From NCBI GenBank assembly GCA_023475265.1, contig JAMCWE010000123.1, positions 1 through 41,946 of the forward strand: 41,946 nt of DNA, written 5' to 3'. This document shows positions 1 to 41,946 of the stretch, piece by piece. The stretch is from Bacteroidota bacterium. Lineage in GTDB: Bacteria; Bacteroidota; Ignavibacteria; Ignavibacteriales; Ignavibacteriaceae. Positions within the stretch are counted from its first letter, which is position 1; every line of letters begins with the position of its first letter. The translations under genes were made by a program, and so were the position numbers. The notes beneath the pieces were generated by a model. It searched no databases, had not been told where the DNA came from, and saw only the letters and a list, made by a program, of their open reading frames with translations.

Positions 1-90
1 AAAGTTTTTCCTTCCTTCGCTCAGCATTAGACTCTGAACCTAGCGTGCCTACCTGCCGGTAGGCAAGTCTACCAATTTCACCATCCGGGC
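1..90 (-). tRNA. tRNA-Leu(CAG)-like gene, 5' part only, with D-arm insertion
   Basis: Read on the minus strand from position 90, the sequence opens with acceptor strand GCCCGGA, then TG, D-stem GTG, a D-loop of the AAATTGGTAGA type, D-stem CAC, G26 and an anticodon arm CTAGG-TTCAGAG-TCTAA with anticodon CAG after T33. This is the layout of a leucine tRNA. A 20-nt segment (about 47-66) interrupts the D arm; removing it restores a normal GTG/CAC stem. Position 27-43 of the anticodon stem is a C-A mismatch. The sequence after it, up to the window edge, has no recognisable T-arm, so the variable region is long or also altered. The 3' half lies outside the window. It may be a functional tRNA with a tolerated insertion or a decayed copy. 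Confidence 0.72.
46..65. repeat. 20-nt hairpin-forming element inside the tRNA-Leu D arm
   Basis: The 20 bases TGCCTACCTGCCGGTAGGCA have two perfectly complementary 8-nt arms (TGCCTACC / GGTAGGCA) around a TGCC loop. The element sits exactly where the D-loop joins the 3' D-stem strand of the tRNA-Leu-like gene, and its GC content is far above the flanking DNA. No second copy was noticed in this window. Confidence 0.8.
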
Positions 91-101
91 AATTCAATGA
101 A

Positions 102-276
102 CAATTAAAAATGTAAAATTAAAAATTCAAATTGCATTTCAAATTTACTATTAAATCAAAAACTAGTCTATATCCTTAGAAAATTATTTCTCAATATATT
201 TTAATTAACCATTGCCACTAAACTTATTTTTTCCCTTACCTAGTACTTTTAATTTTTAATTTTACATTTTTAATTG
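102..276. repeat. AT-rich element with perfect 26-bp inverted arms
   Basis: Positions 102-127 and 251-276 are exact reverse complements (26 of 26), separated by 123 AT-rich bases without a reading frame. The arms start CAATTAAAAATG and end in AAAATT. The element lies between the tRNA-like gene and the 3' end of the penicillin-binding protein gene. It could be a small non-autonomous (MITE-like) element or a large cruciform or terminator structure. No flanking target duplication was found. Confidence 0.65.
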
Positions 277-288
277 ATAATTGTTTTC

Positions 289-2571
289 TTACCATCCTGA
301 CTGACCGGTATTATCTTCCTTCTTTATCTTATTTCCACCGCCGCCGTGGATTTCACATTTAGCCGGCAGGTTCTTTGCGTTTATAATATCCGTTACTACA
401 GCCGGACAATTGCTTGTGGCTAATCTTGTATCGCCTAAATCCATTGTCGCTTTGCAGAAGGAAACTGTATCAATCCCCGATGCCATCTGGAAATAATTTA
501 CAGGCAGATTTAATTCTTTATAAGCGCCTTCCATAAATATTGCCCAGATAGGCATAGCGGCTTTTGCGCCCTGTCCGTACGAACTTGTAAATTTAATCCT
601 ATGATCATCAAAGCCGACCCAAACTCCGGCAGCAAGCTGAGGAGTGAATCCAACAAACCATGCATCGGAAAAGTTTTGTGTAGTTCCGGTTTTGCCGGCG
701 CAAGGATATTGAAAATATCTTCTAACTCCGGCGCCCGTTCCATAGTTTACAACATCCTGCAGCATGTTTGTAATTATAGATGCAGTCTGCGGAGAAATTG
801 CTTCTTGATAATCCGGAACAAATTTATCAATTAATATTCCGTTTCTATCTTCGATTTTCAAAATTGAAATAGGATCAACATGAATACCGTTATCGGCAAA
901 CGTGCCGTATGCTGAAGTAAGTTCAAGCGGAGAAACATCGGAAGTTCCCAGCGCAATTGAAGGAACTGCATCGAGCGGAGATTGAATGCCCATTCGATGT
1001 GCATATTTTACAACCTGCCATGGAGGAGCCATATTGCTTATAGTTAAACGCCCGGCAATAACATTTATAGAAAATGCAAGGGCTCGTCTCAATGTCATGT
1101 ATCCGCCGTAATCATTTTCAAAATTATCCGGCGACCATCCATTGTAATTAAACTTTTGATCAAGAAGTGTATATGCTGGAAAATATCCATTATCAATTGC
1201 AACTGTATAAGCAAATGGTTTAAAAGCAGAACCAGTCTGGCGTTTAATTCCGGTAACATGATTTAATCCTCTGCCGAACTGTTGATTCTCACCACCAACC
1301 ATTGCCCTTATTTGTCCGTTTGTAGGATCAAGAACAACAAAACCAACTTGAATAGTTGTAACAGCTTTCTTAACTGAATCAATAAAATGAGGATCGTATT
1401 TTAAGCTGTTATATACTTGAGCTTTTTCCTGAGGTGTTTTAACAAGATTGTATTGATGACTATCCTTAATTGCTCTATCAAGAATGCTGGCTAACAAATC
1501 CTGGTGTTTGTTCCAATTCCAAAATTTATCAAACATCGCTTGATATTCTTTCAAATGAGCAGCCGCTGCTTTATTGGCAATCTGCTGCATCTTTAAATCT
1601 AATGTTGTGTAGATGTTTAGCCCGTCGCGGTAAAGATCATAGCCATATTTTTCGGACATGGCAACCATTTGCTGACGGATATATTCCATAAAGTAAGGCG
1701 CATCGGATTTATTGCCGATTATTCTATCCGAAGAAATATCGATTGGTTCGTTTTTCAGTTTATCATATTCCGATTCCGAAAGCATTCCGTTCGTAACCAT
1801 ATTATACATTACCTGGTTTCTTCTTCTTAACGCATGATCGGGATGCCGGACAGGATCATAATATTCCGGTGATTTTAACAAAGCAACAAATAATGCACAC
1901 TCGGGAAGAGTAAGGTCTTTTCCTTTTTTATTGAAATAAACTCTTGCTGCAGATTCAACTCCGTAAGCGCTTCTTCCAAAATAAGAAACATTAAGATATA
2001 GCTGAAGAATTTCTTTTTTGGTAAAAGTTTTTTCAATTTGAACAGCGCTTATCCATTCCCTTATTTTTCTAATTCCGGTTTGAAAAAGATTTTCGTCTCT
2101 TACTTTAAAATGATAAAGATTATTTGCAAGCTGTTGGGTAATAGTGCTTGCGCCTTCATGCCTGAAAAGGAAAATATTTTTGATCATTGCCTTGATGAAA
2201 CGGTTAAGATCGACTCCCCAATGCGAATAAAATTTTCTGTCTTCAGTGGAGATTAAAGCGTTTGGCATGTATGATGGTAAACTATCGATATTTGTTTCAA
2301 TTCTATTCTGAATAGAAATTGTTCCAATCAGTTCGCCGTTAATTCCAAAAACCTTGCTGGCAAGTTGAGGTCTGGGATTTTCAAGCTGTTCAAGCGAAGG
2401 CAGACCGCTTATAACGTAAATTCCAAATGCTAGGAAGAAAGCAAAAATTATCCCGCTGATAATTAAAATTCTTTTTCTCTTACCGCTGCTTGATTTTTTC
2501 TTTTTATTACGTTGTAAAGCATCGTCAAAATATTTACCGTATTCAAAATTCTGATTTCTAATTTTTGCCAT
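289..2571 (-). CDS. mrcA: Penicillin-binding protein 1A (bifunctional peptidoglycan synthase)
   Basis: Class A penicillin-binding protein of 760 residues that polymerises glycan strands from lipid II and cross-links stem peptides at the periplasmic face of the inner membrane. A Lys/Arg-rich cytoplasmic tail (about 21-34) precedes one transmembrane helix (about 35-56). The GT51 domain (about 85-270) has the EDRKFYSHWG motif with catalytic Glu110 and GASTITQQLANNLY (140-153). The transpeptidase domain (about 400-690) has SAFK (Ser448, Lys451), SIN (501-503) and KTGT (627-630). Length is normal for PBP1A. The start codon lies one base after the lpxH stop codon, so the two are almost certainly co-transcribed. 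Confidence 0.95.
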   Translation of the reverse strand: MAKIRNQNFEYGKYFDDALQRNKKKKSSSGKRKRILIISGIIFAFFLAFGIYVISGLPSLEQLENPRPQLASKVFGINGELIGTISIQNRIETNIDSLPSYMPNALISTEDRKFYSHWGVDLNRFIKAMIKNIFLFRHEGASTITQQLANNLYHFKVRDENLFQTGIRKIREWISAVQIEKTFTKKEILQLYLNVSYFGRSAYGVESAARVYFNKKGKDLTLPECALFVALLKSPEYYDPVRHPDHALRRRNQVMYNMVTNGMLSESEYDKLKNEPIDISSDRIIGNKSDAPYFMEYIRQQMVAMSEKYGYDLYRDGLNIYTTLDLKMQQIANKAAAAHLKEYQAMFDKFWNWNKHQDLLASILDRAIKDSHQYNLVKTPQEKAQVYNSLKYDPHFIDSVKKAVTTIQVGFVVLDPTNGQIRAMVGGENQQFGRGLNHVTGIKRQTGSAFKPFAYTVAIDNGYFPAYTLLDQKFNYNGWSPDNFENDYGGYMTLRRALAFSINVIAGRLTISNMAPPWQVVKYAHRMGIQSPLDAVPSIALGTSDVSPLELTSAYGTFADNGIHVDPISILKIEDRNGILIDKFVPDYQEAISPQTASIITNMLQDVVNYGTGAGVRRYFQYPCAGKTGTTQNFSDAWFVGFTPQLAAGVWVGFDDHRIKFTSSYGQGAKAAMPIWAIFMEGAYKELNLPVNYFQMASGIDTVSFCKATMDLGDTRLATSNCPAVVTDIINAKNLPAKCEIHGGGGNKIKKEDNTGQSGW

Positions 2572-2572
2572 C

Positions 2573-3298
2573 TTACTTCCAATCTACAATTTCAAATTTT
2601 CCGCCAGTATAAATACCGTAGCAAGGTGCATCAAGCCACGATCCAAGATTAATATAATATCCGTTTTTATATTTTAAAAAGCATTTTTTATGAAGGTGAC
2701 CAAATAAAACATAATCAAATCCATCATCTATTTTAGATTTTGCCGCTTCGAATAATCCATCTTCTTCGCCGTAATCTTTTTTTGAAGTATAATCTCTGCT
2801 TGTCTTGCTGGTATTGCTTGCAATGGCTACACCAATATCCGGATGAACCCATGAATATATTTTTTGCAGAGCTTTATTTCTTAAAATTTTCTTTAAGATA
2901 TTATAACCAATATCATTTTTTACCAATCCGTCACCGTGACCGATAAAAAATCTTTTACCGTTTAATTTGATATCAATGGGATCTTCATACATTACAGCAC
3001 CGATTTCATCTTTGAAAAAATTTCGATGCATAAAGTCATGATTCCCAATAAAATAATGCACTTTAATTCCTTTTTCAGTAAGATCTTGTAGTGCAGTAAG
3101 CGTTCTGAAAAATCCTTTCTGATAAACTCGTTTATACTCAAACCAGTAATCGAACAAATCGCCTACGATATAAAGTTCTTTACCATTTTCTTGAGCAAAA
3201 TTTAAAAACTTTACCAGCAGCCGTTCTTTTTCCTTTTCAATTGAAGGAGACTGAAGGCCAAGATGAATATCAGAAATAAAAAGATATGTTTCGTTCAC
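2573..3298 (-). CDS. lpxH: UDP-2,3-diacylglucosamine pyrophosphohydrolase-type metallophosphoesterase (LpxH-like)
   Basis: Calcineurin-like metallophosphoesterase of 241 residues, the usual LpxH size. LpxH removes UMP from UDP-2,3-diacylglucosamine to give lipid X in lipid A synthesis at the inner face of the inner membrane. All metal-site motifs are visible: D10-x-H12, GDLFD (46-50), GNHD (85-88), GHGD (120-123) and GHLH (200-203). The GDLFDYWFEY stretch is typical of LpxH and related YbbF proteins rather than nucleases. It lies 57 bases downstream of the M1 peptidase gene and is directly followed by pbp1A, giving an envelope-biogenesis group. A UDP-diacylglucosamine hydrolase paralogue of other specificity cannot be fully excluded. 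Confidence 0.88.
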   Translation of the reverse strand: MNETYLFISDIHLGLQSPSIEKEKERLLVKFLNFAQENGKELYIVGDLFDYWFEYKRVYQKGFFRTLTALQDLTEKGIKVHYFIGNHDFMHRNFFKDEIGAVMYEDPIDIKLNGKRFFIGHGDGLVKNDIGYNILKKILRNKALQKIYSWVHPDIGVAIASNTSKTSRDYTSKKDYGEEDGLFEAAKSKIDDGFDYVLFGHLHKKCFLKYKNGYYINLGSWLDAPCYGIYTGGKFEIVDWK

Positions 3299-3355
3299 TA
3301 GTTTTTATTGTTGTTAAAAAATACGTAAAGCACTTTAAAATATAAGCATAAATAA

Positions 3356-5071
3356 TTATTCACTGCCATTTTTTTCATACTGAATTTTTGCAAGAAGCCA
3401 GTTATTCGGATCGAGAGTAATTACCAGCGGTTCTTCAGTTAATTCAAACTCTAATTTTTTTTGACGCTTATCTATTTGAAAAATTTTATAAGAGACGGTC
3501 TGATCCTTGAATTGGATTTTCACATCTATTGGAAATTCATAAACATCATAACCTTTTTGAGTTTGATTTATGTTTAGGGTTACTTCATACAAATTATTTT
3601 CCTTTTCAGATTTCCAATCGTAATTCAAGTCTAATATTCCGGTTCCGGTAAAAACCCATTGATCAAAAAAGTGTTTTAGATTTTGATGAGAAATATTTTC
3701 GCAAACTTCTTCAAAGTCTTTTGTAGAAGCATTTTTATATTTAAACTTTTCGTAATAGCTTCTCATAATTTTGAAAAATGTTGAATCGCCAACTTCATGG
3801 CGAAGCATGTGCAGAATCCATGCGCCTTTTTGGTAAACCGTCGCGCTGAATAAATCATTTGGATTATAAACTGTTCCAGAAAAATCATCTTGAAATTTAC
3901 TCATCATATTTGATTGAAGTGCGCCGGCGCCGCCTCTATGTTCGGCAAATAAAGCTTCGCAATAAGTTGCAAATCCTTCGTTAAGCCAGACATCTTTCCA
4001 AGTTTTAGGACCAACAGCATCACCAAACCAGTGATGAGAAAGTTCATGAGCAAAGATATTTGTAAAAAATTGTTTCCCACCGATGAAATTAAAACCAACA
4101 CCGGTTAATGTTTGAGTTTCCATTGCGCCAAGCTGCCATAAAAATTCTGCAACGCCATATTTTTCTTTTATGAATGGATATTCTCCAAATGTCTTTGCAA
4201 AAAAATCTATAATATCAGGATAGGGTTTAAAATCTTCTTTAGCTTGGTCAAGCTGTTTTGGAAAAACATAGTACTCAATTGGCATCGTGTCAGATTTATC
4301 CTGCGAGATATATTCATCGCTAAAGTTAACATAGTCTGAAGAGTATAGGCAAACGAGATAAGTTGACATCGGATAAATCGATTTCCAATAATAAGTTCTT
4401 CTTGTTCCGGAAGTTGTTACACTTATAAGTTTCCCATTTGATGCTGAAACTTCCGATGAATCGTTTGTAATTTTTATATCCACCAAAGCTTTATCGGACG
4501 GAATGTCATTGCAAGGAAACCATGTGGAAGCATAAACCGGTTCACTTAAATTATATACACATGACTTTCCATTAATTTCCCCAAAAACAAATGAAGAAAA
4601 GCCAACTCGTTTTGGTGTTCCTTCATAATCGACATGAACATAAAAAGTATCAGAAGAAAAATTTGAAACCGGGATAGACAGCCTAGTGCCTTTTTCACTG
4701 TAGGCTGCATTTACACCATTCAACTGAAGCCGGGATATTTTCATATTGTCGTAAAAATTCAAATCGATTTGCTTCAAGTTTTTATCGAGTAAAACACCAA
4801 CGATTGTTACATCACCTTTAAGCAATTTTTTATCCGGGAAAAGATCAATGTTCAAAAAGTAATGCAAAATATTAATTTTATATTGATTCACTGATATATA
4901 ATTATCCGGTATTTCAGATTCTTCCATATTACCAATTGATTTTTGAAATATCCCGGCATTACTTTTAATTTTGTTGGAATTATTTTTTATATGATTATCT
5001 TCAAACTTACCGCCAATCAGAAAAGTTAAAGAAGATATAATTAGTAAAATTATTTTTAAAGATTTATTCAT
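3356..5071 (-). CDS. M1-family zinc aminopeptidase, exported
   Basis: Gluzincin aminopeptidase of 571 residues. The N-terminus (about 5-20, hydrophobic after MNKSLK) looks like a signal peptide or membrane anchor, so it probably acts outside the cytoplasm. The zinc site is HELSH (His342, His346) followed by NEG with Glu365 as third ligand, 19 residues on. GAMET (316-320) replaces the common GAMEN substrate motif. The N-terminal beta domain covers about 65-250. The protein is shorter than PepN (about 870 residues) because the long C-terminal helical domain is missing, as in leukotriene-A4-hydrolase-like and Bacteroidota M1 enzymes. Natural substrate unknown. Confidence 0.9.
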   Translation of the reverse strand: MNKSLKIILLIISSLTFLIGGKFEDNHIKNNSNKIKSNAGIFQKSIGNMEESEIPDNYISVNQYKINILHYFLNIDLFPDKKLLKGDVTIVGVLLDKNLKQIDLNFYDNMKISRLQLNGVNAAYSEKGTRLSIPVSNFSSDTFYVHVDYEGTPKRVGFSSFVFGEINGKSCVYNLSEPVYASTWFPCNDIPSDKALVDIKITNDSSEVSASNGKLISVTTSGTRRTYYWKSIYPMSTYLVCLYSSDYVNFSDEYISQDKSDTMPIEYYVFPKQLDQAKEDFKPYPDIIDFFAKTFGEYPFIKEKYGVAEFLWQLGAMETQTLTGVGFNFIGGKQFFTNIFAHELSHHWFGDAVGPKTWKDVWLNEGFATYCEALFAEHRGGAGALQSNMMSKFQDDFSGTVYNPNDLFSATVYQKGAWILHMLRHEVGDSTFFKIMRSYYEKFKYKNASTKDFEEVCENISHQNLKHFFDQWVFTGTGILDLNYDWKSEKENNLYEVTLNINQTQKGYDVYEFPIDVKIQFKDQTVSYKIFQIDKRQKKLEFELTEEPLVITLDPNNWLLAKIQYEKNGSE

Positions 5072-5275
5072 TCAGATCGATTTAGAATTCGGCAGGTTTT
5101 AAGATCATGATAAATTTATTATGTGATAAAACATTATGGCCAATTCTTCCGCAAAAGAAGTTAAATATTTATGCTTGAATTTGAACTTAAAGTTAGTTTA
5201 AAATTATAATGTAAAATTAACAATTTCTTCAATTGCCAAACAAATCATATTTCTATATATTGAAATTAATATTTT

Positions 5276-5281
5276 AGGAGG
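5276..5281 (+). promoter_or_regulatory. Strong Shine-Dalgarno site of glgC
   Basis: AGGAGG lies four bases before the glgC ATG (5286). It fixes that start codon and contrasts with several genes of the citrate cluster that lack a clear Shine-Dalgarno sequence. Confidence 0.8.
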
Positions 5282-5285
5282 AACT

Positions 5286-6530
5286 ATGACTTTCCCTGGA
5301 TCATCAATACTTAGAGAAACTGCAACCATGATTTTAGCAGGCGGACAGGGAGAAAGGCTGTCTCCGCTTACAACCTTCCGCAGCAAGCCCTCTGTTCCGT
5401 TCGGCGGGAAATACCGCATTATTGATTTTACACTTTCGAATTGCCTTAATTCCGGTTTAAGAAGAATTTATGTTCTCGTTCAATATAAGTCTGATTCTTT
5501 AAATCAACATTTGCTTGAAGCATGGAGTATTTTTAATCCGGAACTCGGCGAATATATTTATTCAGTTCCACCGCAGCGTAAGTTTAACAACGATTGGTAT
5601 CTTGGAACTGCCAATGCTATTTATCAAAACGTAAATCTATTTTCACAAGACAAAAAAGTTAATTGGGTTCTTCTTTTAAGCGGAGATCATATTTACAAAA
5701 TGGATTATTTAAAAATGCTTCAATATCATATTGATATGAATGCCGATCTTTCCATTGCTTGTATCGAAGTACCTAAAGAGGAAGCCAATCGTTTTGGTAT
5801 TGTTGATGTTGATGAAAAATATTCAGTTACATCTTTTGTTGAAAAACCACAATCTCCGCCGGAAATTCCAGACAGACCTGGTTTTAGTTTTGTGAACATG
5901 GGAATTTATGTTTTTAATTCTGCTTCGCTGAGAGAAGTTTTTAAAGAAATGGATTCGCTTAAAATTAAAGCACATGACTTTGGCAGCGATGTAATTCCAC
6001 ATATGGTAAAATCAAAAAGAAATGTTATTGCCTACAAGTTTTTAGACGAGAACAAAAAAACAAAACCTTATTGGAAAGACATCGGAACAATAGATAGTTA
6101 TTTTGATGCAAGCATGGATTTAATTTCCATAACTCCGGAATTTAATTTTTATGATCAAAACTGGCCCATGCGAACATACCAATACCAATTTCCGCCGGCA
6201 AAAACTGTATCACATGAAGGTGAACGAGTTGGACGGACTTTAAATTCTCTTATTTGTGACGGCTCAATTGTATCCGGCGGTTTGGTTGAGCGTTCTCTTC
6301 TTGGCCCGAATGTACGAGTGAATAGTTTTTCTTATGTAACCGATTCGATTATTATGAACAATTGTAACATCGGCAGACATGCACGAATTCGGAGAACAAT
6401 TATCGACAAAAATGTAACCGTGCCTGAAGGATATGAAATTGGATTTGATCTTGAAAGCGATAAAAAAAAATTTACAGTAACTGAAAGCGGAATTGTGGTA
6501 ATCGCTAAGAATCAAGTTCTTCCTTTATAA
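5286..6530 (+). CDS. glgC: Glucose-1-phosphate adenylyltransferase (ADP-glucose pyrophosphorylase)
   Basis: Makes ADP-glucose from glucose-1-phosphate and ATP, the committed step of bacterial glycogen synthesis. The 414-residue length matches GlgC. The nucleotide-binding loop is ILAGGQGERLSPLT (16-29), followed by SKPSVPFGGKYRIIDFTLSN (33-52). A GDHIYKMDY metal-site segment lies near residue 135, and FVEKP plus the C-terminal left-handed beta-helix repeats (about 300-400) complete the fold. The start is supported by AGGAGG. No other glycogen gene is adjacent; uvrC follows after 110 bases, so the gene is probably its own unit or the first of a loose one. Confidence 0.95.
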   Translation: MTFPGSSILRETATMILAGGQGERLSPLTTFRSKPSVPFGGKYRIIDFTLSNCLNSGLRRIYVLVQYKSDSLNQHLLEAWSIFNPELGEYIYSVPPQRKFNNDWYLGTANAIYQNVNLFSQDKKVNWVLLLSGDHIYKMDYLKMLQYHIDMNADLSIACIEVPKEEANRFGIVDVDEKYSVTSFVEKPQSPPEIPDRPGFSFVNMGIYVFNSASLREVFKEMDSLKIKAHDFGSDVIPHMVKSKRNVIAYKFLDENKKTKPYWKDIGTIDSYFDASMDLISITPEFNFYDQNWPMRTYQYQFPPAKTVSHEGERVGRTLNSLICDGSIVSGGLVERSLLGPNVRVNSFSYVTDSIIMNNCNIGRHARIRRTIIDKNVTVPEGYEIGFDLESDKKKFTVTESGIVVIAKNQVLPL

Positions 6531-6640
6531 TTTTTTTAATATTAATTTTTTGATTGCTGCAGCATAATCTAATTTAATTTTTTTAGAAATAGATTTGTTT
6601 TATATTTCTTTAGGATTGAATAACCGTTAACATAAGCAAA

Positions 6641-8464
6641 ATGAATTCGCTAATTGAAACTAAATTACAAAATTTGCCTGATAAGCCGGGAGTTTATCAA
6701 TTCAAAAATGATAAAGGTAAAATAATATATGTAGGCAAAGCTATAAACTTGAAGAACAGGGTTCGCAGTTATTTTCATAATAGTGTAACCTCTCCAAAAA
6801 CTTTAGCGCTTGTAAACAAAATAAATGATCTTGAACTAATTGTAACAGACAACGAAGTTGAAGCTTTAGTTCTTGAAAATAATTTGATCAAAGAATACAA
6901 GCCGCGATACAACGTAAATTTAAAAGATGATAAATCATATCCGTTTATAAGAGTTACGAACGAACTATTTCCAAGAATATTTCCAACTCGGCATATTATA
7001 AGAGACGGTTCAAAATATTTTGGTCCATACACCGATGTAAAGAATATGAAATCATCTTTAAGAATGCTTACTCACATTTTTATGATTCGCAGCTGCAAAT
7101 TAAAAATTGATGAAGAAGCAATTGCAAAGAAGAAATTTAAAGTTTGTTTGGACTATCATATAAAAAAATGCGAAGGACCGTGTGAAGGATTGATTTTGCC
7201 GGAAACTTACAATGAAAGAGTTACCGGCGTTATTAAAGTTTTAAAAGGAAAAACCGATGACTTAATTAAAGAACTTCAAGAAGAAATGAACGGCGCGGTT
7301 GAAACTTTGGAATTTGAAAAAGCAGCATTTATCCGGGATAAAATAAATCAGCTGCAGGTAATTGCTGCAAAGCAGAAAATTGTCAGCGATGATTTTGAAG
7401 ACCGCGACATTATTTCTATTGCTTACGAAGGGAAAGATTCTGCATGTTCAGTTTTCAATATTCGCAGCGGAAAGCTGATTGCAAAAAAACAATTAAAGCT
7501 TAGCATTGAAGAATGGGAAGACATTTCAGAAATATATTCTGCGGCAATTGAATTTTATTACGGTGAATTTGTTGACATCCCGGATGAAATTGTTTTGGAA
7601 ACTAACCCGGCTGATTCCGAAACTTTAATTGAGTGGCTTTCAATGCGGGCTAATAAAAAAGTTAAACTGGTAATTCCTAAAAAAGGCAGCTTAAGCTCGC
7701 TGGTAAAAATGTGCAAAGAGAATGCGATCTTCCAGTTGAAAGAAATTCAAATACAAAAAATGAAAAAGGAAGGCCACGTTCCATATGCTCTGGCAGCGCT
7801 GCAAAGAGATTTAAGATTGAATGTTCTACCTCATAAAATTGAATGTTTCGATATTTCAAATCTTCAAGGCACAGATTCAGTTGCCAGCATGGTTGTGTTT
7901 GAAGACGGCAAACCGAAAAAAAGTTTGTACAGAAAATTCATCATTAAAGAAGTTGAAGGCCCGGATGATTTTTCTTCAATGCGCGAAGTAATAAGACGAA
8001 GATATTCAAAACTAAAGGAAGAAAATGAAAACCTTCCAGAACTAATTATGGTTGACGGCGGCAAAGGGCAGCTTTCAAGCGCAGTAGAAATTCTGGATAA
8101 TTTAGGTTTTAAAAAGTATAATGTTATCGGTTTAGCAAAAAGATTGGAAGAAGTATTTTTCCCTGAACAATCCGAACCGGCTTCAATTCCTAAAACTTCA
8201 TCAGGATTAAAGCTGCTTCAGCAAGTTAGAGACGAAGCTCATCGATTTGCAATTACTTTCCATCGAAACAGAAGAAGCAAAAGAACGATTCAAACTGAAT
8301 TAACAGGAATAAAAGGGATCGGACCAACAACAGCAAAAATATTATTAAAAGAATTAGGAAGCGTTGTGGCAGTGAAAGAATCTGATTACGATCAGCTTTC
8401 AAAAATAATCGGAAAACAAAAAGCTGAAATTATTCTTAATCATTTTGCTGAAAATAAAAACTGA
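6641..8464 (+). CDS. uvrC: Excinuclease ABC subunit C
   Basis: UvrC makes both incisions in nucleotide excision repair with UvrAB. The 607 residues hold the GIY-YIG domain (GVY 17-19, YVG 30-32, Arg40, Glu79), four Cys residues in the 150-185 region (C-x-x-x-K, C-x-D, C-x-x-x-C) compatible with the known UvrC cluster region, the UVR motif (about 205-240), the RNase H-like C-terminal nuclease beginning at IECFDISNLQG, and a terminal helix-hairpin-helix (about 550-600, TGIKGIGPTTAKILL). Length is normal. The L,D-transpeptidase gene begins six bases after the stop codon, so the two are likely co-transcribed. Confidence 0.96.
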   Translation: MNSLIETKLQNLPDKPGVYQFKNDKGKIIYVGKAINLKNRVRSYFHNSVTSPKTLALVNKINDLELIVTDNEVEALVLENNLIKEYKPRYNVNLKDDKSYPFIRVTNELFPRIFPTRHIIRDGSKYFGPYTDVKNMKSSLRMLTHIFMIRSCKLKIDEEAIAKKKFKVCLDYHIKKCEGPCEGLILPETYNERVTGVIKVLKGKTDDLIKELQEEMNGAVETLEFEKAAFIRDKINQLQVIAAKQKIVSDDFEDRDIISIAYEGKDSACSVFNIRSGKLIAKKQLKLSIEEWEDISEIYSAAIEFYYGEFVDIPDEIVLETNPADSETLIEWLSMRANKKVKLVIPKKGSLSSLVKMCKENAIFQLKEIQIQKMKKEGHVPYALAALQRDLRLNVLPHKIECFDISNLQGTDSVASMVVFEDGKPKKSLYRKFIIKEVEGPDDFSSMREVIRRRYSKLKEENENLPELIMVDGGKGQLSSAVEILDNLGFKKYNVIGLAKRLEEVFFPEQSEPASIPKTSSGLKLLQQVRDEAHRFAITFHRNRRSKRTIQTELTGIKGIGPTTAKILLKELGSVVAVKESDYDQLSKIIGKQKAEIILNHFAENKN

Positions 8465-8469
8465 CTACC

Positions 8470-9270
8470 ATGAGAAAACAATTTCTGTTCGTTTACTATT
8501 TCCTTTTTCAAAATATTTTTTCTGTAACTGCGTTTTGCGGAATTGGGCAGTATTCTGATTCATCTAAAACCATGGATTTCTCTTTTCTTCGTGATACAAT
8601 TTTTACATTCCATCCGTATTATATTGAAGTAAATCTATCTACTCAAAAAGCTTTTCTTCATTCAAAAGATGGAGCCATAAAAGAATTCGGAATATCAAGC
8701 GGAACCGATAAATTACAAGACGGAATAAAAACGAAGGAAGGATTATTTGTAATTCAAGCTAAGCTTCCCAAATGGTATTCAAGGCAGTTTGACAGCACGC
8801 TAATGTTAAACTGGATGGGGTTTAATTTCGGTATCGGATTTCATGCTTTACGAACCAGCGGTTATTACAGTTATCTTGGGAAAAAGAAAAGTTCTCACGG
8901 TTGTCTGCGTATTTCAAGAGCAATTGCAAAAGAGTTGTACGATAAAATTGATATTGGCACGCCGGTGTTAGTCCACAGCGGAAATAACGCCGTTACAATT
9001 TCATTCAGCGATTCAACAAAAAATTACATTCAATACAATTACGCCGAACTTCATAAGTTTATAAATTTACGAATCAAACAAATGTATCTTGGTAAATATT
9101 TTATTGGAGATAAACATTTTTTGGTAATTGATAAATCAAATGTTAGTCATATTGGTTTACCTATTGGAGACTCAAGAAAAATTTTAAAACGGCAGATAAT
9201 AAATTCTCAGTATAATTTTATTGAATCCGTGATTCCTGATTATAAAAGTTTGATGACAATTCATGAATGA
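8470..9270 (+). CDS. L,D-transpeptidase (YkuD family), exported
   Basis: The 266 residues begin with a signal-like hydrophobic stretch (about 4-23, ending AFC), so export is likely; a Cys at 23 leaves a lipoprotein possible, though the site is not a good lipobox. The YkuD domain (about 50-170) has His125 and the catalytic SSHGCLRIS segment with His143 and nucleophile Cys145. Such enzymes form 3-3 cross-links or attach proteins to peptidoglycan. About 95 residues follow the catalytic domain without a recognised module. It sits six bases after uvrC; a functional link to repair is not implied. Confidence 0.88.
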   Translation: MRKQFLFVYYFLFQNIFSVTAFCGIGQYSDSSKTMDFSFLRDTIFTFHPYYIEVNLSTQKAFLHSKDGAIKEFGISSGTDKLQDGIKTKEGLFVIQAKLPKWYSRQFDSTLMLNWMGFNFGIGFHALRTSGYYSYLGKKKSSHGCLRISRAIAKELYDKIDIGTPVLVHSGNNAVTISFSDSTKNYIQYNYAELHKFINLRIKQMYLGKYFIGDKHFLVIDKSNVSHIGLPIGDSRKILKRQIINSQYNFIESVIPDYKSLMTIHE

Positions 9271-9378
9271 ATTTCTACTAAATTTTTATAGCTCTTAATT
9301 TAGAAATGAGTAAGAACAAGATTAAGAAATCTCGGAAATAATTAGTAACTTTTGATAATTTTTTTATCAATATTATTT

Positions 9379-10569
9379 ATGCGGTCTGAAAGTAAAATAA
9401 TTTTATTTGCCTTTTTGCTTATAATTTCAGGATGCTCTTTATTTAACAAAACAAAAGAGACATCAAATATTTATTACTCATCTGGTATTGAAAATTTAAT
9501 TTTGAAAGCAATTGGCGGCGATACTACCGCAAACAAAAGCTTAGGCTATTTTACCGATCTCAATTTACCATTGAATTCTAATTATAATGACTTTTCTGTT
9601 GACAGCTTAATAATAAGCTCCGGCAAAAAATATTTTTTAGCGCTCATTAGTTTTCCCAATCCAATTTACAATCGATTTGCGGTTTATGATTCTACATTAA
9701 GATTATACATTTTAGATAAATCATTAAACGGCTATTTGGATGATTCAGTTTTTAATTTGAATAAACAAAAAATGGTTAGAGTTTCCGAAAGATTTATTTC
9801 AAAAGATACTTTAAAAGTTCATCGTGTTTCACTTTTCTTAATTGGTGATTCAACTGCCAGGCTTGCTTTTAGAACATTTACAAAATTAGCGGAACCAAAA
9901 ATCGAATTCTCTCAAACCGTAACGGAAATTAATGTTGATAGGATCCGAACGGAGATGAACAGTTCTAAGGAATCTGAAATTTCAAATAAAGCTGATGTAT
10001 TTTTATTCGATTATTCAAAAAAAAAATATATCAGCAGCAGCAAAATTTTTGATAACTTTGTGATCAATCAAATTCGTAATTTTGATTTGAAACCTGATAA
10101 ACCTGAAATAACAGATTTAAAATCATTCTATGCTTCAGTTGGAATTGATATAGATGTTGATACGTTGAAGACAACTGCGAATACTAATGACAGGCTGGGG
10201 TTTACTTTAACATTGCCGGATAATTGGAGAACAATAAAAAATCTTACCATTGCCGATTATTTAAAAAAAGAAATTGTAGGGACAAAATATCTTAACGAAC
10301 AAATTGGAGCGAGCATTTCGGTAATAATGATTCCGCCGGATGATTCTGCTGAAATGTATGTTAAGTATAATTTGAAATTTCAAACTTCCGGCAAATATAA
10401 AGTTCGTTACTCGGACAAGATTCCTATGAGAAAAGATTTTGTTCAGTTCTTCGAATTTTCTTGCAATGACAATAAGTACATTTTAATCCTAACAGCTTCA
10501 AAATATACTTACGAAACATACAAGGATATTTTTCAAAGCATAATAAATTCATTTACAATCGATTGCTGA
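9379..10569 (+). CDS. Predicted lipoprotein of unknown function
   Basis: From ATG 9379 the product is 396 residues and starts MRSESKIILFAFLLIISGC, a clear lipoprotein signal with lipobox ISGC. A TTG 27 bases upstream (9352) is in frame but would add nine residues before the signal, so 9379 is preferred. The mature protein is mixed alpha/beta, rich in Ser, Asn and Lys. The last 120 residues (from GFTLTLPDNWR to the end) resemble the PsbP/DUF1795-like fold often found in small surface lipoproteins; this is a weak impression only. The stop codon overlaps the ATG of the next small gene (TGATG), so the pair is coupled. Function unknown. Confidence 0.75.
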   Translation: MRSESKIILFAFLLIISGCSLFNKTKETSNIYYSSGIENLILKAIGGDTTANKSLGYFTDLNLPLNSNYNDFSVDSLIISSGKKYFLALISFPNPIYNRFAVYDSTLRLYILDKSLNGYLDDSVFNLNKQKMVRVSERFISKDTLKVHRVSLFLIGDSTARLAFRTFTKLAEPKIEFSQTVTEINVDRIRTEMNSSKESEISNKADVFLFDYSKKKYISSSKIFDNFVINQIRNFDLKPDKPEITDLKSFYASVGIDIDVDTLKTTANTNDRLGFTLTLPDNWRTIKNLTIADYLKKEIVGTKYLNEQIGASISVIMIPPDDSAEMYVKYNLKFQTSGKYKVRYSDKIPMRKDFVQFFEFSCNDNKYILILTASKYTYETYKDIFQSIINSFTIDC

Positions 10570-10862
10570 TGTACAAACTTCTTTTATTTTAAAAAAAGAC
10601 AAACGATGAGAATGTTCTCAATCATTTTAAAGAGTTTACAATAAAATATCTTTCCAAAATAGCTGGCGAAGAAATTAAGATTGCTGATGTTGAAAGCAGT
10701 TTGCTTCTCGATCAAAAATACAGCCACTTTTGTGAAGTAACTGTAAGTTCAAAAGATGAATGGGATGAAAAAATGAATTCACTTTCCGGAAGAGAATTGA
10801 ATAAAGATTTGATGGATTTTCATCAGAACATTACGGCAATATTTGTCGATTATAAAAATTGA
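10569..10862 (+). pseudogene. EthD-like small protein gene interrupted by in-frame TAA
   Basis: A 98-codon frame starts at ATG 10569, overlapping the upstream stop codon, and ends at TGA 10862. Codon 8 (10590-10592) is TAA. The peptide before it is MYKLLLF; after it come KKTNDENVLNHFKEF and about 75 further residues ending FHQNITAIFVDYKN. The start, length and end fit a dimeric alpha-beta barrel protein of the EthD type (MYKLLxxF/YKK followed by an F-type helix). Both halves are in the same frame, so one substitution, not a frameshift, explains the break. No good start codon follows the TAA for about 150 bases. It could be a pseudogene, a sequencing error, or a read-through gene. Confidence 0.6.
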
Positions 10863-10896
10863 TTTTTCGCTTCAAAAAAATTTATAAAGCAAAAAA

Positions 10897-11388
10897 ATGA
10901 ATATATACTTAATACGCCACGGAGATGCAGAGAAAGCAGTTGTTGGTAAGAAAGATTTTGATCGGGAACTGACTCAGCCAGGTAAATTAAAAATGAAAAC
11001 TGCATGCGAAAGTTGGAAAAATTTAATTGATAACTTTGATTCCATTGTTTCCTCTCCTTTAGTAAGAACAATTCAAACAGCACAAATAATTTCCGAAACT
11101 TTTGGAATTATGAATAAAATAATTCCGGATAGAAAATTATCGCCGGGCTGCAGAACTGAAAGTATAATTGAAATTGCAAATTCATTAAACGGAGAAGATA
11201 TTGCATTTGTTGGCCATCAGCCGGATATGTCTGAAATTTTATCTAATTTAATTTCGAGCAAAGTTATTTATGTAGATTTTAAGAAAGGCGCAATTGCAAA
11301 AATTTCATTTCATAATAAAATTCATCTGGCAAAAGGATCGCTTGAGTTTTTAATTCCGGCAAATGCTTATAATAAAACGAATGGATAA
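10897..11388 (+). CDS. sixA: Phosphohistidine phosphatase SixA-like (histidine phosphatase superfamily)
   Basis: The 163 residues match SixA in size. The catalytic RHG is at 7-9 (His8), with Arg57 (SPLVRTIQTA) and His107 (FVGHQPDM) completing the phosphate pocket. SixA in Escherichia coli removes phosphate from histidine of Hpt domains or PTS proteins. An Hpt-containing hybrid kinase is encoded 1.3 kb away on the other strand, which is suggestive but not evidence of partnership. The gene converges with the SRP RNA gene, only ten bases away. Confidence 0.85.
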   Translation: MNIYLIRHGDAEKAVVGKKDFDRELTQPGKLKMKTACESWKNLIDNFDSIVSSPLVRTIQTAQIISETFGIMNKIIPDRKLSPGCRTESIIEIANSLNGEDIAFVGHQPDMSEILSNLISSKVIYVDFKKGAIAKISFHNKIHLAKGSLEFLIPANAYNKTNG

Positions 11389-11398
11389 AAAATAAAAA
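11387..11398 (-). terminator. T-tract terminator of the SRP RNA gene
   Basis: On the minus strand the closing stem of the SRP RNA (GGGCA paired with TGCCC) is followed directly by TTTTTATTTTTT, so the RNA's own terminal stem probably doubles as an intrinsic terminator. Confidence 0.65.
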
Positions 11399-11484
11399 GG
11401 GCAGTCGGTTACACAAGAATTATGCTTACCGCTGCTTCCTTCCGGATCTGACGGGGTTCGGCACTATCCTGTTAACCGGTGCCC
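11399..11484 (-). ncRNA. ffs: Signal recognition particle RNA (4.5S type)
   Basis: On the minus strand the 86-nt sequence contains the near-universal SRP domain IV core TCCGGAAGGAAGCAGCGG within GTCAGATCCGGAAGGAAGCA, including the GGAA tetraloop and the asymmetric internal loop bound by Ffh. The ends GGGCACCGGTTA and TAACCGACTGCCC pair to close the hairpin. It is the short form without an Alu domain, as in most Gram-negative bacteria. Exact ends are set by the pairing and could differ by a few bases. Confidence 0.95.
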
Positions 11485-11584
11485 AAATAAAGTACCTCTC
11501 TTCTTACATTGAGGGATGCAAAGATTGAAAAATTTTTAATCTATTACAAGGAAGAAAATAAAAAATTATTTAATCGGTTTTTCT

Positions 11585-12550
11585 TCAAAAAGATTTTTTC
11601 TTCTTTCGTTCTGCCAAAGTATTTCTTTCCCAAAACACTTCACCATCATAACCTTGAATTGATTTTTCTTTATTTGCTAGTTCAAGTCGCTTTTCAGCAA
11701 GGCAGCAATATTCTTCGTCCAATTCAATTCCTGAAAAATTTCTTCCAAGCTTTTTAGCAGCAACTGCTGTGGTTCCTGATCCTAGAAACGGATCAAAAAT
11801 AATGTCGCCGGGATTTGAACTTGCCAAAATAATTTTTGCAAGAAGTTTTTCCGGTTTCTGGGTTGGGTGGTCTGTATTTTCCGGCATTGACCAAAATGGA
11901 ATTGTTATGTCAGTCCAAATATTAGATGGATGTGTTATCCGAAAATTTTCTTCGCCGTGATTTTCCCAATCCTTCGGTTTGCCGTCGTTTGTTTTGTATG
12001 GAGCTAAAACTTTTCTTTTTATTTTAACATCATCCACATTAAAAGTAAATTTGTCATTCATCGTAAAGAACCAAATATCTTCGGAACAATTCTTCCAATT
12101 ATTTTTTGAACCTCTGCCTTTTTCTCTTTCCCATGTAATTCTGTTTTGAACTTTAAAATATTTTGTAGCAGTTGAATAAATTGCCGGTGAAGATTTCCAA
12201 TCGCCGCAAATATAAATTGAAGCATTTGGCTTTAACAATCTAATTATTTTAGATAACCAGGAATCAATCCATTTCTGATACTCCGCCAATTCCATTTCTT
12301 TAAATGACGTGGTATTGAATTTTTTATGTAGATTGTAAGGAGGATCGATAAAAAGCAAATCAATAAATTTATCTGGCAAAAAATTTAGCACATCAAATAT
12401 ATTTTGATTTATCACTTTTCCGAGAAACTTATCAACATCAACTGATTTATCTATTTGTACTAAATGACTTTTATATTTATTTAATTCATCATTTGTTAAA
12501 AATAACGTACGATTATACGGCGCTCGATTTTTTCCGCTCACAATTTTCAT
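11585..12550 (-). CDS. Beta-class site-specific DNA methyltransferase, orphan
   Basis: The 321 residues carry methyltransferase motif IV DPPY (69-72), motif X HPTQKPEKLL (228-237) and motif I DPFLGSGTTA (253-262), in the order IV, target-recognition region, X, I, which defines the beta class (N6-adenine or N4-cytosine). DPPY favours N6-adenine but does not prove it. The region between about 130 and 225 is the likely target-recognition part. The first 60 residues are an extra N-terminal extension. No restriction endonuclease or specificity subunit is adjacent; neighbours are the SRP RNA and a sensor kinase. It may be a regulatory orphan methylase or a relic of a restriction system. Target sequence unknown. 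Confidence 0.88.
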   Translation of the reverse strand: MKIVSGKNRAPYNRTLFLTNDELNKYKSHLVQIDKSVDVDKFLGKVINQNIFDVLNFLPDKFIDLLFIDPPYNLHKKFNTTSFKEMELAEYQKWIDSWLSKIIRLLKPNASIYICGDWKSSPAIYSTATKYFKVQNRITWEREKGRGSKNNWKNCSEDIWFFTMNDKFTFNVDDVKIKRKVLAPYKTNDGKPKDWENHGEENFRITHPSNIWTDITIPFWSMPENTDHPTQKPEKLLAKIILASSNPGDIIFDPFLGSGTTAVAAKKLGRNFSGIELDEEYCCLAEKRLELANKEKSIQGYDGEVFWERNTLAERKKKKSF

Positions 12551-12643
12551 AGAAAATAATCTTTTATAATTATTGAAATATTCTTATAACAAAAGTATAA
12601 AAATTATTAGGATTAAATGAAAAGAAATTTCAGAAAAGAATTC

Positions 12644-15600
12644 TTAATTATATGCGATATGACTGTATTTTTCCTTAAGAATCTCTATTTCCTTAAGGAT
12701 AACTTCAAGCTTTTCAATCAAGTCAGTTAGAAGGCCGGTTAACTGCGAATCAATAATATTCTTATCTGCCGCTTCCTCAATTTGATTACATAAATCTGAA
12801 ATAACATCAATGCCGAGTGTCAGGCTGCTGCCTTTCAATTTGTGAGCAAAAAACCTAAGCTGATCAAAGTTCTTTTGGCCAATGGACTTTTTAATATTAG
12901 AAACACCAATAGGAAAATCCCGGATGTAAATATCAAGAAGTTCAATAAAGAATATTATATCATCAGGTGATTGGATATCGGTTATCAAGTCAATTTTGCT
13001 TTCATCAATATATTTAATTGAAGTTTGATGATTTTCCTTTTGAGTAAGTTCTGTATTTCTTTCCTCATAAATTATTTCACTCCACTTTTGAAGCGATTCC
13101 TGAAGTTCTTCAATTCTAACCGGTTTGCTAATGTAATCGTCCATACCGGCTTCGATACACTTTTCTTTATCACCTTGCATCGCATTTGCAGTCATTGCAA
13201 TAATTTTAGGCCGGATTCTCCCGGCAAATTTTTTTAATATTATTTCGGTTGCCTTAAATCCATCCATTTCAGGCATGAATATATCCATAAGGATTATTCC
13301 ATAATTTATTTTTCTAAGTGCGTTGAGTACTTCATAGCCGTTAGCTGCAATATCAGCTCTATATCCTAATTTGTTCAAGATTTTTATTGCAACCTTTTGA
13401 TTAACTGCATTATCTTCAGCTAATAAAATTTTCAAAGGACGCTTATGCCCTAATTCACTATCAATCCGAATACTCGATCTTGGTTTATCAATAATTATTT
13501 TATTCTTACCAATAAGTATAGAAGATAAACATTCGTAAAATTGAATTTGCTTTACAGGTTTTGTAATGAAAGCAGCCAGCTTTAAATTTTCATAATCTGC
13601 AACGCCGTCTTTTCTGCCTACTGAAGTTAAAATAACAATCGGCAAATTCTTTCCCTTCTCAAATTTTCTAATCTCGGAAGCCAAAGTAATTCCATCCATC
13701 AGCGGCATTTGAAAATCTAAGATAGCAACATCAAAATCATCACCTGCAGCAATCATGTTCAAAGCTTCAAGCGGTGATTCAGTTACTTTAGAATACATTC
13801 CCCACGCATCAGTTTGAATTTTTAATATTCGTCTGTTGGTTTTATTGTCGTCAACAATCAATGCTTTTTTACCGGTTAACTGCATGGCTTGCCCCTTCAT
13901 ATAAACTTTAGATTTGGAAGGGGTTGCATCTGAAACTACGGTAAAATAGAAAGTGGAACCTTCGCCTACTTTACTTTCAAACCACATTCTTCCGCCCATC
14001 ATCTCGGCTAATTTTTTACTAATTACTAATCCCAAACCGGTTCCGCCGTGAGTTCTGGTTGTAGAAGCATCAACTTGGCTAAACGCTTTGAACAATCTAT
14101 CCATTCTATCTTCAGGTATACCAATGCCGGTATCTTTAACTGCAAATTGAACTTCGAATTTGTTTTCATCTAAAGGTTTTGAAGAGATTGAAATAAAAAC
14201 TTCACCGGTTTCTGTAAACTTAATTGCATTATTCAGAAGATTAGTCAGAATTTGCCTAAGCCTTGTTACATCGCCTGTAATAGTTTGGGGAGTGTTGTTT
14301 TCAATTAAGTAAGCGAGGTCAAGTCCTTTTTCACCAGCTTTTGAAGCGAGCAAATCAAGAGAATCCTCAACACTATCGCGAATGTCAAAAGGCTGCATTT
14401 CAAGTTCAAGCTTTTCTGATTCGATCTTTGAAAAATCTAAAATGTCATTTATAATAACTAATAGTTGATCTCCGCTTATTCTAATAGTTTCAACAAATTC
14501 ACGCTGCTCGTCGGTTAAGTCAGTATCTAACAGCAATCCTGTCATACCAATTACCCCGTTCATAGGTGTTCTAATTTCATGGCTCATCAAAGCTAAGAAT
14601 TCACTTTTTGCTTTAGCTCCGGCTTCGGCTTTAATTACTGCTTGATCCAATTCTCTGTTTTTATCAATAAGCTCTTTCTGAATATTGTCTCTTTTGATTA
14701 CTGCACCAAGCGTTGAAGCCATTGTAATTAGAAGTGATTCTTCATTGTCGCTCCAAACTCTATCAGATTTACATTCATCAAAACCAATAAATCCCCAATA
14801 GCCTCCATCGATCATAATGGGGACAAGAATGATTGATTTTATATTATCATCAATAAAAACTTTTTGTTCTTTTTCAGGAAGATCATTTATTAGAAACTTG
14901 AGAGTCTTCCCGTTGGAAAAATTTTCGTAAAAATTTAGCGACTGAAATCTTGAGTATGAAAGTTTCTGCAGCGTTGGATTTAAAATTTGCTCTTCGATTT
15001 TTTCATTTGCCCATTCATATAATAGGCTCACATACATTTCACCGGTTTCATCAACATCTTTATGTTTGTATATATAAACTCTGTCAATTTCGGCTGCTTT
15101 TCCAAGAATTTTTAATGCTGCTGGAAAGCCAATATTTGCATCTTCATTTGAAATTAAAGCGCGGGTTGCCTCGGCAATACCCTGAAGCAATTTATCTTTT
15201 TTACTTAAAAGCAGCTCGTTCTTTTTTCGCTCTGTAACATCGCGGAAAATTGTTAAAAGAAGTTTCTTTCCTTCAATAGTTTCAAGAAAAGAATTCGTCA
15301 TTTCGAAGTGAATTATTTTTTTATTCCACAGAACTGCGCTTTTCTGATCTCGCTGATTAAAAGTTCCGGAATGAAAATTATTTTTATAAGCTTGAAGCGA
15401 TCTTTCATCAAGAGTTACATCATACATCGAAGAAAAAATGTTTCCCTCAATTTCCTGTTTTGATTTGCCAATCATATTTGCAAAAGCCTTGTTGCACATT
15501 ACCACTATCCCCTTTTCGTTGGTTAAGCGCATGCCTTCAAGTGAATCTTCCCAGATTTTTCTAAAAGTCTTTTCAGATGCTCTAAGCTTTTCTTCTGCTT

Positions 15601-16108
15601 TTAATCTTCCGCGGATATCATGTAAAGTTCCCTGGCCCAAAGCTTTCCCGCTAAAACTTACAATTTGAGCATTTAATTCTACCGGGATCAATCCGCCGTT
15701 TTTATGAATGATATTAAAAACTGTGTTTACAATTTTTTTTTCTTTATACAAAACATTAAGGGTTTGAAACAAATTCTTATTCTCTGCGCTTGGAATAAAT
15801 TTTAATATAAACTCACCGAGGACCTCTTCAACTTCATAACCAAAAAGTTCTTTACACGATGAGCTCATGTAAATTATTTTCCCGGTTTTTGAAATTCTAA
15901 AAATTGCATCGAGTGATGCTTCTGAAATCAACTTTGATTCATTATAGGCGTCTTCAAGCCGATCGATAAAAATTTCTAAATCGGATGTAATTTTATGAAT
16001 AGTCTGAGGTATTCCGTTTTCGGCAGGAATATTTTGAATAGACAGATGAAATTTTTCTAATTCATCTTTGAAATCAAAAACTTTATTTTTTGTTTTATCC
16101 GGATTCAA
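12644..16108 (-). CDS. Hybrid sensor histidine kinase (PAS-PAS-GAF-HisKA-HATPase-REC-REC-Hpt)
   Basis: A 1154-residue BarA/ArcB-like phosphorelay kinase, apparently without transmembrane helices and therefore probably cytoplasmic. In order: PAS (about 58-170), PAS (about 180-295), GAF (about 308-475), HisKA with His510 ([11 protein letters not shown]), HATPase with N-box NLLNNAIKF and GTGLGL (689-694), REC1 with Asp798, REC2 with Asp942, and Hpt with His1089 (AHKLKGSS). All phosphorelay residues are present. The start is a TTG (16106-16108); an in-frame stop lies directly upstream and the next Met is inside the first PAS domain, so TTG is the best choice. No partner response regulator with an output domain is nearby; the signal is unknown. 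Confidence 0.93.
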
Positions 16109-16346
16109 TTATTTAAAAATATCCACTTAAAAAAACAGTGTAGAAAATAGTTAAGTTATTTTGTTTTTGCAATCAAATTCCGAAATCTAATTGTAATAAA
16201 GTATCATCAAATTAGAACGGAAAAATTCCAATCTTATTATCGAAATATTTTTCAATTATTTAAATGATTGTATCTGATCTCACTTCCTTGATTGCATTGG
16301 TTATATTAATTAAGTTTCACCAGTTATTTTTTATAAATTATTAGTC

Positions 16347-16356
16347 GGGGATCCCC
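16347..16356. promoter_or_regulatory. Perfect GC palindrome abutting the first start codon of the citrate cluster
   Basis: GGGGATCCCC is a perfect 10-bp palindrome ending two bases before the ATG of the isocitrate-dehydrogenase-like gene. In such an AT-rich leader it stands out. It occupies the ribosome-binding position: its GGGG half may act as a weak Shine-Dalgarno site, or it may be an operator. Function is inferred only from position. Confidence 0.4.
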
Positions 16357-16358
16357 AA

Positions 16359-17537
16359 ATGAAAACCATCGTAGCAATGCCGGGAGACGGTATTGGAAAA
16401 ACTGTCTTACCGGAAGCAATAAAAGTTTTAAGTGCTGTTAATTTTAATGCCGAATATATTCATGCAGATATTGGCTGGGATTTTTGGTGTAAAGAAGGAA
16501 ATGCTTTACCTCAAAGAACCATCGACCTTTTAGAAAAACATAAGATCGGATTGTTCGGTGCTATAACGAGCAAACCAAAAGATGCTGCCGCCAAAGAACT
16601 GGATCCATCACTTCAAGGAAAAGGTTATGTTTATTTTAGTCCGATTGTTAGTTTAAGACAACTTTTCAATCTGGATATTTGTATTAGACCGTGCAAATCT
16701 TTTAAAGGCAATCCGCTTAACTTTATTAGAAGAAGTGATAGCAGTTTTGAAGAACCACTTGTTGATGCGGTAATTTTCCGTCAAAATACTGAGGGATTAT
16801 ATTCGGGAGTTGAATGGACAAATCCGCCAAAGGCAGTTCGTGATGCATTTGAAACTCACCCAAAGATGAAATCCTTTAAAAATGTCCCAAGTGAAGATCT
16901 TGCAATATCAACTAGAATAGTTACCAGAAATGCTTGCAGAAGAATTTTAAGAGAAGCATTTGAATATGCAAAGAAGTTTGGCTATTCGAATGTAACCATT
17001 TGTGAAAAACCAAATGTTCTTAGAGAAACATCTGGAATGATGTTTAATGAAGGAAAATTAATCGCAAAAGAATATCCTAATATTCAATTGTGGGATACAA
17101 ACATCGACGCGCAGATGATGTGGCTGACAAAAAATCCGGAAATTTATGGAGTAATTGTCGCAGAAAATATGTTTGGAGATATTATCAGCGATGGATTTGC
17201 CGGACTAATTGGCGGACTTGGTTTTGCCTGCAGCGCAAACATCGGTAAAGATGTTGCTATTTTTGAACCGACACATGGCTCAGCGCCGAAATATCAAGAA
17301 TTAAATCCGTCAATCGTAAATCCGATGGCAATGATTCTCAGCGCCTGCATGATGCTTGATCATCTTGGTGAAAACGAAAAAGCTGAAAAGATAAGAAAAG
17401 CAATTGCACAGGTTATTGAAGAAGGGAAAGTAAAAACTTATGACATGCTTAAATTAAAAGGCGGCCCTGATGTTTTTTCAAAAGGTGCTTGCACAACTCA
17501 GCAAATGACTGATGAGATTATTAGGAAAATAAAATGA
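16359..17537 (+). CDS. Isocitrate/isopropylmalate dehydrogenase family enzyme (probably isocitrate dehydrogenase)
   Basis: Beta-decarboxylating dehydrogenase of 392 residues. MPGDGIGKTVLPEAI (7-21), substrate arginines in SLRQ (Arg100) and ICIRP (Arg110), Tyr148 in GLYSGVEW, Lys217 and the metal aspartates of ENMFGDIISD (Asp274, Asp278) are all present. The cofactor loop reads THGSAPKY (305-312); Lys311-Tyr312 match the NADP-selecting Lys344-Tyr345 of E. coli Icd, so NADP is favoured. The substrate loop is unusual: Ser94 matches E. coli Ser113, but the Asn115 position is Ile96. Isocitrate is likely given the neighbours, yet homoisocitrate or another 2-hydroxy acid is possible. The next gene overlaps it by four bases. 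Confidence 0.85.
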   Translation: MKTIVAMPGDGIGKTVLPEAIKVLSAVNFNAEYIHADIGWDFWCKEGNALPQRTIDLLEKHKIGLFGAITSKPKDAAAKELDPSLQGKGYVYFSPIVSLRQLFNLDICIRPCKSFKGNPLNFIRRSDSSFEEPLVDAVIFRQNTEGLYSGVEWTNPPKAVRDAFETHPKMKSFKNVPSEDLAISTRIVTRNACRRILREAFEYAKKFGYSNVTICEKPNVLRETSGMMFNEGKLIAKEYPNIQLWDTNIDAQMMWLTKNPEIYGVIVAENMFGDIISDGFAGLIGGLGFACSANIGKDVAIFEPTHGSAPKYQELNPSIVNPMAMILSACMMLDHLGENEKAEKIRKAIAQVIEEGKVKTYDMLKLKGGPDVFSKGACTTQQMTDEIIRKIK

Positions 17538-18067
17538 AAGAAAAAATCTTAGAAATCTGGCCGGAAATAAACTGGATTCAAAATGAAGAGCTGAAAGAAA
17601 AAGTTCTCAACTGCTGGATTTACGCAATCGAAAACAGTGTGCTTTCTGCAGATGATTTAAAAGTAATTCCTTTTTCTTTATTGATTAAAGATTGCAAAAT
17701 TACTTTCATGACGCATAAGCGTACAGCAGTTCATCTCGCTGTAGAGATGGCTAAGATTATGAAAAATAATTTCGGTGATGAAATTAAAATTGATATGGAT
17801 ATTTTAATCGCTGGCGCAATATTAATTGATGTCGGAAAACTTTTGGAATACGAAATTAAAGACGGTAAACTAACTACCAGCGATGCCGGTAAATTAGTTC
17901 GACATCCATTCAGCGGATTGGCAATCGCTGATAGATTTGGATTGCCTCCGGAAGTTCAACATATAATTGCTACTCATTCTAAAGAAGGAGATTTAGGCAA
18001 GCGAACTGTTGAATCAATAATTATTCATCATGCTGATTTTGTTAGCTTTGATCCGTTTAAGAGTTAA
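17534..18067 (+). CDS. HD-fold protein lacking the signature histidine
   Basis: The 177-residue product has the helical plan of an HD hydrolase: HLAVEMAK near 67, GAILIDVGKLLEY (94-106), RHPFSGLAIA (123-132), ATHSKEG (146-152) and IIHHADF (163-169). At the position of the hallmark His-Asp pair it has Ile98-Asp99, so one metal ligand is lost while Asp99 and other His residues remain. It may bind metal differently or serve a regulatory role. Its ATG overlaps the dehydrogenase stop codon (ATGA), so its production is tied to that enzyme. Substrate unknown; HD proteins of this sort hydrolyse phosphate esters of nucleotides or other small molecules. Confidence 0.75.
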   Translation: MKEKILEIWPEINWIQNEELKEKVLNCWIYAIENSVLSADDLKVIPFSLLIKDCKITFMTHKRTAVHLAVEMAKIMKNNFGDEIKIDMDILIAGAILIDVGKLLEYEIKDGKLTTSDAGKLVRHPFSGLAIADRFGLPPEVQHIIATHSKEGDLGKRTVESIIIHHADFVSFDPFKS

Positions 18068-18087
18068 ACTGTTTAATTGTTAAATTG
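18068..18087 (-). repeat. Intergenic AT repeat, inverted copy left of the four-helix-bundle gene
   Basis: ACTGTTTAATTGTTAAATTG directly follows the HD-protein stop codon. Its reverse complement, CAATTTAACAATTAAACAGT, matches the repeats found at 18507-18536, 20511-20545 and 22044-22070. The orientation is opposite to those copies, so the four-helix-bundle gene is bracketed by inverted copies. Confidence 0.6.
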
Positions 18088-18117
18088 ACCGATTGTTAGT
18101 AATGTAAAAGAGTTTAG

Positions 18118-18498
18118 ATGGAAAACAAAAAATTTCTAAAATTAAATGACATTGAAGCTTACAAGATTTCATTTAGACTGAGTAATCATATTTGGGACTT
18201 AATTTTGAAATGGGATCATTTCGGTAAAGATACAGCCGGAAAACAATACGTAACTGCGGCGGATTCAGTTTCAGCTAATATTGCTGAAGGTTTGGGACGA
18301 TATTCTAAAAAGGATAAAATAAAATTTTTTAGATATAGTTTAGGTCCATTGTATGAATCCTTAGATTGGAATGAAAAATCTCATGTTCGAAAATTATTAA
18401 ATGAAGAAGAATATTCTTATATCTTTTCTGAAATGATTAAGCTACCAAAATCTATTAATAGTTTAATCCTCTTCACAGAGAAAAAACTTCAGATATGA
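18118..18498 (+). CDS. Four-helix bundle protein (23S rRNA intervening-sequence protein family)
   Basis: A 126-residue helical protein. The hallmarks are the N-terminal AYKISFRLSNHIWDLIL helix, the YVTAADSVSANIAEGLGRYS motif (about 42-61; S-I/V-x-A-N-I-A-E-G is the family signature) and KIKFFRYSLGPLYES. The family, first seen inside 23S rRNA intervening sequences, is widespread in Bacteroidota-related genomes and has no proven biochemical role. Here it is a free gene between the HD protein and the aconitase, bracketed by inverted AT repeats, which suggests it was inserted into an older operon. It ends slightly differently from typical members, with a Lys-rich tail. Confidence 0.85.
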   Translation: MENKKFLKLNDIEAYKISFRLSNHIWDLILKWDHFGKDTAGKQYVTAADSVSANIAEGLGRYSKKDKIKFFRYSLGPLYESLDWNEKSHVRKLLNEEEYSYIFSEMIKLPKSINSLILFTEKKLQI

Positions 18499-18506
18499 AT
18501 TAAAAA

Positions 18507-18536
18507 CAATTTAACAATACATCAATTAAACAATTG
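18507..18536 (+). repeat. Intergenic AT repeat, right of the four-helix-bundle gene
   Basis: CAATTTAACAAT (18507-18518) followed by AATTAAACAATTG (18524-18536) is a near copy of the element at 20511-20545 with a short ACATC interruption. It ends seven bases before the aconitase ATG and takes the place where a Shine-Dalgarno site would be expected. Confidence 0.55.
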
Positions 18537-18543
18537 AATTATT

Positions 18544-20511
18544 ATGTCACAAACATTAATCGAAAAAATAGCACAACGATATGCTGTTGGCTTAGACAAA
18601 AATCATGAAGTCCACAGCGGAGATTATTTATCAATTAAACCAGCTTATGTAATGACTCACGACAACACCGGCGCAGTCATCCCAAAGTTCAAAAGTATTG
18701 GCGCAAAAAAATTAGCGAACCCAAGACAAGTAGTTCACACGCTCGATCATAATGTCCAGGATAAAAGCGAAAAAAATTTAGAGAAATACAAAAAGATAGA
18801 AGAATTTTCTAAATCTATGGGAGCTGATTTTTATCCTGCCGGACGCGGTATCGGACATCAGATAATGTGTGAAGAAGGATATGCATTTCCTGGGGCCATG
18901 GTTGTTGCATCAGACAGCCATTCAAATATGTACGGCGGCTTGGGATGTTTGGGAACTCCAATTGTCAGAACCGATGCAGCAGCAATTTGGGCAACTGGAA
19001 GAACCTGGTGGCAGGTTCCTCCAATTGCAAAAGTTGAAATGAAAGGAAAGCTGCGGCAAGGTGTTACGGCAAAAGATTTAATAATTGCTCTCTGCGGTTA
19101 TTTCAATCATGACGAAGTTCTAAATCATGCTATTGAATTTACCGGCGAAGGAATTAACAAACTCTCAGTTGATGAAAGATTAACTATCGCAAATATGTCA
19201 ACTGAATGGGGAGCGCTTGCCGGTGTTTTTCCAATTGATGATGTTACAATTAATTGGCTGAAAGACAGAGCTGAAAAAATTTCTAAGCGTGGTTTGGCAG
19301 GCGTTCCATCTGATGAAGACGGGAAAGGAAACCATCCGCGAATTAATTTAAAAAGAATTAATAAGTTGGAACAAAAAATTTGCAAAGCGGATGAAGATGC
19401 ATTCTATGCAAAAGAAATCATAATTGATCTTTCATCTATTCAGCCTTTCGTTTCCGGCCCCAACACAGTTAAAACAATTTCAACTCTTACTGAAATAAAA
19501 GCAAAGCAAATAAAAATTGATAAGGCATATCTCGTTTCCTGCGTTAACAGCAGAGTAAATGATCTTGCTGAAGCTGCTTCAATCATAAGAGGAAAGAGAG
19601 TTGCAGACGGAGTTAAATTTTACGTTGCCGCTGCCTCAAGTGAAGTTCAGAAAGAAAGTGAAAAACGCGGCGACTGGCAAGCCCTAATTCATGCCGGCGC
19701 AATTCCGCTTCCTCCCGGATGCGGACCTTGTATTGGTTTAGGAACCGGACTTCTTGAAGATGGTGAAGTTGGAATTTCTGCAACAAACAGAAACTTTAAG
19801 GGAAGAATGGGCTCTCCAAATTCACAAGCTTACTTGGCTTCGCCTGCTGTTGTGGCTGCTTCTGCTATTGCTGGCAAAATTGATTATTCGTGGGAATACT
19901 GTCCAGACAACATTTATGCAGATATCAGAAATAATAAGAAATCAAATGGAACTATTTCAAAAGTTGAAATCATTAATGGATTTTCAAAATCAGTCGAAGG
20001 AGAATTGATTTTCTGTCATCAAGATAATTTGAACACCGACGGAATTTATCCGGGCAAATACACTTACATTGATGACTATTCGCCAGAACAGCAAGCAAAA
20101 GTTGTAATGGAAAATTACGATCCGGAGTTTGTAAAGATCGCTAACGAGGGTGATATTTTAGTTGGCGGATTTAATTTTGGAACCGGAAGTTCACGCGAAC
20201 AAGCCGCAACAGCTTTGAAGTATAAAGGAATCAAGCTTGTCATTGCAGGTTCGTTTAACGAAACTTACAAAAGAAATGCTCTTAACAATGGCTTTTTATT
20301 AATCGAATGTCCGACATTAACGACTGATTTAAAAATGAAATTCGGTAAAGATAAATTGACTGTAAAAACCGGAATGAGCGCTTCAATTGATTTCGCCAAT
20401 TCAAAAATCATTATAAACAAAAAAGAATATTCGTTTGATCCGATTGGAAAAGCCGCACAGGAATTAATTGTAAAAGGCGGATTAGAAAATTGGGTTCGTG
20501 ATAATCTTTAA
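18544..20511 (+). CDS. Single-chain aconitase-family hydro-lyase, homoaconitase (Lys4)-like
   Basis: The 655 residues join the three aconitase core domains and the C-terminal swivel domain in one chain. The 4Fe-4S ligands are Cys333 (SCVNSR), Cys393 and Cys396 (GCGPCIG). SDSHSNMYGGLG (124-135) and the swivel motif NFGTGSSREQAA with its serine are present. The segment WATGRTWWQVPPIAKVEMKG (149-168) and TEWGALAGVFPID (220-232) recall fungal mitochondrial homoaconitase more than E. coli AcnA or AcnB. This is from memory of the families, not alignment. With citrate lyase and an isocitrate-dehydrogenase-like gene beside it, citrate/isocitrate isomerisation is the simplest role; homocitrate or methylcitrate are alternatives. 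Confidence 0.85.
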   Translation: MSQTLIEKIAQRYAVGLDKNHEVHSGDYLSIKPAYVMTHDNTGAVIPKFKSIGAKKLANPRQVVHTLDHNVQDKSEKNLEKYKKIEEFSKSMGADFYPAGRGIGHQIMCEEGYAFPGAMVVASDSHSNMYGGLGCLGTPIVRTDAAAIWATGRTWWQVPPIAKVEMKGKLRQGVTAKDLIIALCGYFNHDEVLNHAIEFTGEGINKLSVDERLTIANMSTEWGALAGVFPIDDVTINWLKDRAEKISKRGLAGVPSDEDGKGNHPRINLKRINKLEQKICKADEDAFYAKEIIIDLSSIQPFVSGPNTVKTISTLTEIKAKQIKIDKAYLVSCVNSRVNDLAEAASIIRGKRVADGVKFYVAAASSEVQKESEKRGDWQALIHAGAIPLPPGCGPCIGLGTGLLEDGEVGISATNRNFKGRMGSPNSQAYLASPAVVAASAIAGKIDYSWEYCPDNIYADIRNNKKSNGTISKVEIINGFSKSVEGELIFCHQDNLNTDGIYPGKYTYIDDYSPEQQAKVVMENYDPEFVKIANEGDILVGGFNFGTGSSREQAATALKYKGIKLVIAGSFNETYKRNALNNGFLLIECPTLTTDLKMKFGKDKLTVKTGMSASIDFANSKIIINKKEYSFDPIGKAAQELIVKGGLENWVRDNL

Positions 20512-20545
20512 ACAATTTAACAATTAAACAGTTTAGCAATTTAAC
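20511..20545 (+). repeat. Intergenic AT repeat between aconitase and prpD-like gene
   Basis: The whole 35-base gap consists of repeat words: AACAATTTAACAATTAAACA then GTTTAGCAATTTAAC. The prpD-like ATG (20547) begins right after, with no Shine-Dalgarno sequence. Related copies are at 18068, 18507 and 22044. Confidence 0.6.
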
Positions 20546-20546
20546 T

Positions 20547-21980
20547 ATGGAAAAATCAATCTCAAGACAAATTTCAGAATTTGCAGTTAATCTTAATTAT
20601 AAAGATTTGCCCGCAGAAGTAATTAACGAAGTAAAAAGATATTTGTATGATTCAATCGGATGCGCATTTGGCGGATATCATACAAAAGATGTAAAAATCC
20701 TTAGGGATATTTACAAAAAAATGCGCGGCAGTAAAGAAGCAACCATCATCGGTTTCGGCGATAAATTACCGGCGGTCAACGTTACGCTCGTAAATTCTTT
20801 GATGATTCGCGCGCTTGACTTCAATGATATTTATTGGAAGGAAGATCCTTCGCATCCTTCTGATTTAATCCCGGCTGCACTTGCTGTCGGTGAGCTTGTT
20901 GACGCATCAATGAAAGATGTAATCACCGCAATTGTTCTTGCATATGAATTTGAACAGCGGCTTTGTGAGTTTGCAGTTCCCGGAATTCGTGAACGCAAAT
21001 GGCACCACGCAACTTTAACTCAATTTGTTTCACCAATTGTTGCCGGAAAACTTTTAGGATTAACCGTGGATCAAATGGTTAATGCAATTGGAATAAGCGG
21101 GAGCCACAATCATACAATCGGGTGTCCTACCGCCGGTAAATTAACGATGATGAAAAATACTGTTGATCCAATGGCAGTTCAATCTGGTGTATTTTCAGCA
21201 TTAATGGCAAAACAAGGTTTCACCGGAACAGAAAAAGTTTTTGAAGGCAAAGAAGGATTTATGGATTGCTTCTTCGGATGGGATGCAAAAGATGAAAAAG
21301 TAAATCCGGTAAAAATGCAAGGCAGAGATTCTTTAGGCGAATGGAAATGGGATCTGGAAATGTTAGTCGGAAATCTTGGAAAGAATTTCAAAATTTTAGA
21401 ATGCGGAATGAAAGCATTTCCTACCGAAGCATTAACTCATACACACATTTCAGCGACATTAAAAGTTGTTACCAAAAATAATATTCAATATGATCAAATC
21501 GAATCAGTAACTGTCACGACGATTGCACGCGCTTGCGATATTCTTTTCGATCCGCACAAATACAGACCGGAATCAAGAGAAACTGCGGATCATTCACTTC
21601 CCTACTGTATTGCCGCAGCTTTAGTTGATCATAAAATAACAACACAATCTTTTTCAGATGAAAAAATGAAGGACCCAAGGATTTGGGAAGTGATTGATAA
21701 AATAAAAGGCGAAGCTTCAACAGAATTTGAAAAGATGTTTCCGGCAAAGCAGCCGTCAAAGGTCGTAATTAAAACAAAAGACGGAAAAGAATTTTCAGAA
21801 TATCTCGAATTTCCAAAAGGAGATCCGCGAGAGCCGATGACGGAAGAAGATCTCGATAATAAATTTAATTCTTTGTCTGATTCGCTTTTAACAAAAGCTA
21901 AACAAAAAAGCATCAAGCAGATGATCTTCAATTGCGAAAAGAAAAAGACAAGAGATTTTATGGAGAAATTAATTGTTTAA
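20547..21980 (+). CDS. MmgE/PrpD family protein (2-methylcitrate dehydratase-like)
   Basis: The 477 residues match PrpD and cis-aconitate decarboxylase relatives. Characteristic motifs are MIRALDFND (86-94), HPSDLIPAALAVGE (103-116), the helical segment GISGSHNHTIG and the ECGMKAFPTEALTHTHI region of the small domain. PrpD dehydrates 2-methylcitrate to 2-methylaconitate and can also act on citrate; other members decarboxylate cis-aconitate. The gene lies between the aconitase and citrate lyase genes and no prpB or prpC is in the window, so a classical methylcitrate operon is not seen. A role in citrate-aconitate conversion, or handling propionyl-derived methylcitrate, is inferred. A methylmalonyl-CoA mutase gene occurs 15 kb away. 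Confidence 0.88.
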   Translation: MEKSISRQISEFAVNLNYKDLPAEVINEVKRYLYDSIGCAFGGYHTKDVKILRDIYKKMRGSKEATIIGFGDKLPAVNVTLVNSLMIRALDFNDIYWKEDPSHPSDLIPAALAVGELVDASMKDVITAIVLAYEFEQRLCEFAVPGIRERKWHHATLTQFVSPIVAGKLLGLTVDQMVNAIGISGSHNHTIGCPTAGKLTMMKNTVDPMAVQSGVFSALMAKQGFTGTEKVFEGKEGFMDCFFGWDAKDEKVNPVKMQGRDSLGEWKWDLEMLVGNLGKNFKILECGMKAFPTEALTHTHISATLKVVTKNNIQYDQIESVTVTTIARACDILFDPHKYRPESRETADHSLPYCIAAALVDHKITTQSFSDEKMKDPRIWEVIDKIKGEASTEFEKMFPAKQPSKVVIKTKDGKEFSEYLEFPKGDPREPMTEEDLDNKFNSLSDSLLTKAKQKSIKQMIFNCEKKKTRDFMEKLIV

Positions 21981-22070
21981 CTGTCTGATTGTCGAATTGC
22001 TCGCCTCGATATGCGAGAGCGAAGCGGGCCAAATTGTCTTCAGCAATTAAACAGTTTAACAATTTAGCAA
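21975..22070. repeat. Long imperfect palindrome with GC-rich centre before citDE
   Basis: GTTTAACTGTCTGATTG (21975-21991) and CAATTAAACAGTTTAAC (22044-22060) pair at 14 of 17 positions. Between them is a GC-rich centre with a second pair, CTCGC...GCGAG, and GAGCGAAGCGGGCC. The left arm overlaps the prpD-like stop codon. The right arm continues into AATTTAGCAA, the same AT repeat as elsewhere in the cluster. It could form a large hairpin in the mRNA or be a palindromic insertion. Confidence 0.55.
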
Positions 22071-22088
22071 TCTAATGAGAAATGAATT

Positions 22089-23312
22089 ATGAAAAATACA
22101 ATTACCAAATCAAGCGCCGGCAAAAGAGGAGACAACGTCCGCTCCGATTGTTATTTCGAAATCGATCTGACAAACTCCGGCGGAATAAAATTAGAAGTAA
22201 AAAGCAAAGTTGCTTCAATGTACGGCGATTCAATTAAGAATCAGCTAAATGAAATGTGTAAATTCTTCGGATTAAAAAATGCAAACATTTTACTCGAAGA
22301 TTATGGCGCACTTCCATTTGTTATTGCGGCAAGATTTGAATTAGCTGTTAAAAGAATGTTTCCATCAATCGACAAAGAATTTCTTTTGCCGTTCAATAAA
22401 AACAATTTAGCTAAAACCACAAAGGATCGATTGCGCAGAAGCCGTTTGTATCTACCCGGCAATGAACCAAAATTCTTTCCTAACGCCGGTCTTCACCAAC
22501 CAGACGGAATTATTTTGGATTTGGAAGATAGCGTAGCCCTTTCGGAAAAAGATGCCGCTCAATTACTTGTTCGAAATGCTTTACGGAGTATTGATTTTTA
22601 TGGCGCTGAAAGAATGGTAAGAATTAATCAGCTCCCTCGCGGACTTGAAGATTTGAAATTTATAGTCCCTCATAACGTTCATGTAATTTTAATTCCTAAA
22701 TGTGAATCCGCACATCAAGTAATTGATGTTGAAAATGAAGTCAATCGATTAAAGGAAGAAAATCAAATTGAACATGAGATTTATTTCATGCCGATAATTG
22801 AAAGCGCACTTGGAATTATTAAAGCATATGAAATTGCCGCAGCTTCAAAAAATAATTGCGCGCTTACAATCGGACTTGAAGATTACACCGCTGATCTTGG
22901 CACACAGCGTACTCTTGAAGGAAAAGAAAGTTTCTTTGCAAGATCAATGATTGTTAATGCGGCAAAGGCTGCCGGCATTCAGGCTATCGATACAGTCTTT
23001 TCAGATGTAGGCGATATGGAAGGTTTAAAGCAAAGTGTAATTGAAGCAAAGTCTTTGGGATTTGAAGGAAAAGGCTGTATTCATCCTCGGCAAGTTCCGG
23101 TTGTTCATGAAGGTTTTGCACCAACATTGGAAGAAATAGAAAAAGCGATGAAAATTGTTTTGGCGTTTGAAGAGGCTGAGAAAAAAGGAATCGGAGTTGT
23201 TTCTCTCGGAAGTAAGATGATTGATGCACCGGTTGTTAAACGAGCGCAGAAAACTATTCATCTCGCTGTTCTGAATAATTTGTTAAACGAAAATTGGAAA
23301 CAAAAACAATAG
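22089..23312 (+). CDS. Fused citrate lyase acyl carrier protein-beta subunit (CitD-CitE)
   Basis: The 407 residues combine two citrate lyase subunits that are usually separate. Residues 1-97 resemble CitD: AGKRGDNVRSDCYFEI (10-25) corresponds to AGTLESGD of Klebsiella CitD, making Ser19 the probable attachment site of phosphoribosyl-dephospho-CoA, followed by MYGDSIKNQL and DYGALPFVIAARFE. From 115 on it is CitE: RRSRLYLPGNEP (116-127), ILDLEDSV (142-149), MPIIESALG and GLEDYTADLGTQRT (262-275). CitE cleaves citryl-ACP to acetyl-ACP and oxaloacetate. The alpha subunit citF follows 78 bases later. No citC, citX or citG, needed to load and activate the ACP, is in the window. Confidence 0.9.
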   Translation: MKNTITKSSAGKRGDNVRSDCYFEIDLTNSGGIKLEVKSKVASMYGDSIKNQLNEMCKFFGLKNANILLEDYGALPFVIAARFELAVKRMFPSIDKEFLLPFNKNNLAKTTKDRLRRSRLYLPGNEPKFFPNAGLHQPDGIILDLEDSVALSEKDAAQLLVRNALRSIDFYGAERMVRINQLPRGLEDLKFIVPHNVHVILIPKCESAHQVIDVENEVNRLKEENQIEHEIYFMPIIESALGIIKAYEIAAASKNNCALTIGLEDYTADLGTQRTLEGKESFFARSMIVNAAKAAGIQAIDTVFSDVGDMEGLKQSVIEAKSLGFEGKGCIHPRQVPVVHEGFAPTLEEIEKAMKIVLAFEEAEKKGIGVVSLGSKMIDAPVVKRAQKTIHLAVLNNLLNENWKQKQ

Positions 23313-23368
23313 CACGCTGATTGCGCGGATTAAACTGATCAGCGCTGATCTGAACAAATCTGTGTGCT
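23311..23368. repeat. Palindromic intergenic element between citDE and citF
   Basis: The gap contains the perfect 14-bp palindrome GATCAGCGCTGATC (23337-23350) inside a larger imperfect palindrome with outer arms AGCAC (23311) and GTGCT (ending 23368), and GGATT/AAATC inner arms. It resembles widely dispersed intergenic repeats of the CGCTGAT...GGATTAAACTGATC type. It may also act as an attenuating hairpin between the two citrate lyase genes. Confidence 0.55.
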
Positions 23369-23390
23369 ATCAAATTTAAAAGGTTAATTG

Positions 23391-24947
23391 ATGAAATTGA
23401 TTAAAAATAATATCGGAAGATTAGTTCCAACAGAAGTAAACGGACAAAGACAAATTCCATTTCAAGGTGTTAATAAATTCAAACCGACCGGTAATAAAGC
23501 AACGCCGAAAATTAATTCATGTATTGATTATCCTGAAGATGGGAACAAGATTGTAAAAAATTTGCGGGAAGCATTAAAGAAAGCCGGACTAAAAGATGGA
23601 ATGACAATTTCAACTCATCATCATCTTAGAAACGGCGATACTTTAACGAATATTTTATTTGATACAATTCATGCGATGGGAGTAAAAAATATCCGCTGGT
23701 TTCCAAGTGCTTCATTCCCAATTCACGAACATTTAATTAAATATTTGGAAGATGGAACAATTCATCATATTGAAGGAAGCATGAATGGTCCGCTTGGCAG
23801 ATTTACTACCGAAGGGAAAATGAAAGGCGTTGGCGTTTTACGTTCGCACGGCGGAAGATATCAATCTGTTCAAGATGGTGAAGTTCATATTGATATTGCT
23901 GTAATTGCTGCGCCAACAGCAGATCCATTTGGAAATGCAAATGGTGTAAATGGAAAGTCAGCTTCGGGATTAATCGGATTTGCTCTTGCTGATTCTGAAT
24001 ATGCTGATAAAGTAATTGTAGTTACAGATAATTTAGTTCCATTCCCTTGCGTGCCGTGGCAGATTCAAGGAAACAATGTTGATTATGTTGTTCAAGTTGA
24101 TTCACTCGGTGATGCATCAAAAATTGTTTCCGGAACAACTGAAGTTACAAAATCTCCTGACAGACTTTTAATCGCCGAGTATGTCGCTCAATTTATTGAT
24201 GAAGCCGGAATAATGAAAAATGGATTTTCATTCCAAGCCGGTTCAGGCGGAACAAACTTAGCATTCGTACTTTACTTGAAAGAAAGAATGAAAGCAAAAG
24301 GAGTCAAAGCAAGATTTGTACGTGGCGGCAGCACAAAATATTTAGTTCAGCTTTTGGAAGAAGGATTGACAGATTATATTCTTGATGGACAAACTTTTGA
24401 CCTTGAAGGCGTGAGAAGCATGAGAGAAAATCCGAATCATGTAAACACAAGTCCGTTTACAAGTTACAATTTTCATGGCAAAGGAAATTTCGCTTCAATC
24501 ATCGACGTTGCTGTTTTAGGCGCTACTGAAGTTGATATAAATTTTAATGCGAATGTTGTCAGCCATTCGGACGGCTATCTTCTTCACGGCATCGGAGGAT
24601 GGCAGAATTGCCTTTATTCAAAATGTACTATTCTTGCTGTGCCTTCATTCAGAGATCGAATCCCTGTTATCATCGATGAAGTTACAACTCTCTGCGGTCC
24701 GGGAGAATTGATTGATGTTATAATAACAGAAAGAGGAATTGCGATAAATCCAAAGAGAAAAGATTTAATTCAAGCGATGAAAAATTCTTCTTTACCAATT
24801 AAATCAATCAAACAAATCAGAGATGAAATTTATTCAATTTGCGGCAGCGCGCCAGCAAAACCAAAAGTAAATAAAAATAAAGTTGTTGCAGTTGTTAAGT
24901 GGGTTGATGGAACTGTGCTGGATTCTGTATTTCAGATTATGAAATAG
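23391..24947 (+). CDS. citF: Citrate lyase alpha subunit (citrate:ACP transferase)
   Basis: CitF exchanges acetyl for citryl on the lyase ACP. From ATG 23391 the product is 518 residues, typical of CitF; the TTG three bases upstream is in frame but AAAGG (23379-23383) is better spaced for the ATG. Family motifs are TISTHHHLRNGD (about 78-89, with the HHH-R-GD signature), EGSMNGPLGRF, LRSHGGRYQ, FQAGSGGTNLAF and a C-terminal NVVSHSDGYLLHGIGGWQN segment. It is separated from the CitD-CitE gene by a palindromic element and followed by a hairpin that probably ends the transcript. The subunit set alpha plus fused ACP-beta is complete for catalysis. Confidence 0.94.
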   Translation: MKLIKNNIGRLVPTEVNGQRQIPFQGVNKFKPTGNKATPKINSCIDYPEDGNKIVKNLREALKKAGLKDGMTISTHHHLRNGDTLTNILFDTIHAMGVKNIRWFPSASFPIHEHLIKYLEDGTIHHIEGSMNGPLGRFTTEGKMKGVGVLRSHGGRYQSVQDGEVHIDIAVIAAPTADPFGNANGVNGKSASGLIGFALADSEYADKVIVVTDNLVPFPCVPWQIQGNNVDYVVQVDSLGDASKIVSGTTEVTKSPDRLLIAEYVAQFIDEAGIMKNGFSFQAGSGGTNLAFVLYLKERMKAKGVKARFVRGGSTKYLVQLLEEGLTDYILDGQTFDLEGVRSMRENPNHVNTSPFTSYNFHGKGNFASIIDVAVLGATEVDINFNANVVSHSDGYLLHGIGGWQNCLYSKCTILAVPSFRDRIPVIIDEVTTLCGPGELIDVIITERGIAINPKRKDLIQAMKNSSLPIKSIKQIRDEIYSICGSAPAKPKVNKNKVVAVVKWVDGTVLDSVFQIMK

Positions 24948-24977
24948 AGATGACATCTTAAAGAAAGATGCCATCTC
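24947..24977. terminator. Hairpin between convergent citF and acs
   Basis: GAGATGACATCTT (24947-24959) and AAGATGCCATCTC (24965-24977) pair at 12 of 13 positions around a short A-rich loop, immediately after the citF stop codon and 11 bases before the acs stop. It is well placed as a bidirectional transcription barrier, but neither side has a strong T-run. Confidence 0.55.
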
Positions 24978-24987
24978 ATTCAACTAA

Positions 24988-26877
24988 TTAATCTTCAAGA
25001 GTCGATATATTTCCCGGGTCTTGCCCCAAAGCTTTAGCTTTAAGAACTCGTCTCATTATTTTTCCGCTGCGTGTTTTGGGAAGTGAATCAACAAACTCTA
25101 CACTTTCCGGTTTTGCAATTGGTCCAACTTCATGTCCAACATGCTGCCGCAATTCTTCAGCTAACTTTTCACTTTTTTCAAAACCAGCTTTAAGAATTAC
25201 ATAAGTGTAAATTGCATGTCCTTTAACATCATGCGGAAGTCCAATAGCAGCAGCCTCAGCAACAGCGGAATGACTTACCAAGGCACTTTCAATTTCAGCG
25301 GTTCCTAGCCTGTAGCCGGAAACTTTAATTACATCATCTACTCTGCCGATTATCCAATAATAACCATCTTCATCTCTGCGAGCCGAATCTCCAGTTAAAT
25401 AATATCCGGGATACTTACTCCAATATTGGTTTACATATCTTTCGGGATCGTTATACAAAGTTCGTATCATCGCCGGCCAGGGAGTTTTGATTACAAGAAA
25501 TCCTTCTTCATTTGCTTTAACAGGATTTCCACTTTCATCAAGAATATCCATTTGCAATCCTGGAAAAGGCTTTGTACCGGAACCAGGCTTGAGGGGCATG
25601 CAAGGCAATGGTGTAATCATAAACATTCCGGTTTCTGTCTGCCACCATGTATCCATAATCGGACATTTTTCTTTTCCAATAACTCTATTATACCATCTCC
25701 AAGCTTCCGGATTAATTGGTTCACCCACACTGCCAAGTATCCTAAGAGAAGAAAGATCATGACGGTTCGGCCAGGCTTCACCAAAACGCATTAAGCCGCG
25801 GATTGCTGTCGGTGCAGTATATAAAATATTTATTCCATACTTCTCAATTATCTGCCACCAGCGGTTTGGATACGGATGTGTCGGCGCACCTTCATACATA
25901 AATGATGTAGCACCATTCAGCAATGGGCCATACACAATATAACTATGTCCCGTAATCCATCCTGGATCGGCGGCACACCAATATCTGTCATCTTCATGAA
26001 TATCAAAAACATATTTCAATGTTGAATATACACCGACCATATAACCGCCATGAGTATGAAGAATTGCTTTCGGTTTGCCGGTTGTTCCGGAAGTATAAAG
26101 AATGAATAGAGGATCTTCAGCATCCATTACTTCAATATTGCAAGCATTATTTGCAATCGGAAGATTCATAAGTTCATGATACCACATATCGCGTCCGGCT
26201 TCCATGTTTACAGGTTCTCCGGTTCTTTTAACAACTAAAACACTTTCCACTGTTGCTGCACGCTGCAAAGCTTCATCAGCAATTTTTTTAAGCTGAACAA
26301 TCTTTCCTCTTTGATAAGAACCATCGGCGACAATTAAAACTTTGGACTGACTGTCTTCCAATCTTTCATGAAGCGATTCAACTGAAAAACCGCCGTATAC
26401 AACCGAATGAATAGCGCCAATTCTAGCACAGGCAAGCATTCCAATCATCAACTCCGGAATTCTTCCCATGTACAGAGTAACTCTATCACCTTTCTGAACA
26501 CCAAGACTTTTCAGAACATTAGCAAATTTGCATGACTCACGTCTAAGTGAAAAATAAGAGAAAGACCTAAACTCACCGTTTTCACCTTCCCATATCAAAG
26601 CAAGTTTATTCCGGCGGAAAGTTTCGACGTGAACATCCAGGCAGTTGTATGCGATATTAGTTTTTCCGCCGGTGAACCATTTATAAAATGGTTTTTCCGA
26701 ATCATCAAGAACCTTATTCCATTTTTTAAACCAATGAAGTTCCTTAGCTTCCTTTGCCCAAAATCCTTCAAGATTTTCTTCGGCAAATTTATATAGCTCA
26801 TCGCACTTTGCGTGCGCATGTTTAATAACTTCTTTCGATGGATAGTAAACTTCACCGGACAGTTGCTGATCTGACAT
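24988..26877 (-). CDS. acs: Acetyl-CoA synthetase (AMP-forming)
   Basis: Activates acetate to acetyl-CoA via acetyl-AMP. The 629 residues carry the P-loop TSGTTGKPK (262-270), the acetate-pocket motif DTWWQTETG with Trp412 matching the acetate-selecting Trp414 of Salmonella Acs, [17 protein letters not shown] (hinge and A8 region) and the C-terminal [11 protein letters not shown] with catalytic Lys606, the site of regulatory acetylation in this family. Acetate rather than propionate is favoured by the Trp. The gene faces the citrate lyase genes and meets them end to end. It can convert the acetate released by citrate lyase into acetyl-CoA, although it has its own promoter and may serve general acetate use. 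Confidence 0.95.
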
Positions 26878-27042
26878 GAGAACTTTCTCCCTTCGCTTGT
26901 TAATTGAACAAAAAATTATTTAAATCTGATTTGTTAAACACATTATGAGTTTAGGGATTTGAAATTAAAACATGCAAAGCTTATAATCAACATTATGGAA
27001 AATTAAATTGAGTTGCAGCAAGGTTTAAAAAAAGCATAAAAT

Positions 27043-27102
27043 AAAAGCCTGAAACTAAAATTTTAGTAATCTAGAAAAATAAATTTTAGATTCAGGCTTT
27101 TT
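27043..27102. terminator. Strong bidirectional intrinsic terminator
   Basis: AAAAGCCTGAA and TTCAGGCTTTTT form the outer stem, with CTAAAATTT and AAATTTTAG pairing inside. Both strands end in a T-rich tail. It ends the minus-strand coiled-coil gene, whose stop codon is at 27121. Confidence 0.8.
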
Positions 27103-27120
27103 ATAGATAATTAATAACTC

Positions 27121-28362
27121 TTAAGTGCTTTCATCGATTCTAATTTTTTTCTTTTTAGATGATGCTGATTTAATAACCAGTGAAATTATTCCGGCAATTA
27201 TTACTATACCAATTATAATATATATCCATGTTAAAGGAGAAGACGACACTTCCGACTTCCATTTATAAATTTTAGTATCAATAACACTCAACTGGCTATT
27301 AGTGAATAAATTGTTTTCAATGAGAAATGGAATCCAAAGCGGTTTTATACTGTTAGACCAAACAGTATCGGCAAATACTGCATAATTATTTTTTGCTTGT
27401 TCTCCATTAGCGCTTGCATCTGCAATTTGATCGTTAATGTAAGAAGAAATTGTTGCGGAAAATTCTTCTCCATTAGAAAATTTGTCTAAAGGAATTTCAT
27501 GATCCAGAAATCTTTGTCTGATAGAGTTCCACGCTTCATGGTCAATCGCCTTACGCCAATCAGAGAATGCAGAATCTATATCTTGAATATTTTTTACTTT
27601 CTCTTTTCGACTAGAATATATATTTACAATTTCAGGGCCTACACTCTTCCACATCTTTTCAAAATCGGTTTGCTGTCTCTTTATCGTGCTTAGGTCTTCA
27701 GGGTTAAGAGTTGTTACTTGCAGAAATTTAACATTATCATCAATCGATCTTTTTATATTAGCTATTATGTCTGATTTTTTTGTCCTGGAATATATCTGTT
27801 CTTTTTCGCTTGATGTCAGCTTACCATTTTCAGAATAAGATGGCGGAAGCAAGCCGCCCAGCATAGACATTATGAGTCTGTCTCTTCGCATCATTGAACT
27901 TCTTAATTCACGAATTGTTTGTTCGAGCTTAGCAATATCTTTTATATTTTGTTCCTGCATTTGCTGGATCTGTGTAATCAGTTCGGCATTTTTTGTATTT
28001 AACGAATCGATCTGACTCTTAAGCTGTGAAATTTGCGTTTGCAAATTTGTTATCTGCCCCATGTTATCTTTTCTAGTCTGCAGCTCATTATTCAATTTAT
28101 CAATTGTGCCGTTGAAATCATCCGGATATAGACTTTTATCCAGCAAGTCTTTGTGCGATTCATAATCATTTTTTAGCTGATCGATTTGAGTTTGAATTTG
28201 ATTAAGATCATCGTTTGAATTAGCATTCTTTATTGATTGAAGAATCTCTTTTTGTTTTTCTTTAAAGCTCTGAACAATTTGGTAATCTTGCTGTGCAAAA
28301 ACAGTAGTGCAGAATAAAACAAAAATCGCCATCGCTGATAAAATTATACTTATTCTTTTCAT
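27121..28362 (-). CDS. Membrane-anchored periplasmic coiled-coil protein, unknown function
   Basis: A 413-residue protein with a signal peptide (MKRISIILSAMAIFVLFCTTVFA), a long heptad-rich Gln/Lys/Leu region (about 28-165, QISQLKSQIDSLNTKNAELITQIQQ in pieces), a globular middle with conserved Trp residues (165-370) and a single C-terminal transmembrane helix (about 377-397) followed by a KKKKIRID cytoplasmic tail. Topology suggests a periplasmic tether anchored in the inner membrane. The start has a strong GAGGAGGT Shine-Dalgarno site and overlaps the stop codon of the upstream lipoprotein gene by four bases. The pair may span the envelope, lipoprotein at the outer membrane and coiled coil at the inner; this is inference. 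Confidence 0.75.
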   Translation of the reverse strand: MKRISIILSAMAIFVLFCTTVFAQQDYQIVQSFKEKQKEILQSIKNANSNDDLNQIQTQIDQLKNDYESHKDLLDKSLYPDDFNGTIDKLNNELQTRKDNMGQITNLQTQISQLKSQIDSLNTKNAELITQIQQMQEQNIKDIAKLEQTIRELRSSMMRRDRLIMSMLGGLLPPSYSENGKLTSSEKEQIYSRTKKSDIIANIKRSIDDNVKFLQVTTLNPEDLSTIKRQQTDFEKMWKSVGPEIVNIYSSRKEKVKNIQDIDSAFSDWRKAIDHEAWNSIRQRFLDHEIPLDKFSNGEEFSATISSYINDQIADASANGEQAKNNYAVFADTVWSNSIKPLWIPFLIENNLFTNSQLSVIDTKIYKWKSEVSSSPLTWIYIIIGIVIIAGIISLVIKSASSKKKKIRIDEST

Positions 28363-28829
28363 TTCTTTACCTCCTCTTTTTCAATACCATCTTCACTTAG
28401 ATTTAATTTCTTATCGCTGTTGGAACCATAAACAAGTTCAATATAGGGAGGCCTCTGATTGAATGCCGGATTTTGAATACCCTCTTGTTTTGATATTTCT
28501 ATTTTCTTTTCCAACTTAAAAACACCGTCTTTAACATTAAAGACGTAAACATTTTTAAAGTTATTAGCTACCATAAAGTAATAACCTTTTGAATTTCTAA
28601 TAACTCTAAGCTGCTGATTTTGATATGAAAGTGAATCACCCGTTTCTTTAATAAACAATGGCCTTGCATCAAAATTTAACGAGTAGCGTTTTACTTCCAC
28701 ATTTCCATTGTTACCAACATTACTTACGGATTCTATTGGCCAGGAGAAATCAGCTGGTTTTAACACCAACGATGAACAGGACGTCAGGAAAGCAAGCACG
28801 AATGGAACAAGATATTTGACTGTTTTCAT
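28359..28829 (-). CDS. Small lipoprotein of unknown function, coupled to coiled-coil gene
   Basis: The 156-residue product begins MKTVKYLVPFVLAFLTSC, a standard lipoprotein signal with lipobox LTSC, so the mature protein is anchored by Cys18. The rest is beta-rich (YSLNFDARPLF, YYFMVANNFKNVYVFNV), followed by a charged Lys/Glu tail. The segment with alternating hydrophobic residues suggests a small beta sandwich or propeller blade. AGGAGGTTAA precedes the ATG. The stop overlaps the coiled-coil gene's ATG, so both are made together. No family recognised. Confidence 0.75.
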   Translation of the reverse strand: MKTVKYLVPFVLAFLTSCSSLVLKPADFSWPIESVSNVGNNGNVEVKRYSLNFDARPLFIKETGDSLSYQNQQLRVIRNSKGYYFMVANNFKNVYVFNVKDGVFKLEKKIEISKQEGIQNPAFNQRPPYIELVYGSNSDKKLNLSEDGIEKEEVKK

Positions 28830-29313
28830 TTAACCTCCTCATATTTTTCTTGTGAATATCAATCGAATCTAAAAGCCTACCTATCCATTTCAACGCGCAA
28901 CTTATATTGTAATCTACTTGTTAATAAATTTAATCACAATAACTTGGCTCACATTTGGTTTTCGGAAATGATTTATAAGCAATAATTATTTATAGGATTT
29001 ACGATAACCCATAAGCATTATTTTCAATTACAAAATTATTTTTCTATCAATAACATAGACTAAAAATTTCAATTATAAATTGTCAAATATCAAACCTATG
29101 TTCATCGCTTTTCTTTTTTCCGTTTTACCCAAATGGCGGATTACTTCCTATTGAAATTGAACTTAACTAAGATTATTTTCTTTGTAGAAAATGAATTTAT
29201 TTAACAGGGCAGTTAGTTGTGTAATTACCTCGCATTTAATTATTGCAGCTTAAGTTTTTCAGATTATTAAATGATTTTTTTTTCTATTCAGAATAATTCA
29301 TAAGGCAGTAAGT
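28830..29313. other. Intergenic region, no gene seen
   Basis: This 484-base AT-rich stretch lies between two divergent transcription units (lipoprotein pair on minus, SDR on plus) and must contain both promoters. No tRNA, strong hairpin or repeat of the types seen elsewhere was found. A 20-codon frame inside it is too short and featureless to call. Confidence 0.6.
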
Positions 29314-30063
29314 ATGAACATAAATTTTAATTTTGCCACAAAGAAATATGTAGTTACAGGCGCAACTTCCGGAATTGGAAAAAAGATTACTGAAGATTTA
29401 ATAAATAATGGAGCTGAAGTTCTAGCGATTGGTCGTAGAGCAGATAAACTAGAAAATTTAAAAGAAAAATTCGGCGCCAAAATTAGAATAGAGCCTCTGG
29501 ATGTAAATAATTTTGATTTGCTAAAAGTTGCAATTGAAAAATTTTCTGAAGAAAAACGAATTGACGGAAGCGTGCACTGTGCAGGGATAAATAAATTCAC
29601 GCCGCTTAGAGCTTTTAATTGGAACGATGCTGAACAGATTATAAAAACCAGTTTATTTGCTGGAATTGAATTAATCAAAATCGTTTCTTCGAAAAAAATT
29701 TCATCGGGAAAAGGCTCTCATATATTGATCGGTTCGGTTGCTGGAATAAAAGGTGAAGTTGGCTTCACAGCTTATAGCGCAGCGAAAAGCGCTGTTATTG
29801 GCGCTGTAAGAACTATGGCATTAGAACTTGCTATTAAAGATATTCGAGTTAACACAATTACACCTGGATGGATCCAGACTGAAATGACAGACTCAATTGA
29901 TGCAAGATATCCGGGACATATCGAAACAATTAAACTTCAACATCCATTAGGTATTGGAACCGTTGAAGATGTTTCTAATCTTGCAATGTTTCTTTTGAGT
30001 GATGAAGCCAAATGGATTACTGGAACAAATATCGTCATTGACGGCGGATATTCAATTAAATAA
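29314..30063 (+). CDS. Short-chain dehydrogenase/reductase (FabG-like)
   Basis: Classical SDR of 249 residues with a Rossmann cofactor loop TGATSGIGKKI (15-25), Arg41-Arg42 after the second beta strand (NADP favoured), and catalytic Ser141, Tyr154 and Lys158 in YSAAKSA. The usual NNAG motif reads HCAGI (88-92). The C-terminus INTxTPGWIQT, SDEAKWITGTNIVIDGG is typical of FabG-type ketoacyl or sugar reductases. The substrate is not predictable; the HCAG variant and 249-residue length recall SDRs of surface polysaccharide clusters. It stands alone between genes on the opposite strand, with AAGG near its ATG. Confidence 0.88.
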   Translation: MNINFNFATKKYVVTGATSGIGKKITEDLINNGAEVLAIGRRADKLENLKEKFGAKIRIEPLDVNNFDLLKVAIEKFSEEKRIDGSVHCAGINKFTPLRAFNWNDAEQIIKTSLFAGIELIKIVSSKKISSGKGSHILIGSVAGIKGEVGFTAYSAAKSAVIGAVRTMALELAIKDIRVNTITPGWIQTEMTDSIDARYPGHIETIKLQHPLGIGTVEDVSNLAMFLLSDEAKWITGTNIVIDGGYSIK

Positions 30064-30139
30064 AAGTATTTTATTTAAATCTCATTTTTACAATTAATAT
30101 TGCAAAAAGTATCGTATGAATATTTCGTTAAAATAATTA

Positions 30140-30262
30140 TTAAAAATTTTTCCTTTGCTGCGATTTCTTAAAAATGTAAGCAACGTAAGAACCTAAAACA
30201 CTAACACCAAATGAAGCTCCCACTATTACAACTGAGCTAAGTACAATTGCTTGTAGATCCAA
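30140..30262 (-). CDS. Small single-pass membrane protein, 40 residues, TTG start
   Basis: The minus strand has GGAGGG (30267-30272) four bases before TTG, then 40 codons and TAA. The peptide starts MDLQAIVLSSVVIVGASFGV and ends with a basic FKKSQQRKNF tail after a single hydrophobic helix (about 5-32). Strong Shine-Dalgarno, one helix followed by a positive tail, and absence of overlap with any other gene support a real small protein. It lies downstream of the FN3-repeat gene behind a hairpin. No homologue recognised. Confidence 0.6.
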   Translation of the reverse strand: MDLQAIVLSSVVIVGASFGVSVLGSYVAYIFKKSQQRKNF

Positions 30263-30305
30263 TTTTCCCTCCGAAAAATAAAATAGTTTTTAATTGTAGT
30301 CATAA

Positions 30306-30329
30306 CTCCCTGTTTATAACAACAGGGAG
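30306..30329 (-). terminator. Hairpin after the FN3-repeat protein gene
   Basis: CTCCCTGTT and AACAGGGAG form a perfect 9-bp stem with a six-base loop, 17 bases beyond the stop codon of the surface-protein gene. The following minus-strand bases are moderately T-rich. A partial terminator that lets some transcription reach the small membrane-protein gene is possible. Confidence 0.6.
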
Positions 30330-30346
30330 CTAAATATTATCAAAAA

Positions 30347-33300
30347 TTACTTGAGAAGAATCATCTTCTTAACAGCAACATTTTCTCCGGCAATTACTCT
30401 GTATATATAAGCACCGCTTGCAACATGTTGACCAAAATTATTATCTCCATTCCAAACTATTGTGTGGAATCCGGCATTCTTTTGTTCATCTATTAAAGTT
30501 TTAACTAATTGCCCAAGCATATTGTAAATTTTTATACTTACAATGCTCGCCTTCGGAATTGTGAAATTAATTTGAGTTGAAGGATTAAATGGATTAGGAT
30601 AATTCTGTTGAACTTCAAAAGTATATGGAGTTGATCCATTTTTAATTCCGGTAATTCCTTCAATTACAAAAATTCCACTCGAAGAATAAGCTGAACTTAT
30701 ACCATTATTAGAAGTAGATCTAACTTTCCAATAATAAGTTTGACCTTTCTGAAGATTATTAATAACAGTCAAAGTTTTGCTAAGATTATTAATTGTAGTT
30801 GCATTTTCAAAATCTGCTTTAGATGAATACTGAAGTTCGTAAGTAAGATTCTTGCCAGCAGTTGGCAGATACCAGGAAAGCATTGGGTTATTAATCTTTA
30901 GTAGAACTCCATTTTGCGGACTTCCAATTCTTGGAACAACAGGACCATTTAGCGAAGCTGTTACAAAATTTTGAGTAGGTGACCATGCCGAAGTATCGCC
31001 ACTTATCAATGTACTATATGTCCTGACTCTCCAGTAATACGTAGTGCCATCAGTTAGCGCTGAAGGAATTTGATAATTATTGGTATCTATGCCTGCGACT
31101 GTAGTAGCTGTAGACATATCTGAGTTAACCGAATATTGAACCATATAATTTAGGTTACTCAATGGAACATTTAAGTACCAATTAAGAATAGGGGGATTTG
31201 GAAATACTGTTGCGCCGCCAATCGGCCATGATGGAATTGGAACTGCAGGATTCCCGTTACCGGATACCACTGTAAAACTGTCGGGTTGACAGAATGCTGA
31301 CGAATCAGTTGCAGATTTAGATCTTACCTGCCAATAGTATACTGAATCGTATGGTAATGGCGAAACAACTGTATAGAATGTTGAATCAGTGCCCGTATTA
31401 TATATCGGTGCATTGTTAAGACTATCAATATATAGAGAATATCTAACCTGGTATGTCAGACCTGTTGATGCAATATTCAAATACCATGACAAAGTAGGAT
31501 TGTTAGTATATACATTATTACCATGTATAGGATTTGAAAGAACAGGAACCACAGGATTTCCACTTCCAGCAAACACTTTAAAGCTGTCAGGTGTTGAGAA
31601 GCTTGAAGTATCGGTTCCATTTCTTGATCTAACCTGCCAGTAATAAGTAGTATCACTTAATAATGGAGTTGCTACAGTATAATAAAGATTTGTTGTTGAA
31701 TATACGGTTGCACCGGCAAGGGATGCAGTATCAAGAGCATATCTAATATCGTATGATAATCCTGTACCAGTAGAATTAACAAACCAATTTAAAGTTGGTA
31801 CATTAGAGTAAACGTAGCTTCCGCCAATAGGCCATGATAGTACAGGGACAACTGGACCAGCACTTTGTACTACATTGAAACTATCTATAGCAGAGCTATC
31901 TACATATCCGGTAACATGAGATACAATTTGCCAATAATATGTTTTCCCAGATCTTAAACTTGTAAAAGTTATAAACCTTGAGGTTAATCCTGCAGCAGAA
32001 GTGTCAGGGTTTGATAAATCTGGGTTTAATGATAATTTAAAATCATAAGTTATTCCTGGAGCTGGACCATTTAAATACCATGAGAAAGTCTGAGTAGGTT
32101 GATATACATTACCTCCTCCAACAGGCCAAGCTAAAATAGGATGCGTATGCGACTTTGATACGTGGAAATATGCTATAGGCGAATATGCTGATGTATCCGG
32201 ATGAATAATATCCCGCGACCGGATTTTCCAATAATAAGTTGAATCACTTAAAAATCCTGTACCAATAAACGAATCACCAGTGGCTCCGACGGAATCAATT
32301 ATTGGAGTTGCAAAAGTAGAATCAAGAGCAACTAAAACATCAAATACTAATGAAGAATCTGCATAAGAAAGATGCCATCTTATATCTGAAGTGTCAGAAT
32401 AAATATCTTGTCCATTTATAGGCCACGTAGGAATAGGAACTTGTGGGCCATTCACACCATTTATTGAAACAACAAACATTGCTTTAGGTGCATATGAACT
32501 TGTACCAGAAACATTTTTCGCTCTGACGCTCCAATAATATGGCGAACCATGCGAAAGAGGTGTAGTAACTGTAAAAGTTGTATCCGTTATACCTGTCGAA
32601 TCAATTAGTATAGAACTAAAGGTAGGATCAGGAGTAATTAAAATTTCATAAGATGATGCACTTGCACTGGTTGACCAAATAAATGTGGGTAAATCTTTAA
32701 CTCTATAAGTGCTATCTTTTGGATATATAAGAGTTGGTGTTGAAGGTGGCGGAGGATCTATAACTGGACCAAGATATGCACTTTCAACGGTAGCTCCGGG
32801 TGACGTACCTGTTTGTGCAATCGGTGTAACCTTGAATGTAATATATTTTCCAGAGTCGGCAGTAACTAGAGTATAAGTTAAACTTGTAGCCGATGGAATT
32901 GCAGTTTTATTTAAGCCCAAATTATTATCTGATCTAAACCATTGGTAAGTAGATGTACCTTGAGCATCACCATCTGCATCGCTATATGTATAATTGCCGG
33001 TAAGTGCTGCGCCTAAGTAAGGCGAACCGGTAATATTAATTGCTGAAGCAATTGGCGCGTAATTAGTCGTAAAATCAGCAGTATCTGACCAAGCGCTGGC
33101 ATTTGCTGAAATATCAAAAGCGCGAACACTCCAGTAATATTTAGTTCCTGGTGATAGAAGAGTATCCGGCATTGTATATGTCGTATCAGTAAATAATTGC
33201 CCTAACGTGTTTTCATAAATAACTGGAGTCATAGTAGGGCTTGTCGAAATCATTATTTGCCAATTTATAGCTGTTGAGGTATGAGTCCACGTAAAAGTAA

Positions 33301-33439
33301 CTGAAGAAGTGTCTAATCCAGTTGCACCAATGGCAGGGATTCCAGTTGTAGGTGCTGCCGGTTGAGCAAATAAATTGGATAATAACCCGCATACAAAAAA
33401 TAACAAAAGGGATTTAGAAAGTATATTTTTTAATTTCAT
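30347..33439 (-). CDS. Secreted fibronectin-type-III-repeat protein with T9SS sorting domain
   Basis: A 1030-residue protein with a signal peptide ending LFAQPA (about 1-26), eight FN3-like modules of about 95-100 residues (about 25-128, 234-325 and six in tandem at 330-930) and an Ig-like insert (about 129-230, with SDADGD). Each module has a YYWQVRS-type strand and linkers of the VPVLSWPIGG form. The C-terminus (about 945-1030) is a Por-type sorting domain: NYPNPFNPSTQINFTIP, SIKIYNMLGQLVKTL, GAYIYRV and a final KKMILLK. It should be exported by Sec, moved across the outer membrane by the type IX system, and act in adhesion or as a surface scaffold. No catalytic domain seen. Confidence 0.9.
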   Translation of the reverse strand: MKLKNILSKSLLLFFVCGLLSNLFAQPAAPTTGIPAIGATGLDTSSVTFTWTHTSTAINWQIMISTSPTMTPVIYENTLGQLFTDTTYTMPDTLLSPGTKYYWSVRAFDISANASAWSDTADFTTNYAPIASAINITGSPYLGAALTGNYTYSDADGDAQGTSTYQWFRSDNNLGLNKTAIPSATSLTYTLVTADSGKYITFKVTPIAQTGTSPGATVESAYLGPVIDPPPPSTPTLIYPKDSTYRVKDLPTFIWSTSASASSYEILITPDPTFSSILIDSTGITDTTFTVTTPLSHGSPYYWSVRAKNVSGTSSYAPKAMFVVSINGVNGPQVPIPTWPINGQDIYSDTSDIRWHLSYADSSLVFDVLVALDSTFATPIIDSVGATGDSFIGTGFLSDSTYYWKIRSRDIIHPDTSAYSPIAYFHVSKSHTHPILAWPVGGGNVYQPTQTFSWYLNGPAPGITYDFKLSLNPDLSNPDTSAAGLTSRFITFTSLRSGKTYYWQIVSHVTGYVDSSAIDSFNVVQSAGPVVPVLSWPIGGSYVYSNVPTLNWFVNSTGTGLSYDIRYALDTASLAGATVYSTTNLYYTVATPLLSDTTYYWQVRSRNGTDTSSFSTPDSFKVFAGSGNPVVPVLSNPIHGNNVYTNNPTLSWYLNIASTGLTYQVRYSLYIDSLNNAPIYNTGTDSTFYTVVSPLPYDSVYYWQVRSKSATDSSAFCQPDSFTVVSGNGNPAVPIPSWPIGGATVFPNPPILNWYLNVPLSNLNYMVQYSVNSDMSTATTVAGIDTNNYQIPSALTDGTTYYWRVRTYSTLISGDTSAWSPTQNFVTASLNGPVVPRIGSPQNGVLLKINNPMLSWYLPTAGKNLTYELQYSSKADFENATTINNLSKTLTVINNLQKGQTYYWKVRSTSNNGISSAYSSSGIFVIEGITGIKNGSTPYTFEVQQNYPNPFNPSTQINFTIPKASIVSIKIYNMLGQLVKTLIDEQKNAGFHTIVWNGDNNFGQHVASGAYIYRVIAGENVAVKKMILLK

Positions 33440-34110
33440 ATTAACCTCACTAGTATCAATTGCCTTAGCTTCACTTCCAGATAATTTTTAATTAATAGAT
33501 GCTGGCGGTGAAAAATATTAATGAAAATTTAATTATATCTGAATTACCCTCATCAAAAAAAGTCAAAGACTACATTGAATTTATAAATCACTCTTATCAG
33601 AGTAAGGTAATTTTTTTAACAATCACTCATCATTTAAATGAATAGAAAATAAAATTTTAAATCTGTTGTTCCGCAACAATATTAGAATAGGTAGTTGGCC
33701 TATAATTTAATAGACCTTCATAAAAAGTTTATTATCTAAAATAATTTTTATCGAAATAGAAAATAGTTACTTAATTGATTTCCGCAAAATTGACGAAGCG
33801 AATATGCTAATTTATCTTCAAACACCTAATAAATATTCTATACCTAGCTAATACAAACGATAAAAGGCAAATAAATTCGATAAAAGGATTCGATCAATTC
33901 TAAAAAGATTAAAACATCAAGTGGCAATTCATAGAAATTAAAATATTGATCATCACGCAATAATAATCTAAAAATTAAATTATTAAATAGCAACTTTTAA
34001 TAGATTTTAATTTTATCGATGTATTAACTATTTAAAATGTCAGTATGTAAAATTATTTAGAAATGTCAGTAATAAGTTAATATATGCGGGTAAACTTAGG
34101 TATTGCTAGT
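33440..34110. other. Intergenic region, no gene seen
   Basis: A very AT-rich 671-base stretch between the FN3-repeat gene (promoter side) and the 3' end of the CorC-like gene. It has no plausible reading frame with a ribosome-binding site, tRNA or strong hairpin. A short direct repeat CGATAAAAGG occurs near 33858 and 33880. The promoter of the surface-protein gene must lie in the left part. Confidence 0.55.
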
Positions 34111-35364
34111 TTATATTGGCTCCGACTGTACAACTAACTTGACTAAATCAATTTTGATTGAAGTTGTGCGGGCAATTTGAATATTGAAATTATCGATTAC
34201 AAAACTTTCACCTTCCGTTGGAATTCTGCCAATGCGGCTGGTAATGTAACCACCAATTGTTTCGTAATCTCCGGTTGGAATATTTAAATTATATTTTTCA
34301 TTTATAAAATCGATCTCAACTTTGCCGCTGATTATATAAGAATTGTCGGATATTTTTCTGCATATATCTTCTTCGATATCATATTCATCTCTTATTTCTC
34401 CAAAAAGTTCTTCCATAATATCTTCCATCGTAATTATACCGGCGGTCCCTCCAAACTCATCAATTACAATTGCGACTGAAACATGCCGGCTTAAAAATTC
34501 GTTTAGCGTATCGAAAGTTCTTTTCGTCTCCGGAACAAAAATAATTTCTTTCATTATGCTTTTAAGATCTGTGGGAGATTTGAAAATATCGTAAGCAAAA
34601 ATTACTCCTTTTATATTATCTAAATTTTCTTCGTATACAGGCAGCTTTGAATAACCGGAATCAATGAAAATTGAAAGTGCTTCGTCGATGGTTTGAGTAA
34701 TTTCAACGCCGACAATCTCGGTTCTCGGTCTCATTGCTTCGTAAACTTTTTGTTCTCCGAGATCTAAAACTTTACTTATAATATCACTTTCAGTTTTGTT
34801 CACCACACCGGCTTCAATACTTTCTTCAACTAATAGTTCAATGTCTTCTTTGCTGAAGAGATAATTTATTTTTTCTTCATTAACGTTACGAGATTCCATA
34901 ATTTCCGAAGAGGTTTTAGTTAAGAAAGAAGAAATAGATGATGTGATTTTAATAATTGGGTAAAGTATAAGAGAAACTATTCTTAATGGAATTGCGGTGA
35001 CAAGTACTATTCTGTCGGCTAATTCTCGGGCAAAATATTTAGGAATTAATTCGCCCAAAAGCAGAATTAGAAAAGTTGAAATAATTAAAATGTGGAAATC
35101 ATTCAATCCGAAAAGGGCAGCAAGAATAACTGTGCTTATCGAAGCGAAAGCAATATTTACAATATTATTGCTAATCAAAATAGTTGAGAAAAAATTATGC
35201 GGATGCTGTACAAAATGGAGAGCACTTTTTGCTGAAAGATTATTTTTCCTTGCCTTTATTTCAAGCTTTAATTTATTAGAGACAATAAATGCAATCTCAG
35301 AGCCGGAAAAAAATGCACTGATAACCAGAAGAAGCAAAAGTACTATTAAATCTTCTACATTCAT
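34111..35364 (-). CDS. CNNM/CorC-type membrane protein (DUF21-CBS-CorC_HlyC)
   Basis: A 417-residue protein of the hemolysin C/CorC/CNNM family. Residues 1-190 form the DUF21 membrane domain with about four helices, the first at 7-28. Two CBS motifs follow (about 210-325), including MRPRTEIVGV and VAIVIDEFGGTAGIITMEDIMEELFG (in pieces), then the C-terminal transporter-associated domain (about 335-410, DYETIGGYI). Such proteins are linked to magnesium or cobalt efflux and in Bacteroidota relatives to gliding (GldE); no transport role is shown here. It begins one base after the stop codon of a small lipoprotein gene, forming a pair. Confidence 0.9.
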   Translation of the reverse strand: MNVEDLIVLLLLLVISAFFSGSEIAFIVSNKLKLEIKARKNNLSAKSALHFVQHPHNFFSTILISNNIVNIAFASISTVILAALFGLNDFHILIISTFLILLLGELIPKYFARELADRIVLVTAIPLRIVSLILYPIIKITSSISSFLTKTSSEIMESRNVNEEKINYLFSKEDIELLVEESIEAGVVNKTESDIISKVLDLGEQKVYEAMRPRTEIVGVEITQTIDEALSIFIDSGYSKLPVYEENLDNIKGVIFAYDIFKSPTDLKSIMKEIIFVPETKRTFDTLNEFLSRHVSVAIVIDEFGGTAGIITMEDIMEELFGEIRDEYDIEEDICRKISDNSYIISGKVEIDFINEKYNLNIPTGDYETIGGYITSRIGRIPTEGESFVIDNFNIQIARTTSIKIDLVKLVVQSEPI

Positions 35365-35365
35365 T

Positions 35366-35869
35366 TTAATAAACTTTTTCTACTTTGATGTTAGCAATTT
35401 TATATTCGAAAGTTTTTCCTTCAGAAGAAAATTTTAGTACAGCATTACAAAGCTTTTGCGCATCCAATTCACTTTTTATAATCAATTCTTTTGGTGAATT
35501 GAAAGTAAAAAAACTTTCACCCAAAGGAGAAATAGTATTCACCGAATCACCCATCTTATTCTTCAAGACAGGGGTGAATTTGAACAATAAAGTACTGCCG
35601 GTATAAAAATCAATTTCTTGTAATTTTAAATCTTTTACTAGATCCTCTGAATTATTCTTGATTTTTATTTCACCGTTAAAATGAAATGTAGGCTTCATAT
35701 TTATTCCAGGCATCAAATTGATCCATGCATTAGACTTTAGCACTTCAATATTCAAATTAAGTTTTGTTCCATCAATCATTTTAGCAGAACAGGCTCCTAT
35801 AATGGTTGAAATTAATATAAGGAAAATTCCGTCAAGTACTATTTTAATTTTCTGAGAAATCATTTTCAA
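35366..35869 (-). CDS. Small predicted lipoprotein, LEA/WHy-like fold possible
   Basis: The 167 residues start with a basic region and a hydrophobic helix (about 10-26) ending IIGAC, a lipobox with Cys27. The mature part is beta-rich with FHFNGEIKIKNNSEDLVKDL, a pattern that recalls LEA14/WHy-domain lipoproteins; this is an impression only. It ends one base before the CorC-like gene and lies 25 bases after the prenyltransferase stop codon, so it belongs to the minus-strand run. Function unknown. Confidence 0.7.
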   Translation of the reverse strand: MKMISQKIKIVLDGIFLILISTIIGACSAKMIDGTKLNLNIEVLKSNAWINLMPGINMKPTFHFNGEIKIKNNSEDLVKDLKLQEIDFYTGSTLLFKFTPVLKNKMGDSVNTISPLGESFFTFNSPKELIIKSELDAQKLCNAVLKFSSEGKTFEYKIANIKVEKVY

Positions 35870-35894
35870 TTAAATGGTACAAAAAATTTTTTAC

Positions 35895-36776
35895 TTATTG
35901 AATAATCTTATAAACGATTAGAGTTGTTGTTAATATATATAACAAAACATTTAAAATCATTGGAAGATCGGTGAGCATAATCTCTGTTGTATTTTCCCCC
36001 TTTTTATTTATATAAACAAGATACATATATCGGAAAATTCCGAACACAACAAATGGCGTTGTGTATATTAAATTTTCAGTTCCAAAAATTGAAACGGTTC
36101 TTGACGAAACTGTATATAAGGCATAACAAATAATTACACCGGAAGCCGCGACAGTTGCAATTTGATTTGTAAAATCAAGTGAGTATGATGCAAGCACTTT
36201 TCGAGTGGTTGTATTTGATTCATCCTGAATAAGCTTCAATTCGGATTGTCGTTTCATAACTGCTAAGAACAGTGATATAAACATTGTGGTAAGCAATAGC
36301 CAACTAGAAATCGGAACTGAAATAATTAATGCACCGGCAATAACTCTTAAAGTGAAACCGGCAGCAATGCTGAAGATATCAAGCAATACAATGTGCTTCA
36401 GAGAAAAAGAATATAAAATATTCAGAACAAAATAAGCTATAACTGAAAAGGCAAAGTATTCATTGAACTGAGTTAATGCCGTTCCAACAATTACAAAAAT
36501 TATCGTTGCCAATAAAATTGCATTTATTCTTGGAATTTTTCCGGAAGGGAGCGGTCGATTTTTTTTTACCGGATGTGCTTTATCAGCTTCTAAGTCAATT
36601 ACATCGTTTATAACATAAACCAGACTTGAAGTAATGCAAAAAATAATAAATCCGGAAAATGAAACTATGAAATAATCTTTGTCGAAGAGATGTTGGGAAA
36701 ATACCAGCGGGACAAAAACAAAAAAGTTTTTAATCCATTGCGGCAAACGTAAAAGTTTTAAATAATTTCTAATCAT
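35895..36776 (-). CDS. UbiA-family prenyltransferase, decaprenyl-phosphate phosphoribosyltransferase-like
   Basis: A polytopic 293-residue membrane enzyme with about eight helices. The first Asp-rich motif is NDVIDLEADKAHPVKKNRPL (57-76) with Asp58, Asp61 and Asp65; AHP-x-K-x-RP is typical of the DPPR-synthase branch (Rv3806c) rather than UbiA or MenA. LLDIFSIAAGFTLRVIAG and MKRQSEL plus RKVLASYS support this. That branch transfers phosphoribosyl-pyrophosphate to a polyprenyl phosphate, giving a precursor for arabinose or ribose-type glycan donors. It shares one base with the methylmalonyl-CoA mutase stop codon, so both are co-transcribed. DprE1/DprE2 partners are not in the window. Confidence 0.85.
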   Translation of the reverse strand: MIRNYLKLLRLPQWIKNFFVFVPLVFSQHLFDKDYFIVSFSGFIIFCITSSLVYVINDVIDLEADKAHPVKKNRPLPSGKIPRINAILLATIIFVIVGTALTQFNEYFAFSVIAYFVLNILYSFSLKHIVLLDIFSIAAGFTLRVIAGALIISVPISSWLLLTTMFISLFLAVMKRQSELKLIQDESNTTTRKVLASYSLDFTNQIATVAASGVIICYALYTVSSRTVSIFGTENLIYTTPFVVFGIFRYMYLVYINKKGENTTEIMLTDLPMILNVLLYILTTTLIVYKIIQ

Positions 36777-38431
36777 TAAAAAACTGCTGTTTCTTCGTAA
36801 GTACCGAACACCTCTTTTAATTCACCTATCATTTCGCCTAACGTTACATAATTGCGTGCAGCTTTAACCAGAACCGGCATAAGATTTTTGTTATCGATTG
36901 CTGCTTCATGAATTTCTCTCAAACTTTCGTTTACGACTTCTTCATTTCTGCTCTGCTTTAAATCTGCCAAACGCTGTTTCTGTTTCTTTTCAACTTCAGG
37001 GGAAATGTAAAGAATTGGAATATCTATTTTTTCATCCTGCTCAACGAACTCATTTACACCGACAATATATTTTTCTTTGCGTTCAACTTCTTTTTGGTAG
37101 CGATAAGCTGCATCAGCAATTTCTTTTTGAAAATATCCTGCTTCGATTGCCGGAATTACTCCGCCAAGCGAATCAATTTGCCTGAAAATATCGTTGGCTT
37201 GTTTTTCCATTTTATCAGTCAGTGATTCTATATAATAGCTTCCGCCAAGAGGATCAACTGTGTTTATAACTCCTGTTTCGTACGCAATAATTTGCTGGGT
37301 TCGAAGAGCGATCTTAACTGCTTTTTCACTTGGCAAAGCGAGTGTTTCATCCATCGAATTTGTATGAAGCGATTGTGTTCCGCCAAGCACTCCTGCCAAG
37401 GCTTGAAATGCCGTTCTGATAATATTGTTTTCAGGCTGCTGAGCTGTTAAAGTACAGCCTGCAGTTTGAGTGTGAAATCTTAACCACCATGAGCGCGGAT
37501 TTTTTGCGCCGAATTTTTCTTTCATTCTCTTTGCATAAATTTTTCTTGCAGCGCGGTACTTTGCAATTTCTTCAAAAAAATCTAAATGAGAATTGAAGAA
37601 AAAAGAAATTCTAGGAGCGAATTCATCTACATCCATTCCGCGATTAATGCAAGCTTCAATGTATGCAAAGCCGTCAGCTAAAGTGTAGGCTAACTCCTGC
37701 ACTGCAGTTGAACCGGCTTCACGAATATGATAACCGCTGACAGATACCGGATTCCATTGTGGAACTTCATTAGCACAATATTCAATCATATCTACAATTA
37801 TTCTCATTGAAGGATTTGGAGGATAGATATATTCCTTTTGTGCAATGTATTCTTTTAAAATATCGTTCTGAAGTGTTCCTCTTAAATTTTTAAAATCAAC
37901 ATTTTGTTTTTGTGCAACAGCTAAATAGAAAGCGAAAACCATTGCTGCTGGAGAATTTATTGTCATTGAAGTGGAAACTTTTTCGAGTGGAATTTTATTG
38001 AATAGGACTTCCATATCTTGAAGCGACGAAATTGAAACGCCGCAAATTCCAACTTCACCTTCACTTAAAGAAGCATCAGAATCCCAGCCCATTAATGTCG
38101 GCAGATCGAAAGCAACTGACAAACCGGTTTGACCATGATTTAATAAATAATGAAAGCGCTGATTTGTATCTTCCGGTGAACCGAAGCCGGCAAATTGGCG
38201 CATCGTCCAAATTTTTCCGCGATATCCGTTAACATGAATTCCGCGAGTATAAGGATATTCGCCGGGGAAACCAATTTCATCAAGGTAATTTATATTTTCA
38301 ATATCATCAGGGCTGTAAAGCATGTTTACTTCTTCCCCGCTGACAGTAGTAAATTTCATTCCGGTGGTCGAAGATTTTTTTGCTTTCAGCTCAAATTCTT
38401 TTTTTCTTTTTTTATATTCTTCGTAATTCAT
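36776..38431 (-). CDS. Methylmalonyl-CoA mutase, large (alpha) subunit, catalytic domain only
   Basis: Interconverts succinyl-CoA and methylmalonyl-CoA using adenosylcobalamin. From ATG 38431 it has 551 residues; AAAGG lies six bases upstream, which favours this ATG over the in-frame TTG at 38437. The TIM-barrel motifs are clear: [64 protein letters not shown] and [16 protein letters not shown]. The B12-binding domain (DxHxxG) is absent, so a separate small cobalamin-binding subunit is required elsewhere, as in other split mutases; isobutyryl- or ethylmalonyl-CoA mutase roles are less likely. It gives a route for propionate entry or exit. Confidence 0.93.
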
Positions 38432-38501
38432 GATCAACCTTTATAGCTTTTGTGAAACTAATAAAATGCCTTCTGTCTTTTGGACAACCAGCGTTTTAAA
38501 T

Positions 38502-40358
38502 TTACGTTCTTCCAAATCTTCTATCAAATTCTTCCAAAGAAATTTTCACCACTATTGGTCTTCCGTGCGGACAAACATACGGCATAGAAGTGGCGAATAA
38601 TTGATCTATTAATAGCCTCATTTCTTTTTCTGAAAGATAATCTCCGGCTTTGATTGCGGCTTTACAAGAATAAGATTTTGCTAAAATTTCTCTTTCATCA
38701 ATATCTTTTTCTTTCCGATTTTCAGTGTATTCGTCGATCAATTGCAGTAAAACTTTTTCTTCGGAACCTTTTCTAACATCGTCAGGAACACCTTCAATAA
38801 CAATTGTATTTTTACTGAAGAATTTAATTTCAAATCCAAGCTTTGTAAGGAATGGATTTATTTCTTTAAGAATTAAAAACCTTGCTGGATCAAGTTCTGT
38901 TGTCCTTGGAAAAAGAAGCTGCTGTGAAAAAGGAAGATTCGCATCAAATCTTTTCAATATTTTTTCGTAAAGAACTCGTTCATGTGCAACATGCTGATCA
39001 ATAATCATTAACCCTGATTTGATCTGAGATAAAATATATTTGTTGTGCAATTGGATAATAAAAGGTGTGTCTTCTTCTTTTTGTAAAGCATCAACCCGCT
39101 TTTCAGACTCATGGTAAATTTCAGTATTGACGGATTTGTCAAAAGGAAGCTGTACTGATTCTCTAGGTTTCGTTTGTTCAATTGAATCGGGAATTGAGCT
39201 AAAGATTATATCAATATCTCTGTTTGAAAAATCAGTCTTAGCATAAGATCTTTTTTCTTGAAACGATGGACGGTCGGAAAAGTCACCTTTTTCAACTTTC
39301 GTGTAATTATTAAATCTAAGTTTTTCACCTTCATCTATTGTCTGATTAAATGCCATCGTTGGTACAAGATCATGTGTCCCCAAACTTTTTTTAATTACAG
39401 CAAGAACAAAATTGTAAATACTTTTTTCATCATCAAAACGTATTTCAAGCTTCGACGGATGGACATTGACATCAATCTTCTTTGGATCTAATTCCATAAA
39501 AAGTATGAAAAAAGGATAGTCTCCTTTTTCCAAAATATTTTCATAAGCAGTAAATACTGCATGATTAATATGCTTACTTACAACATATCGCCAATTTAAA
39601 AATACATATTGATCACCTTTACTTTTTTTAAGCATAGCAGGCTTACCAACAAATCCTGTTACGGAAAGAAAATCAGTTTGCTCGTTTACAGGAATTAATG
39701 CATCCAGCATATTATCGGCAAATACACTGCGGATTCTATCTTCTATCTTGCCAGATGGATAATCAAAAATTAAATCATCGTCATTATATAATTTGAAATA
39801 AATGTTCGGATGGCTCAATGATATTTTATTAAAAGTGTCAATGATATGTTTCAGTTCTGTATTATCGGTTTTCAAAAAATTTCTTCGTGCAGGAGTATTG
39901 AAAAATAAATTTTTCACAGCAATTGAAGTCCCTTTGGGGAATGAACCTTTTTCCTTAACAATTGTTATTCCGTCATCGATGCGAATTATTGTACCAAGTT
40001 CATTTTCTTTTGTTTCTGTTTTAATTTCAAGCTGGCTAACTGAAGCAATAGAACTTAAAGCTTCACCTCTAAATCCAAGTGTAGAGATCGAATCAAGATC
40101 TTCAAGTTTATTAATTTTACTTGTTGCATGTTTTTGTACGCAAAGGATGGCATCGTCTTCCGACATGCCTATGCCATCATCAATAATTTGAATTAAAGTT
40201 TTTCCGGCTCGTTTAATAATTACTTCTACTGAATTGGCACCGGCATCAATTGAATTTTCAAGTAACTCTTTCACTACAGATTCCGGTCTTTGTACAACTT
40301 CTCCAGCAGCAATTTTATTTGCAATATTTTCCGGTAAAATATTAATTTTATTATTCAT
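38502..40358 (-). CDS. mutL: DNA mismatch repair protein MutL with endonuclease motif
   Basis: MutL couples MutS mismatch recognition to strand incision. The GHKL ATPase domain opens INILPENIANKIAAGEVVQR, with ENSIDAGA, DDGIGM, LGFRGEAL and the DVNVHPSK segment. The C-terminal domain has DQHVAHERVLYE (a variant of the DQHA(X)2E(X)4E nuclease motif with Val for Ala), SCKAAIK, CPHGRP and FDRRFGR, so it should be a nicking MutL, as in bacteria without MutH. The start is taken as ATG 40358 (MNNKINILP); ATG 40361 or 40379 are in frame. All overlap the end of folA, which is read in another frame, so translation is coupled. Confidence 0.94.
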   Translation of the reverse strand: MNNKINILPENIANKIAAGEVVQRPESVVKELLENSIDAGANSVEVIIKRAGKTLIQIIDDGIGMSEDDAILCVQKHATSKINKLEDLDSISTLGFRGEALSSIASVSQLEIKTETKENELGTIIRIDDGITIVKEKGSFPKGTSIAVKNLFFNTPARRNFLKTDNTELKHIIDTFNKISLSHPNIYFKLYNDDDLIFDYPSGKIEDRIRSVFADNMLDALIPVNEQTDFLSVTGFVGKPAMLKKSKGDQYVFLNWRYVVSKHINHAVFTAYENILEKGDYPFFILFMELDPKKIDVNVHPSKLEIRFDDEKSIYNFVLAVIKKSLGTHDLVPTMAFNQTIDEGEKLRFNNYTKVEKGDFSDRPSFQEKRSYAKTDFSNRDIDIIFSSIPDSIEQTKPRESVQLPFDKSVNTEIYHESEKRVDALQKEEDTPFIIQLHNKYILSQIKSGLMIIDQHVAHERVLYEKILKRFDANLPFSQQLLFPRTTELDPARFLILKEINPFLTKLGFEIKFFSKNTIVIEGVPDDVRKGSEEKVLLQLIDEYTENRKEKDIDEREILAKSYSCKAAIKAGDYLSEKEMRLLIDQLFATSMPYVCPHGRPIVVKISLEEFDRRFGRT

Positions 40359-40845
40359 CATCAGCTTTTCGCCTAACATAAGTCAAAATTTCAAATTCAT
40401 TACGCTTTTCACTCGAAATGATTTTCCAATTTCTAGGATTAATTTCCGGGAAAAAGACATCTCCTTCGGCTTCAAAATTCATTATTGAAATTATCATTTC
40501 GTCAACATATTTCATTGCTTGTTTATAAATTTTTCCACCGCCAATAATAAAAACTTTTTCAAATTTTTGAGATTCACAAAATTCAAAAGCTTGTTCCAGG
40601 CTATTGAAAATTTTTACGTCGTTAAAATCATACTTTAAATTATTATTTGATGTGATGATGACGTTCAATCTTCCTTTAAGTGGTTTGCCGAGGGTTTCAA
40701 AAGTAACTCGCCCCATTATAACCGGAAAGCCGAAAGTTGTAGACTTGAAATGTTGAAATTCCTCTTTTGAATGCCATGGCATTTCTCCATTCGATCTTCC
40801 GATAACACCATTTTTTGCGATAGCAGATATTATGATTTTTTTCAA
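40351..40845 (-). CDS. folA: Dihydrofolate reductase
   Basis: Reduces dihydrofolate to tetrahydrofolate with NADPH. The 164 residues show the DHFR plan: IIISAIAKNGVIGRSNGEMP (4-23), WHSKEEFQHFKSTT with Glu29 at the catalytic acid position (Asp27 of E. coli; Glu is common), VIMGRVTFETLG, KPLKGRLNVIIT and the FIIGGGKIYKQAM loop. The start is a TTG (40843-40845); no ATG precedes it in frame. The gene follows thyA by 89 bases, the common thyA-folA order, and its end overlaps the mutL start. Confidence 0.94.
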   Translation of the reverse strand: MKKIIISAIAKNGVIGRSNGEMPWHSKEEFQHFKSTTFGFPVIMGRVTFETLGKPLKGRLNVIITSNNNLKYDFNDVKIFNSLEQAFEFCESQKFEKVFIIGGGKIYKQAMKYVDEMIISIMNFEAEGDVFFPEINPRNWKIISSEKRNEFEILTYVRRKADDE

Positions 40846-40934
40846 TACACAATTCCATTCAAAACTAAAATAAACGAATTATAAAACTAATCTTTTCAAT
40901 TATAAATTGGACGAAAAGAATTTAGATTTGTTGC

Positions 40935-41774
40935 CTATACTGCAACCTCAAATCGAATTTTGTCATGATATTTATAATCATTTAGTTCAAAGTCTTCAAA
41001 AGTAAGTTCATCAATAGGTTTTTTAGCAATCTTTAATTTTGGTAATGGCAAAGGTTCACGTTTCAATTGTTCAAGCAAGCCTTCTCGATGATCATATTTT
41101 TCCATCGGCGAACCTTTATCAGCTACATAAATATGAGCGTCGATAATTGTATGAGCAAACGATCCTAATTCAAGCCCGACTTCTTGCGCAATTATTTGAG
41201 TGAGTATTGAATAAGCAGCAAGATTGAAAGGAATTCCTAAAGCAATATCACCAGATCTTTGAGTTAAATGACAATTTAATTTACCGCTACTAACATTAAA
41301 AGCAAAGCTGTAATGACATGGAGGTAATTTACTTTTTGTTGCATTTCCAGGTTCCCAAGCAGAAACTACTAAACGACGGCTATAAGGTTTTCTTTTTAGT
41401 TCATCAATTACATATTTAATTTGATCTATTTCTTTAACCTGCCAATTTCCTTTTTCATCTTTTTCTGCGCTTGGGAAATGCCGCCAATAATAGCCATATG
41501 CAGTTTCCAAATTTCCATTTTCGTCTGCCCATGCATCCCAAATTTTTGTATGCTTTCTTAAATTTCTTATATGATTTTCACCAGAAAGATACCAAAGAAC
41601 TTCATGCAATAGAGATTTCCATTCTATTTTTTTTGTCGTTAATAAAGGGAATCCTTCTGATAAATCAACTTTATAAAAAGCTGCAAAGTATGAAATCGTA
41701 TCAACACCAGTTCTTGATGGTTTTCTGACTCCTTCATTTAAGACTAATCTAACGAGATCTAAATATTGTTTCAT
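40935..41774 (-). CDS. thyA: Thymidylate synthase (ThyA type)
   Basis: Methylates dUMP to dTMP using methylenetetrahydrofolate. The 279 residues carry RKPSRTGVDTISYF, FPLLTTKKIEWKSLLHEVLW, catalytic Cys153 in KLPPCHYSFAF, the phosphate-binding CHLTQRSGDIALGIPFNLAAY run (in pieces) and DAHIYVADK. The usual GDAHIY reads IDAHIY. The family's normal length is about 264; the extra residues lie in the WRHFPSAEKDEKGNW small-domain region. It produces dihydrofolate, which the next gene product, DHFR, recycles. Confidence 0.95.
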   Translation of the reverse strand: MKQYLDLVRLVLNEGVRKPSRTGVDTISYFAAFYKVDLSEGFPLLTTKKIEWKSLLHEVLWYLSGENHIRNLRKHTKIWDAWADENGNLETAYGYYWRHFPSAEKDEKGNWQVKEIDQIKYVIDELKRKPYSRRLVVSAWEPGNATKSKLPPCHYSFAFNVSSGKLNCHLTQRSGDIALGIPFNLAAYSILTQIIAQEVGLELGSFAHTIIDAHIYVADKGSPMEKYDHREGLLEQLKREPLPLPKLKIAKKPIDELTFEDFELNDYKYHDKIRFEVAV

Positions 41775-41858
41775 GTCCGATCCGGAAATTTAAATTGAAA
41801 GTATTTTTCGTTTATCTCATATACAATTTAGTAAAATTTTTTAAGCTATAAAATTTTG

Positions 41859-41946
41859 TCAACCAAATTTACTTTGTATTTCTTTTGATGCTAACAAAAT
41901 ACCCTTTCTGAAATTTTCAATAGATTCTTTTTCACTTCGGAAGTAT
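41859..41946 (-). CDS. C-terminal fragment of an unidentified protein, cut by the window edge
   Basis: The minus strand carries an open frame of 28 codons from the window edge to TGA (41859-41861): YFRSEKESIENFRKGI then LLASKEIQSKFG. It is helical and Lys/Glu-rich and has no in-frame stop, but it is too short to name. It lies 85 bases upstream of thyA on the same strand. Confidence 0.4.
   Translation of the reverse strand, partial: YFRSEKESIENFRKGILLASKEIQSKFG

Follow-up and report, generated by a model that had tools for sequence, protein, structure and literature searches.

The window (the whole 41,946-nt stretch analyzed) was contig C100 of a 4.77-Mb draft genome in 270 contigs, and it began with a displaced 5′ piece of a tRNA-Leu(CAG) gene, which forms the upstream border of a GIY-YIG nuclease cassette; an intact tRNA-Leu(CAG) forms the downstream one. 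Window 22-90 (minus strand) corresponded to tRNA-Leu(CAG) nt 1-49 split by 20 extra bases, and the minus strand of this edge displayed (i) tRNA nt 1-24 at window 67-90, identical to nt 1-24 of the intact copy (L009 366-389; see below); (ii) a 20-nt palindromic insert of the CCTGCCTGCCGGCAGGCAGG family at window 47-66 (equally 48-67), delimited by alignment with the intact copy; (iii) tRNA nt 25-49 at window 22-46, containing a C27-A43 mismatch (CTAGG/TCTAA) and no T arm, and recognized through direct repeat D1, in which the remnant was 91% identical to the intact tRNA-Leu(CAG) across 32 nt; and (iv) the leader of the GIY-YIG gene at window 1-21, identified from the overlap with an adjoining contig that held the ORF. 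The piece was called as a tRNA by neither ARAGORN nor Rfam.

In alignment with the intact copy from the adjoining contig, the insertion point lay exactly after nt 23, with 0 mismatches in the 16 flanking bases and no target duplication at the insert; the 20-mer could be placed at 66→47 or 67→48, the junction base C being common to both. By our reading, this point fell at the D loop/3′ strand of the D stem. The insert formed a hairpin of 8 bp with a 4-base loop and arms TGCCTACC/GGTAGGCA, its final base being the tRNA's own. The D-arm insertion described in the original prediction was accurate to the base, and the 8-bp hairpin with a four-base loop and the C27-A43 mismatch were present as predicted. 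The tRNA match stopped at nt 49 and was followed by the nuclease gene, so the missing T arm, which the prediction had noted for the visible part, was not a mere truncation at the window edge. A search of the genome for the 20-mer, as had been proposed, gave 11 matches at up to 3 mismatches (0 for the backwards-read control), among which the window's site lay on two overlapping contigs and so should count twice; the window's own 20-mer was 3 mismatches from the family consensus.

Window 127-1 was identical to L009 1-127, the start of contig C86 (BLAST over 90 nt), and an exact overlap of this kind is what assemblers leave between neighboring contigs. C86 carried, in order, the tRNA piece (L009 38-106), a short leader, a GIY-YIG nuclease ORF of 77 codons with a TTG start (L009 126-359), 6 nt, and the intact tRNA-Leu(CAG) (L009 366-450). 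A gene that we take to be PBP1A-like (window 289-2571, minus strand) served as the syntenic marker tying the contigs together: an intact tRNA-Leu(CAG) adjoined this gene in relatives, which favored the join, and the adjacency of C100 and C86 thus appeared supported by the 127-nt overlap plus synteny. An assembly artefact at the contig edge, for which the placement of the feature at a contig end with this overlap might speak, or an ordinary tandem tRNA duplication and decay, would be a highly improbable account, given that dozens of genomes assembled independently of one another, two of them as single contigs, showed the same part order (see below). The overlap at window 1-127 also suggested branching of the assembly graph, and a strain variant with a different continuation may exist. 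In the spacer separating the tRNA piece from the PBP1A-like gene, two copies of a 26-nt A+T-rich stretch aatttttaattttacatttttaattg faced in opposite directions, at window 102-127 and 251-276 (by eye), the outer edge 127 coinciding with the start of C86. The sole Rfam match of the window at gathering score was a bacterial small SRP RNA (window 11393-11487, minus strand).

The intact tRNA-Leu(CAG), which started 259 nt past the window piece and carried no insert, was the only full copy found in the genome when other tRNA-Leu(CAG) genes were counted as the prediction had advised; other long matches were the leucine tRNAs TAG, GAG, and TAA, plus CAA at L017, and three matches of 14-17 nt fell outside the full-copy count. 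A decayed tRNA with a palindromic insertion, one of the two readings originally offered, was right; the other, a tolerated and possibly processed insertion, found no support here, the piece stopping at nt 49 and the intact copy further on being free of the insert.

No integrase was found between the tRNA copies, the only ORF of at least 60 aa there being the GIY-YIG gene, and the site-specific integrase encoded by tRNA-targeting integrative elements was thus absent. In bacteria, tRNA-Leu is a host of group I introns. Group I introns are mobile insertions in bacterial tRNA genes, some with homing genes (PMC3984707); unlike them, the locus contained no catalytic intron RNA, with Rfam matching nothing but the tRNA within L009 1-1200 at E ≤ 1. 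Candidate terminal inverted repeats AAAAACTT/AAGTTTTT around the nuclease gene were discarded as not above mismatched-pair controls, and terminal inverted repeats went beyond the control's 99th percentile at 0 of 87 loci, with a control tail inflated by shared palindromes.

The 77-aa GIY-YIG nuclease and comparable systems

The nuclease ORF matched PF01541 (E 5e-18). Across 30 aligned proteins, Y5, Y16, R26, and H30 were conserved and E62 nearly so, all of them being invariant or close to it; we take these to be the positions known as catalytic in GIY-YIG enzymes. An AF2 model displayed a complete fold (pLDDT 95.9). In 12 hand-picked nuclease pairs, some with saturated dS, dN/dS was 0.04-0.37, indicating that the nuclease is under purifying selection. 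The protein thus had the intact catalytic domain of a free-standing GIY-YIG homing endonuclease, and it occupied its own ORF between the tRNA copies, with no intron or intein as host.

The protein consisted of one catalytic domain without a DNA-binding part, and among solved folds it came closest to UPF0213 and SLX1, with the I-TevI catalytic domain next, every one of these having E above 1e-3 in Foldseek; sequence-specific homing was therefore not obvious. UPF0213 1ywl matched by sequence at E 7e-4, while TM was 0.57 for 1zg2 and 0.62-0.70 for SLX1, which, by structure entry titles, acts on branched DNA. We know of neither UPF0213 nor SLX1 as a tRNA-linked cassette. The phage collection gave three matching records at 32-34% identity (two from one Rhizobium phage and one from an uncultured phage) and no T-even phage; the likeness to SegB drawn below is one of layout and arrays. 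A phage or plasmid origin was rejected, only these three phage records and one plasmid record being found, all below 39% identity.

The free-standing GIY-YIG enzyme SegB of phage T6 makes its cuts within tRNA genes, 23 of 83 sites having a motif, and it drives tandem amplification of tRNA-Tyr plus segB in a manner needing UvsX and UvsY (PMC13096335). The cassette was like SegB and other free-standing GIY-YIG enzymes of T-even phages in enzyme class, the lack of an intron, placement at tRNA genes, and tandem tRNA plus nuclease copies (PMC13096335, PMC2988022). Read in reverse complement, the SegB motif RAWTSGAAC would resemble the T loop, the tRNA neighboring the window being one base off. Unlike SegB, the cassette lay on bacterial chromosomes, encoded 77 aa without an extra domain, had one subfamily mostly at tRNA-Leu, and included a duplicated tRNA fragment carrying a hairpin. 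The mitochondrial atp9 of Armillaria with its LAGLIDADG ORF likewise presents a free-standing endonuclease beside a partial copy of the neighboring gene, and it differs in involving a protein gene, mitochondria, and another nuclease family, with no hairpin mentioned in the available text (PMC6506933).

A literature search, in which few subscription papers were covered, found no description of the cassette among the matches listed, as judged by titles and the starts of abstracts, no paper joining GIY-YIG, tRNA-Leu, and Bacteroidetes, and none with the palindrome string or on dispersed palindromic repeats in Bacteroidetes.

Recurrence of the cassette and of its hairpin

Short peptide patterns, an approach favoring close relatives, were used to scan 84,980 species genomes and gave 123 nuclease relatives. 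By record title, the best 80 of these 123 came mostly from Bacteroidota and Ignavibacteria, plus CPR bacteria, and in 76 of them ARAGORN found a co-oriented tRNA within 600 nt of the nuclease (75 with tRNA-Leu and one with tRNA-Ser only); at the other four loci (L037, L047, L098, and L100), tRNA pieces were seen by eye. The gene thus adjoined a tRNA in 76 of the 80, and the tRNA would be the cut target. Two layouts were observed: (i) DOWN, composed of a tRNA 5′ piece, the nuclease, and the intact tRNA, as at the window's locus, and (ii) UP, composed of the intact tRNA, the nuclease, and a tRNA 3′ piece.

At the 77 loci with an intact neighboring tRNA (window included), a tRNA remnant on the opposite flank beat the best of 50 shuffles in 72, the remaining five having no remnant above shuffles. 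The palindrome (up to 5 mismatches) was present on the remnant side at 61 of the 77 loci, could be placed inside the tRNA sequence at 57, and was found in 0 of the 77 intact neighboring tRNAs. Insertion after nt 23 accounted for 31 cases, and other insertions lay after nt 7-9, 14-15, 21, 22, 24, 32, 39, 60, 64, 65, and 70; by our reading, most of these points fell in loops or at the borders between stem and loop. When the hairpin criterion was loosened (stem 8, 1 mismatch), a hairpin was scored on 66 of 77 remnant sides vs 12 of 77 intact tRNAs, and the controls gave 40 of 443 for distant windows and 33 of 385 for shuffles; several remnant sides without a score held a visibly shorter or cut-off palindrome.

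These counts bore on whether an interrupted gene could still give a working tRNA, with the insert tolerated or removed from the RNA. The anatomy excluded this for the window, and elsewhere the absence of the palindrome from all 77 intact tRNAs beside the nuclease made it a most unlikely reading; in its favor stood one locus (L037/L177, G330:C162), where a full-length tRNA-Leu(CAA) had a D-arm palindrome and an uninterrupted full copy was not found in the draft genome, which was, however, a metagenome bin of uncertain completeness. A separate oddity was L036, a Flavobacteria-like tRNA-Leu/nuclease locus labelled Rhodobacteraceae, probably on a misbinned contig.

In a quick tree (SH-aLRT only), the Leu-type nucleases formed one clade, which included L018, a long branch at tRNA-Ser. 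The position or layout of the remnants followed the nuclease tree, requiring 16 changes vs a shuffled mean of 32.4 (as low in 0 of 200), with labels assigned by hand and 55 of 95 inner branches of the tree open.

Nuclease relatives were present in 52 of 59 genomes drawn as relatives, a set that included the window's own, and paralogues lay near tRNA-Ser, Cys, Arg, Pro, Asp, Glu, Met, and tmRNA; ARAGORN found no tRNA at L018-L021, L023, L122, and L132, nor at L106/L137, which were loci cut short. Arrays of nuclease plus hairpin-bearing tRNA piece were found at tRNA-Leu, Ser, Arg, and Asp (L133, L134-L136 in G030, L138, and L139 in G013), with five 450-nt units after tRNA-Leu in single-contig G030 and five 315-nt units after tRNA-Asp in single-contig G013. 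Those remnants of the Ser, Asp, Pro, and Arg lineages that were read by eye had different hairpins, located in the D, anticodon, or T arm.

The window's genome displayed further paralogue arrangements. At L022 (G000:C167), a nuclease gene came after tRNA-Pro(CGG), the pair being flanked on both sides by partial copies that contained hairpins, and at L023 (G000:C236), a paralogue lay ~155 nt from the tmRNA gene. L020 (G000:C171) and L021 (G000:C178), unlike the copies at tRNAs, were inside protein genes, presumably a four-helix S23-like gene and a tyrosine-recombinase-like gene; they were flanked by inverted repeats GCCCCGTGTAAT and ATCCCGTGAG (12 nt, p 0.03, and 10 nt, p 0.05, respectively), the longest unrelated ones in the set and weakly beyond control.

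Empty sites and the proposed spread of the cassette

The site beside the PBP1A-like gene was compared in 18 chosen genomes, 12 of them congeners; 17 held the gene, G011 giving no match for it. An empty site, with an intact tRNA-Leu(CAG) beside the gene, was found in 8 of the 12 congeners (G003, G004, G005, G006, G007, G009, G010, and G012; inverted tRNA in G004), and the fetched stretches at these eight sites contained neither nuclease nor palindrome. This distribution went against the 20-mer being, in all relatives, part of a different conserved RNA, which the original prediction had named as its counter-case. As for other congeners, the G002 sequence ended within a tRNA whose D arm was uninterrupted, and G001 and G008 had no tRNA beside the PBP1A-like gene. 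The site was also empty in two other genera (G016 and G019), it was occupied in the window's genome (G000) and in G013 and G030 (two further genera), and in G025 an intact tRNA adjoined a decayed one. Present and absent alleles at the same site, as expected of a homing endonuclease, were thereby observed.

None of the 12 congeners held a close nuclease (E ≤ 1e-25), and with the site empty in eight of them the window's cassette would have been recently gained or else lost many times. Compared to the window's genome, G013 had a nuclease 74% identical and a flanking gene 63% identical, while the corresponding values for G030 were 63% and 68%; the nuclease of G030 being less alike than its flanking gene, identity did not point consistently to transfer. 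The sequence GTGAAATT was common to the empty site of G004 and to both tRNA copies in the genome of the window, instead of which the other tRNA-showing congeners had GTGGAATT. This pattern would fit a duplicated half derived from the resident tRNA, a reading that is only suggestive because the G013 remnants also read GTGAAATT.

From the resemblance of layout and arrays to the phage T6 SegB case, the cassette is probably a homing element of SegB type, chromosomal and without an intron, that lives as a parasite of tRNA genes, with the hairpin disabling the displaced piece. A free-standing nuclease of this kind would cut tRNA-Leu genes, and the break would be repaired from a cassette-bearing copy or via unequal recombination between tRNA pieces, leaving a tRNA piece, the nuclease gene, and an intact tRNA, sometimes in tandem. 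The tRNA would stay usable through the re-forming of one complete copy, while the hairpin would break the D arm (mostly in 5′ pieces) or the T arm (mostly in 3′ pieces) of the leftover. A piece so broken would no longer be a tRNA or a nuclease site, and it may be a poorer partner for recombination deleting the cassette. The anatomy of the locus, its recurrence, the empty sites, and the selection acting on the nuclease were observed; cutting of the tRNA gene, spread by repair, and the hairpin as a disabling mark are what we infer. Self-immunity is the weakest point of the tRNA-parasite reading, because the sequence of the tRNA is unchanged in the intact copy at the cassette and the hairpin alone would not explain how the cassette escapes its own enzyme.

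The hairpin might instead act in RNA, either preventing pairing between the tRNA piece and its intact counterpart when both are on one transcript or controlling translation of the nuclease, an unlikely alternative on balance. In 46 predicted co-transcripts, the mean pairing probability of the intact tRNA's acceptor stem was 0.495 vs 0.361 with the insert removed in silico (p 8e-4), and ribosome-binding-site hairpins upstream of T4 homing genes, including segB, are described (PMC2988022). A shuffled insert was, however, not significantly different (0.423, p 0.42), the window's locus gave 0.004 with the insert and 0.006 without, the UP layout puts the hairpin after the nuclease gene, and the shared transcript of the parts was assumed. 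Prevention of misfolding was accordingly set aside as a weak candidate for the purpose of the hairpin, being no better than a shuffled insert significantly and absent at the window's locus.

Palindromes dispersed across genomes

Two palindrome families, the first of type CCTGCCTGCCGGCAGGCAGG and the second of type TCCCGAY-n-RTCGGGA (taken from tRNA-Asp and tRNA-Pro remnants), were counted across the phylum in 296 genomes with a completeness of at least 90%, the first at 2 mismatches, together with the wider nuclease family (E ≤ 1e-3). The first palindrome was present in 62 and the wider-family nuclease in 175 of the 296 genomes: 58 held both, four the palindrome alone, 117 the nuclease alone, and 117 neither (Fisher p 3e-11). 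All 36 genomes with at least two first palindromes held the nuclease, and 11 of the 12 with a close-type nuclease (E ≤ 1e-25) had the first palindrome, vs 51 of the 284 others. The second palindrome was found in 210 of the 296 genomes, with at least three copies in 116 of the 175 with the nuclease vs 17 of the 121 without; rich genomes without a nuclease match included G168 (34 copies) and G167 (27). A within-family permutation gave p 0.0034 for the first palindrome and 0 of 20,000 for the second, as a partial control for descent with 77 genomes of the remaining families pooled as one stratum. Within f24, the largest family with 65 genomes, a tie to the nuclease was seen for the second palindrome (78% vs 21%) and not for the first (4% vs 5%). 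Backwards-read controls were 0 in most genomes, the exceptions reaching 9 for the first palindrome (G140) and 4 for the second (G052).

A tie exclusive to the nuclease was rejected, for congeners without the Leu-type nuclease held up to 51 copies of the first palindrome (G007, which had four more distant nuclease relatives). The 20-mer also occurred in ORFs and spacers away from tRNAs (by eye), and no consistent target-site duplication was seen at the dispersed palindromes of 15 loci (by eye). At L015 (G000:C265:35752-35771), a palindrome copy was seen by eye to occupy the loop of a different hairpin repeat, GTAGAGACGCA...TGCGTCTC, and at L172 (G013:C1:2549489-2549508), L162, and others, palindromes seemed by eye to lie inside ORFs or at their termini, and some of them may be in frame.

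The Rickettsia palindromic elements are likewise palindromic and dispersed, lying in ORFs and in RNA genes (tmRNA and M1 RNA), and they measure 105-146 bp (PMC2229807). The comparison with them in the original prediction stood as a resemblance, insertions in ORFs (by eye) and in tRNA remnants being found here too, and it failed as membership: the insert was 20 nt, the phylum was different, and the target was a tRNA leftover beside a nuclease gene.

The palindrome could be an independent small mobile repeat, of the kind of the Rickettsia elements or REP sequences, that accumulates in dispensable tRNA leftovers and is unrelated to the nuclease, in keeping with its copies away from tRNAs, its abundance in congeners without the Leu-type nuclease, and the up to three palindromes held by a single leftover (L096, by eye). 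We regard this as doubtful in view of the 31 insertions at one exact junction, the remnant positions or layouts that follow the nuclease tree, the nuclease in 58 of the 62 genomes with the palindrome vs 117 of the 234 without, and the within-family permutation.

A bolder and only tentative extension of the tRNA-parasite reading is that small GIY-YIG nucleases may be the engine of short palindromes in Bacteroidota-type genomes, forming a palindrome-plus-nuclease mobile system, on the basis that both palindrome families tracked the nuclease, also within families. A single-domain structure-selective enzyme would invade tRNA genes, and the enzyme, or repair of its cuts, would insert palindromes at stem-loop borders, in parallel to REP and RAYT but with tRNA genes as home.

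Movement of short palindromes is called hypothetical and without experimental support in the available text of a 2007 review (PMC2229807). In the genomes studied here, the nuclease family resided at chromosomal tRNA genes of Bacteroidota, Ignavibacteria, and CPR bacteria, and as a rule its cassette left a complete tRNA plus a hairpin-broken piece. To our knowledge, tRNA-tied homing nucleases had previously been known only from phages. If the tRNA-parasite reading is true, it would account for the stray tRNA halves and orphan GIY-YIG ORFs of genome annotations, it would present a natural case of a selfish gene sparing an essential RNA via a complete copy, and it would offer a testable engine for short dispersed palindromes.
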